Shown here: positions 1 to 64,000 of the stretch, one piece after another | Layout of the letters: the number at the start of each line of letters is the position of its first letter | Numbering within the stretch: position 1 is the stretch's first letter | Source of the DNA: an uncultured Bacteroidota bacterium | GTDB lineage: Bacteria > Bacteroidota > Bacteroidia > Chitinophagales > Chitinophagaceae | Direction: 5' to 3' | Assembly: GCA_903887415.1 (NCBI GenBank) | Contig: CAISPO010000038.1 | Span: 62,001-126,000, forward strand | Length of the DNA stretch: 64,000 nucleotides | Made by a program: the position numbers and the translations under genes | Notes under the pieces: generated by a model | Told to the model about the DNA's origin: nothing | Seen by the model: only the letters and a program-made list of their open reading frames with translations | The model's database searches: none

Positions 1-397
1 TGTATTTCACCAATCCAGCACTTGCTTTGTTATAGCTGCCGTAAAAAACATTTATGGATAATGGCGATAAATACCCTCCCCCGGGCAACAATATGATGCC
101 TCCGTTGGCTCCGCCATACAGGGATGCGATGCTATCCGTGACAATACGTTCATTTAATATGGTACTGCCATCAGCAGATATTTTCATATTAACTAATGCC
201 CAGTAGCCGTGGTCAATGTTACTTATGCCCGCCTCCGTCTTGACAAAATAACTGCCATCAGATAGTACGAAAATATCCATCCCCCAATCATAGCTGGAGT
301 CAATATCGTACAGCTTTTGGAAATATTGACCAAAAGATTGGTGCGCTGCTGTTAGTAACAGCAGCACACCAATTATGCTTATTATTTTTCGTTTCAT
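1..397 (-). CDS. Secreted protein, C-terminus beyond window edge
   Basis: The reading frame starts at ATG 397-395 and runs off the left edge, so about 132 N-terminal residues are visible. The first 24 residues (MKRKIISIIGVLLLLTAAHQ, then SFGQ) are a clear signal peptide with cleavage expected after SFG. The mature part is rich in Asp, Ser, Gly and aromatics (e.g. DSSYDWGMDIFVLSDGSYF), which resembles the first blade of a beta-propeller or a secreted surface protein. It lies 18 bp downstream of the large T9SS protein at 416-4378 on the same strand, so co-transcription is plausible. Its function is not recognised; a T9SS sorting domain would be expected in the unseen part, but that is inference. 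Confidence 0.75.
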   Translation of the reverse strand, partial: MKRKIISIIGVLLLLTAAHQSFGQYFQKLYDIDSSYDWGMDIFVLSDGSYFVKTEAGISNIDHGYWALVNMKISADGSTILNERIVTDSIASLYGGANGGIILLPGGGYLSPLSINVFYGSYNKASAGLVKY

Positions 398-415
398 AAA
401 TCCACATTTAAAAAA

Positions 416-3400
416 CTACTCCACTATTACTTTACCAGATTGCGTTTTACCATTCGTTATCACCTGATACAGGTAGATACCGGGTGTATAAGATGCTACA
501 TTAAAGCTGGCAAGGGTACTGTTTTGTAATGTTTGCTCATCCATTTTACGGCCTACAACATCAGTTATTCTTATTGTGATGTTATCCTGTTGTGAGTATT
601 GAAAATTCAGCACCATACTTGTAGGTATAGGATATACATTCAGTCCTTGTATCAAAGATTGCTGGTCACGGTTGTTGGCAACCTGTATATTGCCGTTACT
701 TCCGCTACCTCCGCCGCTATTACCATTTCGGGAATCGCTGTGATGACGGGATGTGGGCGAACAGCAGGGCAGGTTCAATAAGTTTTGCTGTATGTTTTGC
801 CCGTACCCACTGTTTACATTGCCCAGAGTGGGTGGCACGGCACCGCCTGCATCGGCAGGCAATTGCTGCCACTGAGCAGGATTGCCAAGATCGGCAGCGC
901 TGCTGCCTGTGAAGCAATACTTATATCCTCTGCCTGTGCTGTTAATAACAGGGCCGCCGAGGCAGGCAGTGTCAGGAGGTATGCTGCCGAATTGGTTAGG
1001 ACCTGAACCGGGGCCATAACCAAAGCCATGATAGAATTCAGGCTGCTTGTTCATATCGTGGCCGCATCTTGGACACCTCACCTGGAAAGCATCACAACTG
1101 GAATCGAAATTGATGGTGTTCTGCCAGTTGCCTCCATAAGTATAATAGGTGCTGTCATACGTGCTGTCGCTCGCGGTGGTAATGGTATCTACCACATAAT
1201 TGCACAGCGAAGAATCGAGAGTAAACTGGAAACGTTGTATGTGCGGCGTGCCCAACGGATAAGTGGTTGCCCCGCCCAGCGGCACCCAATAGGTATTACC
1301 AAGGCTGATGCTGTTGAACGAGGTATTAATGGTACCTGCGTTAGCGGTTATCGTAAATGAATCCGGCAGATTGTAACAATTGCTATCTGCGTTATATACT
1401 ATGATTGTGCTGCCGACCGGCACATTGCCCCAGGTAGCATCATAAGCCAGCCGGTAGTGGCTCTGAGTGATCCCTCCGAAGATGGTGCAGCCGCTCAGGT
1501 TAAAATTGCCGCTGTTATCATCTATTATCCAGCCTTGCACATTTACAGTTGGTGAGTTGCAAATGCCACAGTTAGATACCGTAAGCTCGCCATAGTCGCA
1601 GCCGGATACCGGCGCTAATGCCGACGACTGCGCACTGATTGAAGTGGTAGCAGGGCCGTTAGATAATTCGGTTACAGTAAGCACTCCTGGGCAGGGCGGC
1701 GGTGGCGGCTTGTATCTTAACTGAAAGGAATAGCCACCGTAAACCGTATCATATCTATACGTGGTATCATAAACAGTAGTGTACACCGTATCAAATACAC
1801 TGCTATACACAGTATCATAAACCATTGCATAGATTACGCTGTCATAAGTGCTGTCAACAGAGCTAACCAATGAAGTATCTATCGAGACTGTATAACCGCT
1901 ATCAATTAAAGTCCTGACCGGTGCGCTAAAATTTAATTGTCTAAAACTAACAGTTTCATTAGGCATGTTTTCCCCATTTACTCCCGGCAGCAGATCAAAT
2001 TCAATTTCTACAGGATAAATAATTCCTGTGTCCAGGTTAATGCTGTCTAAACGCATTGTATTACTACCATCAAATGTTACTGACTTTTCATTTGCATCAA
2101 CGGCAGCATAAGTGCCATAAGCACCTGCGCGGGACCATATATCATAAAGGTCACCAAGAAATACTTTGGCACTAATGTAGTTTGAGAGTGTACTTATACC
2201 AGTACCCGGTTGTAGTACAGTGCCATTTACAAACTGCAGGCTGAAATTATCTGACACTACACCGCCATTACCCACAACAACCGTATGGCTATGCCTTAAA
2301 TGACCAACATAAGTGATCGCAGTATTCCGTGAAGCGATGTTATTATTATTCGAAATGTTCGGACTAATTGAACCTGTAGTAGCCTCACAAGTTGTCATTC
2401 CATCCGTGCAGGCCGGGTTGTGCCCATCTAATATTGTTGCAAGGAAACATAAACTGTAATAGGGAGGTAAGCTGGGGCATGAAGACGGATAATATAAATT
2501 AGGGTTCGGTGTGGTCCACGAATTTTGTACGATTGTGCTGCCGCCTGCGGGTATAGAAGGAATAATACTGCTGGATAGGTAATATCCTATCAATTGGTGC
2601 GACCCATCGCAAGCTGTAAAATCTCCTCCTGTCCAGTAGTAAGGCCACGTTTCCGGTGATTCGCCCATTGTCCAGTAATTATTTAGTGTCGCAGTTATTG
2701 TGCTATTGTCATAGTCCACGCATCCTACATTTCTTACCTTCACATTCAGCCAGTTTACTCCCGCTCCGGGACCTGACGCAATATATTCAGCAGCTTGGTT
2801 TTCCTGGTTCATAAGCCCGTCATCAATCAGCCTGTTCCAGATGTCCGGGCTGGAGAAAATATCACTTAGGTCGGGCTGGCTGTTAGGCTCATCATAAAGG
2901 TCAAAATGGGAATCGCGGGAAGCAAGGTCAAAACCTGATGTAATAAGTGTATTCTGCACATGTTGCGATGTCTGGCAGCCACTACCGTCGGTAACAGTTA
3001 GCATATAATTGGCTTTGTATATTGGTGTATATACTCCATGAAAATAAGCATGGCCAATACCGGTTATCGTGGGGTCGGCAATATCATAATGGTCCAGTGT
3101 TACATAATCCGGTACCGAATATGTACCACCGCCACCGCTTATTACCGATGATATTGGAGTCCACAAATAAGAATACCCTCCGGTACCACCTGTCACCGTA
3201 ACCGAATATTTGGGCGCAGGTGCAGTGGCTCCTGCTGAGCCCGGTGCGCACCGGGTATTAATGTCTATATCTGTTATCGTGGGTGGGGTAATAATAGTTA
3301 TAGGAGCAGAAGCCGTATAAGTTGAAATACCATCACTTACGGTCAGATTTATTATAGGGGTTGCGCCATAGTTACCTGTTGTGTTGTAAACCAGGTAAGA

Positions 3401-4378
3401 AGCAAGGCCAAATGGGTCATCCGGGGTACTATAATTTATATAATAGTCGTTGATGTCAGTAGATGAAGCGACAGAAGGTGTCCAGTTGAACCCAGGTATT
3501 TCTGCTGGGGTGCCTTGGCAAAGGGAAGTAAAACTCCATGCGCCGGTATTGTTTACTAATAATGGATTACCTGTTGAAGACTGTGAAGCGGAAAAGTCTA
3601 TCGTCATGAAATTTTCGGCATTGCATTGATCGTCACAACCTACTGCAGGCGTAGGGTTTTGCCCATAACTTTGGCTTGCAAAAAGAATAGATGAAAAATC
3701 GGGGGTGGCGTGCGCCTGGAAAACATAAGTAGGTGCGCTGAAATTATTACAGATGGGAGCTGCAGTTATAGACAGGCTTGTGATAGGGCGTATCAAAACA
3801 ATTCTACAGGTTATATCGGGCGCATATGGCGTCACAGTACCTGCAATAACACCCGGTCTGAAATATTGTATTAAGTATTCACCGGGCTGGGTATTGGAAA
3901 ATGTAAATGTATGGTCTGTATAATCGGCATTTTGGTCTGCATAGCCTGATATTGTGGTAGAAGTGCTGGTAGTAAGATTGGTAATTACAATGTCATGGGC
4001 GGAAACAGGCGCCGAGGTAGGATCTGTTGAGGAATTAGCGGTAATCTCGTTCTCATAGCCAAAATCCAACGAAATCGCATTGCCCACATATTCGCGGATA
4101 AGAAATTGGTTGCCACAGTTCCAGCTCCCAAAACCGCCGACAGCATAATATGCAAAAAAATTCACTCCTGAATTGCCATCATCATAAATTGTATTCGTGG
4201 GGGCGGGATTAGACGCATTTGTACTGGTAGCGATTACATAGCACGAATGACAATGGTAAGTACAATACCCGGCGGGGCCAGCAAATATTTTACTGTTGTA
4301 AAAAAATAGCCCGGTAGTCAGGGTAACATAGGTAATGCAATTCCATAATGTGCGAAGGCGTTTGTTTAGTTCGTTCAT
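416..4378 (-). CDS. Large secreted Ig/PKD-like protein with T9SS type A sorting domain
   Basis: This is a 1320-aa exported surface or extracellular protein. It has an N-terminal hydrophobic segment at about residues 12-32 ending near IFAG. A long Ser/Thr/Tyr/Gly/Pro-rich body follows, with segments resembling PKD or Ig-like modules (e.g. YSVTVTGGTGGYSYLWTP near residue 395). Residues around 860-905 form a low-complexity stretch of repeated YDTVY/YDSVY motifs. The last 80 or so residues are a T9SS type A sorting domain: LNVYPIPTSMVLNFQYS, then ITDVVGRKM and YTPGIYLYQV...GKVIVE. Known family behaviour is export through the Sec and type IX systems. Several cysteine pairs in the second half could form disulfides. 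Substrate or partner cannot be inferred. Confidence 0.85.
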   Translation of the reverse strand: MNELNKRLRTLWNCITYVTLTTGLFFYNSKIFAGPAGYCTYHCHSCYVIATSTNASNPAPTNTIYDDGNSGVNFFAYYAVGGFGSWNCGNQFLIREYVGNAISLDFGYENEITANSSTDPTSAPVSAHDIVITNLTTSTSTTISGYADQNADYTDHTFTFSNTQPGEYLIQYFRPGVIAGTVTPYAPDITCRIVLIRPITSLSITAAPICNNFSAPTYVFQAHATPDFSSILFASQSYGQNPTPAVGCDDQCNAENFMTIDFSASQSSTGNPLLVNNTGAWSFTSLCQGTPAEIPGFNWTPSVASSTDINDYYINYSTPDDPFGLASYLVYNTTGNYGATPIINLTVSDGISTYTASAPITIITPPTITDIDINTRCAPGSAGATAPAPKYSVTVTGGTGGYSYLWTPISSVISGGGGTYSVPDYVTLDHYDIADPTITGIGHAYFHGVYTPIYKANYMLTVTDGSGCQTSQHVQNTLITSGFDLASRDSHFDLYDEPNSQPDLSDIFSSPDIWNRLIDDGLMNQENQAAEYIASGPGAGVNWLNVKVRNVGCVDYDNSTITATLNNYWTMGESPETWPYYWTGGDFTACDGSHQLIGYYLSSSIIPSIPAGGSTIVQNSWTTPNPNLYYPSSCPSLPPYYSLCFLATILDGHNPACTDGMTTCEATTGSISPNISNNNNIASRNTAITYVGHLRHSHTVVVGNGGVVSDNFSLQFVNGTVLQPGTGISTLSNYISAKVFLGDLYDIWSRAGAYGTYAAVDANEKSVTFDGSNTMRLDSINLDTGIIYPVEIEFDLLPGVNGENMPNETVSFRQLNFSAPVRTLIDSGYTVSIDTSLVSSVDSTYDSVIYAMVYDTVYSSVFDTVYTTVYDTTYRYDTVYGGYSFQLRYKPPPPPCPGVLTVTELSNGPATTSISAQSSALAPVSGCDYGELTVSNCGICNSPTVNVQGWIIDDNSGNFNLSGCTIFGGITQSHYRLAYDATWGNVPVGSTIIVYNADSNCYNLPDSFTITANAGTINTSFNSISLGNTYWVPLGGATTYPLGTPHIQRFQFTLDSSLCNYVVDTITTASDSTYDSTYYTYGGNWQNTINFDSSCDAFQVRCPRCGHDMNKQPEFYHGFGYGPGSGPNQFGSIPPDTACLGGPVINSTGRGYKYCFTGSSAADLGNPAQWQQLPADAGGAVPPTLGNVNSGYGQNIQQNLLNLPCCSPTSRHHSDSRNGNSGGGSGSNGNIQVANNRDQQSLIQGLNVYPIPTSMVLNFQYSQQDNITIRITDVVGRKMDEQTLQNSTLASFNVASYTPGIYLYQVITNGKTQSGKVIVE

Positions 4379-4401
4379 GTGTTTGGTTTTAAAGTGAAGA
4401 A

Positions 4402-5748
4402 TTATTTGGTTATTGAAAAAAGAATTGCTTTTATTTCACCGGCCACTATTGAGCGCAGCATGTAGATGCCGGGTGCAGCATCCATTTGTATTTCTGTTTC
4501 CTGGTTACCAGGTATCATTAATTCTTTTATTTTTTCGCCAAGGATGTTTGTAATGATAATTGTTGCATCTTCTTTAGATGGCGAAAACACATGGAGGGTA
4601 AATGATCCCTGGTTGGGATTAGGACATACGGTAAGATGAGCAGACGGATTACTGATAGTTGTTACTTCATTAAGAAACCCGAATTTCATTACTGTGGCTT
4701 TAACTGAATCTCGGTACACCACATAAGGAGTACCGCTACCATTTATTGCTATGGACGGCGAACCAACCGCTCCTGATGAAAACCCTGCGCCGCCTACCGC
4801 AACCCAGTTGCTGCCGTCGAATTTCATTACCGTAACTTTATAGCTATTAGCAGCATCTCCAAAAGCCACATAAGGTATCCCACTACCGTCTATGACTATG
4901 GATGTGTATGCTACTTCTCCCGCTGTGAAGCCGGCACCGCCTACTGCCACCCAATTAGTGCCATTGTATTTCATTACGGTCGCTTTGTAGCCATTGCCCC
5001 AGTCGGAGTAAGCTACATATGGTGTGCCGCTGCTATCTATAGCTATAGATGTGTAGGCTGCTTCCCCTGCCGAGAAACCAGCGCTACCTACCGTTACCCA
5101 ATTGATGCCATCGAACTTCATTACCGTTGCTTTCCCTAAAATGCCACCCTCTCCGTAAACCACATAGGGTGTACCTCCGGTATCTATGGCGATAGAGATG
5201 TCTAATGGCGTTCCAGCAGAAAAATTTGGAATACCAACTGTTACCCAACTGCTACCGTTGAATTTCATTACAGTGGCTTTATCGCCAGGGTAAAGACCTG
5301 CATAACTAATATAAGGCGTACCAATGCGGTCTATTGCTATCCATTTGTATCCTCGAACAGAGGTATCAGTGAATCCGGCGCTACCAACTATAACCCAGCT
5401 GCTGCCATTAAATTTCATTACGGTAGCCTTTCCACTATCACTCCCGTCAACATAAACCACATAAGGCGTTCCATTCCCGTCTATAGCTATTGAGGTAAGA
5501 ACTGCGCTGTCTGAAAAACCTGCGCTCCCAACTGTGTTCCAACTGAGACCATTGTATTTCATTACGGTAGCTTTATGGCCGTTGGCACCGTCCTGGTAAA
5601 CCACATAAGGTGTGCCTCCAGTTTCTATCGCAATGGACGTAAAATCCGCCTCGCCTGCCGAGAAAGCCGGGCTGCCAACCGGTATCCAGGATTGGGCATG
5701 CAGAGATAATGTAAGACAAATAAAAGCAGGGATCAGAAGATATTTCAT
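4402..5748 (-). CDS. Secreted seven-repeat propeller-like protein with T9SS sorting domain
   Basis: The frame is open up to 5874, but ATG 5748-5746 is the better start because it is followed at once by a signal peptide (MKYLLIPAFICLTLSLHAQ). The mature protein consists of about seven tandem units of 44-48 residues with the pattern G(T)PYVVY-x(8)-KATVMKFNGSSW-x-x-VGSAGFS...SIAID. Seven such beta-rich units suggest a single seven-bladed propeller; that is inference from the repeat number. The C-terminus (LTVCPNPNQGSFTLHV, ITNILGEKI, PGIYMLRSIV) is a T9SS type A sorting domain. The gene sits 24 bp upstream of the 416-4378 gene on the same strand and probably shares its transcript. Its ligand is unknown. 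Confidence 0.85.
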   Translation of the reverse strand: MKYLLIPAFICLTLSLHAQSWIPVGSPAFSAGEADFTSIAIETGGTPYVVYQDGANGHKATVMKYNGLSWNTVGSAGFSDSAVLTSIAIDGNGTPYVVYVDGSDSGKATVMKFNGSSWVIVGSAGFTDTSVRGYKWIAIDRIGTPYISYAGLYPGDKATVMKFNGSSWVTVGIPNFSAGTPLDISIAIDTGGTPYVVYGEGGILGKATVMKFDGINWVTVGSAGFSAGEAAYTSIAIDSSGTPYVAYSDWGNGYKATVMKYNGTNWVAVGGAGFTAGEVAYTSIVIDGSGIPYVAFGDAANSYKVTVMKFDGSNWVAVGGAGFSSGAVGSPSIAINGSGTPYVVYRDSVKATVMKFGFLNEVTTISNPSAHLTVCPNPNQGSFTLHVFSPSKEDATIIITNILGEKIKELMIPGNQETEIQMDAAPGIYMLRSIVAGEIKAILFSITK

Positions 5749-6129
5749 TTGCGCGGTGTTATAATGTCGACGTATAAAATGAACAAAATCTTGGGTAAAA
5801 TTCCTATTTATGTTACGAGCGCTATCATCTAATAGCAGCAACGCTACATACTTCAAACACATCCAATAAAGCACCGTTCGCTAACAGCTTGTATCTGCAC
5901 TAACTAATAATCCACATGCACCCATACGAGGGTAAATGGCAATAAAAAAATGTACTAATAAAGAGGAGTTTCCATCAAGCCGGAAATAAAAATAAAAACA
6001 TTTTTCCTGTTTTCAAAATGCTTGCGCATTAATTTTTAAGCATTTCTATTACCGCTTATTGCGCGCGTAGTAATTTGTTTCGCACATCTTTGCAGAACCT
6101 TGCTGTGCCTTGACAATTTGCTGCCGTTG
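5749..6129. other. Intergenic region without a supported gene
   Basis: This is the divergent gap between the minus-strand secreted-protein operon and the plus-strand 88-aa gene. It is AT-rich, with one weak inverted repeat (AATGCTT near 6018, AAGCATT near 6038). I see no coding signal, RNA gene or convincing TAnnTTTG box for the minus-strand operon. The palindrome-containing leader of the next gene begins at about 6130. Confidence 0.5.
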
Positions 6130-6147
6130 GAGGTCACTATCGACAGT
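6130..6147. promoter_or_regulatory. Island palindrome site 1 (weak match)
   Basis: This site is a degenerate copy of the 18-bp palindrome AATGTCAATATTGACATT, reading around GTCACTATCGACAGT and matching at about 13 of 18 positions. It would not be called on its own. It is included because it occupies the same place relative to its gene (about 60 bp before the TATCTTCG box) as the near-perfect site at 9674-9691 in the duplicated leader. Confidence 0.35.
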
Positions 6148-6202
6148 GATATTTTGCCGCTCCTTTAACGATACGTCAGCTATTCTTTTCGCCGTTGCCC
6201 GC

Positions 6203-6210
6203 TATCTTCG
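6203..6210 (+). promoter_or_regulatory. Putative -7 box TATCTTCG
   Basis: TATCTTCG differs by one base from the Bacteroidota -7 consensus TAnnTTTG and lies 18 bp before the ATG at 6228. The same octamer, preceded by the same GTTGCCyGC word, occurs in the duplicate leader at 9747-9754. No good TTTG -33 element is seen at the usual distance. Confidence 0.45.
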
Positions 6211-6227
6211 GTTATAATAGAAAGGAT

Positions 6228-6494
6228 ATGAACAACCAGACGACACCAACTAAGCAAGGACAAATTTGCAAAATCACAAGCCCAATGGCAGACGAGAATC
6301 CCGCTGAAACTTATCTCATTACCGAAGACGTATCGGTTTACAGCGACGATGCAACAATCTATGTCGTGAGCATCACAGAACTGCAACGAAATATAGCTAC
6401 CCCTGCATTGGCCGTACGCACGGCAATCAAGAAATCTGATCTGACTGTCGTTTCCGAAGACCTGACCAGCTATGTTGAATCATGGAACAAGTAA
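6228..6494 (+). CDS. Conserved small protein of unknown function, copy 1
   Basis: This 88-aa soluble protein starts MNNQTTPTKQGQICKITSP. The open frame extends to 6195, but ATG 6228 matches the start of its paralogue at 9772 and follows a plausible -7 box. It has no signal peptide or membrane segment. The sequence alternates charged turns and beta-prone strands (ETYLITEDV, ATIYVVSITELQRN, SDLTVVSEDLTSYVESWNK), suggesting a compact mostly-beta fold. Copy 2 (9772-10038) shares about 60% of residues and also the 5' leader, showing a local duplication. I recognise similar small proteins in related Bacteroidota genomes but know no function. Confidence 0.7.
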   Translation: MNNQTTPTKQGQICKITSPMADENPAETYLITEDVSVYSDDATIYVVSITELQRNIATPALAVRTAIKKSDLTVVSEDLTSYVESWNK

Positions 6495-6622
6495 CCCGTT
6501 ATTGGAAAGCACAGGGGATTAACCCGTTAGACCAATTGGAATTACCTGCTTTTGACGATGCTATCAATACAGCTATTTATTTACAGGTGGCAGCGGAGGA
6601 GTTTACAATATCGAATAAATAA
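6482..6622 (+). CDS. Possible 46-aa coupled ORF
   Basis: ATG 6482 overlaps the last 13 bases of the preceding gene in another frame and opens a 46-aa frame (MEQVTRYWKAQGINPLDQLE...), ending TAA at 6620-6622. The overlap resembles translational coupling. The sequence is protein-like and acidic at the end, with no recognised domain. The equivalent position after copy 2 opens only a diverged 23-aa frame, which argues against conservation. It may be a real small gene, the remnant of a longer one, or chance. Confidence 0.3.
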   Translation: MEQVTRYWKAQGINPLDQLELPAFDDAINTAIYLQVAAEEFTISNK

Positions 6623-6765
6623 ACAGTTTCGGCATCAGGTTGGGCCCAAATACAAGTATTAGATTGCATATATATCGCATAGTCCAGCCCTTTTTTATCA
6701 TTACGATCATATGCATCCTTACCTTTTCCTGTGTATATAAGTAAACGATCGTTCACAGAAAAAGG

Positions 6766-8028
6766 GTGTATATCATGCACTATACCGGCAGTCAAAACTG
6801 GGTACATCATAATTTTACGGTTGAAAACGTGTCTAACGGGGTTCCCGACGGTCCAGCAAGCCTTGTTTTCGCAGGTACTGATAAGATGTATTATATAGCC
6901 AACGATGGTTATATACATGGCTATATAAAAGTAAATGGGGATTACAACGGCGGCACATGGCTCACTGTTAGTCCCTCTTATGCCTGTCAGTTTTCTGCCT
7001 CATTTACGGTAAAAGCGAAAAGTGACCTTGTTGCAAGCCCAGATGGCACCACACTGCTCTACATTGGTACAGATGGTTACATTCATGGCTTTAGCATTGT
7101 TGATGTATGGACTTATGAGTATTTCGATTTTATGAAGTACAGTGCAACCAACCCGCAACAGAGTATGATGACGCAGGGCATCACGGCAGACAGTTGTCTT
7201 ATTTATCCAGCCGATGACCGTATTTATTATATTGGCACGTATTCCTACGGAGCAGTTTATGTACAGGGTTTTCAAAAGTCTTCCACCCCCGGTACTTGGC
7301 TCACAATAAGCCCAACTATTCAGGCTGCGGCAAGCCTCCCCATTGATTTGCAATACACACCTGCGGGCGGGTTGACTTATGATCTAAATAGCACACCAAA
7401 CCGTCTTTATTATAGGGCAACATCAGGCTATTTAGCTTATTTTGAGGTCATTGATACCATAACATATAATTACAACGACTGTGCCTATGCCAATGGGGCA
7501 CTTACCGCTCAACAATTGCGAATTACCGGAAATCTCGCCATATACAATAATGGTATAGAAACACGAATTTATTACATCGGGCAGTATATTGGAGGTACGG
7601 TACCGGAAGGTCAATATTGGATTCATTGTTTAATAAATAACGGATCATCCTGGAGCACAGTAAGCCCTTCATATTCAGCATTATATAGCGGTCAGCCCAT
7701 GTATGGTGCGCCTGTAGGTACCGTTCAGCAATCCCGACCGAGCATGCTCGGTCAAATTGCGGTAAGCCCTGATGGGCTTACTGTAGCGTATATTAGCGAT
7801 TATCTGTTTGTATGCTTTTATTATAGTAGTGATGGCATTAACTATTTTTTTTACTCTATCCCTTTTTCAAATCTAAATGATGTAATGGGGGACAATAGTT
7901 TGCAGTTCAGAGGCTTTGATCTTTTTTATGCTTCGTATTGGGATAATCACACCGTACATCATTATAAATACCAGGAAGATTATTGCATCAATCCGTCAAT
8001 CCAGGAACTAAACAACTATAATCCATAG
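6766..8028 (+). CDS. Beta-propeller-like repeat protein, probably 5'-truncated
   Basis: This frame of up to 420 aa opens with GTG at 6766; ATG 6775 is the alternative start. It contains at least five degenerate blades marked by a (K/R)(M/L/I)YYI-x-x-x-GYIHGY core (KMYYIANDGYIHGYIK, LLYIGTDGYIHGF, RIYYIGTYSYG, RLYYRATSGYLAYF, RIYYIGQYIGG), each followed by a TW-x-TVSPSY strand. This points to a beta-propeller or tectonin-like carbohydrate- or surface-binding fold, by inference. There is no signal peptide, and the frame begins in the middle of a repeat (TGSQNWVHHNFTVENVSNG), so the true N-terminus has probably been lost. No T9SS domain is seen at the end (SIQELNNYNP). It may be a partly decayed relative of the neighbouring secreted proteins. 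Confidence 0.6.
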   Translation: MYIMHYTGSQNWVHHNFTVENVSNGVPDGPASLVFAGTDKMYYIANDGYIHGYIKVNGDYNGGTWLTVSPSYACQFSASFTVKAKSDLVASPDGTTLLYIGTDGYIHGFSIVDVWTYEYFDFMKYSATNPQQSMMTQGITADSCLIYPADDRIYYIGTYSYGAVYVQGFQKSSTPGTWLTISPTIQAAASLPIDLQYTPAGGLTYDLNSTPNRLYYRATSGYLAYFEVIDTITYNYNDCAYANGALTAQQLRITGNLAIYNNGIETRIYYIGQYIGGTVPEGQYWIHCLINNGSSWSTVSPSYSALYSGQPMYGAPVGTVQQSRPSMLGQIAVSPDGLTVAYISDYLFVCFYYSSDGINYFFYSIPFSNLNDVMGDNSLQFRGFDLFYASYWDNHTVHHYKYQEDYCINPSIQELNNYNP

Positions 8029-8140
8029 CTACGACTAAACGAGATTTGCATTATGTTTTTTTCATTTTCATTATATTGACGTATTTTTACTATAGATTTT
8101 AGAAATAATTTTTTACGTTAGTTAACCACAACACTCTGTT

Positions 8141-9532
8141 ATGAAAAGTATTTTTTATTCCGAGTTTTTTAAAGGTATTAGTGACCTTAAACAACTGTTT
8201 ATTTTCACCCTGTTCCTTACATTATTTTGTGGGAGTTGGGTATCAGAAGCGCAGATCATTTCCACTTGTGCGGGAAACGGAAGCTTTAGTTATAGTGGTA
8301 ATAATAGCCCGGCTACCAGTGCTGCCATTGGCGAACCTTACGGTGTTGCCGCTGATCATTTCGGCAATTTATACATTGCCGATATAGGTCATAGTGTGAT
8401 TAGAAAAGTAAATAACGCGGGCATTATAACTACTATTGCAGGTACCGGTGTTGCAGGTTTTAGCGGGGACAACGGACCGGCTACAGCGGCGCAGTTATAT
8501 GGCCCTTCTGGTATTGCGGTTGACCTTCTTGGCAATTTATTCATTGCTGACGAAAATAACAGGATCAGGAAAGTAAATATGAGCACTGGTATTATTACAA
8601 CAGTAGCTGGTAATGGCACAATAGGGTATTCAGGAGATAACGGGCCAGCAACCGCTGCGGAATTATCAGTTATTATGAATGTTGCCGTTGACAGCTGGGG
8701 AAATATTTATATTGGCGATGGAGGTAATAATGTTGTTAGGAAAGTAAACGCCAGTACAGGCATTATTACCACATTCGCAGGATATTATTATCATAGTGGC
8801 CCTGGTGCGGGCGGTTTTGCCGGAGATAATGGCCCGGCTACAGCAGCCGAATTACAAGATCCTGGAGCTATAGCAGTAGATAGCTTGGGAAATGTGTACA
8901 TAGCAGATGCAAATAATAACAGAATAAGGAAGGTAAATACTACCGGTATCATTACAACATTTGCTGGTACCGGGGGGAGTGGTCATATTGGTGATAATGG
9001 CGCAGCTACAGCAGCAGAAATAGGCGCAGTTCTGGGGTTGGCCGCAGACAATTCAGGCAACATTTTTATATCTGATGGGTATAATAATATTATTAGAAAA
9101 GTGGATCCTGCTGGCATTATCACCACTTATGCCGGGAATGGTATGCAGGGGTTCAGTGGCGATAACGGCCCCGCTATTTTAGCTATGATGAATGAAGCAT
9201 ATGGAATAAGTGTTGATAGTTCCGGCATCCTATACATAGCAGATGCTTCAAATGCACGGATAAGGAAAGTTACGTCGGTGCCTGCCAGAATTAATGAACA
9301 AACTGCAAATACCGAAATAACTCTCCTCCCCAATCCTACCAACGGCAATATTTTCATCCGTGGAGCGGAACACTTATCCATTAAAGTCTATGATGTTATC
9401 GGCCAGCTTATCAAAGAAGAGCATAATGCGAATAATATCTCAATAGTCGAATTTCCTTCGGGCATGTATTTTATTAATCTATTTGACGGGCAAGGCCAAG
9501 TAATAAAACAGGATAGGATAGTTAAACTATAA
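8141..9532 (+). CDS. Secreted NHL-repeat protein with T9SS sorting domain
   Basis: This is a 463-aa protein. The N-terminal hydrophobic segment (LFIFTLFLTLFCGSWVSEAQ) at residues 20-38 follows an unusually long polar start, so a later start inside the frame is possible. Residues about 40-385 form six NHL-type propeller blades with the unit GVAVDxxGNLYIADxxNxxIRKVxxxGIITTxAGTGxxGFSGDNGPATAA. The C-terminal 75 residues (ITLLPNPTNGNIFIRG, VYDVIGQLIKEE, FPSGMYFINLFDG) are a T9SS type A sorting domain. NHL propellers usually bind protein or RNA, but secreted Bacteroidota versions are uncharacterised. A paralogue at 25028-27207 carries a frameshift. Confidence 0.85.
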   Translation: MKSIFYSEFFKGISDLKQLFIFTLFLTLFCGSWVSEAQIISTCAGNGSFSYSGNNSPATSAAIGEPYGVAADHFGNLYIADIGHSVIRKVNNAGIITTIAGTGVAGFSGDNGPATAAQLYGPSGIAVDLLGNLFIADENNRIRKVNMSTGIITTVAGNGTIGYSGDNGPATAAELSVIMNVAVDSWGNIYIGDGGNNVVRKVNASTGIITTFAGYYYHSGPGAGGFAGDNGPATAAELQDPGAIAVDSLGNVYIADANNNRIRKVNTTGIITTFAGTGGSGHIGDNGAATAAEIGAVLGLAADNSGNIFISDGYNNIIRKVDPAGIITTYAGNGMQGFSGDNGPAILAMMNEAYGISVDSSGILYIADASNARIRKVTSVPARINEQTANTEITLLPNPTNGNIFIRGAEHLSIKVYDVIGQLIKEEHNANNISIVEFPSGMYFINLFDGQGQVIKQDRIVKL

Positions 9533-9673
9533 ATAAAGCATGGTTGCGTAAGGGTAAAATATTGGCACGTATCCTTTCCCTCCGATTTTGTGATCTTTTG
9601 CCTGCCAGTCGTGGAAAAGCACGTTCGGGAGAACGCCTACAGCGTGTGGAGCACATTATCACAGTTTGCTGCG

Positions 9674-9691
9674 AATGTCAATATCGACATT
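9674..9691. promoter_or_regulatory. Island palindrome site 2 (17/18)
   Basis: The sequence AATGTCAATATCGACATT matches the 18-bp palindrome except for one T-to-C change next to the centre. It lies in the leader of the second 88-aa gene, about 56 bp before its TATCTTCG box and 80 bp before the ATG, a position suited to an upstream regulator site. Confidence 0.6.
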
Positions 9692-9746
9692 AGCAATTTG
9701 CCGCTCCTTTAACGATACGTCAGCTATTCTTTTCGATGTTGCCTGC

Positions 9747-9754
9747 TATCTTCG
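9747..9754 (+). promoter_or_regulatory. Putative -7 box TATCTTCG
   Basis: This is the same octamer as at 6203-6210, preceded by GTTGCCTGC and 17 bp upstream of ATG 9772. It is one mismatch from TAnnTTTG. Its conservation between the two duplicated leaders, while the bases around it diverge, supports a functional role. Confidence 0.45.
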
Positions 9755-9771
9755 CTCATAACAGAACCGAT

Positions 9772-10038
9772 ATGAACGGCAAGACGATACCAACTAAGCA
9801 AGGACAGATTTGCAATATCACAAACCCCCTACCAGGCGAGAACCCCAGTGAAACTTATATCATCATCGACGATGTATCTATGAACCCGGACGAAGCAACA
9901 ATAAATATCGTGAGCATAACAGAACTGCAAAGGCACTCTGCCAACCCGGCATTGACTCCACGCAAAGCAATCAAGAAATCGGAACTGACTGTTATCGCCG
10001 CCGACCTGGCGAGTTATGTCCAGTCATGGAATCAATAA
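9772..10038 (+). CDS. Conserved small protein of unknown function, copy 2
   Basis: This 88-aa paralogue of the gene at 6228 starts MNGKTIPTKQGQICNITNP. It keeps the blocks ETYIIIDDV, ATINIVSITELQRH, PRKAIKKSELTV and LASYVQSWNQ, with no gaps relative to copy 1. Changes are spread along the protein and keep the frame, so both copies seem to be under purifying selection. It has no signal peptide and no recognised domain. The upstream 70 bp, including the palindrome and the -7 box, were copied with the gene; the interval between the copies holds two propeller-type genes. Confidence 0.7.
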   Translation: MNGKTIPTKQGQICNITNPLPGENPSETYIIIDDVSMNPDEATINIVSITELQRHSANPALTPRKAIKKSELTVIAADLASYVQSWNQ

Positions 10039-10217
10039 GTGATGTAAGCCGGCCATCGATTCTACATTCGATTCCGGCTCGACACAGCGGCAAGTAAGTC
10101 GTTTATAAACAAATCGAGTTTGGTCTCGAAGGGGTAGCTCCAAAACACAACAGAAGCCGATTTAATTCCTTGCCTGGTTTGTTTGTCCAAAGTCTCTTCG
10201 TTTTACTGCAAGTGAAC

Positions 10218-10240
10218 TTTGGGGGCAATATTGCCCCAAA
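10218..10240. repeat. GC-armed palindrome around CAATATTG
   Basis: GGGGCAATATTGCCCC at 10222-10237 is a perfect 16-bp palindrome, extended by TTT/AAA arms with one unpaired G. Its core CAATATTG is the centre of the 18-bp island palindrome, but the arms differ. It lies about 90 bp upstream of the gene at 10331 and 55 bp before its putative -7 box. It could be an operator for a related regulator or a cruciform-forming site. Confidence 0.5.
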
Positions 10241-10294
10241 CGCTAAAAAACGCTAAAGTTCTCCATTTCATTTCCCGGTATCGTCGTTCCCTGC

Positions 10295-10302
10295 TACCCT
10301 TG
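10295..10302 (+). promoter_or_regulatory. Putative -7 box TACCCTTG
   Basis: TACCCTTG is a TAnnTTTG-like octamer preceded by GTTCCCTGC, the word seen before other island -7 boxes (GTTGCCTGC at 9738-9746). It is 29 bp before ATG 10331. The -33 element is not evident. Confidence 0.4.
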
Positions 10303-10330
10303 CTGTGTACTAAATCTAAAATCAAATTTT

Positions 10331-11041
10331 ATGAACGAACAATTAATCGAGTTTCTGAAAGGAACTCCAAACAGCAACAAAGCCGCGATCACAGCAGCAA
10401 TCGAAGTCAAAGGGCTTCCACTTTTCAACCTCCTGAAGAAGATGCTGATGGATGGACAGATCACCTCGTTAGGTGAAGGGAATGAAACGACTTATTCACT
10501 TGCTGAACCTCAATCAGAAGAGCAGCCAATAGCAGAAGAAGCACCTCAACCCGTTGTTGTAAGTGAAGAAGTCCAAGTTACAAATGAACAAGCCGGACAA
10601 GTAGAGCAAACAGTTACCGTAGTGGATGAAGCCGCCAACGAAGAAAATAAGGAAAAAGGCCAGCAGGATATAAAAGCAACTGCAACCAAGTCAACAACCA
10701 GCCGCGACAATACCAAGTATGTTTTTGAGAAAGAAACTTACGGAAAAGGCAAGCTGGTGGTTGCTTGCCTTAAGAAAATCGTTGAACTGAACCCATCAAC
10801 AACATTCGCCCAGCTCAAAGAATTGTTTCCCGATACATTAATGAAGCGCTTCGGGGTGTTTGAAGAAATAAAAAAAGCAAAAGAAATATCGGGTACAAGA
10901 GACCGTTATTTTTTCAAAGAAGAGGACGTGATAAAACTTGCGGACAAGAAGGTCGTTATCTGTTCTCAATGGACCGCTGGGCTAATCGCGGAATTCATCA
11001 AAACCGCCAAGACCAACGGCTTGAAAATCAAAGAAGCATAA
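10331..11041 (+). CDS. Two-domain hypothetical protein, possible DNA-binding C-terminus
   Basis: This is a 236-aa protein. Residues 1-58 (MNEQLIEFLKGTPNSNKAAI...) are helical and look like a small winged-helix unit. Residues about 58-130 are an acidic Glu/Gln/Val-rich linker. Residues 135-236 (KYVFEKETYGKGKLVVACLK, then FAQLKELFPDTLMKRFGVF and RYFFKEEDVIKLADKKVVIC) form a compact alpha/beta domain. I know this C-terminal pattern from phage- and restriction-associated Bacteroidota proteins but cannot assign a function. It has its own promoter-like box and a strong terminator directly downstream, so it is probably monocistronic. Its composition and position fit an accessory gene. Confidence 0.7.
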   Translation: MNEQLIEFLKGTPNSNKAAITAAIEVKGLPLFNLLKKMLMDGQITSLGEGNETTYSLAEPQSEEQPIAEEAPQPVVVSEEVQVTNEQAGQVEQTVTVVDEAANEENKEKGQQDIKATATKSTTSRDNTKYVFEKETYGKGKLVVACLKKIVELNPSTTFAQLKELFPDTLMKRFGVFEEIKKAKEISGTRDRYFFKEEDVIKLADKKVVICSQWTAGLIAEFIKTAKTNGLKIKEA

Positions 11042-11064
11042 TCTTAAACTTTCATCGGAATTAC

Positions 11065-11095
11065 ATGGGCACCGTTTTGCGATGCCCATTTTTCA
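11065..11095 (+). terminator. Rho-independent terminator after 10331-11041
   Basis: The arms ATGGGCA (11065-11071) and TGCCCAT (11083-11089) enclose an 11-nt loop and are followed by TTTTTC. This is a well-formed intrinsic terminator 24 bp after the stop codon. Confidence 0.8.
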
Positions 11096-11452
11096 TTTTA
11101 TCAATATTGACATTGCCGGGAAATAATTCTAATTCGAACTCAATACTGGATACAGACAAGGAAAACAGCAATGTTACCTATTCCACGGCAGGGAACAAGA
11201 TCAAATAGAAACCAAAGTAACTGTGAATTCTTCTTCAGGCTCCCGTTTTTCGCTTGTTTATTCATTCAAAGCTCGAATTTGTTTTGTTCTTCGATACCAG
11301 TCAGCCATCTTGTTATAAGCCGTTTATACTCAAAAAGCGTTTGGAGGCTCCTAACAAGTCACGAAACGCGCCCGGAGAGCATTTGTCGAGATTTATGCAA
11401 CAGCAGAACAGAGGTCTTGCTTGACGGTTTCAGTATCTGAACTCAACGGCAT
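11096..11452. other. Intergenic region, one palindrome site, no supported gene
   Basis: This stretch between two terminators contains island palindrome site 3 at its left end. Short open frames cross it (e.g. 11171-11440), but they are Cys/Ser/Phe-rich and have no gene-like start. The word AGCCGTTTATACT near 11322 recurs near 15741, suggesting that this is eroded mobile-element sequence. Confidence 0.45.
11097..11114. promoter_or_regulatory. Island palindrome site 3 (about 15/18)
   Basis: TCAATATTGACATT at 11101-11114 is a perfect match to 14 bases of the palindrome; the left arm end (TTTA) is changed. It lies just after the terminator of the 10331 gene and is not obviously upstream of a gene. 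Confidence 0.5.
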
Positions 11453-11485
11453 AAAAAAATGACCCCGTTTTGGGAGGTCATTCTT
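11453..11485 (-). terminator. Rho-independent terminator of 11512-12381
   Basis: On the minus strand AATGACC (11482-11476) and GGTCATT (11464-11458) form a 7-bp stem around an 11-nt loop, followed by a run of T, 27 bp after the stop of the secreted-protein gene. This is a strong intrinsic terminator. Confidence 0.8.
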
Positions 11486-11511
11486 TATCAGAATACAATT
11501 TTGTCTATCAG

Positions 11512-12381
11512 TTATTTTATGACCAGCATCTTTCTTGTTGTTGATACCTCACCATCAGCGATCAGGTTGTAATAGTACATCCCGGCAGGGAATTCGGAAT
11601 CATCGACAGTTATGTATCCGAAGGTTCTGTCCACCTTGAACGATTTGAGTTTCTGTCCATTCATATTGTAGATGTCTATTTGTCCCTGCTTCACGTTGTC
11701 CGGCAGAGTAAACGTTATTTTCACCTGTCCCGACGATGGGTTTGGTATAGGTTCCGATACAGGGTTCAATTTGACCTGTTCTTTTGCTAATCCGAGACCG
11801 TTGCCGCATACGTCACAGGGTATAGTGCCGGGCAAAGAATATACAGCAATGCTTGAAGTTACGCTGACGACGGCCTGAAATATACCTGCTGCCGTATTAT
11901 AAACAACAAAGGGGGAGTTGGTTCCATCTGGCGCTACATGCGTGATTGAGTCAATCGCAACACCGGTTTCATTTATGATAAAAATTATTCCTGGGCCAAG
12001 ATCAGGACCATAATAAACTGCCACTTCAATTAAAGGATCTGTATTGAATAATTCTTCGGATGGATAATAAATACAATAACTGCCGCCACCAACACCTAAA
12101 TGGGCTCTGGGACCACCTGGATAGGTATAAGGTTTCGACGGTATTGTTATTGTTTTCCAAAGAGAATAATCAAGATTATAGAATGAAAGCACATTTGTAT
12201 CAGTAATGACCATTATTTTTTTGCCGGATATACTAAGGTTAACAACCTCAGCATAATTACTATAAAACTCAGGGGGAGCTATTGCAAACGTGTGCTGCAA
12301 GGTCATTTGGGCTCTTCCGCTGAAACTGAGCAGTAAAAAGGATGCAAGAATAATTAGGTACTTGTTCGATGTCTTTTTCAT
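11512..12381 (-). CDS. Secreted protein with T9SS sorting domain
   Basis: The frame is open to 12423, but ATG 12381-12379 starts a typical signal peptide (MKKTSNKYLIILASFLLLSF, SGRAQ), giving 289 aa. The body is beta-rich (e.g. LGVGGGSYCIYYPSEELFNT) with Cys-x-x-Cys near the middle (CDVCG) and no recognised domain. The last 85 residues (NPVSEPIPNPSSGQVKITFT, IYNMNGQKLKSFKV, FPAGMYYYNLIADGE, TRKMLVIK) are a T9SS type A sorting domain. It is separated from the next gene by a divergent 100-bp gap. Function beyond export to the surface or medium is unknown. Confidence 0.8.
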   Translation of the reverse strand: MKKTSNKYLIILASFLLLSFSGRAQMTLQHTFAIAPPEFYSNYAEVVNLSISGKKIMVITDTNVLSFYNLDYSLWKTITIPSKPYTYPGGPRAHLGVGGGSYCIYYPSEELFNTDPLIEVAVYYGPDLGPGIIFIINETGVAIDSITHVAPDGTNSPFVVYNTAAGIFQAVVSVTSSIAVYSLPGTIPCDVCGNGLGLAKEQVKLNPVSEPIPNPSSGQVKITFTLPDNVKQGQIDIYNMNGQKLKSFKVDRTFGYITVDDSEFPAGMYYYNLIADGEVSTTRKMLVIK

Positions 12382-12481
12382 ATCGTTTGGTTTTAATTGT
12401 TTGGTTAGGCGGTAAAATAGCAATTACTGACGAATATGTCATTACTATTTAAATGTACATGTTGGAATTTGTTGCCATTAA

Positions 12482-12700
12482 ATGGCGCAGATCAGAGACC
12501 AGGAACTTTTACACAAAATTGCCTTGAAGTTGAAACAACTAAGGGAGAAGAGAGGACTGTCCCAAGAAGATGTATACAATGAGACCGATATTCACATCGC
12601 CCGGATAGAGACCGCAAAAGTGAATGTATCCGTAAGTACGTTATCCCGGCTGTGCGGCTACTTCGAAATATCGCTGTCCGAATTTTTCAAGAAGATTTAA
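12482..12700 (+). CDS. XRE-family HTH regulator
   Basis: This 72-aa single-domain Cro/C1-type regulator begins MAQIRDQELLHKIALKLKQL. The helix-turn-helix covers residues about 16-65 (LREKRGLSQEDVYNETDIHI followed by ARIETAKVNVSVSTLSRL). It is short enough to be just the DNA-binding domain, like restriction-modification controller (C) proteins or ICE regulators. It stands alone between a divergent secreted-protein gene and a convergent hypothetical. It is the only clear transcription factor in the island, so it is a candidate reader of the dispersed palindrome (inference). Confidence 0.85.
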   Translation: MAQIRDQELLHKIALKLKQLREKRGLSQEDVYNETDIHIARIETAKVNVSVSTLSRLCGYFEISLSEFFKKI

Positions 12701-12780
12701 TTAAACCGGACTGAATTTACTCTATTAAATATTTTGCTGCAATCACTCTACGAAATGGCGCCCCGGGATCGGAGCAAGGC

Positions 12781-12821
12781 GACGATTTGTCTCGCCCGTG
12801 CGTGGCAAGTGACGATTTGTC
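12781..12821. repeat. Paired GACGATTTGTC repeat, 30-bp spacing
   Basis: The 11-mer GACGATTTGTC occurs at 12781-12791 and again at 12811-12821, exactly 30 bp apart (about three helical turns). Each copy sits in a short inverted context (GGCGA...TCGCC; TGTCGCGACA). It lies in the 3'-3' gap between the XRE gene and the 79-aa gene, where a promoter is not expected; a protein-binding or transfer site is conceivable. Confidence 0.45.
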
Positions 12822-12877
12822 GCGACAATTTTTCTCAAAATGTCGTTGCCTATCTTGATAACGAGGTTTGAGAATAA

Positions 12878-13117
12878 CTAAGCGACTTGATAACTGTCTT
12901 CGCCCTTACGCCAGCCTATCCATTTGCCCGTCTTTATGTCAAGCCCACGGTTCCACATTTCCATACGGGCGAATTGAACTGCATCGATCTTGCCGCTGAT
13001 GATGTCAATAAGTATGTCCTTGTGCGTTTGGCTAAAGAGAAATATTGGGTTTTCTTCATCGGGGATCAGGCCGAGGCTTGCGGCTGCTCTGTATCGATTA
13101 ATTTCTGCTTGTGTCAT
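12878..13117 (-). CDS. Small conserved hypothetical protein
   Basis: This 79-aa protein (MTQAEINRYRAAASLGLIPD...) has a helical N-terminal half and ends in LDIKTGKWIGWRKGEDSYQV. It has no signal peptide or membrane segment. It lies 22 bp downstream of the DUF6876-like gene in the same direction, consistent with a two-gene operon. I do not recognise a function; such proteins are common in Bacteroidota conjugative or integrative elements. Confidence 0.6.
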   Translation of the reverse strand: MTQAEINRYRAAASLGLIPDEENPIFLFSQTHKDILIDIISGKIDAVQFARMEMWNRGLDIKTGKWIGWRKGEDSYQVA

Positions 13118-13139
13118 GATTTATCTGGATTGAAATATG

Positions 13140-13484
13140 TCAATGTTCAACGGGGAGCAAAGCGGTTCCAAATTCTACCCATATCGTACATGTATCTGCG
13201 TTGAAGTCAGTCCAAGGAATTATCTGGGTCTTTAAAACACTATCATTTCCGTCCGTACATTTTACAGTCGCGCTACTATCACTGTGTTTTGTGAGCGTCC
13301 AGACTTGAAATTCTTCATTTTTAAGTTGTGGTATATAACTGGCTATGATGTCCAAAAACCAAAAACACTCAAATGTTTTTGCCAATGACAGGACACCTTC
13401 TGTTATGACTAAACCGAAATTGTACTTGTAAAGATTTTCAGAGCCACCGCTAAATTCGTGGAGGGAATCATTTGCGTTTATCAT
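13140..13484 (-). CDS. DUF6876-like protein
   Basis: This is a 114-aa soluble protein. The order of blocks (FSGGSENLYKYNFGLVITEG, AKTFECFWFLDIIASYIPQL, FQVWTLTKHSDSSATVKCTD, then IIPWTDFNADTCTIWVEFGTALLPVEH) matches my memory of the DUF6876 family, found in Bacteroidota mobile elements. The biochemical role of that family is unknown to me. It is probably co-transcribed with the 79-aa gene downstream. The assignment comes from recalled family pattern, not a search. Confidence 0.6.
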   Translation of the reverse strand: MINANDSLHEFSGGSENLYKYNFGLVITEGVLSLAKTFECFWFLDIIASYIPQLKNEEFQVWTLTKHSDSSATVKCTDGNDSVLKTQIIPWTDFNADTCTIWVEFGTALLPVEH

Positions 13485-13550
13485 TTTTATCGATTTTTAA
13501 CGCAGTGTAAAACGTTCCGGCGAAAAAGGATAATAACGGATGCTAAAATT

Positions 13551-13592
13551 GCGCAAACATGGCGCTCATGGGCGTTTGCGCGCATATCTTCA
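13551..13592 (+). promoter_or_regulatory. Inverted repeat over putative promoter of 13609 gene
   Basis: GCGCAAAC (13551-13558) and GTTTGCGC (13574-13581) form an 8-bp inverted repeat whose right arm ends 3 bp before TATCTTCA (13585-13592), a -7-like octamer 17 bp from the ATG. An inverted repeat placed over the -33 region is typical of an operator. Confidence 0.45.
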
Positions 13593-13608
13593 TCGAAATA
13601 ATTCTTCA

Positions 13609-13836
13609 ATGAGCATAGACAAAACAGGGCTCTCAAAAGAACTTGCGGACAAAGTGCGGTACTTCGTACAGGACACATCGCCAGGCAGGGTCAGCAAGAA
13701 CTTAAGGGTCGTTTTCTTCGACTACCTGCGCAACCAGCGGGAAGGACTGCCGATGGAATTCGACCAGATACTTGATGACATGCAGAATTTATTTGAGTTC
13801 TTAGATGTCGCCGCCGAGGAGAGGAAGCCACAGTGA
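13609..13836 (+). CDS. Small helical hypothetical protein
   Basis: The frame opens at 13540, but the upstream part overlaps a hairpin and -7 box, so ATG 13609 (MSIDKTGLSKELADKVRYFV) is chosen, giving 75 aa. The protein is predicted to be all-helical and acidic at its C-terminus (ILDDMQNLFEFLDVAAEERK). It has no known domain. It converges tail-to-tail with the VirE_N-type gene, the stop codons being one base apart. Genes of this kind commonly accompany VirE_N genes in mobile elements, but no role is known. Confidence 0.55.
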   Translation: MSIDKTGLSKELADKVRYFVQDTSPGRVSKNLRVVFFDYLRNQREGLPMEFDQILDDMQNLFEFLDVAAEERKPQ

Positions 13837-13837
13837 T

Positions 13838-15448
13838 TCACCACCATCGTTTATCGCGGCTGCTCGTGTTGAGGTTGTATTGCCTGCATCGTTCTTGTTC
13901 CTCCTCAATTTCCTTGCTCTTTCTCGCAAGCTCGTCCAGTTCATCTATGTACCGTTGCTCGTCCGGCGACAATTCAGCCTCTGGCTTATATTGGATCGCT
14001 TTCCCTGTTTGGTAAAGAATTTGAGTATCCAGTACGTCACAATGTTTGATTTCGGCCTCGACATACGTTATCTCAATCCTCTCGTTCTCCATCTCTACCA
14101 CGTCCTCAAGCTCTATTGGCTCAATGTTCCAGTATCTCTTTACGGTGCTTATGCTGATCCCTGGTATTTCTTTTTCTTTAGCCTTTTTGTTTATGTAATC
14201 ACACACCACCTGTTGCGTAACTTTATAAAGGTTCTTTCTTGTTATTCGAGTAGTAGTATTAGTAATAACAAGAAAGATACTTTTTGATTCTTCCATTAAT
14301 TCCTCTAAGTAATTCCTTACCTCTTTTATTATCCGGATAGATTTTATCCTTTTATCCAAGCCTATGTGTTCGTATTTGAGCCTTCTCTTTGCAACACCGG
14401 ATATAGTGTTCTCCTTATAGTGCCTCTTCTTTATCCTGAGCTTAGGTTCAACTTTTCCTGTCTTCATTATGTCATTCTCATACATAGAGTACACCAGCTT
14501 GATTAAGTCCTGAGTTAAGGAAGGAGTGACCGTATAGTTCTTGTTCACGAAGAAAAGATAGCTGTAGATATAATCCGGTGAGATGCCTGGATTCAGGTAT
14601 GCCAGGTTGTGTATCATTCTACCATAAACCCTTAATTTCTGACCATCAGGTATCTTGCCAGGGCATTGTTTGTAATATGGTATTATGACCTCGCAGTATT
14701 CCATAGGTTGGTAATCGTATATCCTGTTCTTCACAACATAAGGTGTACGGAGTTTTACTTTTTCAAGCACCTTGGAATAGGAATACAGCTCGTAAGTGTG
14801 TTTTCTTTTCTCAGGTTTTGCGAAAAGGTTCTTTCTTGTTATTCGATTAGTAGTATTAGTAATAACAAGAAAGATACTTTTCGGTATTTCGAGTATTGCA
14901 TCAGGATTATAGTAACAATTAGGATCGGAGGAGATGAACCATACTCTCGATTTATCTCCTGTGTTATCGTCAAAGTCTTCACCTTTGAACACGTTGTCAA
15001 GAACATATTCTCTTGCCTGGTAGAAGTTTTGTTCGTTTATGGTTCCCTCCTGCAGCTTTACGAATATAGATATTCCCCTGCCTGAGGAAGAAAGGCAGCA
15101 CAAGGTGATCACATGCTTGTATTTTTCAATGAAATCGTCTCTGTACTTTTCAAAATCAACTTCTTCTGTAGCTTCGAAATCCTTGTCGAAGTACAGGTAG
15201 TCGGAGAACTGCGTTATGTTCTCATCGTTCCTTGTTCCGTTGAATAATGATACGTTGGGAGTGATGTAGTCGAGCGTTTTTCTTTTAAGCGCGTCCTTAT
15301 TTTTCTTGTATTCCGGTTCTAAGTGGTCGAGAGACCTTAAGTTAGCTATGTTTGGGTCGCAACATTTTATTTTGTTGACCAACTGTTCTGTGCTCTTTAT
15401 GCCTGAGGGTGTGATGTTTCGTATTGGTTCTTTGAAGTAGACAAACAT
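13838..15448 (-). CDS. VirE_N / BT4734-type protein with two palindromic inserts
   Basis: The frame opens at 15532, but the family start matches ATG 15448-15446 (MFVYFKEPIRNITPSGIKST), and a terminator-like hairpin lies in the extra part; length is then 536 aa. Residues 1-190 carry the VirE N-terminal/BT4734-like pattern: a basic LK-x-x-TLDYITPNVSLFNGTR block, YLYFDKDF, a SSSGRGISIFVKL loop and DKSRVWFISSDPNCYYNPDA, as in primase-polymerase-like proteins of Bacteroidota mobile elements. The rest is Lys/Tyr-rich and helical, ending in an acidic coiled coil. Residues about 190-209 and 389-408 are the same 20-residue peptide (KSIFLVITNTT-x-RITRKNL), each encoded by a 58-bp hairpin-forming repeat. 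A role in element replication or mobilisation is inferred. Confidence 0.7.
   Translation of the reverse strand: MFVYFKEPIRNITPSGIKSTEQLVNKIKCCDPNIANLRSLDHLEPEYKKNKDALKRKTLDYITPNVSLFNGTRNDENITQFSDYLYFDKDFEATEEVDFEKYRDDFIEKYKHVITLCCLSSSGRGISIFVKLQEGTINEQNFYQAREYVLDNVFKGEDFDDNTGDKSRVWFISSDPNCYYNPDAILEIPKSIFLVITNTTNRITRKNLFAKPEKRKHTYELYSYSKVLEKVKLRTPYVVKNRIYDYQPMEYCEVIIPYYKQCPGKIPDGQKLRVYGRMIHNLAYLNPGISPDYIYSYLFFVNKNYTVTPSLTQDLIKLVYSMYENDIMKTGKVEPKLRIKKRHYKENTISGVAKRRLKYEHIGLDKRIKSIRIIKEVRNYLEELMEESKSIFLVITNTTTRITRKNLYKVTQQVVCDYINKKAKEKEIPGISISTVKRYWNIEPIELEDVVEMENERIEITYVEAEIKHCDVLDTQILYQTGKAIQYKPEAELSPDEQRYIDELDELARKSKEIEEEQERCRQYNLNTSSRDKRWW
14227..14284 (-). repeat. In-frame palindromic element, copy A
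   Basis: This 58-bp copy is identical to copy B apart from one base (14250). Arms of 14 bp at 14233-14246 (TCTTTCTTGTTATT) and 14264-14277 are perfectly complementary around a 17-nt loop. It lies inside the VirE_N-type gene without breaking the frame and encodes KSIFLVITNTTTRITRKNL on the minus strand. Confidence 0.85.
14824..14881 (-). repeat. In-frame palindromic element, copy B
   Basis: This is the second 58-bp copy, 597 bp (exactly 199 codons) from copy A and in the same orientation and frame. It falls straight after the conserved CYYNPDAILEIP block, so it probably sits at a domain border. It encodes KSIFLVITNTTNRITRKNL; the only difference from copy A changes Thr to Asn. The same 14-bp arms and 17-nt loop are present. 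Confidence 0.85.
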
Positions 15449-15451
15449 TAA

Positions 15452-15497
15452 AAATGAAAAATGAAAATCCCCGCCAGAAATCGTACTTCTGACGGGG
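15452..15497 (-). terminator. Terminator-like hairpin just upstream of VirE_N-type start
   Basis: Reading the minus strand, CCCCG-x-CAGAA-type arms (15497-15487 and 15479-15469, ten pairs with one mismatch) close a 7-nt loop and are followed by a T-rich tract (ATTTTCATTTTTCATTTTT) ending 3 bp before the ATG at 15448. It has the form of an intrinsic terminator in the 5' leader: either the end of an upstream transcript or an attenuator for the gene. Confidence 0.6.
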
Positions 15498-15808
15498 TCA
15501 TCATTCACTTTCGTGAAATATATTTCGGTCACTTCGTACGATGAAAATAACTTACTTACCTATATTCTTTTAAATACTGAACGGCTAAGTATTTTAACCG
15601 TATGGCCGAATTTAACCGTATCCCGGCTTTCTATGAAGTAACTCGCCGATTATTTTACAGCTCCACGAAATGTCAATATTGATATGATATGCAGTTTATG
15701 TGCTGCGTGATTTTATTTCTCGTTTGAACTCACGCCGGTTTGCTGCAAGCCGTTTATACTGAAACAAAGTTTTGATGAAATAAACAAGCTCCAGATCACT
15801 CCAAACGA
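15498..15808. other. Leader/intergenic region with one palindrome site
   Basis: This is the gap upstream of the VirE_N-type gene. It holds island palindrome site 4 and the word AGCCGTTTATACT (near 15741) also seen near 11322. No gene or RNA is supported; the extended reading frame up to 15532 crosses the hairpin and is not thought to be translated. Confidence 0.5.
15669..15686. promoter_or_regulatory. Island palindrome site 4 (16/18)
   Basis: AATGTCAATATTGATATG matches the palindrome except at positions 15 and 18. It is about 220 bp upstream of the VirE_N-type ATG and on the far side of the terminator-like hairpin. Confidence 0.6.
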
Positions 15809-16276
15809 CTACCTCTGCCGTTGCCTGCAGTTTCTTAGCAGGAATTCCCTGTCGATATTCAACACCACGAAACCTACCTCTTTGCGAGAAATGGGAAACA
15901 TACCGCCCTCGGCACCCTGCATGAAGAACCGTATGAGTTCGCCGGCATGTAAGTAATACTCGCCTTTCAAACCGGACAAGTTCACCCTGATGAAATTTCT
16001 GCCGATGACAAACGAGCCAATCAGATTCAAGCCGCCACCGTCCAGGACTTCTGCTTCGAACATGGAGACGCCGGCGGATTCCAGCTCCTTGACGCCATGC
16101 TTAAAACGGTGTTCGAAATAGAGATGTCTGTAGGGTACATCAAGATTATACTTGTGACCCGGCATGATCTTAGGATAATATTCAGCGTCTCGGAGCAGTT
16201 GCGTGATAAAGCTATCAATGATTGCATCCTTGACCCATTGTTCCGTGTAATTTTCGTCTTTCTTCTTCCTGTCCAT
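15809..16276 (-). CDS. Hypothetical island protein
   Basis: The open frame reaches 16384, but its first codons (MNVNIDI) are simply the translated island palindrome, so ATG 16276-16274 (MDRKKKDENYTEQWVKDAII) is preferred, giving 155 aa. It has a helical N-terminal half (FITQLLRDAEYYPKIMPGHK) and a beta-rich C-terminal half (GGLNLIGSFVIGRNFIRVNL, then EVGFVVLNIDREFLLRN). It has no signal peptide, membrane segment or domain I recognise. It is transcribed in the same direction as the methyltransferase upstream but is separated from it by a terminator, so it probably has its own promoter near the palindrome. Confidence 0.55.
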   Translation of the reverse strand: MDRKKKDENYTEQWVKDAIIDSFITQLLRDAEYYPKIMPGHKYNLDVPYRHLYFEHRFKHGVKELESAGVSMFEAEVLDGGGLNLIGSFVIGRNFIRVNLSGLKGEYYLHAGELIRFFMQGAEGGMFPISRKEVGFVVLNIDREFLLRNCRQRQR

Positions 16277-16363
16277 TGCTATTTTAAATACTTGCGCCCT
16301 CAGAGAGAAGGCTATAGCAACTCTGTTACGAGACCTACGTCTCAAACCGGCAACGAACTGAAG

Positions 16364-16381
16364 AATATCAATATTGACATT
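16364..16381. promoter_or_regulatory. Island palindrome site 5 (17/18)
   Basis: AATATCAATATTGACATT has a single change (G to A at position 4). It is 88 bp upstream of the chosen ATG at 16276 and 25 bp after the methyltransferase terminator in the direction of transcription, a position suited to a promoter-proximal operator. Confidence 0.65.
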
Positions 16382-16405
16382 CATGTAGGTAATACAAAAT
16401 AGGAA

Positions 16406-16439
16406 ATACTGGCGGTGCCAAAAGAGACACCACCAGTAT
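16406..16439 (-). terminator. Terminator of methyltransferase gene
   Basis: ATACTGG-x-GGTG (16406-16417) and CACC-x-CCAGTAT (16428-16439) form an 11-pair stem with one mismatch, just after the stop of the methyltransferase. The minus strand then reads TTTCCTATTTTG. It is a good stem with a modest U-tract. Confidence 0.65.
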
Positions 16440-16444
16440 GTATA

Positions 16445-17383
16445 TTATGCTCGCCAAGTAGGAGATTTCATCAGAATTTCGTGAAGGATGTGCCTCATGA
16501 TGGCTTCTGCAAATTGCGGCATGACCATATTACCCATAGTTTTTCTTGCCCTTGTCAACGTTAGAGCGGAAAAGTCGACTCCCGTCATATCAGTTAATAT
16601 CTGGCGTTCACGAATAGTAAGCTTACGCCACCTGCCATCAATATATATCTGTTCGCTGTCGCCGCCAGTCATGGTACCAAATACCTTTTGCCTGCCGTCC
16701 TGTGGCGCTTGTTTGAACTGACCGGAACGATACTTTTCTGCTCCTATTGAAGCAAAGGCAGACTGCTTTGATAGGTCTACTGGCTGTGGTGCAGGTAAAC
16801 TTGCAGGTATTTTGAGGTCTTTTCTTACACCGACTATAACCACCCTGTCGCGAGATTGGAGTGCTCCAAAATTCTCTGCGTTAAGCTCTTGCACTATCCA
16901 ATCATAGTCTGTCATTTTTTTCATTTCATTATATACCAGGTCTCTAAATGGACGCAACTGTTGGGTCATGAACGGAGGTACTTGCTCTATAAAGACAGTT
17001 TTCGGCTTAGCCTCCTCTACTATGCGAAGCATTTCGAGCATGAGCATATTCAGTGGATTGAATACACTCCTTTTACTGCTTATAGAAGTCATACCGAAAC
17101 AAGGGGGGCCACCGACGAGACAGTCAATATCACCTATGTCAATAAGAACCTCAATTAGTTTTAACTCCCGCTTGATGTCGGCAAATGTCAGGTCACAAAC
17201 GTCCGACAAATAAAACGTCTCTTTTAAAGCGTGTATCGCTTTGTTGTAGTTGTGTAAGAAATGTTCTCTTACATCAGGCTCTATGTCTGTTGAGAACGGA
17301 GTATAGAAATCGGTGCGCTGTGCACCGATCTCAATACCACGTACATTCGAAAATAATCCTACTGCTATCGGTTTCTTTTTCAT
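16445..17383 (-). CDS. DNA (cytosine-5) methyltransferase, orphan
   Basis: This 312-aa enzyme transfers a methyl group from S-adenosylmethionine to C5 of cytosine in DNA. Motif I is variant (GLFSNVRGIEIGA, residues 9-21). Motif IV is GGPPCFGMTS with catalytic Cys95. Motif VI is FIEQVPPF with Glu133, where the usual ENV is EQV. Motif VIII is QSRDRVVIVGVR, and motif X is TMGNMVMPQFAEAI. The target-recognition region between VIII and X is short (about 80 residues), so the recognition site cannot be inferred. No restriction endonuclease gene is adjacent, which suggests an orphan (regulatory or anti-restriction) enzyme of the island. It has its own terminator, and the ParB-like gene lies 55 bp upstream in the same direction. 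Confidence 0.85.
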   Translation of the reverse strand: MKKKPIAVGLFSNVRGIEIGAQRTDFYTPFSTDIEPDVREHFLHNYNKAIHALKETFYLSDVCDLTFADIKRELKLIEVLIDIGDIDCLVGGPPCFGMTSISSKRSVFNPLNMLMLEMLRIVEEAKPKTVFIEQVPPFMTQQLRPFRDLVYNEMKKMTDYDWIVQELNAENFGALQSRDRVVIVGVRKDLKIPASLPAPQPVDLSKQSAFASIGAEKYRSGQFKQAPQDGRQKVFGTMTGGDSEQIYIDGRWRKLTIRERQILTDMTGVDFSALTLTRARKTMGNMVMPQFAEAIMRHILHEILMKSPTWRA

Positions 17384-17438
17384 AAATGTTATTTTTTAGA
17401 TAGTTGTTTTGAAGTTGAGTAGATAAAATGATTTGTTC

Positions 17439-18329
17439 TTAAGCGGCTTTCTTTATTACTAATTCTATAAAGCAAGCTTTCTTGTTGGTCTTGAAATCAA
17501 GCCTATGGTATTCAGCGCCGCCCTCGAACACTTCTTTCTTAGATGTGTAGATTGGCTCTATTGCCCTATCGAATAACTGGCCGATTGCATTGCTGCCTGC
17601 CATTATTAAGTCTATCGTCCTGCCATCTTCATACCTGATCTGGATCGATCCAATCGCTTCGCAAGGAACCATGTTACGCTCACCTGCATAGTTGTGCTTT
17701 GGAGCTTTAGGCACGACCGGCGTGGTCGGATTTCCTGTTCCATTGCCTGTTGCGCAAGTCGGCTGGTTTTCTTCCTTGATGATCTGTAAGGCGCCTGTGT
17801 ATGACATCTCCCCGGCATCTATCATGCCTAAAAATTCGGGATGGTTATTGTAGATGGAGAGGTAGCCGTTTATCATGCCATAACTGTAGCCAACGATCGT
17901 CCCGATCTTTGCATCAATGCTATTGCCGGGCACTTCATCCGCCCATACCTTACCAGTTTCGTTCTTGGTCAGGTAGTCGCGGTAATCAACGATCAAGTCG
18001 GCAAGTGATTTCTTGGTCAACCGTTTCCTTACATTGGTCGCACAAATGACTTGTGGTATTTCGTCATCGGCAAGATTTTCGATCACAGTTACCTCGATCT
18101 CTTTTATTCCCTCGGACTTGGCGATGAGAACGAGTTCGTAGTTGCAAAAGACGATACCTGTTCCGGTTACGACAACACCTTTGAGGTAATCCGTCAGGCC
18201 GAACTTGCTCAACTGAGCGATCTCGAAGTCAGACGGCTTATCTATGCCATATTGTTTCAGCATACCTGCCTGTTTCAGGGTTGCAACTTGCATTGTCTTG
18301 GCGCTTACTATGTAGTTTGTCTTTTTCAT
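17439..18329 (-). CDS. ParB/Srx-fold nuclease-like protein
   Basis: This is a 296-aa protein. Residues about 30-120 follow the ParB N-terminal pattern: FGLTDYLKGVVVTGTGIVFC, then NYELVLIAKSEGIKEIEVTV, a DDEIPQVICATNVRKRLTKK segment and LADLIVDYRDYL. Residues 130-190 are helical and may bind DNA, as in ParB HTH regions. A Thr/Pro-rich linker and a C-terminal domain of about 85 residues (MVPCEAIGSIQIRYEDGRTI...) follow. No ParA partner is visible in the window. In mobile elements such proteins act in gene regulation, DNA modification or nicking rather than segregation. Its location within the palindrome array makes it a candidate binder of those sites (inference). Confidence 0.65.
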   Translation of the reverse strand: MKKTNYIVSAKTMQVATLKQAGMLKQYGIDKPSDFEIAQLSKFGLTDYLKGVVVTGTGIVFCNYELVLIAKSEGIKEIEVTVIENLADDEIPQVICATNVRKRLTKKSLADLIVDYRDYLTKNETGKVWADEVPGNSIDAKIGTIVGYSYGMINGYLSIYNNHPEFLGMIDAGEMSYTGALQIIKEENQPTCATGNGTGNPTTPVVPKAPKHNYAGERNMVPCEAIGSIQIRYEDGRTIDLIMAGSNAIGQLFDRAIEPIYTSKKEVFEGGAEYHRLDFKTNKKACFIELVIKKAA

Positions 18330-18469
18330 AAATTTCTATTTTGAGTTGTTTTTGAATTTGTTTAGGCATGAGCTTGCCCGTTACGGTTCGATTTCATTTT
18401 TTTTCGAGCCGCTTATTTTTGTTTGTGTTGGTACGTATTACTTAGCCTGGTGTAGTTCGATCAGTTGAA

Positions 18470-18625
18470 TCAGGATGAGTCAATCGCTTTTATACCGGCA
18501 TCGAACAGCTTCATTATAGGTACAGATTTTTCACCTGCACTTTTAGTTATCAATATCGACATCAGGGCCGCTATCATAACTTCAATGGGCAAAATGGTAT
18601 TTATTATATGGAGTTGATTGTTCAT
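18470..18625 (-). CDS. Possible 51-aa protein
   Basis: A short frame runs from ATG 18625-18623 to TGA 18472-18470 and encodes MNNQLHIINTILPIEVMIAA, LMSILITKSAGEKSVPIMKL, FDAGIKAIDSS. Its 5' leader (AACGAAATTT before the ATG) resembles the leader of the ParB-like gene (ATAGAAATTT before its ATG). It has a hydrophobic helix at residues 14-27. Weak palindrome site 6 lies inside this frame. The leader similarity and composition suggest a real small gene, but no homologue is known to me. Confidence 0.45.
   Translation of the reverse strand: MNNQLHIINTILPIEVMIAALMSILITKSAGEKSVPIMKLFDAGIKAIDSS
18546..18563. promoter_or_regulatory. Island palindrome site 6 (13/18)
   Basis: TATCAATATCGACAT keeps the centre of the palindrome but has five changes over 18 bp. 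It falls inside the possible 51-aa gene, so it may be a chance similarity rather than a functional site. Confidence 0.3.
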
Positions 18626-18714
18626 AAATTTCGTTTTGGGCAATGCTTTTCCTGTTTACCTTCCGGTATGAATTTGTGAATCGTGCTTATGGAGTATTAG
18701 TGCGCTTTTACGGC

Positions 18715-19176
18715 CTATGCTGCCATAGATGGATAAAGCATTGTTGGTAATGGGATGATTTTATGAAGTGGCCTTATTATAATAGTGTTGCTCTTGAATG
18801 ATGTGTTGATGAGCTTAACCTTTAATTCCTGGGCCTGGACGCTTATAGGTTTTATGGACGTTTTCTTAAGAGGCATTTTGATCGATTTGGTTGCCTTAGT
18901 TACCTTAATGGGTGTAGGTTGACTCACGACCGCTGTGGCAATAGAAGTGGATTCCTTATAGTAGATAACGATTACCAGTTTGCCGGCCTCAGGACGACCG
19001 AACTCCTTTATTTTTGCTTTGAAGAACGGATTACTATAATAGAGGTGAAGGGCATCTTCCGTTTTGATTTCTGGTTTTTCTAAGCCATGCTGCTTAGCGA
19101 GACGGTTCTGGAATGCGATCTCTTTTTTGGCCGATGTCTTGTTGTAAAAACCTCTAACGATTGTGACATTTTTCAT
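18715..19176 (-). CDS. Basic hypothetical island protein
   Basis: This is a 153-aa protein starting MKNVTIVRGFYNKTSAKKEI. The N-terminal half is alpha/beta (FQNRLAKQHGLEKPEIKTED, then FGRPEAGKLVIVIYYKEST). The C-terminal half is a Lys/Thr/Ile/Pro-rich basic tail (KVTKATKSIKMPLKKTSIKP), which could bind nucleic acid non-specifically. It has no signal peptide and no recognised family. Its leader (AACTGATTATTATG on the minus strand) is AT-rich, like those of the neighbouring minus-strand genes. It is divergent from the transposase-derived gene at 19341. Confidence 0.55.
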   Translation of the reverse strand: MKNVTIVRGFYNKTSAKKEIAFQNRLAKQHGLEKPEIKTEDALHLYYSNPFFKAKIKEFGRPEAGKLVIVIYYKESTSIATAVVSQPTPIKVTKATKSIKMPLKKTSIKPISVQAQELKVKLINTSFKSNTIIIRPLHKIIPLPTMLYPSMAA

Positions 19177-19293
19177 AATAAATCAGTTGTGTTTTTAAAT
19201 TTTGTTGCTTGCGCCGAAGGCATTGTTGAATTGCGCAACGAAGATCATAACGAATTCCTAAAGACTGGAAACGTTTCAGGGGTATATAGGCGT

Positions 19294-19325
19294 TTTGGTA
19301 TCCCTATTTGTATTTTGTAGCTTTG
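19294..19325 (+). promoter_or_regulatory. Bacteroidota-type promoter TTTG-N20-TAGCTTTG
   Basis: A TTTG -33 element (19294-19297) and a perfect TAnnTTTG -7 element TAGCTTTG (19318-19325) are separated by 20 bp. This places the transcript start about 10 bp before ATG 19341, supporting that ATG rather than the upstream ATG at 19308 inside the promoter. Confidence 0.75.
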
Positions 19326-19340
19326 CTGCATAATTATATT

Positions 19341-20132
19341 ATGACCACATCTGCTGGCACATCGGACATAGCCCTTATTAATGCTTACGAGGAAATTGCA
19401 GCTTACAAGTGGGGCGATACATTCTCTTGCAGGAAGTGCGGCTGTGAAAAGTTCTTTCCAGGAAAGAAACCATCTTCAAGGCGATGTTCAAGATGTAAAA
19501 CATTAGAAAGCGTGACGGCACATACTGCCTTTCATAAACTAAGGATGCCTATACCGGTGGCCTTGGACATCATCAAACAGATAACTGGCGGCAAGGCAAG
19601 GCCAATGTCATATAGCTTAGTGAAAGAAATAGTAGAGAGGTATGGTATCAAGATGAGGCAGAAGACCTACTGGGATTTTATCAAGAAGATAATGCTGCTG
19701 ACGGCAGAAGAGCAGATGTTCAACACGAAACTTACGGTATTCAAAGTAGACTTCGGCAGTTATAACATTTTGCTCTTCAGAGGAAAGACCGATAACGGGG
19801 AAAGGTATTTCGCTTGCGTATATAAAGGAAGTGAAGAAAAAATGTACAAGACTATCGACTGGTACTGTCTGCCGGATACCCCAAAGGTCATCGCCACAGG
19901 TAAAATGAAAACGAGCAGAGAATATGTTTTTGAAATAGTCTACCGCGATACCGGCGCCAGGAGTTACGACCTATATGAAGAAATGCTCGAACTATGGTCT
20001 TGGCTTTCCGGCATACATCCGGTAAAATCCACGGAAGACAACATCCAAATGTATCTGGACGCTTTCACGTTCGCTATAAATGGAAACGGCTACGACCGCC
20101 TGATGAACATCCTCGTCGCCGATAGGAATTAA
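19341..20132 (+). CDS. Transposase-derived zinc-ribbon protein (IS1595/ISXO2-like)
   Basis: This is a 263-aa protein from ATG 19341. Residues about 28-75 form a zinc ribbon, CRKCGCEKFFPGKKPSSRRC followed by SRC and a TAHTAFHKLRMPIPVAL segment, as in the N-terminus of IS1595/ISXO2 transposases. The remainder has the length and final motif (IQMYLDAFTFAINGNG) of that family. However, the DDE-type landmarks I expect (E/D-x-D-E-x-x-x-GG, TDG-x-x-Y, H-x-N-x-x-E) are not evident: only VFKVDFGSYN remains at the first site. A catalytically dead, possibly domesticated transposase acting as a DNA-binding protein is the best reading. It has a strong promoter of its own, and no terminal inverted repeats were found around it. 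Confidence 0.65.
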   Translation: MTTSAGTSDIALINAYEEIAAYKWGDTFSCRKCGCEKFFPGKKPSSRRCSRCKTLESVTAHTAFHKLRMPIPVALDIIKQITGGKARPMSYSLVKEIVERYGIKMRQKTYWDFIKKIMLLTAEEQMFNTKLTVFKVDFGSYNILLFRGKTDNGERYFACVYKGSEEKMYKTIDWYCLPDTPKVIATGKMKTSREYVFEIVYRDTGARSYDLYEEMLELWSWLSGIHPVKSTEDNIQMYLDAFTFAINGNGYDRLMNILVADRN

Positions 20133-20162
20133 GATACCATCTATAAGCGGCATGTATCGTTC

Positions 20163-20180
20163 AATGTCAATATTGACATT
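20163..20180. promoter_or_regulatory. Island palindrome site 7 (perfect)
   Basis: AATGTCAATATTGACATT is an exact 18-bp palindrome and the reference for the family. It is intergenic, 31 bp after the zinc-ribbon gene and about 300 bp before the integrase ATG. Confidence 0.75.
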
Positions 20181-20346
20181 CGCGGCTTTTTTATACCATA
20201 TATCAATCCTTAGTCCGCTCCTGGATGCACTTGGCTATTCCAGGAATATGGAAATATGTACACTTTTCCTTGTATCGCCATTCCGCAAAATCTTTAACGA
20301 ATCTACAGCATAGATCAGGGGGACCGGGAATCTAAATCGGCGCATC

Positions 20347-20366
20347 TTCGGTATGAACATACCGAA
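20347..20366. promoter_or_regulatory. Inverted repeat upstream of integrase
   Basis: TTCGGTATG and CATACCGAA form perfect 9-bp arms around a 2-nt loop, about 115 bp before the integrase ATG. There is no T-run after it, so an operator or integrase/excisionase site is more likely than a terminator. Confidence 0.5.
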
Positions 20367-20480
20367 AAATGATAACGAAGCAATCAACCATCCAAATCCG
20401 GGGAGCAAAAAGTTATCTCCGCTTTTCGCCTCGCACTAAACAGATTACCGGCATATTCACGAAACATTAAACGAAGGGAG

Positions 20481-21716
20481 ATGAAAGACAAGAATTATTC
20501 GGTTAATATTTACTGGGACAAGCGCTATCCGAAAGTTGGTACTGAGCTTTGCCCAATACAACTCTTCGTAAATATCAACGGCTTGCAATTCAAGGTCAGC
20601 TTAAAATTATATTCCTCGAGCGAAGATTATATAGCCGCAATGAGGGGCAGAGGCGGGAGCCTTGATATAAAGGAACTTCGTAAGCAGATCAACGATTACA
20701 AAGACAAAGCAGAGAAAATACTTGAACGCCTGCCTAACCCATCGAGGGAAACGTTTAACCGGCTTTTCAAGTCAGAGACTGATCTTTTTGCTTCAAACAA
20801 AACGGACGTTTCTTTTTTGTTCGGCGAGTACATAAGAACATGCGAGGAGGAGGATCGGATAAAAACGGCGCTCAATTTAAAAGCAGCGCTCAACTCTTTT
20901 AAAAAATTCAGGCCGAAGTTGTTCTTGGAAGATATAGACGAGGCTTTTTTAAAAGGATACAGGCGCTGGATGGAAAACCAGGGCAACTCTGCGACTACGG
21001 CGCAAATCTACATGAGGAACCTGCGATCTATATTCAATAAGGCTATCAAGGATGGATACATTTCAGAGAAGCACTACCCCTTTCGTAATTATACAATTGG
21101 CACGACGGCAAAATCGAAAAGTGTCTTGTATTCTGAACAACTAAAGGCGCTATGGGAGTATGAGCCGTCCGGTTTGAGGGAACGCAGGGCTAAAGACTAT
21201 TGGTTCTTCTGCTACCTCTGTAACGGGATGAACTTCAAGGACGCGGTTTACTTGAAGTATAAGGATATGAAAGGCGAAAATATTTCCTTCGTTCGCGAGA
21301 AGACCAAGCACACGAATACTGTTTCGGAGAAAGCAATCAAAGTATACCTTCACGATGAGATCAGGCGTATAATCGAGGCATGGGGAAACAAGGACGGCAA
21401 GCCGGACGAACACATCTTCCCTATGCTCAACGGTTGCAAGACTGCTATCGAGCGAGAGAAGAGGAGGAAGACGCACCAGCGATTGACGAATAGGATGCTG
21501 AACGGCATAGGTGTAAAGCTGGGGTTTGAAGAACGGCTTGTATTGAACCTGGCTCGTCATAGTTTCGCTACACACTTGAAACTTGCAGGTACGCCCGTTT
21601 CATTTATCACGGATGCGTTAGGCCACTCAAGCGGCAAGACCACCGAGCACTATCTTAAATCCATCCCGGACGAAAAATATAAAGCGATTTCGGACAGCTT
21701 ACTGAGCTTTAAATGA
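20481..21716 (+). CDS. Tyrosine recombinase / integrase
   Basis: This 411-aa site-specific recombinase would integrate and excise the island. Residues 1-95 are an arm-binding-type N-terminus. Residues about 105-205 are the SAM-like core-binding domain (FLFGEYIRTCEEEDRIKTAL...). The catalytic domain follows, with the family-typical YLCNGMNFKDAVYLKYKDM box. Arg359 (LARHSFATHL), His382 (LGHSS) and the nucleophile Tyr391 (EHYLKS) are visible. In this Bacteroidota group the first Arg box reads xGMNFKD rather than SGxR, as seen here. The gene is about 1.9 kb from the tRNA(CAU) 3' end, which is a plausible attachment site. An 82-aa ORF follows after 6 bp. Confidence 0.9.
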   Translation: MKDKNYSVNIYWDKRYPKVGTELCPIQLFVNINGLQFKVSLKLYSSSEDYIAAMRGRGGSLDIKELRKQINDYKDKAEKILERLPNPSRETFNRLFKSETDLFASNKTDVSFLFGEYIRTCEEEDRIKTALNLKAALNSFKKFRPKLFLEDIDEAFLKGYRRWMENQGNSATTAQIYMRNLRSIFNKAIKDGYISEKHYPFRNYTIGTTAKSKSVLYSEQLKALWEYEPSGLRERRAKDYWFFCYLCNGMNFKDAVYLKYKDMKGENISFVREKTKHTNTVSEKAIKVYLHDEIRRIIEAWGNKDGKPDEHIFPMLNGCKTAIEREKRRKTHQRLTNRMLNGIGVKLGFEERLVLNLARHSFATHLKLAGTPVSFITDALGHSSGKTTEHYLKSIPDEKYKAISDSLLSFK

Positions 21717-21722
21717 ACACTC

Positions 21723-21971
21723 ATGATACAGGAAGTAAAAACGGTTGAAGACGTGCGTACATTTTTCAACGAGCTGCAGGCCGAACGCTTGAACTTTCAG
21801 CCGGACGATGATTTCGCGGACTACGTCAACTACAAGACGAACGAACAAACCTACACAGAGCAGGAGGCCGCAGAGCGCAATCGGTTGTTAACTCAATCCT
21901 TCGAGGTCTGTGAGCGCTTGGGTGAAGATATATACGATGTGTGTATAGAAATATTCATGAAGGACTTCTAA
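21723..21971 (+). CDS. Small acidic protein downstream of integrase
   Basis: This is an 82-aa, strongly acidic, all-helical protein (MIQEVKTVEDVRTFFNELQA...; ends CIEIFMKDF). It starts 6 bp after the integrase stop, so the two genes almost certainly form one transcript. Its small size and position suggest an excisionase or integration cofactor, but no HTH or basic surface is evident, so this is speculation. No family is recognised. Confidence 0.6.
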   Translation: MIQEVKTVEDVRTFFNELQAERLNFQPDDDFADYVNYKTNEQTYTEQEAAERNRLLTQSFEVCERLGEDIYDVCIEIFMKDF

Positions 21972-22311
21972 GCCTACCCGCCCGAGAATTGAACGCATTA
22001 AGATATATCAACAGTTCTCTTTGTCCTGCTCCCATCTCTCAAATACATACAATAAACGCCCATAACAAGCACTTTGGGCAATCTCGATGTAGCATTTAGT
22101 GCAAGTTTTAGTGCAAGTTCTATAATTTAGTGCGGATAGATTGTGACGAAATCCTTTGCTGCCTTGCTTCTCGGCATGTTTTGATGTGGAGTAGCACCCC
22201 TGATTGTAAGTCAGACAGGCGCTATTCGTATACAATAGAATTACAGTATTGCGGCATGTGCATGACTTATTATTCAAACGCTATAAAATGGATTGTAGTA
22301 TCCTATAACGC
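21972..22311. other. Intergenic region with TTTAGTGC direct repeats
   Basis: This is the 3'-3' gap between the integrase operon and the DDE transposase gene. Its main content is three TTTAGTGC units (22095-22133). No coding frame is convincing. The sequence right after 21971 is not a clear terminator. Confidence 0.5.
22095..22133 (+). repeat. TTTAGTGC iterons, left group
   Basis: Two tandem 12-bp units TTTAGTGCAAGT begin at 22095 and 22107, and a third TTTAGTGC lies at 22126-22133. Two related units lie in the same orientation at 23523-23542, on the other side of the DDE transposase gene. Direct rather than inverted arrangement argues against simple transposon ends and fits integrase arm-type sites. 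Confidence 0.55.
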
Positions 22312-23403
22312 TTAATTCGCTGTACAACTGCTTTTCATTCTCGTTGATTCATCCCTGATATTACAACTCAATAATCGGTTCTGGCATAGACGGATTAGTT
22401 TGGCTTCGTACATTTTATCCCTTATGCCAGTATCTTCATACGTCACACCGGTAATGACTTCATTCGGAGATAAGGTCTGCAACACTGGTAACCTGAGATT
22501 ATTAAAGTAATCAACCATTTTAGGTAATTGCTCTTCAAGGTTCTCGAACGACTTTGCTTTGAACCGTCTCAATATTATTTGCTTGAACTTCTTGTTCCAG
22601 GCCTCGATCATATTGTTGCTCGTCTCCGTTCTATAGTTTGCTACTATCCTCGTTATACTTACTGTCTTATCTTTTAAAAGTTCGTTAACATAACCATGAT
22701 TCTCAGGGCCGTCATCGCTATACAGCTCGAACGGTTTAAAATGGAGTTTGTACTTCGATATTACAGCCATGAGGTTATTAGCTACTACCATAGACTTACT
22801 GGAATATGAAGGTACTGCTCCTAATACTGTCCTTGAATAGTTATCCATTATAAAATGCACATACACTCTTTCTCCATTAAGGCACCTGAACGTTGTGCTA
22901 TCCATATGTAGTATTTCAAACGCTCTTTCTGCACGAATGACTGATTTTACCGGTCGCTTTTTTTCATGAATTATTCGCTTGCCTCGTATTTGCCGGACAT
23001 ATTTATAAAACGTGGCCTTGGATATATACAGCCCATCCCGGTGTGCATCAGCCCAGATATGATTTATCGGCAAATTTTCATACTTGCTATCGGACAAGTA
23101 TTTTCTGATGAGTTGTTGTTCTGACAGACACAATTGAGTAGGGCATAGTTTCAAACAGTATTTTGATGATGAAAGCCCACATCTGCCGGCAACCTGTAGC
23201 CTGAAGACTTTCTGGTTAGTAAGCTTTAGTTGTTTGTTGATTACTTCTACCGGCAGGAAGTTCTTTGCTACTTCATAAGACTCGATGAGCTTATCTTTGG
23301 AAACATCTATCATTTGTTTTCGCTTGCCAGAGCTATCGATCAACTCGTTCAGACAGTCAATCAAAACAAGCAAACCTTCATAAGAGTATAGGTCTTCATT
23401 CAT
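22312..23403 (-). CDS. DDE transposase with integrase core (rve-type)
   Basis: This is a 363-aa transposase. Residues 60-145 hold helical DNA-binding segments (e.g. GLYISKATFYKYVRQIRGKR). Residues 160-280 are an RNase-H-fold integrase core with Asp168 (HMDST), Asp230 or Asp231 (YSDDGPEN) and Glu267 (NNMIEAWN), about 35 residues after the second Asp, so the catalytic triad looks intact. The end is NNLRLPVLQTLSPNEVITGV, as in IS3/IS481-like enzymes. It is a single full-length frame, so the element could be active. Clear terminal inverted repeats were not found by eye. A perfect island palindrome lies 70 bp upstream of its ATG. Confidence 0.8.
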   Translation of the reverse strand: MNEDLYSYEGLLVLIDCLNELIDSSGKRKQMIDVSKDKLIESYEVAKNFLPVEVINKQLKLTNQKVFRLQVAGRCGLSSSKYCLKLCPTQLCLSEQQLIRKYLSDSKYENLPINHIWADAHRDGLYISKATFYKYVRQIRGKRIIHEKKRPVKSVIRAERAFEILHMDSTTFRCLNGERVYVHFIMDNYSRTVLGAVPSYSSKSMVVANNLMAVISKYKLHFKPFELYSDDGPENHGYVNELLKDKTVSITRIVANYRTETSNNMIEAWNKKFKQIILRRFKAKSFENLEEQLPKMVDYFNNLRLPVLQTLSPNEVITGVTYEDTGIRDKMYEAKLIRLCQNRLLSCNIRDESTRMKSSCTAN

Positions 23404-23472
23404 CTTTTTAATATCAATGGTTCATATTAAGCTCAGTTGGTTTGAGCACCATGTAAAAACAACTCATTGCAA

Positions 23473-23490
23473 AATGTCAATATTGACATT
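23473..23490. promoter_or_regulatory. Island palindrome site 8 (perfect)
   Basis: This is a second exact AATGTCAATATTGACATT. It is intergenic, 70 bp upstream of the transposase ATG (minus strand) and about 125 bp from the tRNA 3' end. It is the last copy towards the island border. Confidence 0.75.
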
Positions 23491-23522
23491 GCGACTTTAG
23501 CAAAATGGAAGTTCGACGGCAC

Positions 23523-23542
23523 TTTAGTGCGAGTTTCAGTGC
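23523..23542 (+). repeat. TTTAGTGC iterons, right group
   Basis: TTTAGTGC (23523-23530) is followed by GAG and the variant TTTCAGTGC (23534-23542). They have the same orientation as the left group at 22095-22133 and lie 74 bp from the tRNA 3' end. Confidence 0.5.
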
Positions 23543-23561
23543 GGCTAAAATCTCTTAAAAG

Positions 23562-23594
23562 TAAAAAGGAGTCACATTTGTTATGCAACTCCTT
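23562..23594 (-). terminator. Terminator downstream of tRNA
   Basis: On the minus strand AAGGAGT (23594-23588) pairs with ACTCCTT (23572-23566), followed by TTTACTTTT. It is 22 bp beyond the tRNA 3' end, so it would end the tRNA transcript. Confidence 0.7.
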
Positions 23595-23615
23595 GTTTAC
23601 CAATCGTTTAAACTG

Positions 23616-23689
23616 TGGTCCCACTCGGGTTTGAACCAAGGACCCCCTGATTATGAGTCAGGTGCTCTAACCAACTGAGCTATAGGACC
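23616..23689 (-). tRNA. tRNA with CAU anticodon (Met or Ile2)
   Basis: A 74-nt cloverleaf can be drawn on the minus strand: acceptor GGTCCTA/TGGGACC (one G-T pair), D arm GCTC...GAGC, anticodon stem CCTGA/TCAGG with loop CTCATAA (anticodon CAT), T arm CTTGG/CCGAG with TTCAAAC, discriminator A. CCA is not encoded. The CAU anticodon is shared by elongator tRNA-Met and the lysidine-modified tRNA-Ile2, and I cannot separate them here. Its 3' end faces the integrase island, the usual arrangement for a tRNA attachment site. Confidence 0.92.
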
Positions 23690-23774
23690 GAGACGTTTTA
23701 CCGTCAAACCCCAAATTAATCGGGGCTGCAAATGTAGGAGATTTTCTCAAAAAAAGGAAAATCTATTTAACCCC

Positions 23775-23782
23775 TACTTTTG
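23775..23782 (+). promoter_or_regulatory. TACTTTTG -7 box before HAD gene
   Basis: TACTTTTG is a perfect TAnnTTTG octamer, but it ends only 4 bp before ATG 23787, so a transcript from it would be leaderless or begin within the gene. The -33 region (TCTCAAAAAAAGG) is a poor match. It is listed as a candidate only. Confidence 0.4.
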
Positions 23783-23786
23783 TGTC

Positions 23787-24416
23787 ATGATCAAAGGCAT
23801 TAAACACATCATTTTCGACCTGGGCGGGGTGATACTGAATATTGACTACAAGCTCACTGAAAAGGCATTCATAGAGGCGGGCATCACTAATTTCCCAGAG
23901 CTGTACTCACAACTGCGGCAAACTGACTTGTTTGATAAATTTGAAGTAGGTGGCATGTCGGCGGCGGAGTTTGTGAGTGAGCTACAAAAAGCTGCTGCTA
24001 CTCCTGTTACGGAGACGCAGGTATTACAGGCCTGGAACGCTATGATACTCGACTATCCGCTGCGCCGCCTGCAGGTGCTACAGCAGTTGCGCCTTCACTA
24101 CGATCTGTTTCTGCTCAGCAATACCAACGAGATCCATGAAGCTACCTTCAACGATGTGCTGATGCGCGACCGAAGCATACCCAATATCGGTGTATTTTTC
24201 GACCGGGTATATCTCTCACATCGTGTGGGCCTGCGCAAACCGGACCCACGAATTTTTAAACGGGTATTGGACGACAGCGGCCTGAAACCAGAAGATACTT
24301 TATTTATAGATGACAGCCCCCAACATGTGGCTGCTGCCAAAGAACTGGGTATTCAGACTATTTTCATTGAGAAGGGAATGACAATTGAGGAAGATGTGTT
24401 CAAACAGAAGGGTTAA
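23787..24416 (+). CDS. HAD-superfamily hydrolase (YihX-like)
   Basis: This is a 209-aa HAD-IA phosphatase. Motif I is IIFDLGGVILNID (residues 8-20; nucleophile Asp in FDLGG, as in YihX-type enzymes). Motif II is LFLLSNTNE, motif III is the Lys in GLRKPDP, and motif IV is LFIDDSPQH. A helical cap domain lies between motifs I and II. Family members hydrolyse sugar phosphates such as glucose-1-phosphate; the actual substrate is not visible. It is the first core gene beyond the tRNA and is transcribed away from the island. Confidence 0.88.
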   Translation: MIKGIKHIIFDLGGVILNIDYKLTEKAFIEAGITNFPELYSQLRQTDLFDKFEVGGMSAAEFVSELQKAAATPVTETQVLQAWNAMILDYPLRRLQVLQQLRLHYDLFLLSNTNEIHEATFNDVLMRDRSIPNIGVFFDRVYLSHRVGLRKPDPRIFKRVLDDSGLKPEDTLFIDDSPQHVAAAKELGIQTIFIEKGMTIEEDVFKQKG

Positions 24417-24486
24417 CCGGAATTTGGAATTGGGATTGGGTTTGTAGATTGAGTTTGAAATCCCAGAATTTCTTCTTTAAAAACCT

Positions 24487-24732
24487 TTACTTCACTTCCT
24501 CATAATCTATATAATCCCCTTCTTTGGGCCGTGACTGGGTTTGGCCTTTCTGGAATGCGCCCTGGGTGGCTTGTTGCTTGTTCATATTGCGCTCCATTTC
24601 TTTCATTTGTGCCTGCATATTCTTCATATGGCCTCTCGCAGCAGAGGTAATGCGGAATACCGGGAGCAAAAAACGAAGTATGCGTGATACGATGTAGGCT
24701 ACTAATAAAAATATGATTATCTCTTTCAACAT
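24487..24732 (-). CDS. DUF4834 family small membrane protein
   Basis: This is an 81-aa protein from ATG 24732-24730 (MLKEIIIFLLVAYIVSRILR); an upstream in-frame ATG at 24741 is less likely. One N-terminal transmembrane helix (residues 4-24) is followed by a Met/Gln/Lys-rich helical segment (MKNMQAQMKEMERNMNKQQA) and a charged end (GDYIDYEEVK). This arrangement fits DUF4834, which is widespread in Bacteroidota and has no known function. It converges with the HAD gene across a gap containing a self-complementary word array. Confidence 0.75.
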   Translation of the reverse strand: MLKEIIIFLLVAYIVSRILRFLLPVFRITSAARGHMKNMQAQMKEMERNMNKQQATQGAFQKGQTQSRPKEGDYIDYEEVK

Positions 24733-25027
24733 AGCGCACAAAGTTAGGGGTTTTGGTTGACAGGGGTTTCTTCGTTTCGGTGAACAGACGTTTTGAAACG
24801 GCTAAAGTGGATAGATTGAGCCAGAAGAGCAGCACAACCCCATTGCTGACTGTTTTATGCCAATGGTCGTAAAAGTGGAGCGCGAACAAAAGATGGGTAG
24901 GTACACCCCGATCACATCCCGACTTACTGGCGGTCACTAAAATCCTTTTTTTGATATAATTTTTTATTTCACAAAGTGCTATATTTATTCGCTTGAATAA
25001 ATTGACTACAGGTAAACTCTTTAATTA

Positions 25028-27207
25028 ATGACCATGAAGTTGAAAAAACTTATCTTTTTCGTTGCTGCCGCTCTGTTATTTAACACTGAAGTAATGGCAC
25101 AAGTTCTATGCACCCGATTATACACCACTACAATTGCTGGGACCGACACAGTTGGTTACACCGGAGACGGCGGACCTGCGACCGCTGCACAGTTGTCAAA
25201 TCCGACAAACGTAGCGGTGTCTAAAAATGGCATAGTGTATTTTACCGATGGAGGAAACGCCAGAGTCCGGAAGATAGATTCACTGGGAGTAATCTCTACC
25301 CTGGCGGGCAACGGCACGCCTGGTTTTAGTGGTGATGGAGGGGCGGCAACTGCCGCAGAACTTAATCTTCCTTATGGCATCGCCGTTGATGATACCGGTA
25401 ATGTGTATATTTCCGATTTTAATAATTGGAATATCAGAAAAGTAAATACTGCGGGTATCATCTCCACTATAGCAGGTGGCGGATCATACATTTACAGTGG
25501 GGGTGGCGGGCCAGCAACTGCGGCAACGTTTAGCCCGGCGGGCATCGCGATCGATAAAAAAGGGGAATTATACATTGCCGACCCGGGAAATCTTAGGATC
25601 CTGAAGATCGACACGCTTGGCATCATTTCCACTATAGGCGGGAATGGCTCCTCTCCGTTCTCCGGCGGTGGCGATGGGGGGCCAGCAACCGATGCTGCAA
25701 TAGGCGACCCTTATGGGGTAGCTGTTGACAAATATGGCAATGTTTACATAGCATGCCGGGCTATACATAACGTAAGAATGATCGATACAGCCGGCATAAT
25801 TTCAATTTTTGCGGGCATAGATTCAACAGGTACCACGTCAGGTGGTTTCAGTGGCGATGGGGGCCGGCGGTAAATGCCGCTCTTTGTGCGCCAACAGAAG
25901 TTGCCGTTGACTCTTCGGGTAACGTATATATCTGTGACCAGTTGAATAATCGTGTTCGTAAAGTTGATGCTGCGGGCATAATAAACACAATTGCCGGGTA
26001 TGGAATAACCGGGCCTGTAACGACAAATTTTAACGGCTTCTATGGTTTATCGGACACCACTGAGTTAAATCGCCCGGTGGGAGTAGCAGTTAATGATCAT
26101 GGGGTAATTTATGTGTGTGACAACCTAAATGAGCTTATCCGTAAACTTAAGGACACTACATTTTCCATTCACTCCATTCAAGGGATGCCGTCACATTTGT
26201 GCACCGGATCGTCTGTGACATTATCTGACTCCACATCCGGTGGCTCCTGGTCTTCGTCAAATACTTCGGTTGCAAGCATAGGGTCGTCCAGTGGTTTGCT
26301 TACATCGGTAGCCCCCGGTATTGACACGATCAGCTATTATTCTTATGGCTGTCTTGCCACTGCCACAATTAAAGTGCCGGGCTATGAGATCCCACAAATA
26401 TGCGTTGTTGTGAATGATTCGGCTACCGGGAAAAATGAAGTTGTTTGGGAAAAGACCGGCATCGAAACTGCAGAATGGTATAATATATACAGGGAGAATT
26501 CTTCCAGTGTTTTCGTGAAAATTGACAGCCAGGCATCCAATATTTTCAGCACCTATATTGATACCGGTTCCTACCCCGTGATACAAAGCTATAGCTACAA
26601 AATTACACTCACAGATTCATGCGGCAATGAATCCCCGCTTGATTCAAGCACCACTCATACTACGATCCATTTAACTGCAAGCCTGGGAGTAGGCGGAGTG
26701 GTAAATCTTAACTGGAATTTATACGTGGGAAAGCCAATAACTACTCAAAATATAATGAGGAGTGCGGGTGGCGGCGCTTTTGTAAGTATAGGCTCCGTAG
26801 CTAACACAGTTATCTCTTACACTGATGCAACACCACCTTCAGGCTCTTTGATATATATGATCGCAACTTTGTCCACCACCGGCTGCAACCCTACCGCGAG
26901 AATTACTTCAGGAAGCGAGTACGAAAAGATCACCTCTAATCCGGTAGATATTAGCAGCACGGCTGGACTAACTAACCTTGCAGATCCTTTCGCCGTACAA
27001 ATACGCCCTAACCCAACTACAGATAATATAAATATCAGCTCAACTGCGGTAATTTACAACATCGTAATTACTAATACTATAGGTCAGAAGGTTTTTGCAA
27101 GTGATTACAGTGATAAGAATGTTAATATAAGTCTTGAGTTATTACCACCCGGTGTTTACCTGGTCAAAATAAACAACTCTTCGGTTTACAAAGTCGTTAA
27201 GCAGTAG
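25028..27207 (+). pseudogene. NHL-repeat T9SS protein interrupted by one frameshift
   Basis: Two open frames, 25028-25873 and 25942-27207, are parts of one gene. The first has a signal peptide (MKLKKLIFFVAAALLFNTEV, MAQ) and five NHL blades. Inside the GDGGP motif of the next blade the G run at 25859-25863 has five G where six would keep frame (GGC GAT GGG GGG CCG GCG GTA AAT GCC), and the frame ends at TAA. The second frame resumes with VDSSGNVYICDQLNNRVRKV, then an Ig-like region (residues about 370-480), fibronectin-like strands and a T9SS domain (IRPNPTTDNINIS...GVYLVKINNSSVYKVVKQ). With one G added the product would be about 726 aa. Real mutation, phase variation and sequencing error are all possible. 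Confidence 0.85.
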
Positions 27208-27256
27208 CGGTATTTCTGAGCTAATCTGCTGCTGCAGACCGGTCTGATACAATAAT

Positions 27257-27287
27257 TTTGTCAAAAAATAAATTTGTTGTACATTTG
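27257..27287 (+). promoter_or_regulatory. Promoter of rimP-nusA-infB, TTTG-N19-TACATTTG
   Basis: A TTTG -33 element (27257-27260) and TACATTTG (27280-27287, perfect TAnnTTTG) are separated by exactly 19 bp, the textbook Bacteroidota promoter. The predicted transcript start is near 27294, just before the leader hairpin. Confidence 0.85.
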
Positions 27288-27305
27288 CTTTGGAATTCAA
27301 AAAGA

Positions 27306-27336
27306 GAGGGGACACATTGTTGTCCCCTCGTTTTTT
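27306..27336 (+). terminator. Leader terminator/attenuator upstream of rimP
   Basis: GAGGGGACA (27306-27314) and TGTCCCCTC (27321-27329) form a perfect 9-bp, GC-rich stem with a 6-nt loop, followed by GTTTTTT. It has all features of an intrinsic terminator yet lies between the promoter (27257-27287) and the rimP ATG (27342), so it should control read-through into the rimP-nusA-infB operon. Confidence 0.8.
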
Positions 27337-27341
27337 AAGTT

Positions 27342-27800
27342 ATGCCAGAAATGACAGAAAAAATTTATGCTTTAGTAGAACCATTGCTGGATGGCACTGA
27401 TATTTTTGTTGTCAACATTAAGATAAAACCGGTAAATAATATTAAGGTCTATCTAGATGCCGACAGTGGTTTCTCTATTGATAAATGCACGTCTGTAAAT
27501 CGCAAGCTATATGCTCAGATAAAGGCGGAGCAACTGTTTCCCGATGGCGATTTTTCGCTCGAGGTATCCAGCCCCGGTGTTGATGAGCCGCTGGTGCAGG
27601 CAAGGCAATATAAAAAGAACATAGGGCGTAAGGTCACCGTCACAGATAATGAAGGAGTTGAAAAGACAGGATTGATGAAGGATGTAACCGAAGACCACAT
27701 ACTGTTAGAAATAAAAGGCGCCAAACAAAAGGACGCTACAATTATAGCAGAAATACCATTTACCAACATTAAAAAAACAGTAGTACAAATCATTTTTTAA
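27342..27800 (+). CDS. rimP: Ribosome maturation factor RimP
   Basis: This 152-aa protein is needed for 30S ribosomal subunit maturation. The N-terminal RimP domain (residues 1-75) contains INADxGxxIDxC-type features (YLDADSGFSIDKCTSVNRKL) and the conserved LEVSSPGVDEPL motif (residues 68-79). The C-terminal SH3-like domain holds KNIGRKVTVT and LMKDVTEDHILLEIKGA. Length is normal for the family. It is the first gene of the classical rimP-nusA-infB order, which confirms the call, and it is separated from nusA by 46 bp. Expression probably depends on the leader terminator just upstream. Confidence 0.95.
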   Translation: MPEMTEKIYALVEPLLDGTDIFVVNIKIKPVNNIKVYLDADSGFSIDKCTSVNRKLYAQIKAEQLFPDGDFSLEVSSPGVDEPLVQARQYKKNIGRKVTVTDNEGVEKTGLMKDVTEDHILLEIKGAKQKDATIIAEIPFTNIKKTVVQIIF

Positions 27801-27846
27801 TTAAAACCCAGCTTGAAGAAAGGGCGGGGAGCGAAAAAGAAAGCAT

Positions 27847-29094
27847 ATGCCAAGTATCAACCTCATTGACTCCTTCCAGGAGTTTAAAGACGCCGAAAAT
27901 ATTGACAGGCCTACCTTGATGAAGGTATTAGAAGACGTGTTCAAAACGTTGCTGCGCAAGAAGTACGTGACTGATGAAAACTTTGACGTGATCGTGAACG
28001 ACCAGACGGGCGACCTGGAAATATTCAGGCGAAGGGTGATCGTAGAAGACGGCATGGTAGAAGACGAAAACCTGCAGATACCTTATGCCGATGCGATAAA
28101 AATAGAGCCGGACTATAGCGTGGGCGAGGAAGTGTATGAGGAAGTGGATGTGCGCAACTTTGGCCGCCGCGCAATACTTGCTGCCAAGCAGACACTTGCC
28201 GCACGCATAGGCGACCTGAAGAAGAACAACCTGCTTAAAAAGTACGCCGACCGTATTGGCGATATCATCAGCGGAGAAGTTTACCAGATATGGAAGAAAG
28301 AGATCCTGCTGCTGGACGATGAGGGTAATGAGCTGATCATGCCGAAATCGGAGCAGATACCTACCGACTTTTTCAAAAAAGGAGAAAGTGTTCGTGCCGT
28401 GGTTAAGAAAGTGGAGATGCGCAACAACTCGCCTATCATCATACTCAGCCGCACACACCCATCCTTCCTCGAAAAACTGCTGGAAATAGAAGTGCCTGAA
28501 ATAATGGACGGCCTGATAGTAGTGAAGAAAATAGTAAGAGAGCCCGGCGAGCGCGCCAAGGTAGCCGTAGAAAGCTACGACGACCGTATAGATCCGGTGG
28601 GCGCCTGCGTAGGCATGAAGGGAAGCCGCATACACGGCATAGTACGTGAGCTGCGCAATGAGAATATCGATATCATCAACTACACCAACAATATCCAGTT
28701 ATTGCTACAGCGCTCGCTTACACCGGCCCGCATCAATAAAATGGAATTGAATAATGAAGACAACAGCGCTGACGTTTATCTGGACCCTGACCAGGTGTCA
28801 CTGGCTATCGGTAAGAAGGGCGTGAATATAAAACTGGCGCAGGAGCTTACCGGTTACAGCATAGATGTTTATCGCGACGTTAAGGAAGAAGTGGAATACG
28901 ACATAGATCTTGATGAATTTGCAGATGAAATTGAACCATGGGTTATTGATGAGTTCAAACGCATAGGCTGCGATACGGCGCTTAGCGTACTGGAGCTATC
29001 GGCTGAAGAGCTGGTGCGCCGCACAGACCTTGAAGAGGAAACCGTGCGTGATGTGCGCAAGGTGCTTGAAGCAGAATTTAGTAATGAAGGATAA
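27847..29094 (+). CDS. nusA: Transcription termination/antitermination factor NusA
   Basis: This 415-aa protein binds RNA polymerase and nascent RNA and modulates pausing, termination and antitermination. Residues 1-125 are the N-terminal RNAP-binding domain, followed by an S1 domain (residues about 135-205, GDIISGEVYQIWKKEILLLD). KH1 and KH2 follow (VGACVGMKGSRIHGIVREL near 260; VSLAIGKKGVNIKLAQELTG near 320), with GXXG-type loops. A C-terminal helical segment with ELSAEELVRRTDLEEETVRD ends the protein; the acidic repeats of gamma-proteobacterial NusA are absent. A terminator-like leader upstream of the operon offers a route for NusA feedback (inference). Confidence 0.95.
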   Translation: MPSINLIDSFQEFKDAENIDRPTLMKVLEDVFKTLLRKKYVTDENFDVIVNDQTGDLEIFRRRVIVEDGMVEDENLQIPYADAIKIEPDYSVGEEVYEEVDVRNFGRRAILAAKQTLAARIGDLKKNNLLKKYADRIGDIISGEVYQIWKKEILLLDDEGNELIMPKSEQIPTDFFKKGESVRAVVKKVEMRNNSPIIILSRTHPSFLEKLLEIEVPEIMDGLIVVKKIVREPGERAKVAVESYDDRIDPVGACVGMKGSRIHGIVRELRNENIDIINYTNNIQLLLQRSLTPARINKMELNNEDNSADVYLDPDQVSLAIGKKGVNIKLAQELTGYSIDVYRDVKEEVEYDIDLDEFADEIEPWVIDEFKRIGCDTALSVLELSAEELVRRTDLEEETVRDVRKVLEAEFSNEG

Positions 29095-29213
29095 AAACAT
29101 CTATATCATGGCGTAAAGAAGGCATAATGACCGCCGTTTTCAGCTAAAATGGCGTAGGTTTGTATATAATGGCCGGGCGGGAGCCGGGCAACTATTAGGA
29201 GGAAAATATAAGA

Positions 29214-32200
29214 ATGACAGCACCCACAAAAACACCCAGGCTACTGGAAGCCGCTAAAGAATTTAATATCGGTAAGGATACCCTTGTGGCATTTCTTACT
29301 GATAAAGGCTTTACGGTAAGCAGTATCCCTAGTACCAAGTTAACGGAGCAGATGTACAATGCCCTGCAGATAGAGTTTGCGCAGGACAAGATCGCAAAGC
29401 GCAGGAGCGATGAGATCGCATTGCCCAAAGGCTCACTGCTTGACGGTATCCGGAAAACAAAGGAAGACCTTGATATTACCGCCAAGGATAAAAAGGAGGA
29501 CGCTCATGTTGCAGAGCAGAAAGCAAAACCAAAGGAAGAGAAGCCTGCTCCGGCTGCGCCTGCCGCACCGGCAGCAATTGTGGATAAGCCCAAAGTGGCG
29601 GAAGTAAAGGAAGAGCCGGCAAAGAAGGCAGCAGCACTCGTAAAAGAAGAGCCCGCGGCCAAAAAATCGGCTGCGCCTAAAGAAGAAGCCCCGATAGCTA
29701 TCGGGATAGCAAAGGCGGGTGAAGCCAAAGAAGAAGCCCCGGCCAAAAAGACTGCAGCCAAAACTGAAAAGCCTACTGCCGAGCCGGAATCTGCCGAGCC
29801 GGAACACCTGGATATGAAAGCCCCAAAAATTGAAGGGCCGAATATACTAGGCAAAATAAATCTTGATGACCTGAACCTTGCTTCGCGCCCAAAGAAAGGT
29901 GCCGCAAAGAAAAAGGAAACTGAAAAGAAGGTTGCGAAAAAAGACACTAAAGAGGTTGCAGAAAAAGCAGAGCAGGAAGAAGTAGTTGAAGCAACGCCGG
30001 TAACTCCGCAAAAACCGGAAGCACCGGAACCATCAGAACCGGAAAGTGATGATAGCGCAGGCAAGCCAGAGCATATAGAAATGAAGGCCCCGAGACTGGA
30101 AGGGCCTAAGATCATTGGTCGAATTGAACTGCCTGTATCACAACCATCGGGAAATAACAACAGGCCCGACAACAGGGAGAAACGTAAACGTAAGCGCATA
30201 CCGGTAGAAAAGAAGCCGGAAACACACCGGCCTGATCCGAATAACCGGGACCGCAACCAGCCTCCGGGCACTGGCGCACCGAGGCCCCCGGCAGCACCGT
30301 TCAACCGCGAACGCAGGCCCCCGGGCACTGGCGCACCGGGACATGGCGGCGGCGGAGACCGCGGTACTTTCAGGCCAGGCGGCGGAGACCGTGGAGGCGA
30401 TCGCCGTGGCGCACCTCGCAATGCACCCGTTACTGCCCAGCAACAGGAAATAGATACAAAAGCAATACAGGATAAAATACGCGAAACACAGGCTAAGCTC
30501 ACCGGCTCTACCCGCAGCAAGAACCTGAAGGCCAAATACCGCCGTAACAAGCGCGACGAAATGGCCGAAAAGCGCGCCACTGCTGAAAACGCGGAGCAGG
30601 ATAACCTGATACAGGTAACTGAGTTCATCTCTGTAAGTGAGCTGGCCAACCTGCTCAACGTGAGTTTTGCGGACGTTATCAGCAAGTGTATGGGCCTGGG
30701 CATCATGGTGTCTATCAACCAACGCCTGGATGCAGAGGTGATAGAGCTGGTTTCCAGCGAATTTGGTTTTGATGTGGAATTCATCAACCTGGAGCAGGAA
30801 GCTGAAGAAGAAATAGAAATTATCGATGATCCGGAAGACCTGGTGGCTCGCGCACCTATTGTTACCATCATGGGCCACGTGGATCATGGTAAAACATCGC
30901 TGCTCGACTATGTGCGCAGCGCTAATGTGGTAGCCGGTGAGGCCGGTGGTATCACCCAGCACATAGGCGCATACCAGGTAACTACTGCTACCGGCAAAAA
31001 GATCACCTTCCTGGATACCCCGGGGCACGAAGCGTTTACCGCCATGCGTGCCCGTGGTGCTAAAGTTGCCGACATTGCAGTGATCGTTATTGCTGCGGAT
31101 GATGCGATCATGCCGCAGACGAAGGAGGCGATTTCACATGCGCAGGCTGCAAACCTGCCAATGATCTTCGCTATTAACAAGATAGATAAAGAAGGGGCTA
31201 ACCCGGAAAAGATAAAAGAGCAGCTTGCCCAGATGAACATACTGGTGGAAGACTGGGGCGGCAAGTTCCAGAGCCAGGAAATATCTGCCAAGAAAGGCAT
31301 TAATGTGGACCTGCTGCTGGAGAAAATTGGCCTTGAGGCAGAGTTGCTTGAGTTGAAAGCTAACCCCGACCGCATCGCAAACGGCAGCGTGATAGAAGCG
31401 TCGCTGGATAAGGGCCGTGGATATCAATCCACCGTGCTCGTACAAAACGGTACGCTGAACCAGGGTGATATGATCACTTGCGGACAGCACTATGGCAAGA
31501 TCAAAGCAATGTTCAACGAGCGTGGCCAACGCGTGAAGACAGCCGGACCATCTGCTCCTGTGCAGATACTTGGCCTCAATGGCGCGCCGCAGGCCGGTGA
31601 GAAATTCCGTGTATTTGAAAACGAAGACGAAGCCAAGGAACTTGCTAACCACCGTGCACAGATCATGCGTGAGCAGGGCATCCGTGCACGCAAGCATATC
31701 ACACTTGATGAGATCGGGCGCCGCCTGGCACTGGGTAACTTTAAGGAACTGGGTGTTATCATCAAGGGCGACTTTGACGGATCTGTGGAAGCGCTTAGCG
31801 ATTCGCTGCAGAAACTCTCTACGGAAGAAGTAGCTGTGAATGTAGTACACAAGGGTGTGGGCCAGATCACGGAAAGCGATGTGTTGCTTGCAACGGCATC
31901 AGACGCGATCATTATCGGCTTCCAGGTACGCCCATCTATGCAGGCTGCCAAGCTCGCCGAACAGGAGAATATAGAAATACGCACTTATTCGATCATCTAT
32001 GATGCTATCGAGGAGATAAAGAGCGCTATGGAAGGCCTGCTGGAACCAAAGGTGGAAAAGAAGACCGTAGCAAACATAGAAGTGCGCGAAGTGTTCAAGA
32101 TAAGCGGCGTAGGCACTATAGCCGGTTGCTATGTGCTCGATGGCAAGATGACCCGCCAGACAAAGCTGAACCTGGTTCGCGATGGCATAGTAGTATTCAA

Positions 32201-32354
32201 CGGCGAACTTGCATCACTGAAACGTTTCAAGGACGACGTGAAAGAGGTCAACTTCGGCTACGAGTGCGGACTCTCTATCAAAAACTACTCCGATATCCGC
32301 GCAGGCGATATCATAGAAGGATATGAGGAAGTGGAAGTGAAACGCACACTTTAA
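29214..32354 (+). CDS. infB: Translation initiation factor IF-2
   Basis: This 1046-aa GTPase delivers initiator tRNA to the 30S subunit. An N-terminal IF2_N module (residues 6-60) is followed by a very long low-complexity Lys/Glu/Ala/Pro linker (about 80-310) and an Arg/Gly/Pro-rich stretch (about 310-410). A second IF2_N-like module lies at about 465-510 ([20 protein letters not shown]). The G domain begins at residue 554 with [10 protein letters not shown] (G1), then DTPGHEAFT (G3) and NKID (G4). Domains II, III and the C1/C2 region complete the protein. A perfect palindrome in the linker DNA (29690-29705) adds PIAIGIA to an otherwise Lys/Glu/Ala repeat. The operon ends at the terminator near 32419. 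Confidence 0.96.
29690..29705. repeat. Palindrome CCCGATAGCTATCGGG inside infB
   Basis: A perfect 16-bp palindrome lies in the linker-coding part of infB and is translated as PIAIG. A similar CCCGAT...ATCGGG hairpin lies just after iscA (38581-38596). Both resemble short extragenic palindromic repeats of Bacteroidota; here one copy is inside a gene and in frame. Confidence 0.6.
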
Positions 32355-32356
32355 CA

Positions 32357-32533
32357 ATGTGCAAATCAGGAAATGCGCAAATGTGCAAATTCTCATGACA
32401 CTGGAATATAGTTTTGGAAAAGCTCACCGTTGGTGGGCTTTTTTATTTCTTACAAGGAGTAGTTTTAGCACTAAATTTGTGATTGGATAGTGCAGGCATT
32501 TGCACATTTCCGTATTTGCGCATTTTCACATTA
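32357..32533. repeat. Self-complementary word array around infB terminator
   Basis: The words AATGTGCAAAT and AATGCGCAAAT are repeated at 32357-32391, and their reverse complements (ATTTGCACATTT, ATTTGCGCATTTTCACATT) at 32497-32531. The two arms flank the infB terminator and fill most of the gap, so the transcript could form a long imperfect stem. Confidence 0.6.
32419..32446 (+). terminator. Terminator of rimP-nusA-infB operon
   Basis: AAGCTCACC and GGTGGGCTT form a stem (one G-T pair) around a short GTT loop and run into TTTTTTATTT at about 32439-32448. It lies 65 bp after the infB stop. Confidence 0.8.
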
Positions 32534-32534
32534 A

Positions 32535-33317
32535 TTGACAGTCACCTTATTATCTGACCTTGGTACACGCGATGCGTCTGTAACGATAGCAAAAGCTATA
32601 CTGATGCGGTATGCACCTGCATCAGCAATTGTAGATATTACTCATAATGTGGCGCGGTACGATCTGCAGCAGGCAGCCTATTTGCTGGTAGCCGCATATA
32701 AACATTTCCCGAAGGGCACAGTACACATTTTACCCATTGATGTATTTTCAGGTGATACACCATGCCTGCTGCTGGCAAAAAAAAACGATCATTATTTCAT
32801 AGCGCCAGACAATGGGCTGCTGTCTTTAGCTTTCGGAAGTGAGATCGAGAATAAACTGCGTTGCTTTGAATTCAGGAAGCCGCACCTATTCAGAGACTGG
32901 ATAGATAGCGCAGGGAAGGTAGTAGAGTCCCTGCAGAAGGATAGTTTATCTGCATACAGCCCCTGCGAAGTAAAAGTGGCCCACCGGCTACTTCAGCCCC
33001 AGGTAACACCCTTAGGCATTGATTGTAACATCCGGAGCATAGACCGCTACAACAATGTTGTACTGGATATTACCAGGCCGCAATTCGAGGAATACATAAA
33101 TGGGAGACCCTTCAAAATCAGGATCATGCGTATGGATGATCTGACCGCCATAAGTAATAATTACAACGATGTACCCAGCGGGAAGGCACTATGCCGTTTT
33201 AATGATGCGGGATACCTCGAAATAGCCCTGAATCATGGATCGGCAGCGGAAAAGCTGGGCCTAACCTCCGCTAATGCTGACAATATTGGCTACCGCACCA
33301 TCAGGATATTTTTTTGA
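32535..33317 (+). CDS. SAM hydrolase / hydroxide adenosyltransferase-like protein (DUF62)
   Basis: This 260-aa protein belongs to the family that cleaves S-adenosylmethionine to adenosine and methionine with water as nucleophile. Family blocks are visible: VTLLSDLGTRDASVTIAKAI, IVDITHNVARYDLQQAAYLL, PKGTVHILPIDVFSGD and YFIAPDNGLLSLAFG; a C-terminal beta-barrel domain follows (residues 165-260). The start is TTG 32535; no ATG with better context exists upstream. The usual family motif V(D)PGVG is replaced by IDVFSGD, a variation worth noting. It stands alone after the infB terminator. Confidence 0.82.
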   Translation: MTVTLLSDLGTRDASVTIAKAILMRYAPASAIVDITHNVARYDLQQAAYLLVAAYKHFPKGTVHILPIDVFSGDTPCLLLAKKNDHYFIAPDNGLLSLAFGSEIENKLRCFEFRKPHLFRDWIDSAGKVVESLQKDSLSAYSPCEVKVAHRLLQPQVTPLGIDCNIRSIDRYNNVVLDITRPQFEEYINGRPFKIRIMRMDDLTAISNNYNDVPSGKALCRFNDAGYLEIALNHGSAAEKLGLTSANADNIGYRTIRIFF

Positions 33318-33509
33318 TTTGCTTTCGTTGCGTAAAACATCGCCCTGACTCCCTTCGGCACCGCACATAACCCACGCGGCAAGGGGAGGACTTTCCGGCG
33401 CGAATTTTACATCCCCCTCGCCCCCTTCGCTTGCGCACAAAGCCAACGCTAAAGGGGAATTCCCATGTTACGTTTACCTCAGTATTTAGAAAAAAAAGAG
33501 CTACGGCAC

Positions 33510-34532
33510 TTATTTCGTTTTATACCATTGAATTAGTCGGTTTACTTCGCTTTGGTGGCTGCTCAGCCAATTATTTACCGCACTGCTGTTTTTTGATTTA
33601 GAGATATAATAGCAGAATGCTTCTGTATTTTTAGATTTAACGAGGTCCTTATAAAACGGTACATAGACATCCCACCATATATTGTGATTGGTGTTTTTGT
33701 CTGAGAGTTCTGAGAGCACTTTAAAAAACAGCTCTGTGGTCTCGAAGAAAAATTGTTCGTCAGATTTGTTCTTGTTTTTATCACTATTTCTTAATGCCTG
33801 TTGAAAAGGCAATATGGCATCGGCCGGCCCAAATTCATTTTCTGTTTCGTGCCCCGAAAAATGGATCGTGGTAACGTCTCCGCTATCTTTACTTACTCCA
33901 GCTTTCAATTGTTTTTCCAATAAAGCTAACGCGCTTAGCGAACGTTTGGAATCAGGCTCCAATAAAAGGAAATAGTACGAAGCCATTAACGATTGTGATT
34001 TTTTGCCAGCGCCATACATACTGTTTGCGAGGATCAAGTGACTACTTGCATGTTTTGGTTTTACCTCCAGGGCTTTGCCGGCATAATAAGCGGCTATGTC
34101 ATATTTATTTTCTTCATAGAAAGTAAGTCCAACGTTATAATTCAGCAGATAATCTTTGGGGTATCTTTTTATTCCTTCCTGGTATGTTTGTATGGCCAGG
34201 TCGTGCTTGCCAAGCATATCGAGCGCAGAAGCTTTTAATGTATATGCTTCCTCAAGGTGAGCACCATTTGCCTGAATTATTTTATCCGAATAATTAACAG
34301 CTTGCTGGTAATCTTTTAGCTCATTGTATGCGTATCCTATTTCATAATTGGCACGGTCAGACTTACTATCGATAGCCAAAGCCTGCTGATAAAATACAAT
34401 TGCATCCTTATACTTACCCTGGTCAAAAAGTGCAACTCCCTTGTCAATGAGACTGTTTGCCGAAATACCCTGGCCCAGGAGGGTTTCAGCAGTCATCACA
34501 AAAGGAAGTAGTAACAGGTATATTCTTTTCAC
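33510..34532 (-). CDS. Secreted/periplasmic TPR protein
   Basis: This is a 340-aa protein starting at GTG 34532-34530. The signal peptide (MKRIYLLLLPFVMTAETLLG) is cleaved near QG. Residues 25-210 contain five or six tetratricopeptide repeats (IDKGVALFDQGKYKDAIVFY, YEIGYAYNELKDYQQAVNYS, DMLGKHDLAIQTYQEGIKRY, FYEENKYDIAAYYAGKALEV). The C-terminal 130 residues, with a KNKSDEQFFFETTELFFKVL helix, resemble uncharacterised Bacteroidota TPR proteins. TPRs mediate protein-protein contacts; the partner is unknown. It lies 17 bp downstream of the cyclophilin gene in the same direction, so the two are likely co-transcribed. Confidence 0.82.
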   Translation of the reverse strand: MKRIYLLLLPFVMTAETLLGQGISANSLIDKGVALFDQGKYKDAIVFYQQALAIDSKSDRANYEIGYAYNELKDYQQAVNYSDKIIQANGAHLEEAYTLKASALDMLGKHDLAIQTYQEGIKRYPKDYLLNYNVGLTFYEENKYDIAAYYAGKALEVKPKHASSHLILANSMYGAGKKSQSLMASYYFLLLEPDSKRSLSALALLEKQLKAGVSKDSGDVTTIHFSGHETENEFGPADAILPFQQALRNSDKNKNKSDEQFFFETTELFFKVLSELSDKNTNHNIWWDVYVPFYKDLVKSKNTEAFCYYISKSKNSSAVNNWLSSHQSEVNRLIQWYKTK

Positions 34533-34549
34533 GGCAGTTGTTTAAGCCC

Positions 34550-35212
34550 TCAGAAAAACAAAAACCTCTTTTTCTTTTTCACCAGTTTCACTGTCATCGA
34601 TACATCGGTATTGGGGCGGTCTTTGCGGTCGCGGGGCTGGGCGGCAATTTTGTCCACTACATCCATACCTTCCAGCACTTCGCCAAACACGGTATAGTTG
34701 CCATCCAGGTGCGGTGTACCGCCTACGGTCTTGTACATTTCCCGCTGGGACGCGGAGAATTTGCGCCCTGTTTTGGCAGCTATCTTATCCAGATCTGCAT
34801 CAGTAAATTTTTTGCCAACCACTATGTAAAACTGGCATGCCGAGCCTGATTTATCCGGAGTGTTATCACGCGCCACGCCCAGTGCGCCACGCTTGTGATA
34901 ATCAGAATCATTGATCTCCGCAGGCACTGTATATCCCAGGCCTCCCTCGCCCAGCGCCTCGCCGGGTTTTGCATGTTTAGATTTTGGGTCGCCTCCTTGT
35001 ATCACAAACTCGGGTATGCACCTGTGAAATAAGGTGCTGTCGTAATAATGCTCTTTCGCCAACTTCACCATATTGGCGGTATTTTTTGGTGTATTGTCAT
35101 ACAGCATTACCACAATAGTGCCGTACTCAGTTTCGATCTTTACTTTATTTTTTTGCGCGAAAAGGTTCAGCGCCATGAACGCAATAAGGAAGGTGAGGAG
35201 TGTTTTTTTCAT
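34550..35212 (-). CDS. Periplasmic cyclophilin-type peptidyl-prolyl isomerase
   Basis: This 220-aa enzyme catalyses cis-trans isomerisation of Xaa-Pro bonds during folding of exported proteins. The signal peptide (MKKTLLTFLIAFMALNLFAQ) is followed by a cyclophilin domain with FHRCIPEFVIQGGDP (the catalytic Arg), GLGYTVPAEI, a SGSACQFYIVV block and LDGNYTVFGEVLEGMDVVDK. An insertion of about 25 residues between FYIVVGKKF and LDGNYT is typical of Bacteroidota periplasmic forms. The end is very basic (KLVKKKKRFLFF). It is first in a two-gene unit with the TPR protein. Confidence 0.92.
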   Translation of the reverse strand: MKKTLLTFLIAFMALNLFAQKNKVKIETEYGTIVVMLYDNTPKNTANMVKLAKEHYYDSTLFHRCIPEFVIQGGDPKSKHAKPGEALGEGGLGYTVPAEINDSDYHKRGALGVARDNTPDKSGSACQFYIVVGKKFTDADLDKIAAKTGRKFSASQREMYKTVGGTPHLDGNYTVFGEVLEGMDVVDKIAAQPRDRKDRPNTDVSMTVKLVKKKKRFLFF

Positions 35213-35276
35213 ACAGTAGATTATACCACAAAGTAAAGAATTTCACTAGATTTCGTACCCCATAAGATTCAGATAT

Positions 35277-35816
35277 CTAATGATTGTACATGTTGTACCT
35301 TTTTTGAAATTCGGCGTTTTCTCTTCTTTCCTGTCGAAATTTTGTGAACATCTTAATTCCCAAAACGAACATATATATACCTAGCCCACACGGAAGCAAG
35401 TCCAAGAGTCTTTCCCGCATTGCCCATGAAGTTTTTGCATCAATAATTCTTTTCCCTTTTTCTATCTGAATTGAAGCCGGTAAAGATTCATTGTAGCGGG
35501 AAGTATCATCGAGGTAGATAGTCACAATTTCAGCCGGGTTAATAGATGACTGTAAAAGTGAGTAATCTTTTTTGCCTACAATAATGGGTGTCGGGAAACC
35601 AGTAAGTGTCACACAGTAGAGATCAAAATTGATATGAGTCGCAAATTTTCCGAAATTTATCAGGCTGGATTTATCCAATACTTCAAATGATTTAATCTCA
35701 CCCGTTACTACGGGAAATTCTTTCAAATCATTAAATGTTCCCACAAAAGTATCTATTCCAAATATCAAGATCACGGGGGCGATCAAGAATAAAAGCAGGA
35801 AAGTATATTTGCGCAT
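35277..35816 (-). CDS. Two-TM hypothetical membrane protein
   Basis: This is a 179-aa protein. The first transmembrane helix is at residues 5-24 (TFLLLFLIAPVILIFGIDTF). A periplasmic beta-rich domain of about 110 residues follows, with VTGEIKSFEVLDKSS and PAEIVTIYLDDTSRY. The second helix is at about 139-157 (LLPCGLGIYMFVLGIKMFTK), followed by a short basic cytoplasmic tail. The architecture resembles DUF3592-type proteins, but I am not sure of the family. It lies 11 bp downstream of the methylmalonyl-CoA epimerase gene in the same direction. Confidence 0.7.
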   Translation of the reverse strand: MRKYTFLLLFLIAPVILIFGIDTFVGTFNDLKEFPVVTGEIKSFEVLDKSSLINFGKFATHINFDLYCVTLTGFPTPIIVGKKDYSLLQSSINPAEIVTIYLDDTSRYNESLPASIQIEKGKRIIDAKTSWAMRERLLDLLPCGLGIYMFVLGIKMFTKFRQERRENAEFQKRYNMYNH

Positions 35817-35827
35817 CTCTCACTTAT

Positions 35828-36235
35828 TTAGCCTTGCCTCTTCTCCTGGCACAGTTCCACCAGCACCCCGTTTGTTGTTTTGGGATGCAGGAAACAGACC
35901 AGCTTATTGTCAGCGCCATTTTTGGGTATTTCGTTGAGCAACTCAAAACCCAAAGCCTGCAGGCGCTTCATTTCTGCTTCTATATTCTCCACCTCAAAGG
36001 CAATATGGTGTATCCCCTCCCCTTTCTTAGCTATGAACTTCGCAATAGGGCTGGCCTCGTTAGTAGCCTCAAGCAATTCTATTTTTGCATCACCGGTTTT
36101 GAAAAAGGCAGTGCTCACGCCTTCTGTTGCCACTTCTTCGGTTTTATAGCAGGGCGTATTTAATAATTGCTCAAACAATGGTATAGAGCTGGCCAGCTCT
36201 TTCACCGCTATTCCCAGATGCTCCATTTTCAACAT
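35828..36235 (-). CDS. mce: Methylmalonyl-CoA epimerase
   Basis: This 135-aa VOC-fold metalloenzyme interconverts (2R)- and (2S)-methylmalonyl-CoA in propionate/succinate metabolism. The start is taken at ATG 36235-36233 (MLKMEHLGIAVKEL) by family similarity; the frame is open to 36256. Metal-ligand motifs are visible: the first His in MEHLGIAV, KGEGIHHIAFEVENIE in the middle, and the Glu of GVLVELCQ at the end. Two beta-alpha-beta-beta-beta modules give normal length. It is divergent from iscS, and the intergenic region probably carries both promoters. Confidence 0.9.
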   Translation of the reverse strand: MLKMEHLGIAVKELASSIPLFEQLLNTPCYKTEEVATEGVSTAFFKTGDAKIELLEATNEASPIAKFIAKKGEGIHHIAFEVENIEAEMKRLQALGFELLNEIPKNGADNKLVCFLHPKTTNGVLVELCQEKRQG

Positions 36236-36311
36236 TTGTCTTATAGTTTTTAACAATGGGCTTATATATTAAACCCACAAGGATGCAGCCCCCAAAATAG
36301 CACTTTTGGCG

Positions 36312-36319
36312 TAACTTTG
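36312..36319 (+). promoter_or_regulatory. TAACTTTG -7 box before iscS
   Basis: This is a perfect TAnnTTTG octamer 31 bp upstream of the chosen iscS ATG (36351). No TTTG is present about 19 bp further upstream, so activator dependence or a weak -33 is possible. Confidence 0.5.
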
Positions 36320-36350
36320 TTGGCTAATCTGTTTGGAAAAGAATAAAGTT

Positions 36351-37571
36351 ATGAAATTAGAATTGCCGATATACCTTGACAATAATGCGACTACGCCAAT
36401 GGATCCGCGTGTGCTGGAAGCGATGCTGCCTTATTTTACCGAAAAATTTGGTAATGCCGCCAGCCGCAACCACTCCTTTGGCTGGGTAGCCGAAGAAGCT
36501 GTGGACTACGCCCGTGAGCAGATAGCTAAGCTCATCAATGCCGACCCCAAAGAAATCATATTCACTTCAGGCGCTACAGAAGCCGATAACCTGGCTATAA
36601 AGGGTGTGTTTGAAATGTATGCCTCCAAGGGTAACCACATCATCACGTGCACTACCGAACATAAGGCCGTGCTGGATACCTGCAAGCATATAGAAAAAAC
36701 AGGCGGCGAGGTTACTTATCTCGACGTGAAGGAAGATGGCCTGATAGACCTGGCGGAGCTTGAAAAAGCAATAACTCCCAAAACAATATTGATCGCCATC
36801 ATGTATGGCAATAACGAGACTGGCGTCATTCAGCCTATTCGTGAGATCAGCAAGATAGCGCGCAAGCATGGAGTACTGTTCTTTAGCGATGGCACACAGG
36901 CAGTAGGCAAAATACCTGTTGATGTAAATGCAGATGGTATAGACCTGATGGCATTCAGCGGCCATAAGATGTACGGGCCTAAGGGTGTAGGTGCCCTTTA
37001 TGTGCGCCGTAAAAATCCACGTGTGAAGGTGACTTCGCAAATGGATGGCGGTGGCCACGAGCGCGGAATGCGCAGCGGCACGCTGAACGTGCCTGCAATA
37101 GTGGGTTTTGGTAAGGCCTGCGAACTGTGCATGAACGAAATGGAAAGCGAGGCCAAACGCCTCAGCACTATGCGCGACAGGCTAGAGAACGCACTGATGG
37201 AGCTGGAAGAAACTTATGTGAACGGTACCCGTGAACACAGGCTGCCACATACAGCGAATATCTCCTTCAAGTACGTAGAGGGTGAAGGCCTGATGATGGG
37301 CTTCAATAAGAACATAGCATTATCGAGCGGTTCAGCCTGCACTTCAGCATCGCTGGAGCCATCTTACGTGCTCAAGGCACTGGGCCTTGGCGATGACCTG
37401 GCGCATAGCTCACTGCGTTTCGGCCTGGGGCGTTTTACCACAGATGAGCAAATAGATTTTACCATAAAAGCAATAAAAGAAACAGTGCTGAAACTGCGCG
37501 AAATGAGCCCCCTTTGGGAAATGTTTAAGGAAGGGGTGGATATAAATGCGATAGAGTGGGCACACCATTAA
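36351..37571 (+). CDS. iscS: Cysteine desulfurase IscS
   Basis: This PLP enzyme of 406 aa (from ATG 36351; a TTG at 36333 would add six residues) converts cysteine to alanine and a protein persulfide for Fe-S cluster assembly. The start matches the family ([20 protein letters not shown]). Other landmarks are [15 protein letters not shown], the histidine of [10 protein letters not shown], the PLP lysine in [17 protein letters not shown], and the mobile-loop active-site cysteine in [16 protein letters not shown]. It is the first gene of iscS-iscU-iscA; no iscR, hscA/B or fdx is present in the window. Confidence 0.95.
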
Positions 37572-37581
37572 ACAATTCGGC

Positions 37582-37688
37582 AATTTGATAATTCGGCAAT
37601 TAGCCAATTATCAAAAACTGAAAAAGAAAAAAAGAATATTAACGGTGAGAGACAATAAGTCATTGTCGAATTGCCGAATTATCAAATT
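37582..37688. repeat. 20-bp perfect inverted repeat between iscS and iscU
   Basis: AATTTGATAATTCGGCAATT at 37582-37601 and its exact reverse complement at 37669-37688 enclose 67 nt. Partial extra copies of the same words (ATTCGGCAATT, ATCAAATT) extend both arms. A transcript crossing from iscS to iscU could fold into a long stem. Confidence 0.75.
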
Positions 37689-37702
37689 ATCAAATTAAAC
37701 AC

Positions 37703-38119
37703 ATGGCATACTCAGAAAAAGTTATTGACCACTACTCCAACCCTAAGAACGTAGGGACACTGGATAAAGCAAAGACAAACGTGGGCACAGGCCTCGTGGG
37801 TGCACCGGAGTGCGGCGATGTTATGCGCCTGCAGATAGAAGTAGATGAAGAAAGCGGCGTAATAAGCGATGCCAAGTTCAAGACATTTGGCTGCGGCTCT
37901 GCTATAGCTTCGTCTTCGCTCGCCACAGAGTGGCTGAAAGGCAAAACAGTGGACCAGGCACTTGCAATAGACAATATGGATATTGTAGAAGAGTTAAACC
38001 TGCCCCCGGTAAAAATACACTGCTCGGTGCTTGCTGAAGACGCGATAAAGGCGGCTATCAACGATTACCGTGTGAAGAATGGTCTGCCGGAATTGGTGGC
38101 GGAGAAGAAGGCACATTAA
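37703..38119 (+). CDS. iscU: Fe-S cluster scaffold IscU
   Basis: This is a 138-aa scaffold on which [2Fe-2S] clusters are assembled from IscS-derived sulfur. The three cluster cysteines and the Asp are present: GAPECGDVMRLQI, KFKTFGCGSAIASSS and VKIHCSVLAEDAIKAA. The HscA-binding LPPVK motif precedes the last Cys. The start MAYSEKVIDHYSNPKNVG is canonical. The gene is 131 bp from iscS, with an inverted repeat in between. Confidence 0.96.
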   Translation: MAYSEKVIDHYSNPKNVGTLDKAKTNVGTGLVGAPECGDVMRLQIEVDEESGVISDAKFKTFGCGSAIASSSLATEWLKGKTVDQALAIDNMDIVEELNLPPVKIHCSVLAEDAIKAAINDYRVKNGLPELVAEKKAH

Positions 38120-38232
38120 GTAGTTTAGTAGATAGTAATTAGTAGATAGTCTTTTCGCTGATAGAAATTGAACACTGTTTTTCGTATCTATTCGCGACGA
38201 ACTACTAACGACTAAATACTATCTACAAGAAA
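38120..38232. repeat. TAGTAGATAGT word array between iscU and iscA
   Basis: TTTAGTAGATAGTAATTAGTAGATAGT words near 38123-38151 are mirrored by the complementary ACTACTAACGACTAAATACTATCTAC near 38202-38227. The same word family, in the ACTATCTACTA orientation, reappears near 62850-62893. Confidence 0.6.
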
Positions 38233-38242
38233 AAGAAAAACA

Positions 38243-38569
38243 ATGATTTACGTAAGTGATAAAGCGAAGGAAAAAGTCATGAAGCTCAGGCAGGATTCCG
38301 GCCTGACGGATGACTATTTTCTTCGTGTAAGTGTAGTGGGTGGCGGTTGCTCCGGCTTGTCTTACAAGCTCGATTTTGATAACGAAGCCCAGCCGCGCGA
38401 CCAGGTATTTGAAGACCAGGGCGTGAAGCTGGTAACTGATCTTAAGAGTTTTCTTTACCTCTGCGATACCACACTCGATTTTTCCGATGGGCTCAATGGC
38501 AAAGGATTTCACTTCAGCAACCCCAACGCCAGCCGTAGTTGTGGCTGTGGCGAGAGCTTTGCGGTGTAA
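38243..38569 (+). CDS. iscA: Fe-S cluster carrier IscA / HesB family
   Basis: This is a 108-aa A-type carrier that transfers Fe-S clusters to apoproteins. The three conserved cysteines are visible in VVGGGCSGLSYKLDFD and in SRSCGCGESFAV at the C-terminus. The start (MIYVSDKAKEKVMKLRQDSG) and length are standard. It is third in the isc cluster, 123 bp after iscU across a word-array repeat. Confidence 0.94.
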   Translation: MIYVSDKAKEKVMKLRQDSGLTDDYFLRVSVVGGGCSGLSYKLDFDNEAQPRDQVFEDQGVKLVTDLKSFLYLCDTTLDFSDGLNGKGFHFSNPNASRSCGCGESFAV

Positions 38570-38941
38570 CCTCCGCCGCGCCCGATAAAAATCGGGGCCT
38601 TGTTCCGGGGAGTGCTGTGACAATATATGTTCAGCTATTGAGCGCTACTGAGCTGTTTATTTCCTTTCAATTTTCTTCCCTTATCCCTTCCTTAGAGATA
38701 AACGCTACCGCTACCAGGAGTGCCTCCCGAACATTTTTTTGAATTTGGCCTGCTTGTATAAGCACATTCCCGTATACCTGCCTCATTGTTCGTATTCGCT
38801 TTGCATTTCCGGCATCAAAATAATTTTTAGCAAAATAAATTTATAATGGCATGATTTTATTGTTATTATATAATTCAGGTGTAGTTCCGCACTTTAAAAA
38901 AATCACTTGCAATCGCTTTTGCAACGTATTAATCAATTGTC
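38570..38941. other. Intergenic region after the isc cluster
   Basis: The gap starts with a hairpin CCCGATAAAAATCGGG (38581-38596) 11 bp after the iscA stop; it may act as a terminator but has no T-run. The remainder is AT-rich. No gene or RNA is supported, and the promoter of the response regulator at 38942 is not obvious. Confidence 0.5.
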
Positions 38942-39400
38942 ATGGCAGCTATCGATCAAGAAATCCCCCTTAATATACTGCTGGCGGACGACGACATTGA
39001 TGATTGCATTTTTTTTAAAGGAGTATTAGAGAAGATACCACTTTTAACATGCCTTACCGCCGTGCATAATGGCGAGGAGCTTATGCGACAGCTTACAAAG
39101 GAGGCCTACGAGCTTCCGCATGTACTTTTCCTTGATCTTAATATGCCACGCAAAAATGGCTTCGAATGTTTATCGGAAATAAAGCTCAACCCGAAACTTA
39201 AACATCTTCCCGTAGTTATGTTTTCCACATCGCACGAACAGGAAGTTGTCAGCAGGCTCTACCGTAACGGTGCTCAATATTTCATCCGCAAACCTCCTGT
39301 GATTTCACAATTCGAGAAAATAATTCAACAAACACTTATACTAATAGGGCAAAACAACCTGTTTCAACCGGCAAGAGAAGACTTTGTGCTGGTAGCTTAA
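38942..39400 (+). CDS. Single-domain response regulator (Rcp1-like)
   Basis: This 152-aa receiver-only protein has acidic residues in LLADDDIDD, phospho-acceptor Asp65 (VLFLDLNMPRKNGFE), the Thr of MFSTSHE and the Lys of FIRKPP. There is no output domain. It is of the Rcp1/CheY type that usually partners phytochrome-like or CikA-like kinases, and the histidine kinase directly downstream (75 bp) belongs to that type. It probably acts as a phosphorelay intermediate. Confidence 0.88.
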   Translation: MAAIDQEIPLNILLADDDIDDCIFFKGVLEKIPLLTCLTAVHNGEELMRQLTKEAYELPHVLFLDLNMPRKNGFECLSEIKLNPKLKHLPVVMFSTSHEQEVVSRLYRNGAQYFIRKPPVISQFEKIIQQTLILIGQNNLFQPAREDFVLVA

Positions 39401-39474
39401 CGCAGGCATTACTATAGCATTGGTATAGCAAGTATCTCACCGTCTAAATGAGGCATCTCTGATGAAAAAAACAA

Positions 39475-40998
39475 ATGGATAAAATAAAATCCGATGAGCT
39501 GATCAAAGCAAATAAAGAGCTTGCTTTTCAGCACGAAGAGAAGGAAAAAAGAGCAGCAGAATTAGGGATAGCCAACAAAGAGCTTGCTTTTCAAAATATA
39601 GAGAAAGGAAAACGGGCAGCAGAGCTGGGCATTGCGAACAAAGAACTAGTCTTTCAAAACAAAGAAAAAGAAAAAAGAGCTGAAGAGCTGGGACTCGCCT
39701 ATAAAGAGCTTGTCTTTCAAAACACGGAAAAAGAAAAAAGGGCCGCAGAGCTAAGCATTGCCAACAAGGAGCTTGTCTTTCAAAATGAAGAAAAAGAAAA
39801 AAGAGCGGCAGAGCTAAGTATTGCTAATAAAGAGCTTGTTTTTCAGAACGGAGAAAAAGAGAAAAGAGCGGCAGAATTGATCATCGCCAACAAAGAACTG
39901 GCCTTTCAAAACGAAGAAAAAGAAAAAAGAGCAGCAGAGCTGATCATTGCCAACAAAGAGCTCGCTTTCCAAAATGAAGAAAAAGAAAAAAGAGCAGCGG
40001 AGCTGATCGTGGCGAATAAAGAACTCGTTTTTCAGAGTATGCAGAAAGAAGAACGTGCCGAGGAGAAAGAAAAAAGAGCAGCAGAACTGATCATTGCCAA
40101 CAAAGAGCTCGCTTTTCAAAACGAAGAAAAAGAAAAAAGAGCAGCGGAACTGATCATTGCCAACAAAGAGCTGGCTTTTCAAAACGAAGAAAAAGAAAAA
40201 AGAGCGGCAGAACTGATTATTGCCAACAAAGAGCTGGCCTTTCAAAACGAAGAAAAGGAGAAACGGGCGGCAGAGCTGATCATAGCTAACAAGGAATTAC
40301 TTGCATTCACTTACGTATCCAGCCACGACCTGCAGGAGCCACTGCGCAAAATACAAACCTTTGTTTCCGTTATTCTTGAAAATGAAAATGAAAATCTGTC
40401 TGAAAACGGCAAGTATAATTTCCAGCGGATGCAACTGGCAGCTGGGCGAATGCAGTTGCTCATAGAAGACCTCCTTTCCTTCTCCCGCATCAGCACCACC
40501 GACCACAAATTCGAAAAAACCGACCTCAATATAATTGTAGAAGAAATTAAAGCCGATTTGAAAGATACCATCCAGGGAAAAAATGCAACCATTGACGCTT
40601 CTGATCTCTGCCCGGCAAATCTGATCCCTTTCCAGTTTCGCCAGCTTATGTATAACCTGATAAGCAATGCACTCAAATTTTCGCACCCCGGCAGGCCGTC
40701 GCGCATCATAATTGTCAGCGAAATCGAAAAAGGCAATAAATTAAATAACGAGAAGCTGTCACCTGAAAAAAATTATTGCCACATTGTTGTAAAAGACAAT
40801 GGCATCGGCTTCGAACCCGAATTCAGCGAACGCATTTTTGAAGTGTTCCAGAAACTTCACGGTAAAGAAATATATGCAGGTACTGGCATCGGGCTGGCTA
40901 TTGTAAAAAAAATAGTAGAGAACCATAATGGTACCGTTACCGCAACCGGCGAATTGAACAAAGGAGCAACATTTGATATTTATCTCCCGGCTGCATAA
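39475..40998 (+). CDS. Histidine kinase with long repeated coiled coil
   Basis: This is a 507-aa cytoplasmic kinase without transmembrane helices, PAS or GAF domains. Residues about 9-278 consist of 13 copies of a 21-residue unit (IANKELAFQNEEKEKRAAELI), three heptads each, forming a long coiled coil; one unit has an extra seven residues. The HisKA domain follows with His284 in YVSSHDLQEPLRKI. The HATPase_c domain has an N box (QLMYNLISNALKFSHP), a G1 box (VVKDNGIGFEPEF) and a G2 box (GTGIGLAIVKKIVENHNG). HisKA/HATPase are of the phytochrome-kinase-like type. It is flanked by two single-domain response regulators. Confidence 0.9.
   Translation: MDKIKSDELIKANKELAFQHEEKEKRAAELGIANKELAFQNIEKGKRAAELGIANKELVFQNKEKEKRAEELGLAYKELVFQNTEKEKRAAELSIANKELVFQNEEKEKRAAELSIANKELVFQNGEKEKRAAELIIANKELAFQNEEKEKRAAELIIANKELAFQNEEKEKRAAELIVANKELVFQSMQKEERAEEKEKRAAELIIANKELAFQNEEKEKRAAELIIANKELAFQNEEKEKRAAELIIANKELAFQNEEKEKRAAELIIANKELLAFTYVSSHDLQEPLRKIQTFVSVILENENENLSENGKYNFQRMQLAAGRMQLLIEDLLSFSRISTTDHKFEKTDLNIIVEEIKADLKDTIQGKNATIDASDLCPANLIPFQFRQLMYNLISNALKFSHPGRPSRIIIVSEIEKGNKLNNEKLSPEKNYCHIVVKDNGIGFEPEFSERIFEVFQKLHGKEIYAGTGIGLAIVKKIVENHNGTVTATGELNKGATFDIYLPAA
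39505..40299 (+). repeat. 13-unit 63-bp tandem repeat in histidine kinase
   Basis: The DNA for the coiled coil is a tandem array of about 63-bp units. The first five are diverged; the last four are nearly identical at base level, which suggests recent unequal exchange and likely copy-number variation between strains. One unit (about 40021-40090) carries a 21-bp insertion encoding one heptad. Confidence 0.8.
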
Positions 40999-41056
40999 AT
41001 GCTTTCATAGCCGGCAGCATTAAAAAGATTCTGTTTGAAATACTAAAAAAAAATAC

Positions 41057-41482
41057 GTGAATAAAAACGGGCCTATATTAATAATCGAAGACGATATGGA
41101 TGATCAACAGTTCATCCAATCAGCCTACCAAAAACTAAACTACACTAATGAATTAGTTTTCTTAGATAGCGGTGAAGAAGCCATTCAATATATTATGGAC
41201 ATGAAAAAAATTCCCTTTCTTATCATCTCCGACTTAAACATGCCCAAAATCAATGGCATAGAGTTACGGGCACGGGTGCGGGAAAATGAAGCTGCAAACA
41301 TAAAATGCGTTCCTTATATAATACTTTCGACAACAGTTGCGAAAAACTTTATTGATGATGCTTACAGCATTGGCATACAGGGTTATTTTAAAAAACCCAT
41401 ACCGCAAAATGAGCTGATGGCTATATTAAAAAATATAATTGAATATTGGAGGATAAGCTATTCACCGGGAATGTATTTGTAG
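41057..41482 (+). CDS. Single-domain response regulator
   Basis: This is a 141-aa receiver-only protein starting at GTG 41057 (MNKNGPILIIEDDMDDQQFI). The phospho-acceptor is Asp59 (FLIISDLNMPKINGIEL); the switch Thr lies in IILSTTVAKN and the Lys in GYFKKPIP. It lies 58 bp after the kinase and is probably its second partner. No DNA-binding output is present, so signalling must pass by protein contact. Confidence 0.87.
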   Translation: MNKNGPILIIEDDMDDQQFIQSAYQKLNYTNELVFLDSGEEAIQYIMDMKKIPFLIISDLNMPKINGIELRARVRENEAANIKCVPYIILSTTVAKNFIDDAYSIGIQGYFKKPIPQNELMAILKNIIEYWRISYSPGMYL

Positions 41483-41616
41483 TATTGATACCCTTTGTCC
41501 CCTGACCTGCCTGTTGGCAGACAGGAGGGGAACCACAAATATAGCTTTACAATATTTTCAACCTGGATGCTATTTGCCTATTTATTTTACCTGTTTTGTT
41601 CTAAATATGGAGGAAG

Positions 41617-41628
41617 CCCCTTTAGGGG
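41617..41628 (+). repeat. CCCCT-TT-AGGGG hairpin
   Basis: A 5-bp GC-rich hairpin lies in the gap before the phosphatase gene, in a context (AAGCCCCTTTAGGGGTTTGGGG) typical of short Bacteroidota intergenic palindromes. A larger imperfect inverted repeat, CCCCTGACCTGCC...GACAGGAGGGG, lies at about 41498-41533. Confidence 0.5.
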
Positions 41629-41655
41629 TTTGGGGTTATTTCCTTAACTTGCCTT

Positions 41656-42429
41656 ATGTTTTCAAGATTATTTAATCGGAAGAAAAACGAGGATGCCGAA
41701 TACGAGTTACCGGTTCCGCAGAATACAAGCTGGGCTTTTTTAGGGGCTGATATGCATTCCCATTTCCTGCCGGGTATAGATGATGGCGCTAAGACTATTG
41801 AAGACAGCCTCACACTGCTGCGTGCTATGATAGATATGGGCTACAAAACCATCATTACTACACCCCATGTAATGATCGACTACTATCCTAATACCACCGC
41901 AACCATACAGGCGGCTCTGCAAAAAGTTCAGGATGCACTTAAGGAAAACAATATAGAACTCTCCATTAAAGCCGCCGCGGAATATTATATTGACGAGTAT
42001 TTCATCTCTTTGCTGGATAATAACGAGCCGCTGCTCACCATCCGTGAAAAAGAAGTGCTGGTTGAGTTCTCCATGCTATACGAGCCTCCCATGCTCAATA
42101 ATGTTATTTTTAAACTTCAGACTGCCGGTTACCGGCCCATCATAGCCCACCCGGAGCGCTACTTATTTTTTCACCGCGATTTCAACCGCTTCCGTGAGCT
42201 GAAAGACCGTGGCTGCATGTTGCAGCTCAATATGCTTTCCATTGCCGGATATTATGGCCATAATATAAAGCAGGTAGCCGACCAGCTCATGCAAAAGGGT
42301 ATGTATGATTACTGCGGCAGCGATATGCACCACGAAAAACACGCAGGTGTGCTGAAAATGATGGCTGGCACCCGCGATTATCATAAATTTGCCGGCTATC
42401 CTTTCCTGAATTCAAGATTGTGCTTTTGA
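41656..42429 (+). CDS. PHP-type tyrosine phosphatase (CpsB/YwqE-like)
   Basis: This 257-aa metal-dependent phosphotyrosine phosphatase probably dephosphorylates the BY-kinase at 44744. PHP metal motifs are visible: ADMHSHFLPGIDDGAKTIED (residues about 32-50), TTPHVMIDYY, the Glu in KAAAEYYIDEYF, PIIAHPERYLFF and DYCGSDMHHEKH. The order of phosphatase and kinase in one locus is characteristic of capsule and exopolysaccharide clusters. It opens the long plus-strand polysaccharide locus. Confidence 0.9.
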   Translation: MFSRLFNRKKNEDAEYELPVPQNTSWAFLGADMHSHFLPGIDDGAKTIEDSLTLLRAMIDMGYKTIITTPHVMIDYYPNTTATIQAALQKVQDALKENNIELSIKAAAEYYIDEYFISLLDNNEPLLTIREKEVLVEFSMLYEPPMLNNVIFKLQTAGYRPIIAHPERYLFFHRDFNRFRELKDRGCMLQLNMLSIAGYYGHNIKQVADQLMQKGMYDYCGSDMHHEKHAGVLKMMAGTRDYHKFAGYPFLNSRLCF

Positions 42430-42455
42430 TGCCTTAGTAGAGCGCATATTTTTTA

Positions 42456-42463
42456 TACTTTTG
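42456..42463 (+). promoter_or_regulatory. TACTTTTG -7 box before nucleotide-sugar dehydrogenase
   Basis: This perfect TAnnTTTG octamer lies 58 bp upstream of ATG 42522. A correctly spaced TTTG -33 is not seen. It may provide an internal promoter for the export and biosynthesis genes. Confidence 0.5.
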
Positions 42464-42521
42464 TGCCCCTCTACTCGGGTATTTGCAAAACTGCCCCGCA
42501 CAGGGTAAAGACTAAAGTGTC

Positions 42522-43817
42522 ATGGAAAACAGATCATTTAATATTGCGGTTATCGGGCTTGGATATGTAGGGTTGCCGCTGGCGGTGGAGTTCAGTAAAT
42601 ATTACTCTGTAGTTGGTTTTGATATAAACAAAAAGCGTGTAGGCGAGCTGCAAAACGGCATCGATTTCACCCTTGAAATAGAAGAGGCTTTGCTAAAACA
42701 GGTTACAGTAAACGAACGGGCTCCCGGTGCAAAGGGATTGTACTGTACCGATAATATCCAGCACATCAGCGACTGCAATGTTTATATCATCACCGTTCCC
42801 ACACCTGTTGACAAAAACAACCGCCCCGACCTGGGTCCATTGTACAAAGCCAGCGAAACGGTGGGTAAGGTGCTGAAGAAAGGAGATATTGTTATTTATG
42901 AATCAACAGTTTTTCCCGGCGCTACCGAAGATGAGTGTGTACCTGTACTGGAACGGGTATCCGGCCTGGTCTTCAACACTGATTTTTATTGTGGTTATTC
43001 CCCGGAGCGAATCAACCCTGGCGATAAGCTGCACACTGTTTCCAAAATAAAAAAAATAACGTCCGGCTCTACTCCTGGCGCAGCAGAAACGATCGACGGC
43101 CTGTATCTGTCTATCATTACTGCCGGCACACATAAGGCGGCCAGCATAAAAGTTGCAGAAGCAGCTAAAGTGATAGAAAACTCACAGCGGGACATCAACA
43201 TTGCTTTTGTAAACGAGCTGGCCAAGATATTTAACCGGCTGGGCATCGACACGCACCAGGTATTGGAGGCCTCTGCAACAAAGTGGAATTTTCTGCCTTT
43301 CAAACCGGGATTGGTAGGCGGCCATTGCATAGGCGTTGACCCATATTACCTGGCCCAGAAAGCGCAGCAGGCAGGCTACCACCCGGAGATCATACTGGCG
43401 GGCCGCCGGCTCAATGATGGAATGGGCGTCTATATCGCCGGGGAGATCGTGAAGCTGATGATAAAAAATGACCTCGTGGTGAAGGCGGCCAATGTGCTGT
43501 TGCTGGGTATTACCTTTAAAGAAAATTGCCCCGATGTGAGAAACACCCGTGTAGTGGATATTATTACAGAGCTGGCTTCATATGGAATAAATTTAACCGT
43601 ATATGACCCTTGGGCAAATCCTGCTGATGTAGCCCATGAGTATGGCATTGAGGTAATATCAGCGCTTCCCGATGGCAAGCTGTATGATTCCCTGGTACTG
43701 GCAGTGGCTCATAAAGATTTTTTAGAAGTCGATTGGCGGAAAAAGGTGAAACCTCGCGGAATTATATATGACGTGAAGGGCTGCCTTGAAAAAAACATGG
43801 TTGATGCAAGACTGTAA
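42522..43817 (+). CDS. Nucleotide-sugar dehydrogenase (TviB/WbpO-like)
   Basis: This is a 431-aa NAD-dependent UDP-sugar 6-dehydrogenase, oxidising the C6 hydroxyl of a UDP-HexNAc (or UDP-hexose) to a uronate. The N-terminal Rossmann motif is [16 protein letters not shown] (residues 9-24), with [19 protein letters not shown] in the middle. The catalytic Cys lies in [16 protein letters not shown], and [20 protein letters not shown] is the C-terminal NAD-binding part. The [18 protein letters not shown] spacer is typical of the TviB/WbpO (HexNAcA) branch rather than UDP-glucose dehydrogenase. The product would feed an acidic sugar into the polysaccharide. Confidence 0.9.
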
Positions 43818-43921
43818 TACACTTTTGCACCGGTTAAAATGGCGTTATTTAAATACTAACCGCAACGTCTTATTTTTTATTTTTCCCTTATTTTAGATTA
43901 TTTTTGGTGAAATTTCGTGAG

Positions 43922-44728
43922 ATGTACAAATTGAGTAGGCAGGGCCTCGCAGGCTTTGTCCTTTTATTGCTTTTTTTTGTGAGTACATGTATGACTTCAT
44001 GTATTACAAATAAAAAATCAATATATTTCAATGATCTAAAAAAAGATTCTCTTTATCCGGGGCCGGGGCCGATAGTAATGGACTCTATAACGCCATTTGT
44101 AGAGCCCAGAATTGAAAAAAATGATGTGCTTGCTGTAACTATCCAGACAATAGGGCAAAACGAAACAAACACACCTATTACATCCAACTCACCAGGTAAT
44201 TTCAGCGAACTGAATGGCTTCTTAGTGGATCAAAAGGGCTACATCGAATTATCCCTCGTCGGCTTTGTTAAGGTAGAAGGGCTTACTACTACTGAAGCCC
44301 GGGAATTGATAAAACAGAGAGCTAAAGAGTTCTGGAAAGAGCCGGTGGTGAATGTCAGGATCGCAAATTTTGATATTTATATGCTGGGAGATATTGGCAA
44401 AACAGGCACAATAACATCTACCAGTGAAAAAATAAGTATTGTAGATGCGATAGCGCTTGCAGGCGACCTAAATATTACCGCCCATCGGGACAATATACTG
44501 CTGGTCAGGACTGAAGGAAACCAAAAGAAATTTGTCCGCTTCGATATGAGCTCATCTAAAATATTTCAGTCCCCTTATTTTTATCTGAAGCAGCGAGACC
44601 TGATCTATGTAGAGCCGCGCAGGGATAAGGTGCAAAGTGGAGATAACAGTTTTACCCGGTATTTTGGTTATTTCACCAATGTTGTAACGATAATAACGCT
44701 GTTATTTGCGTTTAAAATTGTCAAGTAA
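43922..44728 (+). CDS. Wza-like outer-membrane polysaccharide export lipoprotein
   Basis: This is a 268-aa protein from ATG 43922; the frame extends to a TTG at 43904. The N-terminus is a lipoprotein signal (FVLLLLFFVSTCMTSC) with the lipobox Cys of CMTSC. The polysaccharide-export domain follows (IEKNDVLAVTIQTIGQ; GNFSELNGFLVDQKGYIELS) with one SLBB-type repeat (IYMLGDIGKTGTITSTSEKI). A C-terminal hydrophobic segment (FTNVVTIITLLFAFKIVK) may cross the outer membrane. It forms the export channel together with the kinase/co-polymerase encoded 15 bp downstream. Confidence 0.88.
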   Translation: MYKLSRQGLAGFVLLLLFFVSTCMTSCITNKKSIYFNDLKKDSLYPGPGPIVMDSITPFVEPRIEKNDVLAVTIQTIGQNETNTPITSNSPGNFSELNGFLVDQKGYIELSLVGFVKVEGLTTTEARELIKQRAKEFWKEPVVNVRIANFDIYMLGDIGKTGTITSTSEKISIVDAIALAGDLNITAHRDNILLVRTEGNQKKFVRFDMSSSKIFQSPYFYLKQRDLIYVEPRRDKVQSGDNSFTRYFGYFTNVVTIITLLFAFKIVK

Positions 44729-44743
44729 TAAAAAAATCTCTGG

Positions 44744-47251
44744 ATGACAGATCAAGCGCCACCGATAGCCCCAAGTGACAATAAGCCTAAGATGGAAGGC
44801 GGTGGCGGTGGTAATATTAATATTAAATGGTTTGTTACAACGATTTTGGCTATCTGGCCCTGGTTGCTGGGCAGCATTATTGTTTCCCTTATTATTGGCA
44901 ACTTATTCCTTCGCTATACGGTTCCCAGGTATTTGTCAAGAGGAGAATTTTTAATTAATGACTCAAAGAAAGGCAGTACAGGTGCTGGCGACGAGGTGCT
45001 GGAAGCGCTTAAGCTCAATACCAGCAAAATAAATGTTGACAATGAGATCGAAATACTGAAAAGCCGATCAACAATGATTCTGATCGCCAAGCGACTACAC
45101 CTGAATATCAACTATTCGGTGGAGGGCCGGTTTAAAACCACGGAGATATATAAAAACAGGCCCTTCGAAATAGTAATTGCAGACAGCACAGACGACGACT
45201 TCGGCTGCAAGATCAACATTGCCGGCAATACTACCTGCCAGTTTTGTGAACCTGGGGCTAAGATCATTACTGCAAAATATGATGATACGATAACCTCTTC
45301 CAGCGGCCGAAAATTCATTATAAAAAAAACAGACCAGTTTGACCCGGCCAAAGCCCAATTCTCCGTTTATATAACCTCATTTCTTACCGCAGCAATGAGC
45401 TACCTGAACGGTATCGACTTTGCCAGCCCGAATAAGGCGGCCAGTTGCCTGTACCTGTCCCGCGTAGATAACCTCCCGGAAAGAGCCGTGGATATGATCA
45501 ACACCATGATGGAGGTGTATAAAGCCAAAAATGTGGCAGACCGGACCCGTATCGCAGACAGTACCATCGATTTCATCGAAGCAAGGCTCCTGAAGGTTAA
45601 CGGTGACCTGACCGGCATAGAAACCAATATTCAGCAATTCAAAGAGGAAAATAATGTCAGCGACCTGAAAACACAATCACAGGAGATGATTTCGGCCGCC
45701 TCTGCCCTTGAGGAAAAAGCACAGACCGTGGAACTGGAGCTGGAAGTAACAAAATCGATCAGCGACTATTTGAACTCGGGAGATGAGAAGCCTATGGCGC
45801 TTCCTGCCTCGCTCCTTACAAATGCCGGCGTTGCCGAATTAATGACTAACTATAACAGGCTAACTGTAGAGATCCAGACCAGGGAAATAACGTACCAGCC
45901 TACTAACCCCATTGTTCTGAACCTGATACAACAAAGGGCGGACGCGCGGAATGACATCGCTAATGCGCTTCGGTCTTCAAAAGAAGAGCTGCAGCTAAAG
46001 CTGGACAAACTCAAACAAAAACAAAGAGACCTGCACAAGCTCGCCGGTGATGTGCCGCGTGTGGAAAGGCTTTACCTAGACTATTCTCGCAGACAGTCGA
46101 TCCTACAGGAACTTTACTTGTTCCTGCTGAAGAAAAGAGAAGAAACATATATAGAAAAGTCATCCACTATTGCAGACGCAATAGTAATAGACCCGGCCTT
46201 ACCTGGCGGCATGGTAACACCCAACCGCGGCCGGATACTGATGCTGTCATTCTTTTTTGGCGCGCTGATACCATTCGGCATCATCGTGCTGCGCAGGGCG
46301 CTCAACATAAAGATCATCAGCAAGACCGATATTATGAAGGTAACCATGATACCTATCATCGGCGAGATTGGCAACAACCAATCTGGAGAAACCGTATCTA
46401 TCACAAAAAATAGCCGTACCATAATATCTGAGCAGTTCCGTGCATTGCGCACCAATCTTCAGTACCTGCTCACTGATAAAAATGATAAGGTGATCATGAT
46501 CACTTCGAGCATGAGTGGTGAGGGTAAGTCATTTATCGCCGTAAACCTTTCGGTTACACTTGCCATGTCTGGCAAAAGAGTGGTACTGGTGGAGCTGGAC
46601 CTTCGCAAGCCGAAGATATCCCGCATCCTGGGTGTGGACAACAACTTAGGATTCTCCAACTTCGCTATCGGTAAAGCGGAGATCAGCGAGATCATCATTC
46701 CATCGGGCGTAGAAGATTCGCTACACGTATTGCCGTCAGGGCCCGTGCCTCCAAACCCATCCGAGCTTATCTTACTACCTAGGGTTGAAGACCTCTTTGC
46801 TTACCTGAGAGCGAATTATGATTATGTGATCGTGGATACATCGCCGGTGGGCCTTGTTACCGATGCCCAGTTGCTTAACAAGTATGCGGATACAACGCTG
46901 TACATCCTGCGTCAGGGCTATACGTACAAACAGCAATTGAATATCCCGAATGAACTCTATTATGGTGGCAGGATACCCAGGCTGAATTTTATTCTCAATG
47001 ATGTGGTTGCCAACAGGGGCTTCGCTTATGGCTATGGCTATGAGGAGGGTTACGGATATGGCTATGGGTATGGTTATGGTTATGGATATGGATATGGTTA
47101 TGGATATGGGTACGGTTATGGATATGGGTACGGTTATGGTTATGGGTATGGCGCTTACGGAAACGGCTACTACCTTGAGGACGACAAGAAACGGAAAGGT
47201 ATAAGAGGCTGGTTCCGTTCTGACAAGAAAAAGAAGGATAAGGACAAATAG
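44744..47251 (+). CDS. Wzc-like BY-kinase / polysaccharide co-polymerase with Gly-Tyr tail
   Basis: This 835-aa inner-membrane protein controls polysaccharide length and export. TM1 is at about residues 34-57 (TILAIWPWLLGSIIVSLIIG), followed by a Wzz domain and a long periplasmic coiled coil (about 250-440). TM2 is at about 493-512 (ILMLSFFFGALIPFGIIVLR). The cytoplasmic kinase domain has Walker A SSMSGEGKSFIA (near 590), Walker A' VVLVELDLRKPK and Walker B YVIVDTSPVG. The tail (about 755-812) holds 17 consecutive Gly-Tyr dipeptides and about 23 tyrosines in total, in place of the usual short tyrosine cluster, before a Lys/Asp-rich end. The cognate phosphatase is at 41656. Confidence 0.92.
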   Translation: MTDQAPPIAPSDNKPKMEGGGGGNINIKWFVTTILAIWPWLLGSIIVSLIIGNLFLRYTVPRYLSRGEFLINDSKKGSTGAGDEVLEALKLNTSKINVDNEIEILKSRSTMILIAKRLHLNINYSVEGRFKTTEIYKNRPFEIVIADSTDDDFGCKINIAGNTTCQFCEPGAKIITAKYDDTITSSSGRKFIIKKTDQFDPAKAQFSVYITSFLTAAMSYLNGIDFASPNKAASCLYLSRVDNLPERAVDMINTMMEVYKAKNVADRTRIADSTIDFIEARLLKVNGDLTGIETNIQQFKEENNVSDLKTQSQEMISAASALEEKAQTVELELEVTKSISDYLNSGDEKPMALPASLLTNAGVAELMTNYNRLTVEIQTREITYQPTNPIVLNLIQQRADARNDIANALRSSKEELQLKLDKLKQKQRDLHKLAGDVPRVERLYLDYSRRQSILQELYLFLLKKREETYIEKSSTIADAIVIDPALPGGMVTPNRGRILMLSFFFGALIPFGIIVLRRALNIKIISKTDIMKVTMIPIIGEIGNNQSGETVSITKNSRTIISEQFRALRTNLQYLLTDKNDKVIMITSSMSGEGKSFIAVNLSVTLAMSGKRVVLVELDLRKPKISRILGVDNNLGFSNFAIGKAEISEIIIPSGVEDSLHVLPSGPVPPNPSELILLPRVEDLFAYLRANYDYVIVDTSPVGLVTDAQLLNKYADTTLYILRQGYTYKQQLNIPNELYYGGRIPRLNFILNDVVANRGFAYGYGYEEGYGYGYGYGYGYGYGYGYGYGYGYGYGYGYGYGYGAYGNGYYLEDDKKRKGIRGWFRSDKKKKDKDK
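47048..47149 (+). repeat. (Gly-Tyr)17 coding repeat
   Basis: Seventeen hexanucleotide units GGN-TAY follow each other without interruption. Gly codons use all four third bases and Tyr uses both TAT and TAC, so the units are not identical at DNA level. That suggests the peptide pattern, not just recent slippage, is maintained. Confidence 0.9.
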
Positions 47252-47289
47252 GGCACAAATACCCTAAGTGAAAAAAGCATAATTATCTT

Positions 47290-48156
47290 ATGGCTGAAAT
47301 AACTAACAGCAGTGATATAGATAAATGGGACATCAATATTACTTCCGGCGGCAGTTACCTGGATTTTCATTTTAATGAACTGTGGCATTACCGTGACTTG
47401 CTGATGATGTTTGTCAAAAAAGACATTATTACGGTCTATAAGCAAACCATCCTTGGCCCTATCTGGTTTATTGTGCAGCCTCTGCTTACCTCACTGATGT
47501 TCTTTTTTGTATTCAACAGTATTGCAAAAATATCCACCGGCGCAACCCCAGCCTTATTGTTTTACCTGGTGGGTACCACGTTATGGAATTATTTTGCAGA
47601 TACCCTGAATGTTACCTCTAAAACATTTACAGATAATGCTACTGTGTTCGGAAAAGTCTATTTCCCACGCATTGTGCTTCCCCTGTCCAAGGTAGTTTCA
47701 GGACTAGTGAAATTCATGATCCAATTTTGCTTATTTACTCTTGTCTGGCTTTATTATATATTTGTCAATAAGCAGGTAACGCCCAACTGGTATGTGCTGC
47801 TTGCGCCGGTATGGCTGGGTATGATCGTGCTGCTCAGTTTCTCTTTTGGCATCATTATTACATCGCTCACCACTAAGTACCGTGACCTCACCTTTTTGAT
47901 CGGGTTTGGCGTGCAGCTTGCGATGTACGCAACTCCGGTTATCATCCCATTGTCTGGCGTGCACGGAAAAAAAGAGATCTTTTTTCTTATTAATCCACTT
48001 ACCTCACTGTTTGAAGCATTCAAATACGGATTCTTTGGCCAGGGCACTTTTTCTGTCAAATGGCTGGCATACAGCACGTTGTTTACGCTTGCATCGCTTG
48101 CGATAGGCATCATTATTTTTAATAAGGTTGAAAAGAAATTTATTGATACGGTGTAG
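47290..48156 (+). CDS. wzm: ABC-2 type polysaccharide export permease (Wzm-like)
   Basis: This is a 288-aa integral membrane subunit with six predicted helices, e.g. TILGPIWFIVQPLLTSLMFF, FMIQFCLFTLVWLYYIFVNK and WYVLLAPVWLGMIVLLSFSF. The N-terminal amphipathic WHYRDLLMMFVKKDIITVYK segment and the C-terminal WLAYSTLFTLASLAIGIIIF helix match the ABC-2 permease family for O-antigen/teichoic-acid export. It forms a transporter with the ATPase encoded 9 bp downstream. It exports a complete lipid-linked polymer across the inner membrane. Confidence 0.92.
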   Translation: MAEITNSSDIDKWDINITSGGSYLDFHFNELWHYRDLLMMFVKKDIITVYKQTILGPIWFIVQPLLTSLMFFFVFNSIAKISTGATPALLFYLVGTTLWNYFADTLNVTSKTFTDNATVFGKVYFPRIVLPLSKVVSGLVKFMIQFCLFTLVWLYYIFVNKQVTPNWYVLLAPVWLGMIVLLSFSFGIIITSLTTKYRDLTFLIGFGVQLAMYATPVIIPLSGVHGKKEIFFLINPLTSLFEAFKYGFFGQGTFSVKWLAYSTLFTLASLAIGIIIFNKVEKKFIDTV

Positions 48157-48165
48157 TTTATACTG

Positions 48166-49422
48166 ATGAGCAAAGAGGTAGTCATAAAAGCTGAAAATAT
48201 TTCCAAGCAATACCGGCTGGGCCAGGTAGGCACGGGCACACTGAGCCACGACCTGAAACGCTGGTGGGCGTTGGTGCGCGGCAAAGAAGACCCCTACCTG
48301 AAGATAGGCGCGGAAAATGACCGCACTAAAACGGCACAAAGTGACTATGCATGGGCGCTCAGAGACATAGATTTTGAAATAAATAAAGGCGACACACTCG
48401 GCATCATCGGCAAAAACGGCGCAGGCAAGTCCACTCTACTGAAATTGTTATCTAGGGTCACCAGCCCCACAACCGGGCAGATAAAAGTAAAAGGCCGTAT
48501 TGCATCGCTGCTCGAAGTGGGCACGGGCTTTCATCCTGAGCTTACAGGCAGGGAAAATATTTTCCTCAATGGTGCTATCCTGGGAATGACGAAGAAAGAG
48601 ATCCTCAAAAAATTTGATGAGATCGTTGACTTCGCTGGCGTACAAATGTATATAGACACCCCGGTGAAAAGATACTCTTCCGGCATGTATGTGCGCCTCG
48701 CATTTGGTGTAGCCGCGCACCTAGAGCCCGAAATACTCATAGTTGACGAAGTACTGGCAGTGGGAGACGCCGAGTTTCAGAAAAAATGTCTTGGCAAAAT
48801 GAGCGACGTGGCCGGCCATGGCCGCACCATCATTTTCGTAAGTCATAATATGCAGGCCGTGCAAAGCCTTTGCAAAACCGCTCTTTATCTGAAAGCGGGC
48901 CACATCGTTGACCAGGGGGAAACCGACAAAGTAATAAACAATTACCTGAGCAGGGAAGTGAAAAATTGTATGGTGGCAAGTTGGGATGAAAACGACGCCC
49001 CTGGTAACGAACATATAAGGCTCACAGGTGCACACGTAGATCCAAAATTGGAAAAAGACGATGATCCTATTACTGTTGCCACCGAGATCAATATCACTTT
49101 CGATTTCATTTTGTACAAAGAATGCAACCTCAACCTCAGCGTTCATCTGAATACACCGGGAGGCTTAACTATTTTCAATTGCTCCACGTTGTCACTGCCA
49201 TTAAATAAAGGGTTTCATACCGGTACACTCACTATTCCCGGCAGGCTGCTCAATGACGACATTTACTCCATAAGGCTTCTTTTTGTAAAAGATATTTCTG
49301 TTGTACTTTTTCACATTTCAGATATACTTACATTTGAGGTAATTGACGAACCAAGGGCCGGAAGCTGGTTTGGAAAATGGCCAGGCATTGTGAGGCCTGC
49401 CCTGCCGTTCACACTTAGATGA
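48166..49422 (+). CDS. wzt: ABC transporter ATPase with C-terminal domain (Wzt-like)
   Basis: This is a 418-aa ATPase partner of the Wzm-like permease. The Walker A motif is GIIGKNGAGKSTLL, the signature is RYSSGMYVRLAFGVA, Walker B is EILIVDEVLAVGD, and the H-loop is IIFVSHNMQA. Residues about 265-418 are an extra beta-sandwich domain (LTGAHVDPKLEKDDD, EINITFDFILYKE, GFHTGTLTIPGRLL). In the Wzt paradigm this domain binds the modified non-reducing end of the polymer. Its presence suggests export depends on a terminal modification, perhaps made by the methyltransferase or other decorating enzymes downstream. Confidence 0.92.
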   Translation: MSKEVVIKAENISKQYRLGQVGTGTLSHDLKRWWALVRGKEDPYLKIGAENDRTKTAQSDYAWALRDIDFEINKGDTLGIIGKNGAGKSTLLKLLSRVTSPTTGQIKVKGRIASLLEVGTGFHPELTGRENIFLNGAILGMTKKEILKKFDEIVDFAGVQMYIDTPVKRYSSGMYVRLAFGVAAHLEPEILIVDEVLAVGDAEFQKKCLGKMSDVAGHGRTIIFVSHNMQAVQSLCKTALYLKAGHIVDQGETDKVINNYLSREVKNCMVASWDENDAPGNEHIRLTGAHVDPKLEKDDDPITVATEINITFDFILYKECNLNLSVHLNTPGGLTIFNCSTLSLPLNKGFHTGTLTIPGRLLNDDIYSIRLLFVKDISVVLFHISDILTFEVIDEPRAGSWFGKWPGIVRPALPFTLR

Positions 49423-49428
49423 TTTTTT

Positions 49429-50508
49429 ATGATAAACGTTACAAAACCTTTTCTCCCGCCGCTGGCAGAATATGAAGCATACCTTGCCGGTATCTGGGAC
49501 CGTGTGTGGCTCACCAACAATGGCCCGCTCGTGAATGAACTGGAGATAAAGCTTAAGGAATATCTTGGGGTGGACCACCTCTTGTTCTTAACCAACGGAA
49601 CGATAGCGCTCCAAATTGCTATCAAAGTATTTGGCTTAAAAGGAGAGATAATAACCACCCCTTTCAGTTTTGTAGCTACGACTTCATCTATAGTCTGGGA
49701 AGGGTGTGAGCCTGTGTTTGTGGACATAGACCGTAATACTCTGAACATAGATCCCACGCTTATAGAAGCAGCAATAACCGAAAAAACATCAGCTATACTG
49801 GCTACGCATGTATTTGGCAATCCGTGCGACATAGAGGCAATAGAGCAGATCGCAAAAAAGCATAACCTGAAGGTAATATACGACGGTGCGCATGCTTTTG
49901 GCACAACTTATAAAGGCCGCTCTGTATTTGAGTACGGTGATATATGCACTGCCAGCTTTCATGCTACCAAGTTGTATCATACCATCGAAGGAGGCGCTGT
50001 AGTAACAAAGGACCCTGCTTTGCTAAAAGAAATGTCTTTTCTGCGCAATTTCGGGCATAACGGGCCGGAGACATTTGCCACCCTGGGCATAAATGGCAAG
50101 AACTCAGAGTTTCATGCGGCTATGGGGCTGTGCAACCTGAAGTACATAAAGGAAATACTCGAAAAAAGAAAGCTGATATGGGATACCTATACCAGCCGCT
50201 TGTCGCACGCCAGGCTATGCAGCATACAAATAAACAAAGATGCAGGGTTTAATTATTCCTATTATCCGGTGATATTTAACAGTGAAGAACAGGTGTTTAA
50301 GGTGATAAAGGAACTGGAAGGGCATAAAATGTCAGCGCGTCGTTATTTTTATCCATGCCTTTCTACGCTTAATTATGTAAAACCTCATCCCACTCCCGTA
50401 TCTACTGATATAGCCGCGCGTATCCTTTGCCTTCCTTCCTATCACGACATGCAGGTAGAGGTGATAGATATGATCGCACGTATTGTGTTGCGGGCAATAA
50501 ACAATTAA
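49429..50508 (+). CDS. DegT/DnrJ/EryC1 sugar aminotransferase
   Basis: This 359-aa PLP-dependent aminotransferase acts on nucleotide-linked keto-sugars, giving amino sugars for the glycan. It has the family start MINVTKPFLPPLAEYEAYLA with LTNNGPLVNELEIKLKEYLG, LFLTNGTIALQIAIKVFGLK, and the Asp motif VIYDGAHAFGTTYKG. The PLP lysine is Lys181 in ASFHATKLYHTIEGGAVV. The substrate could be a dTDP- or GDP-4-keto or 3-keto 6-deoxy sugar; the sequence does not decide. It begins 6 bp after wzt. Confidence 0.9.
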   Translation: MINVTKPFLPPLAEYEAYLAGIWDRVWLTNNGPLVNELEIKLKEYLGVDHLLFLTNGTIALQIAIKVFGLKGEIITTPFSFVATTSSIVWEGCEPVFVDIDRNTLNIDPTLIEAAITEKTSAILATHVFGNPCDIEAIEQIAKKHNLKVIYDGAHAFGTTYKGRSVFEYGDICTASFHATKLYHTIEGGAVVTKDPALLKEMSFLRNFGHNGPETFATLGINGKNSEFHAAMGLCNLKYIKEILEKRKLIWDTYTSRLSHARLCSIQINKDAGFNYSYYPVIFNSEEQVFKVIKELEGHKMSARRYFYPCLSTLNYVKPHPTPVSTDIAARILCLPSYHDMQVEVIDMIARIVLRAINN

Positions 50509-50585
50509 GTAATTCAGGCAGCCGATATTAATTGTAATTTTGCACGTGGCATCAGCTTAATAACGGGCTGTAAATGCATAAATAA

Positions 50586-51536
50586 ATGAGCAGTATCGGA
50601 GGTTATTTAGGGTGGGAGTTTCCGTTGGGGAACGAGTATCATGACCGGTTGCTGCGGCTGAATACGGGTAGAAACGCTTTTGAGTACATTTTGCGCACAA
50701 CGAGATATTCAAAGGTCTATCTGCCATACTATTGCTGTGATGCGCTGCTGGAACCTGTCAGGAAAACAGGCATCGACTATGTATTCTATCATATAGATAG
50801 CCAACTGGATCCTGTGATTGATTTTGAAATTAATGATGGCGAGTGTTTCCTGTATGTGAACTATTTCGGAGTAAAGAATGACACAGTGGCCAAACTGGCC
50901 GGTGAGGTGCGCAACCTGGTTATTGATAATTCACAATCTTTTTTCAGCCGCCCGATGCCGGGCATAGGCACTTTCTACTCCTGCCGGAAGTTTTTTGGCG
51001 TTCCAAACGGGGCATACGTTTATTTGAACACATACGAACCCCATAACCTTCCTGCAGATACTTCCTACGATTCATGCACTCACCTGCTAAAATACGTGGA
51101 TTGTGGCATTGAAGCGGCTTATGGGGACTTCCTGGCGAATGAACAACACCTGGCAGGGCAGGAAATAAAACAGATGGCCAGGCTCACCCATGCAATGATG
51201 AACGTGGCTCCATATTCTTTTTCATGCGAGCGGAGGAATGATAATTTTCAATACCTGCATGAGCGTTTGTCAGAAATTAATGAACTAAAGCTTAATTTTA
51301 GTTCTGTAAACGGGCCGTTGCACTACCCGTTGCTGGTGCCTGATTCCGGGTTGAGAAAACTGCTGATAGGCGAAAAAATTTTTGTTGCCGAATATTGGCC
51401 GGCAGTGCGTACATGGGCGGGGAAAGACACTTATGAGCACTATCTGACAGAGCACCTCCTGGCACTGCCAATAGACCAGCGATATGAACGGAGGGATATG
51501 GACCGGATTGCAGAAAGTATTTTTAAATTTCACTGA
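50586..51536 (+). CDS. Divergent DegT-like PLP-fold protein
   Basis: This 316-aa protein is shorter than normal aminotransferases. It shows a reduced fold-type I pattern: LNTGRNAFEYILRTTRYSKV (PLP phosphate region), VYLPYYCCDALLEPVRKTGI, an Asp motif NLVIDNSQSFFSRP and FYSCRKFFGVPNGAYVYL with Lys135 at the PLP position. The C-terminal small domain is short. It is probably a sugar aminotransferase-like enzyme with unusual substrate, or a PLP protein of unknown chemistry. It is the second DegT-like gene in a row and sits 3 bp before the acetyltransferase, suggesting consecutive steps (transamination, then N-acetylation). Confidence 0.7.
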   Translation: MSSIGGYLGWEFPLGNEYHDRLLRLNTGRNAFEYILRTTRYSKVYLPYYCCDALLEPVRKTGIDYVFYHIDSQLDPVIDFEINDGECFLYVNYFGVKNDTVAKLAGEVRNLVIDNSQSFFSRPMPGIGTFYSCRKFFGVPNGAYVYLNTYEPHNLPADTSYDSCTHLLKYVDCGIEAAYGDFLANEQHLAGQEIKQMARLTHAMMNVAPYSFSCERRNDNFQYLHERLSEINELKLNFSSVNGPLHYPLLVPDSGLRKLLIGEKIFVAEYWPAVRTWAGKDTYEHYLTEHLLALPIDQRYERRDMDRIAESIFKFH

Positions 51537-51538
51537 TA

Positions 51539-52102
51539 ATGAACATAAAAGGAAAACTAATTACGCTTAGGGCTATAGAAAGGGAAGACCTCGCTGTTTT
51601 GCACAAATGGGCAAACGACCCGGAGATCAATTCCTTGTTGGGCGCATGGCATTTTCCGTCAAGCCTGAATGACCAGCAGAAATGGTTTGAGACACTGAAC
51701 CTCAACTCCCTGAACCAGCGGTATGCCATAGATGTTCCCGAGCTCGGGATTATAGGTACCGCCAACCTTGTTGACATAAACTGGAAAGACAAGAATGCCT
51801 TTCATGGCATAATGATTGGCAACACGCAGGCACGGGGCAAAGGCTATGCGGCGGACACCATAATGACAATAATGAGGTATGCGTTTGAAGAGCTGGGCCT
51901 GAACAGGCTGGATGGATCGATGATAGCATCTAACGAGGGTTCTATAGGCGTCTATATAAAAAAATGCGGATGGGTGCTGGAAGGGACTAAAAAAGAATGG
52001 TATTTCAGAAACAACAAATACTGGGACAAGCACGTAGTAGGCATAACCCGGGGACAATATTTTGAGCTGATCAAAAAAAATAATTATTGGAATGAGCAGT
52101 GA
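51539..52102 (+). CDS. GNAT acetyltransferase (RimJ/RimL-like)
   Basis: This is a 187-aa acetyl-CoA-dependent N-acetyltransferase. It has LITLRAIEREDLAVLHKWAN at the N-terminus, the acetyl-CoA pyrophosphate loop in NTQARGKGYAADTIMTIMRY (Q/R-x-x-G-x-G/A) and a C-terminal NRLDGSMIASNEGSIGVYIK...GWVLEGTKKEWYFRN block. Its place after two aminotransferase-like genes points to acetylation of an amino sugar precursor, as with PseH-type enzymes (inference). Its start codon lies 3 bp after the previous stop, and its end overlaps the next gene by 11 bp. Confidence 0.85.
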   Translation: MNIKGKLITLRAIEREDLAVLHKWANDPEINSLLGAWHFPSSLNDQQKWFETLNLNSLNQRYAIDVPELGIIGTANLVDINWKDKNAFHGIMIGNTQARGKGYAADTIMTIMRYAFEELGLNRLDGSMIASNEGSIGVYIKKCGWVLEGTKKEWYFRNNKYWDKHVVGITRGQYFELIKKNNYWNEQ

Positions 52103-53039
52103 GTTACCGCTAGTCAGTGTGTGCACAATTACTTATAATCATGAGCGGTATATAGCGCAATGCATAGAGGGTGTTGTGAACCAGAAGTGCAATTTTAAGT
52201 TTGAGATGTTGATAGGTGAGGATGCATCTAAAGACAGCACAAGGGCTATAGTAGAAGAGTATGCTGCCCGGTATCCCGACATCATTGTGCCGCTTTATGC
52301 GGAAAAGAACCAGGGGGCCAAAGCTAATGCAGCCAGAACCGTGGCGCATGGCCGGGGAAAATATATCGCGTTCCTGGAAGGCGATGACTACTGGACGGAT
52401 ATGAACAAGCTGCAAAAGCAGTTTGACTTTCTTGAATCCAACCCTGAATATACCATGTGCTTCACCCGGGTGGACGTGATAGATGAGGCGGGTAACGAAG
52501 CCACCGATCCGTATCCCCCTTTCACCAGGGAGGATTTTGGGATAGAAGATGTGGTGCTTGCCGAAAATTGTTTTATACCTACGCCTACCATGTTTTTCAG
52601 GGATATATTTTCGCGTCCCCTGCCCGATTTATATGTGAACGCAATGAGCGGGGATATTGCTATGCATTTGCTGCTTGCCGACAAAGGAAAGATCAAGTGC
52701 CTGCCAGGCAAAACCGGTGTTTACCGCGAGCATCCAGGCGGTATAACCAAAACTGAAAAAGCACGGAAAGAAAGCTACCAGGAATTATTTAAATTATACA
52801 TCCGAGCAAATGAATATTTCGGGTTCAGACATGACAAAATAATAAAAGAACGTTTATTGCAGATGTCAAAAATTAAACTTATTTTTGGCTCAAAGGACTT
52901 GAAGGGAGTAGAAAAATTAAAATACATAATGAGCAATTTACCAGATTATTTTAAGTACTCTGGTAGCAACAGTTTGAAAGAAACATTATATATCTGCACT
53001 TTATTATTCTTCCCTTCATTACTTAAGTTGAAAAAATAA
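52092..53039 (+). CDS. Glycosyltransferase family 2
   Basis: This is a 315-aa inverting GT-A enzyme. Landmarks are VSVCTITYNHERYIAQCIEG, the first Asp in MLIGEDASKDSTRAIVEEYA, and the metal-binding loop AFLEGDDYWTDMNKLQKQFD. The C-terminal part (about 230-315) is basic with an amphipathic helix that could bind the membrane. Donor and acceptor are not inferable. The ATG overlaps the acetyltransferase stop region, implying coupling. Confidence 0.9.
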   Translation: MSSELPLVSVCTITYNHERYIAQCIEGVVNQKCNFKFEMLIGEDASKDSTRAIVEEYAARYPDIIVPLYAEKNQGAKANAARTVAHGRGKYIAFLEGDDYWTDMNKLQKQFDFLESNPEYTMCFTRVDVIDEAGNEATDPYPPFTREDFGIEDVVLAENCFIPTPTMFFRDIFSRPLPDLYVNAMSGDIAMHLLLADKGKIKCLPGKTGVYREHPGGITKTEKARKESYQELFKLYIRANEYFGFRHDKIIKERLLQMSKIKLIFGSKDLKGVEKLKYIMSNLPDYFKYSGSNSLKETLYICTLLFFPSLLKLKK

Positions 53040-53077
53040 ATGTTTAATTGGCTTTCCATACCCCTTAATTAATTAGA

Positions 53078-54034
53078 ATGAAAAAATTGCTCAGGCAACT
53101 TTTATCTCCGATACTCAAATCTTACGATTTAAGGATTGAGCGGAATAAACAAGACATTGACTCATTGTATAAATTATTATATAATCAGATCCATGATTTG
53201 GATAGTGCATTGCCGATAGCAGCAGCCCAAACCGTAGGCGCTTTTAGTTTTCAGTGGAGCAACCTGCGTGAGGGCGAGGCGATGCTGAGTGATAAGTGGT
53301 TCAAAGAAAATGTTACAAATATCATTGCAGATCATGAACTGTTGCTTAGTAAGGATTGGTTTAAAGGCAAAGAGGCAATAGATTGTGGCTGCGGTGGTGG
53401 CCGCTGGTCATATGGCCTCGCAAAACTCGGCGCCAATATCACCGCAGTAGACGTAAACCAATCAGCCGTAGATGCTACCAAAGATGAGATGAGAGACATT
53501 AATGTTCAAAAGCAATTCATCGTTACCCCACTGGAAGACCTTTCTGCGCACCTGGGCGGCAAAAAATTTGATCTGGCCTGGTCATGGGGCGTTCTTCCTT
53601 TTGTGAGCAGCTTCACGCAAAGTTTCCAGCAGGTGATGGATTGCGTAAAAGACGGAGGATTTATTTATGTTAACCTATATGGCAGGGAAACCCTGAATTA
53701 CGAGCAGGATATTGACCTTTTCAAAAACAGGATACGATACAACACGCTGCCTTCGTGGGAGGAAAAAGAAAAATTCCTGATCGAGAAGGCTGGCGGCAAC
53801 AAAGAAAAAGTGCATCAGAACCATGATATGTTCTCACCCTTGCTCAACCGCAGGTTTGAATATAGTTTTATTAAAAAGACCTTGGAAGACAATGGTTTCA
53901 CAGATGTGGTAAGGACGGTAAATAGTACCGAGCTTTATATAAGAGCAGTAAAAAAAGCCATAAATCCGGCCGACAAAGCGATGATTGGCTATACACCAAA
54001 AAAAGAATGGTGGTTCTCCAAATACCAAAAATAA
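53078..54034 (+). CDS. SAM-dependent methyltransferase
   Basis: This is a 318-aa class I methyltransferase. The N-terminal 100 residues form a helical extension. The SAM-binding motif I is EAIDCGCGGGRWSYGLAKLG (residues about 103-122), followed by ITAVDVNQSAVDATKDE (acidic residue binding ribose) and FDLAWSWGVLPFVSSFTQSF (motif IV/post II). In this locus it could methylate a sugar, possibly as the chain-end modification read by the C-terminal domain of the Wzt-like ATPase; this is speculation. There is no kinase domain of the WbdD type. Confidence 0.82.
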   Translation: MKKLLRQLLSPILKSYDLRIERNKQDIDSLYKLLYNQIHDLDSALPIAAAQTVGAFSFQWSNLREGEAMLSDKWFKENVTNIIADHELLLSKDWFKGKEAIDCGCGGGRWSYGLAKLGANITAVDVNQSAVDATKDEMRDINVQKQFIVTPLEDLSAHLGGKKFDLAWSWGVLPFVSSFTQSFQQVMDCVKDGGFIYVNLYGRETLNYEQDIDLFKNRIRYNTLPSWEEKEKFLIEKAGGNKEKVHQNHDMFSPLLNRRFEYSFIKKTLEDNGFTDVVRTVNSTELYIRAVKKAINPADKAMIGYTPKKEWWFSKYQK

Positions 54035-54055
54035 TAGTTTATCTAAGCTGTAATT

Positions 54056-55285
54056 ATGCGCATATGGGCTTTCCCGTCAATTTACCCTTTTGAAAAAGCC
54101 GGATTACAGTGGAAGGGAATTTTTGCACACCGGCAATATAAAGGGCTTATAGAAAACGGGGCTGATCTGAAGGTAATTATACCTGTGCCGTGGAATCCGC
54201 CGCCGCCGCTGTCGTATTTGCACCCCGAGTGGAAAGAATATGCAAAATTGAATTATCCCGACAGAAGGATGTATGATGGTATTACCGTATTTCATCCGCG
54301 GATAGCAAATGTTCGGCCAAACCGCTTTGTAAAAAAGACCTATGAAGAAAGGACGATTGATGCGATAATAGATTTTTTCAAAAAAAACAAGATCACCCTT
54401 CATCCATCTACAGATATTATTTACTCCCAGTGGACGCCTAGTTCTGTAGTTGTGCAGAAAGCAGCTCACAGGCTGGGCATAAGGTCGGCCATATTATGCA
54501 TTGGTGATGATGTCGTGCTCTTTCCCCACGAAAAGCCGTCATCGCTCGAGCAGTTCAAAAAAACCTGGGCAGAAGCAGATATGAGGTTTGTGGTAGCCGA
54601 CTACCTGGGCCGTGAAGCAAACAAAGCCGCGGGTATGAGCAAACCCTACGACGTTGTGTTCATGGGTGTGGACTACAACTATTTTAAGCCCCCTGCTCCT
54701 GGCGAGACACTGGCCATAAGAAGTAAATACAATATTCCCGCTGATAAAACAGTAATACTGCTGGTAGGTACGGCAAGTAAGAGAAAAGGTTGGATAGAGC
54801 TCTTTGATGCGCTGGAACTTGTGAAAAAAAATGACACCAGCTTTTTCCTGGTTGGCGTGTACACCAACCCGCCTGAAATTGACGTATATCACGAGGCGGA
54901 AAAACGCGGGCTAGGTTCTTTTTTTCTTGGCCTTAACGGCATATCTCCCGATTCGCTGGATCAACTATATAAAGCAGCTGACATTTTCTGCCTGCCATCC
55001 CATTCCGAAGGCATGGCGAATGTTGTTATTGAAGCCATGTCATCGGGCCTGGCCGTTATTACTACAGATGTTGGCGGCCACAACGAAATTGTCCGAGATG
55101 GCGAAAATGGAATACTCGTACAGCCTTTTCAGCATGAGGTACTTGCTTCCTGGTTGCGCGAATTGCTGACAAACACGGACCGCAGGCTTCAATTGGGCAG
55201 AAATGCCAGGGCATTTATCGTGAACCAATGGGGCACATTTGCGGATACCTCGAAGCAGTTATACAAAAAACTCTGTTCCATATGA
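54056..55285 (+). CDS. Glycosyltransferase family 4
   Basis: This is a 409-aa GT-B retaining glycosyltransferase. The N-terminal domain includes WAFPSIYPFEKAGLQWKGIF and IIYSQWTPSSVVVQKAAHRL. The C-terminal donor-binding domain has VILLVGTASKRKGWIELFDA, then FCLPSHSEGMANVVIEAMSS and GLAVITTDVGGHNEIVRDGE with the E-x7-E motif. It lies 22 bp after the methyltransferase. Donor sugar is unknown. Confidence 0.92.
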   Translation: MRIWAFPSIYPFEKAGLQWKGIFAHRQYKGLIENGADLKVIIPVPWNPPPPLSYLHPEWKEYAKLNYPDRRMYDGITVFHPRIANVRPNRFVKKTYEERTIDAIIDFFKKNKITLHPSTDIIYSQWTPSSVVVQKAAHRLGIRSAILCIGDDVVLFPHEKPSSLEQFKKTWAEADMRFVVADYLGREANKAAGMSKPYDVVFMGVDYNYFKPPAPGETLAIRSKYNIPADKTVILLVGTASKRKGWIELFDALELVKKNDTSFFLVGVYTNPPEIDVYHEAEKRGLGSFFLGLNGISPDSLDQLYKAADIFCLPSHSEGMANVVIEAMSSGLAVITTDVGGHNEIVRDGENGILVQPFQHEVLASWLRELLTNTDRRLQLGRNARAFIVNQWGTFADTSKQLYKKLCSI

Positions 55286-55369
55286 TGTTGCCTGCTTTTG
55301 ATTAATTCGCAGAATATCTTTAATTTGAAGAACGATAGTTGTAAACCCCTCAAAAACGCAGTGAAGTAA

Positions 55370-56368
55370 ATGAAGCCCCGCATCATACATAAGCTTGTAA
55401 CGATAAAAAAGCTCGTTTCAAATAAACTAATAGACAACGGCATATATCCTGATAAACGGTCGCCAAAGCTGATCATCATTATGTATCATGGGATAGATAA
55501 GAGCGAAAATACTACCTATAATAGCAGATTTTTTAGTGTAGCGAATTTCGAAAAGCATATAATATCATTAAAAAAACACTTTAATATCCTTACCTACAAA
55601 GATTTCCTGGAAGATAATTATTCCACTAAAAAAACGAATATAGTTATAACATTTGATGACGGATATGCAAACAATTTTAATTATGCCTTGCCTGTACTGG
55701 AAAAATATAATGCGCACGCTTTCTTTTTTGTTACCGGGGTAGGCACAATGGAGAAAAAAATTCTTTGGGCAGATGCGCTTGATATTGTATCCCATTATGC
55801 GCCTGCCAACAGTAAGATAACACTCAATGGTGTGGTGTTTTCCTTCGCAGGCACAAAATTTGTATGCGATGACACAAACACTGATCTCGTTGCTTATATT
55901 CAGGCTAGCAATAAACCCGGTTATACCGAAAAAGAAAACCTGATTGAACAACTGCTGAATATTTATGATTTTACAAAGCACAAGGAAACAGGCGACTATT
56001 GGGAATTAATGAACGATGAACAGATTTATAAAGCATCATTGAGCAACAATATCACTATTGGCTCGCATGGGTTTTATCACAACAATCTTGGTTCACTTAA
56101 CAATGCAGATGCTGTAAATGAGGTAAGGCTGTCGAAAAAATATCTTGAAGGAATAATGCAAAAAGAAGTTGGAACAATAGCATTTCCTGACGGCTCTTAT
56201 ACCGAACAGCTTAATGAATCGTTGGAAAAAGAAGGCTTTAAGAAACAGTTTTTGGTGAATTACAGGTTTGGTGATGAAAATAAAAAGAAGAACATTTACG
56301 ATAGGTTTGGCTTATATCCGGGGATGGGAAATAATCATAGGATAATCTACAAAATAATGAATCAATGA
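55370..56368 (+). CDS. Polysaccharide deacetylase-like protein
   Basis: This is a 332-aa carbohydrate esterase family 4 type protein (NodB fold). The first catalytic motif is TNIVITFDDGYANNFNYALP (Asp-Asp), and the second is NITIGSHGFYHNNLGSLNNA (S-H-G-F-x-H). A third block, VGTIAFPDGSYTEQLNESLE, corresponds to the R/Y-P-x-G region. Family enzymes remove N-acetyl groups from HexNAc residues. There is no signal peptide, so it probably acts in the cytoplasm on a precursor or lipid-linked sugar, followed by N-formylation by the next gene (inference). Confidence 0.85.
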   Translation: MKPRIIHKLVTIKKLVSNKLIDNGIYPDKRSPKLIIIMYHGIDKSENTTYNSRFFSVANFEKHIISLKKHFNILTYKDFLEDNYSTKKTNIVITFDDGYANNFNYALPVLEKYNAHAFFFVTGVGTMEKKILWADALDIVSHYAPANSKITLNGVVFSFAGTKFVCDDTNTDLVAYIQASNKPGYTEKENLIEQLLNIYDFTKHKETGDYWELMNDEQIYKASLSNNITIGSHGFYHNNLGSLNNADAVNEVRLSKKYLEGIMQKEVGTIAFPDGSYTEQLNESLEKEGFKKQFLVNYRFGDENKKKNIYDRFGLYPGMGNNHRIIYKIMNQ

Positions 56369-57171
56369 ACGTTTGCATTTATACTTCCGACCAACCATCG
56401 CCGGCAAGCTTATTGAATATTAACTACCTTTTGCAAAAAAGGCCAGAGCATAATTACTCGTTTCTTACCATTTTGAAGCCCAGGATGAACCAGGGATTTG
56501 AGAGCAAGCTAAAGAAAATCTATGGGGAACTGCGGTTTGACGATGGCCGTTACGACTTCACGAGAGATACGTTGACGATCGATAAAAAACTCAAGTCGTT
56601 GATCGTACCGGTAAACAAGAAGTTATTTATAAATGGCTATGCCGACCAGGTGAATGATGACAAAAGCGTGAAATTCCTCAATGAAGTAAAGCCCGATGTA
56701 ATCATACAATCTGACGCCGGCATCCTGAAACAGAATATTTTTAGCCTTTCGAAAATAGCTACGATTAATGTACACCATGGCATCGCCCCCGAAATACGGG
56801 GTATCGCATCTGCATTCTGGTGCCTTTTTTATGGCATAAAGGATAAAATAGGGGTTACCTGCCACCTCATTGATGATAACCTGGATACAGGAGCCATAAT
56901 TTGCAAACGAACCTTAGATTCCACCTCTGGCTCGTTTATTGACATCGAATTCGAAAATTATCTGCTAGGCCGCGATGTGCTTGTGGAAAGTATTGACCTC
57001 CTGAACAAGGGTGCGTATAAAGTAAGAACTGAAAGCGACGTAAAATCCTATTACTTTGGTATGGTAAACCCTTATTTGTATTACGCACTGAAAAAGAGAA
57101 ATTTTGAGCCGGTCATGAAAATTTCAGACAGGGCATTTAAACTGAAAGAAAAAAAATATCTTGAGTTTTAA
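56365..57171 (+). CDS. Formyltransferase-like protein
   Basis: This is a 268-aa protein with a formyltransferase core: DVIIQSDAGILKQNIFSL, then ATINVHHGIAPEIRGIASAF with the catalytic Asn and His, and GVTCHLIDDNLDTGAIICKR with the catalytic Asp. Such enzymes in polysaccharide loci use N10-formyl-tetrahydrofolate to N-formylate amino sugars (WbkC/VioF-like). Its ATG overlaps the deacetylase stop (ATGA), so the pair deacetylase-formyltransferase is translationally coupled, suggesting replacement of N-acetyl by N-formyl. Confidence 0.83.
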   Translation: MNVCIYTSDQPSPASLLNINYLLQKRPEHNYSFLTILKPRMNQGFESKLKKIYGELRFDDGRYDFTRDTLTIDKKLKSLIVPVNKKLFINGYADQVNDDKSVKFLNEVKPDVIIQSDAGILKQNIFSLSKIATINVHHGIAPEIRGIASAFWCLFYGIKDKIGVTCHLIDDNLDTGAIICKRTLDSTSGSFIDIEFENYLLGRDVLVESIDLLNKGAYKVRTESDVKSYYFGMVNPYLYYALKKRNFEPVMKISDRAFKLKEKKYLEF

Positions 57172-57221
57172 TGCGCCGTATTCCCATGGCTGCTTACCCT
57201 TTCGCTTAAATCTCCTGAACC

Positions 57222-58717
57222 ATGATCTCATTCACCGAGCAGAAACGAAACCTGAAAAAGGATCATTCAGGTTTTAAGAAAATAAAGCTCGCGCTGCTTT
57301 CTGACTCTGCCTCCCAGTTGCTGAATAATGCGATCAAAGCCTATGGTACGAGGCACAGCTAGATATTGACATCTACGAAGCCGACTACAACCAGGTGGAC
57401 CTGCAGGTATTTGACCCCACTTCAGAGCTTTACAACTTCAGCCCAGACTTCGTTTTCATCAACAGGTGTACCGAAAAGCTGATGAAGGATTTTTATAAGA
57501 CAGACAAAACGCAGCAAGGGCTTTTCTCTGAGTACGTTGCCAATACCACGCAGCAATACTACGATACCATTACACAGCGCATGCGCGCAAAGCTGATCAT
57601 CAACACTTATCCGGAGATCAATGACGGCGTGTTCGGCAACTTCGCAGCTAAGATAAATATGTCCTTCTTATACCAGCAAAGGAAAACGAACATCGCGCTC
57701 ATGGACCTCGGCAGGCAGCTTAAAGACCTTTTCATCTGCGACCTTGGCGCATTGCAATCTGAGCTGCGTTACCGTTTTGTGTTCGATCCGAAGATGTAGG
57801 TAAATGCCCATATGATATATAGTCTGTGTTTCTTCCATACATCGCTAAGCACATCACCGATATTATGCTCAGCATCACCGGCACTTTTTAAAAAAAAATG
57901 CCTCATCTTAGATCTCGATAATACCACCTGAAGCGGCATCATTAGCGATGACGGTATGGAGGGCATACAGATCGTCTACCTGGAAGCCGGTAAAATATTT
58001 ACTGAGCTGCAGCTTTGGGCAAAACAACTGAAACACCGGGGCGTCATGATAGCCATATGCAGCAAGAACACCGAAGAGATCGCTAAAGAGCCCTTCATGA
58101 GTAGCTAACTGGGAAACTAAAGTGGAAAACATCAGGTACGTACTATCTGTGCTCAATATTAGTTTTGATTCAATGCTTTTTGAGGACGACAATCCTTTTG
58201 AGCGTGAGATGGTGAATGCCGGCATACCGGACATTCTGCGTACCTAAACTGCCCGAAGACCCTGCGGAATACCTTTTGTTTCTGCGCATCCTCAATCTGT
58301 TTGAGACAGCATCATTCACGGAGGAAGATGAACAGCGCACAAACAATACCAAGAAGAAGCAAAAAGGAATATACTGCTCTGGAGCTTTGAAAATGACCAG
58401 TTCAATGTACCAATTGCGCGCTATACGGAAGAAGATACAAAGCGCATCAGCACCGACCCAAATAATATTGCCCATTCCCTTACAGCTGCAGGGTGCTGAA
58501 AAGAGGTATGGAAAACTTTACCTTAAATACCATTGTATCTCTTGCCGCTGCCAATAACATTGAGAAAATCACAGCCGAATACATACCTACAAAGAAGAAC
58601 AGCATAGTAAAAGACCACTATAAAAACCTTAATTTTGAGACTCTTGGCGACTTGTGGACACTTGACTTAGCCGGGTACAAAAACCGGAATATGTTCATAT
58701 GCGTGAAGGGCAAATAA
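57222..58717 (+). pseudogene. FkbH-like HAD-IIIC / GNAT protein, decayed
   Basis: The remains of one gene are spread over three frames. The start reads MISFTEQKRNLKKDHSGFKK; a lost base near 57350 shifts the frame. The segment 57395-57799 (VFDPTSELYNFSPDFVFINR, FICDLGALQSELRYRFVFDP) is intact in a second frame. A TAG and another shift follow DPKM. The HAD motif LDLDNTT is readable but is followed by TGA (57929-57931) where Trp is expected. Later pieces (LPEDPAEYLLFLRILNLFET; RGMENFTLNTIVSL; TKKNSIVKDHYKNLNFETLG) are the C-terminal acyltransferase-like part, and short stretches are missing. FkbH-type enzymes load glyceryl or acyl units onto carriers; here function must be lost. Confidence 0.85.
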
Positions 58718-58753
58718 AACAGCAATGTTGCTGTATAACGGCGCAGGAATTTA

Positions 58754-60013
58754 ATGAGCAAAATAAAGGAGTATAACCTGGTGCACATAACCACAGACGG
58801 CGAATATAAAACGCCGCTTGTTGCCAGCCAGTTATTTGACCAGGCCGAGTTTCAGGCCATTAAACAGGAGGGATTTGCACCCCGGCAGGTAGAGGCATGG
58901 ACTATTGGCGCTATGCGGGAATATTTCGATGAGGCTTCAAAAAAGAAGATCAACGAATTGCAAGCCAGGTGCCCCCACATAAAGGTGCGTATGATAAACG
59001 GTGTAGGCAGGCTGAAAATGTACCCGGCACACCCACTGATGTTATCCTATCGTAAGCGACTTGGCAAGCTGCCGGTAGTTTATCATTGCCGGGGAGAAAA
59101 TGCTGCTTTCTGGGCTGCCAGGGTGCGGCAGGCCTTCCCGGGAGATAAAGTGGTGCTGGATGTGCGTGGTTACTGGCCGGCCGAGATCATTTATAAAAAT
59201 GGGATCGAAGACCCAGCCTCAGCCACGGGCGAGGGACTGGCAGCTTTCCAAAAGGCGCATCGCTTCCTGAGCCATGCAATAAGTATCGCTGATGCGGTCA
59301 CCACGGTAAGCACTGCGCTGCGCGACCTTTTGATAAAGGAACATGGCGCCCCAATTGATACTTCAGTGGTTCCCTGCTGCATCACCCACACTACCCCCGA
59401 TACAAAAAGGGAAGAGATCAGGAAAAGCTGGGGCGTGGCCGATGATGAGATAGTGCTGGTTTACTCCGGCGGCACAGCCGCTTACCAACATCTTGAAGAC
59501 CTCACCATACCGTTCCTGAAAAAGGTGGCGGAGGGCAATAGCAAAGTGCGGCTTGCATTTCTATCTTCTGAGGTGGAAAAGATAAAAACCATGCTGGAGA
59601 AAGCCGGCATTTATAGTGATAAGATCATTTTAAAGAGCTTTCCACAAAAGGAAGTTGGGGAAGCACTTACAGCCTGTGATGCAGGCATACTCATCAGGAA
59701 ACCGACTGTAGTGAACGCAGTCGCCAACCCGGTGAAGATCGCTGAATACCTGGGTTCCGGCTTGCCCATAATCATTGAGAAAAATGTGGGTGGCGTGGCA
59801 GACGTAATGTTTGAGCAGTCGATACTGAAAGGCATACAGATAGCTGCAGCAGACGCAAGTATGGACGAAGATGCCGATTCGGTAAACAACTGGCTGGCTG
59901 AAAACCTGGACGGTAAGCGTGCACTTGCCAGGGCTTATGCAGAGAAAGTCTATTTATGGAGCGCGGCAATAAACGTGAGCAGGAAGATGTACGAAAACGC
60001 ACTGAACAAATAA
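58754..60013 (+). CDS. Glycosyltransferase (GT4-like)
   Basis: This is a 419-aa GT-B enzyme. N-terminal landmarks are LPVVYHCRGENAAFWAARVR and KVVLDVRGYWPAEIIYKNGI. The donor-binding half has IVLVYSGGTAAYQHLEDLTI, KIILKSFPQKEVGEALTACD and AGILIRKPTVVNAVANPVKI with EYLGSGLPIIIEKNVGG, a weak form of the E-x7-E region. Donor is unknown. It starts 36 bp after the pseudogene and 26 bp before asnB. Confidence 0.85.
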   Translation: MSKIKEYNLVHITTDGEYKTPLVASQLFDQAEFQAIKQEGFAPRQVEAWTIGAMREYFDEASKKKINELQARCPHIKVRMINGVGRLKMYPAHPLMLSYRKRLGKLPVVYHCRGENAAFWAARVRQAFPGDKVVLDVRGYWPAEIIYKNGIEDPASATGEGLAAFQKAHRFLSHAISIADAVTTVSTALRDLLIKEHGAPIDTSVVPCCITHTTPDTKREEIRKSWGVADDEIVLVYSGGTAAYQHLEDLTIPFLKKVAEGNSKVRLAFLSSEVEKIKTMLEKAGIYSDKIILKSFPQKEVGEALTACDAGILIRKPTVVNAVANPVKIAEYLGSGLPIIIEKNVGGVADVMFEQSILKGIQIAAADASMDEDADSVNNWLAENLDGKRALARAYAEKVYLWSAAINVSRKMYENALNK

Positions 60014-60039
60014 AAAGAGCACGGATAAAATAAGAGCGG

Positions 60040-62001
60040 ATGTGTGGCATATTATCGATAGTAAATACAAAAGGCAGCGTGAGATCTGAACAATTGATCT
60101 CCGCCTGTAGCATTATTAGGCACCGTGGGCCCGATGATGAAGGATTTCTCACTTGGTCTCCCGGCGGCCAGCCAGCCATTTGGGCCGGCGATGATACCGC
60201 ATCCTCCACGCTCAACCATTGGAAATACAATAAACTTCTGCAGGGCCAGACTTTCAAAGTGGGCTTCGGCCACCGTCGGTTGTCTATTCTTGATCTTTCT
60301 CCGGCTGGCCATCAGCCCATGATCTATGAAAAAGCCGGACTGGCCATTTCATTTAATGGCGAGGTCTATAATTACCTGGAGATCAAAGAAGAGCTTTTAA
60401 AACTGAGTCATCAATTTGTAAGCACCTCCGATACCGAGGTTATACTTCATGCGTGGGAAGAGTGGGGCGTAAAGTGCCTGGACAGGTTCAATGGCATGTT
60501 TGCGTTCATTATGCTGGACTACCACAAAAAGGAACTATACGCCGTCCGGGACCGTTTCGGCGTCAAGCCGTTGTTCTATTACAAAGGAGGCGGTAACCTC
60601 TACCTGGCATCCGAGATAAAGCAAATAAGGACAGCTCCGGGCTACCAGTTAAACATAAACGAAACAATGGTGCGCCAGTACCTGGCCACTGGTGTAGTCG
60701 ATCATACCAGCGATACTTTTGACAGGGAAATAAAACATCTGCCCTGCGGCCACTACCTGAAAATGAACCTGGATGGTGATGGCGCTTTTACGATCCATGA
60801 GTGGTACACACTTGTGGCTAAAAAATGGACGGGCAGTTATGAAGAAGCTACTATACGGCTTAAGGAGCTGCTGATAGATGCGGTGAGCCTGAGGTTGAGA
60901 TCTGATGTAACCGTCGGCTCCTGTCTCTCCGGCGGGCTGGATTCCTCAAGCATAGTCTGCATTGCTGCAGACCTGCTGAAAGCAAAAGGAGATTTCGCCG
61001 GGCAGGAAACAGTTACCGCCTGCTATGATAATGCTAAGTATGATGAATGGAATTTTGCACAGGAAGTAATAAAGCAAACAAATGCGCACTCCCACCGCAC
61101 TTTCCCGTCATTCAGCCAACTGGTACAGGAAGTAAACTCCTTCATCTGGCACCAGGACGACCCTACAGGCAGCACTTCGCAGTTCAGCCAGTGGGCAGTA
61201 TTCAAAAAGACAAATGAAGCAGGGCTGAAGGTGATGGTGGACGGCCAGGGTGCAGACGAACAGCTTGCGGGCTATGGGAGCAATGATGTTTCTTTTTACA
61301 GCGGCCTGTTTAAAAAAGCTCAGTTACTTGCTATACTGGATGAAGCCAAAGCGTACAAAAAAGAAACGGGTACATGGCCGGTAGGCTTTTTACTTCATGC
61401 CATGCAACTCGCTACCGGCAAGGCGTTTACCGGCCTGCTCCCCCACAAATTGAAGTTAAAAGAAGTGCCTTCTGTAAACTGGCTCACTCATCCCGAGCCG
61501 GTGAGCATCTACAAATTTCCCGCCCCTACCCTACAGGAAAACCTGCTGCGGCAACTGCACGGCGAACCGCTACCCGCCCTGCTGCGCTATGAAGACCATA
61601 ACTCTATGGCCTGGAGCGTAGAGTCGCGTACCCCATTTATGGACTACAGGCTGCTGGAGTTTACTTTTGGCCTGCCAGAGCGCTTTCTCTATAAACGCGG
61701 TGTGAGAAAAGCCATATTAAGGGATGCGATGCGCGACATCCTGCCACCTGCTATATCTGCAAGGAGAGACAAAATGGGCTTCGTGACCCCGGAAGAAGTA
61801 TGGCTGAAAGGCGAAGGCAAACAATGGTTTTTAGACGCGGCAGATTATACCTGCAATGTATTTAAGAACATGCTTCATACAGATTTCCTGAAAAAGGAAA
61901 TAAACGACATCATTGATGGTAAAAAGCCTTTCTCTACGGTGCCGTGGCGCGTTGCATCTTTGGGTATCTGGTACAAGATGGTGACCGGCGATAACAATTG
62001 A
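60040..62001 (+). CDS. asnB: Glutamine-dependent asparagine synthase-like amidotransferase
   Basis: This 653-aa enzyme has an N-terminal Ntn glutaminase domain with catalytic Cys2 (MCGILSIVNTKG), RHRGPDDEGFLTW and SFNGEVYNYLEIKEEL. The synthetase domain has the PPi loop SCLSGGLDSSSIVCIAADLL and MVDGQGADEQLAGYG. The end, GVRKAILRDAMRDILPPAIS...DKMGFVTPEE, is typical of the AsnB branch found in polysaccharide clusters. There such proteins amidate uronic acids (WbpS-like) rather than make asparagine. Because the locus also encodes a nucleotide-sugar 6-dehydrogenase, amidation of a HexNAcA carboxylate is a plausible role. Confidence 0.9.
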   Translation: MCGILSIVNTKGSVRSEQLISACSIIRHRGPDDEGFLTWSPGGQPAIWAGDDTASSTLNHWKYNKLLQGQTFKVGFGHRRLSILDLSPAGHQPMIYEKAGLAISFNGEVYNYLEIKEELLKLSHQFVSTSDTEVILHAWEEWGVKCLDRFNGMFAFIMLDYHKKELYAVRDRFGVKPLFYYKGGGNLYLASEIKQIRTAPGYQLNINETMVRQYLATGVVDHTSDTFDREIKHLPCGHYLKMNLDGDGAFTIHEWYTLVAKKWTGSYEEATIRLKELLIDAVSLRLRSDVTVGSCLSGGLDSSSIVCIAADLLKAKGDFAGQETVTACYDNAKYDEWNFAQEVIKQTNAHSHRTFPSFSQLVQEVNSFIWHQDDPTGSTSQFSQWAVFKKTNEAGLKVMVDGQGADEQLAGYGSNDVSFYSGLFKKAQLLAILDEAKAYKKETGTWPVGFLLHAMQLATGKAFTGLLPHKLKLKEVPSVNWLTHPEPVSIYKFPAPTLQENLLRQLHGEPLPALLRYEDHNSMAWSVESRTPFMDYRLLEFTFGLPERFLYKRGVRKAILRDAMRDILPPAISARRDKMGFVTPEEVWLKGEGKQWFLDAADYTCNVFKNMLHTDFLKKEINDIIDGKKPFSTVPWRVASLGIWYKMVTGDNN

Positions 62002-62073
62002 ACGTAAAAATCTGCTCAATTGCCCCGCCCTTAACGGGTCAGGTCTATGAGCCGTACAGACTACAGTACGCCA

Positions 62074-62793
62074 CTACAGATAAAAGCTGCTCTTCTTCTT
62101 CCTGTGCATTTTGTAATGGATGGCCAGATAAAAACTGGGAGTGATCACATTGCCCGTAAGGCTGGCCTGGTAATGATAGAAGTTACTGTTTGGGGCTGCA
62201 ACGCTGACGCTATAGGTGTTCTCCTCGGCAAGCAGCAGTATATACTGAAAGTTGAGGCCCATGGTTATGTACAGGTCTTTACCTGCTGATTCACCGTAAT
62301 TATATTCGACCCCTATGTTCAATGCAGGGAACGCATTATTGATATTTTTGGTGGAGTCAATGGTGGCATGCATGGTCTCCCCCTGGCTGCCAGCCACCGT
62401 TATCCCTTCATTTATGAGGTACGAAAACCCCACGCCGCCGTATATAAAGACTTCGCTCTTAGGGAAAGTGAGTATGTAATTTTCATTGAGCATTACATTG
62501 ACATAATCAAAATTGAGTGCAGCCACATTCTCCCCGAACTGTTTCAGCGGCAGCCTCGTTCTTCCAAATGAAACATTAAGAATGGGGAAGAATTGCGTCT
62601 CTGCGGGTTTGTAAGCAATCCCCACTTTCACCCCAAAGCTGACCTGCCCGTACAGCATTCTTGTGTTATTGCTGTTCAGCAATTCAGGAAAGCTAAAATC
62701 CAGCCCAGACGACAGTTCTATCTGTGCGCCACAATCCGTTGCAAAAAACAGCACACACACCACACCTATTATCTGCCGTAAGTATCTTCTCAT
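62074..62793 (-). CDS. Outer-membrane beta-barrel protein
   Basis: This 239-aa protein has a signal peptide (MRRYLRQIIGVVCVLFFATD, CGAQ) and a body of alternating amphipathic strands separated by short turns: LYGQVSFGVKVGIAYKP, FFPILNVSFGRTRL, SEVFIYGGVGFSYLI, YITMGLNFQYILLLAEE and SFYLAIHYKMHRKKKS. Around eight to ten strands fit a small outer-membrane barrel (OmpW/PorT-like size), but no family is certain. It is convergent with the polysaccharide locus and probably not part of it. Confidence 0.75.
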   Translation of the reverse strand: MRRYLRQIIGVVCVLFFATDCGAQIELSSGLDFSFPELLNSNNTRMLYGQVSFGVKVGIAYKPAETQFFPILNVSFGRTRLPLKQFGENVAALNFDYVNVMLNENYILTFPKSEVFIYGGVGFSYLINEGITVAGSQGETMHATIDSTKNINNAFPALNIGVEYNYGESAGKDLYITMGLNFQYILLLAEENTYSVSVAAPNSNFYHYQASLTGNVITPSFYLAIHYKMHRKKKSSFYL

Positions 62794-62849
62794 CTCGCCT
62801 TAGCTAACGTTTTTTCGCGGATTTTGTTGCACCTATTCGAACACTTGAC

Positions 62850-62893
62850 AACTCCCAACTATCTACTATCTACTAAAATACTATCTACTAAAT
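62850..62893. repeat. ACTATCTACTA word array
   Basis: The words CTATCTACTATCTACTAAAATACTATCTACTAAATA are repeated in the gap between the barrel gene and the ABC permease. They are the reverse complement of the TAGTAGATAGT words between iscU and iscA (38120-38232), 24 kb away. Confidence 0.6.
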
Positions 62894-62898
62894 ACCAG

Positions 62899-64000
62899 CT
62901 ACTCCTTATACATAAACCATTTGGCAAGCTCTTTGTAGCTGGCCTTCTTGCCATACATAAGTATGCCCACGCGATATATGCGCGATGCAACCCATGTGGT
63001 GAATAAGAAGCCCAGCACCATCAGCAGCATAGATGCCGCAAGTTGCAGATTGGTGACACCGCCAAAGGGTATTCGGATCATCATAGCAATAGGCGATGTA
63101 AATGGTATCATGGAAAGCCAAATGGATAGCGTGCTATCCGGGTTGTTGATAATAACCGATTGTGCCAGTGCAAAAGTAAAGATTAGTGGCAAGGTAATAG
63201 GGAACATGAATTGCTGGGTCTCTGTTTCATTGTCCACCGCAGAGCCCACTGCGGCAAATAACGAGCTATATAGCAGGTAGCCGAAAAGGAAGTAAAACAG
63301 GAAGCACGAGATCGTCTTTGCTACCGGAATGCCCTGCAGCTCTTTCAATACGTTTGCCATCTTGTCCCCATCTTCTGCTACTGGGGCAGTATTTGCGGCG
63401 CCCTGCACCACCATGTGCTGGGCTGCTGAAACCTGTTCTGTTTTTGCTTTTACATTTTTCACAAGCACACTGCCAGCCACTGTAGAAAGTGTCAGTGTAA
63501 GCACTATCCATAAAACAAATTGCGTAAGGCCCACCAGCCCTATGCCCAATATCTTACCTAGCATCAACTGAAAAGGCTTTACCGATGATATGATCACCTC
63601 AACGATACGGCTTACTTTTTCCTCAATAACACCGCGCATTACCTGTGCCCCGTACAGGAACAAAGACAGGTAAATAAGAAAAGCGCATACAAACCCAACT
63701 GCTAATGAAGCGACTACATGGGCATCTTCCACAGTTCCATTCTCCTTCACCTGCTGCGGCGAAATGCTGATATGTTTCTGCGCCTTTGCAAGCACTACCG
63801 TATCTATGCCGGCTTCCACCAACCGTTGTGAACGGAGCAGGTTGCTCAGGTCATCTTCTATTTTGCCGCTTGTAAGCGGGCTTGGCTTTTTTTCTCCCAG
63901 CAGTTGCACGCCTGTCAGCGATGAAGGTATATACAGCAGGTAGTCATAGCCATCTTTAATAAAGCTCTTCTTTGTTGTTTCAAACGGCTGGCTTACATAC
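62899..64000 (-). CDS. ABC-2 type permease (NatB-like), N-terminus beyond window edge
   Basis: The reading frame continues past 63909 to the right edge (…YDYLLYIPSSLTG before VQLLGEKK), so about 366 C-terminal residues are visible. A large extracytoplasmic region (residues leading to QQVKENGTVEDAHVVASLAV) is followed by six membrane segments, e.g. LAVGFVCAFLIYLSLFLYGA, GIGLVGLTQFVLWIVLTLTL, FMFPITLPLIFTFALAQSVI and LAASMLLMVLGFLFTTWVAS. The EEKVSRIVEVIISSVKPFQL motif is typical of the NatB/YhaP-type ABC-2 family (ABC2_membrane_3), linked to sodium or drug efflux. Its ATPase gene is expected upstream, outside the window. Confidence 0.88.
   Translation of the reverse strand, partial: YVSQPFETTKKSFIKDGYDYLLYIPSSLTGVQLLGEKKPSPLTSGKIEDDLSNLLRSQRLVEAGIDTVVLAKAQKHISISPQQVKENGTVEDAHVVASLAVGFVCAFLIYLSLFLYGAQVMRGVIEEKVSRIVEVIISSVKPFQLMLGKILGIGLVGLTQFVLWIVLTLTLSTVAGSVLVKNVKAKTEQVSAAQHMVVQGAANTAPVAEDGDKMANVLKELQGIPVAKTISCFLFYFLFGYLLYSSLFAAVGSAVDNETETQQFMFPITLPLIFTFALAQSVIINNPDSTLSIWLSMIPFTSPIAMMIRIPFGGVTNLQLAASMLLMVLGFLFTTWVASRIYRVGILMYGKKASYKELAKWFMYKE

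Follow-up and report, generated by a model that had tools for sequence, protein, structure and literature searches.

We describe a family of DNA stem-loops of about 60 bp that is tied to one kind of integrating element and that occurs as a pair inside the element's own primase gene. The pair is an inherited feature of this one gene. It is kept at the same places while its sequence is altered, which suggests DNA sites that serve the element, as opposed to dispersed junk repeats. By analogy with known replication systems we rank first, tentatively and at somewhat less than an even chance, the reading that these hairpins serve the primase as stem-loop origins or priming sites within its own gene.

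Two near-identical hairpins in the frame of a primase gene

The window (the whole stretch of DNA analysed here, 64 kb) contains two hairpin copies of 58 nt on the minus strand. In the encoded protein, numbered from the ATG at 15448, site 1 (14824-14881; residues 190-208) separates the AEP domain from the middle domain, and site 2 (14227-14284; residues 389-407) separates the middle domain from the C-terminal helix-turn-helix region. The copies are identical at 57 of their 58 bases, share their orientation and are 597 bp (199 codons) apart; each consists of perfect 14-bp arms and a 17-nt loop, and pairing extends outward with two mismatches. Coordinates, base differences, orientation, spacing, perfect arms and loop had been read from the sequence alone and were re-found to the base. 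Both copies are in frame in the minus-strand ORF 13838-15532 and are translated as KSIFLVITNTT[N/T]RITRKNL, confirming the earlier reading KSIFLVITNTT-x-RITRKNL. When the window was scanned for perfect arms of at least 12 bp around loops of 10-45 nt, these two hairpins were the only ones returned; the mean number in 20 first-order Markov copies of it was 0.05. Folded as single-stranded DNA, they have z scores of −6.9 and −6.5, with none of 200 shuffles equally stable.

The gene (13838-15448, minus strand, 536 aa) is predicted, from sequence and a structure model, to encode an archaeo-eukaryotic-type (AEP) primase of the BT4734-like family. Its ATG at 15448 is placed by comparison with homologues; the mechanical ORF begins at a GTG at 15532, and a GTG start is possible. 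The catalytic AEP part matches Pfam PF08800 (14909-15283, minus strand, residues 56-180; 26.0 bits against a cut-off of 22.4, E 1.3e-5), and seven of nine aligned members match at E≤0.1. The 'VirE_N-type' label given earlier to the gene corresponds to this match, named BT4734-like_N in Pfam, which we take to be the family formerly called VirE_N. The predicted fold of residues 1-195 matches the AEP fold, and motif I (hhhDhD, as defined in excerpts of PMC5862659) is present as LYFDKD, with both aspartates invariant in 9/9 sequences. Further downstream is a C-terminal three-helix region (14078-14215, minus strand, residues 412-457), for which one of the nine aligned members matches the winged helix-turn-helix family PF13412 (E 1.2e-4). 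Pfam finds no helicase domain in the window primase.

The structure model, built from nine sequences, has a mean pLDDT of 74 and a pTM of 0.41. Its pLDDT falls below 50 in four stretches (195-215, 390-407, 463-486 and 528-536), the first two of which overlap the hairpin peptides. As modelled, these peptides are likely, short of proven, to be disordered interdomain linkers; the call goes no further than likely because gap-rich alignment columns also depress pLDDT.

The C-terminal tail of the primase (DTQIL..EAELSPDEQRYIDELDE; window ~13838-14020) recurs in a different replication-type protein in genome G033 and at a second locus of G028 (L014 1501-1758 and L017 688-924, with DUF6876 nearby). 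This tail is all that these loci have in common with the primase, and no hairpin with arms of at least 10 bp was found in them.

The pair is inherited at the same two linkers

Primase homologues were matched in 7 of 197 relatives and, with alignment A1, in 67 of 394 family genomes; at order level 6 of 396 genomes matched (E≤1e-20), and the genera of G329 and G256 comprised 11 and 2 genomes. From the 67 family genomes, long matches alone entered the comparison, which covered ten long homologous genes: G000 (the window), G001, G028, G329, G256a, G256b, G371, G210, G071 and G216. The N-terminal primase matches (L026-L048), scanned for repeats and hairpins, contained no such pair.

Six of the ten genes (G000, G001, G028, G329, G256a and G256b) carry the pair, always at the linkers of sites 1 and 2. 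A single hairpin, at site 1, is present in G371 and G210; G071 has at most a relic there (E 0.007 with covariance model R1, 0.48 with R2) and G216 has none. The independently assembled G001 has the same pair as the window; since the two are 96% identical we count them as one lineage. Elsewhere the two sites are kept between genes whose proteins are only 37-40% identical. The sequence-only reading had proposed checking whether both peptide blocks are absent from homologous proteins, and had taken a conserved peptide at the same two places in all homologues as evidence against insertion. Absence holds for the site-2 insert in four of the ten (G371, G210, G071 and G216), while six keep the pair at both linkers: the places recur, the peptide does not. 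Separately, in G071 (L013 ~3026-3109) palindromes of 26 and 28 nt lie ~200-300 bp downstream of the primase gene, as a moved site might.

The two primase genes of G256 differ unevenly along their length. In means of 15-codon blocks their DNA identity is ~0.90 up to codon 180, 0.83 over codons 181-195 and ~0.65 from hairpin 1 onward, a level that holds to the end of the alignable part. From this step it would follow that exchange took place between the catalytic domain on one side and, on the other, a unit comprising hairpin 1, the middle domain, hairpin 2 and the helix-turn-helix region; the evidence for such an exchange at hairpin 1 is thin, being one gene pair. Between G000 and G001, which are alike throughout, there is no identity step at the hairpins.

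Concerted change of a DNA unit

Within a gene the two copies resemble each other more than copies of different genes do. Site 1 and site 2 are identical at 0.98 of positions in G000, 0.95 in G001, 0.93 in G028, 0.86 in G329, 0.86 in G256b and 0.75 in G256a, against a mean of 0.63 (maximum 0.81, n = 40) between the five genes other than G001 and 0.49 for shuffled letters. The likeness ends at the borders of the palindrome and includes the loop, which is as alike as the arms, so that duplication or conversion is needed besides selection. In both G256 genes the site-2 copy is the reverse complement of the site-1 element and is still open in frame. Judged by these comparisons, the hairpins are undergoing concerted evolution as a DNA unit.

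Selection on the peptide cannot explain the likeness, because of the 13 codons changed between site 1 and site 2 (G000, G001, G028 and G329) 12 are nonsynonymous. These changes fall at codon positions 1, 2 and 3 in the numbers 5, 8 and 4; outside the elements, G000 and G001 differ by 11, 5 and 40. The earlier conclusion that this is not ordinary domain duplication thus stands, on the nearly exclusively nonsynonymous changes and on the inverted copies, which destroy the peptide. It is the DNA and not the peptide that is kept, since the arms stay mostly complementary and the peptides are unconserved and lie in low-confidence linkers.

Covariation was assessed in alignment A6, which holds 15 of 18 copies (G001 site 2, G371 site 1 and G210 site 1 left out; the inverted copies and that of G315 turned). 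All hairpin types share one register, slid registers reaching at most 0.194. Three of five measures exceed all 500 shuffles: paired cells (78.3% against a shuffle mean of 63.4), cells with two-sided change (46 against 19.6) and the covariation score (0.382 against 0.159). The other two show no excess, namely pairs with two-sided change (12 against 10.6, reached by 132/500 shuffles) and further pair types (18 against 19.6, 418/500), and the copies of one gene are not independent. The smaller alignment A4 gives the same picture. Folded as single-stranded DNA, 16 copies have z scores from −2.1 (site 1 of G329, a poor fold) to −11.3 (the G256 intergenic copy). Of the arm mismatches on the coding strand, 11 are A-C, spread over about seven separate positions, and one, at a single position, is G-U, a bias opposite to that expected of a hairpin kept in mRNA; having been noticed post hoc, it serves as a lead only.

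Copies in other genomes and outside the gene

The sequence-only reading had proposed searching the host for the 58-mer. A search of the host genome returned the two known copies alone, with no third copy of the element and all remaining matches at E of at least 0.86. Covariance searches, run with strict filters on, covered 394 family genomes (R1) and 119 relatives (R2). The R1 search matched 10/394 genomes at E≤0.1 and gave clear copies (E<1e-3) in three, G256, G329 and G315; the R2 search (E≤0.01) matched three relatives, G000 (two copies), G001 (three) and G028 (two). Seven weak R1 matches (E 0.013-0.095) were set aside; the five inspected by eye (all but G450 and G231) are without the consensus ends. 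The clear matches sit in the homologous primase gene or between genes, and none is in an unrelated gene at E<1e-3 in the family genomes or E≤0.01 in the relatives. Thus copies in related genomes, whose absence would have spoken against a repeat family, do exist, but only in the primase gene and between genes.

The intergenic copies of G329 (C21:33095-33154) and G256 (C113:6545-6603) both lie between a methyltransferase gene and a small gene homologous to window 15809-16384, and adjoin a TGTCAATATTGACA-like palindrome. In G256 the small gene would overlap the hairpin if it began at its mechanical GTG, but not if it began at the start shared among homologues. G001 has a further copy ~0.8 kb upstream of the primase ATG, overlapped over 25 nt by a short mechanical ORF on the other strand. 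This copy is 0.84 identical to those of G028 and 0.51-0.53 to the pair of its own genome, no nearer than shuffled letters. Adjoining it (L084 9714-9962), a 20-bp repeat, GAAAAGCCGGGTACTTATAT, occurs three times at spacings of 123 and 105 bp. The G315 copy lies near a contig end outside the listed ORFs, and that genome has no match to the primase or to the small element gene. As regards the hallmarks of MITEs, the copies have inverted ends, and no target-site duplication was seen by eye at the intergenic ones.

Searches of viral contigs with the window primase gave no relatives by single protein and one N-terminal relative by each alignment, and tblastn against phages and plasmids gave no match. 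The window hairpin pattern was found in no viral contig and in one genome record, the G001 contig. The G256 intergenic copy drew four weak phage and two weak plasmid records (E 0.2-0.7), which by coverage are not relatives. The arm pattern AAAGTGCAA..TTGCACTTT matches in 6 of 149 genomes, with the family profile fitting the G001 and G028 matches only; those of G016, G052, G079 and G172 do not fit it and were rejected, as were 28 viral stretches with this pattern (best profile E 2.7).

In the window, the surroundings are those of an integrating element. Upstream of the primase gene are the palindrome AATGTCAATATTGATAT (15669-15685) and the small gene (15809-16384, minus strand, no assigned function), whose homologues in G329 and G256 lie downstream of the third hairpin copy. 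They are followed by a different hairpin (16406-16439), in the gap where G329 and G256 have that intergenic copy, by a C5 cytosine DNA methyltransferase gene (16445-17383, minus strand) and by a tyrosine-type integrase gene (20481-21716, plus strand; phrog_1, E 1.1e-34). In G256, palindromes related to AATGTCAATATTGATAT precede each of the two primase genes by ~260 bp, and in G329 and G256 others adjoin the third hairpin. Palindromes of the TGTCAATATTGACA type recur at window 15669-15685 and 16363-16382, upstream of the G256a and G256b primase genes and, in L113 and L114, beside the third hairpin; they are possibly operators of an element-encoded regulator. Two further observations concern neighbouring proteins. 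The product of window 10331-11041 is common to several such elements and has a sub-threshold match to the phi29 terminal protein GP3 (18.5 bits, cut-off 25), and that of 19308-20132, adjoining the integrase gene, has a sub-threshold N-terminal match to an IS1595-type zinc ribbon (22.1 bits, cut-off 25.4).

Possible roles of the hairpins

In the reading that we tentatively prefer, the hairpins would act in cis as sites for the primase encoded by the gene that they interrupt. The primase, with its AEP domain and helix-turn-helix region, would assemble at origin or single-strand priming hairpins and so start replication of the excised or transferred element. The protein would tolerate the inserts because of the flexibility of the linkers in which they lie. 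The two copies would be kept alike by conversion or template switching between them, and their lineage-specific sequences would follow from site and protein changing together. This reading is ranked first because of parallels with pRN1, RepB' and lambda. Several observations count against it: G216 is hairpin-free and G071 has at most a relic; the off-type intergenic copy of G001 is not predicted by one binder with one kind of site; the G315 copy comes without a primase or small-gene match; site 1 of G329 folds poorly; and two of the five covariation measures are not above shuffles. The GTG/CAC motif of the pRN1 and RepB' start sites is likewise absent from the window's element, a further point against; the copies of G028, G329 and G256 do have it, in their arms. 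The fuller proposal, that the element's own primase frame holds paired origin or priming stem-loops as linkers, homogenised by conversion and with rewritten arms, so that initiator and origin would be one gene and change together, is one that we hold with rather more reserve.

We consider it unlikely, if credible, that the hairpins are a selfish palindrome resembling the Rickettsia palindromic elements (RPEs), which would have entered two tolerant primase linkers long ago, together with intergenic places of the same mobile element, and have no use. The same judgement covers its upkeep, in which conversion would keep the copies alike and hairpin-templated repair would keep the arms complementary. 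In-frame and intergenic copies in both orientations, the unconserved peptide, insertion at linkers and the G001 intergenic copy of a type other than its own pair are all in keeping with such an element. However, in the 394 and 119 genomes it has not spread to unrelated genes at the thresholds used, the same two sites are kept in the diverged primase genes, and one would expect an insert of no use to decay or disappear in more than the two of ten genes that are hairpin-free. A less probable role still is that of a regulatory site controlling the primase and the small gene, either as a dyad for an element-encoded DNA-binding protein or as a structure of the non-coding strand (antisense RNA or single-stranded DNA). 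Such a role would suit the third copy of G329 and G256, which precedes the small gene by a few tens of bases and adjoins the TGTCAATATTGACA-like palindrome. It would also suit the arm mismatches, which would become wobble pairs if the non-coding strand were the one to fold (11 versus 1, at ~7 positions, again post hoc). Two copies deep in coding sequence would be unusual for an operator, though; the corresponding gap in the window holds another hairpin, and the loops are homogenised too.

It seems improbable to us that the hairpins mark borders for the exchange of primase gene parts among elements, whether through homology or through a recombinase. The fall in identity at hairpin 1 between G256a and G256b and the C-terminal tail common to a different replication-type protein in G033 and G028 would agree with exchange, but there is no drop at hairpin 2, G000 and G001 are alike throughout, and a single paralogue pair is informative. 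Ordinary duplication of a domain or peptide, or an assembly artefact, is scarcely credible: two alike peptides within one protein might suggest it, but nearly all peptide differences are nonsynonymous, inverted copies abolish the peptide and G001 was assembled independently. IS200/605-type ends and attC-like cassettes were also considered and rejected, the stretch between the hairpins being an ordinary protein part in homologues without hairpins.

Should the hairpins act as origin or priming sites, a single coding sequence would unite initiator and origin, and its protein linkers would be shaped by DNA structure and not by protein function. Coupled change of initiator and origin could then be traced base by base across elements, and the AEP primases of bacterial integrating elements would have a concrete candidate site. 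If they are selfish palindromes, they represent a coding palindromic element outside Rickettsia, limited to one gene and one type of mobile element, and an unusually clear case of concerted evolution. Searches of the open-licence literature gave no matching description of palindromic elements of this kind in Bacteroidetes, of AEP origins or of hairpins in coding sequence, and none of origins for AEP primases of bacterial integrating elements.

Comparison with known systems

The sequence-only reading had likened the pair to the RPEs. In excerpts of PMC10969869 and PMC3767692 these are described as palindromic elements of 100-150 bp, found in frame within genes and outside genes, with 44 reported in R. 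conorii and many unrelated genes affected. The likeness holds in that a palindromic DNA element is translated in frame, is kept as DNA and has intergenic relatives. It fails for dispersal, across the host, the 394 family genomes and the 119 relatives: unlike the RPEs as excerpted, the present element is ~60 bp long, has two copies in the host, in one gene and at two fixed sites, with no copy found in an unrelated host gene, and its arms are rewritten between lineages. Since it is not dispersed, we do not file it as an RPE-like family. Inverted repeats inside translated genes are also known from the mitochondria of Nematomorpha; there, according to the excerpted text of PMC6649704, both arms encode conserved protein, whereas here they encode an unconserved linker peptide.

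The candidate origin or priming sites have closer parallels among replication systems. In bacteriophage lambda the repeats of the origin lie within gene O, which codes for the initiator, as the sites of the present element would if the preferred reading holds; in contrast, the lambda origin outlined in the excerpted part of PMC4488673 is a cluster of four 19-bp iterons next to an A-T rich stretch, and the initiator is unrelated. The AEP primase RepB' of plasmid RSF1010 binds the hairpins ssiA and ssiB; there, as here, hairpins go with an AEP primase. The ssi sites differ in being 40 nt long, one per strand and furnished with a GTG start motif, and the portions of PMC4434180 drawn on do not describe them as coding linkers. 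The archaeal plasmid pRN1 has a single 100-nt stem-loop downstream of the gene and an SF3 helicase in its replication protein, unlike the two ~60-nt copies inside the gene and the helicase-free Pfam profile seen here. In pRN1, as excerpts of PMC4234260 relate, replication depends on the stem-loop, which still works when placed elsewhere, and among relatives the loop region varies in its letters while the fold is kept. Both systems thus combine an AEP-type replication protein and a winged-helix domain, putative in ours, with a stem-loop whose structure is kept and whose sequence varies.
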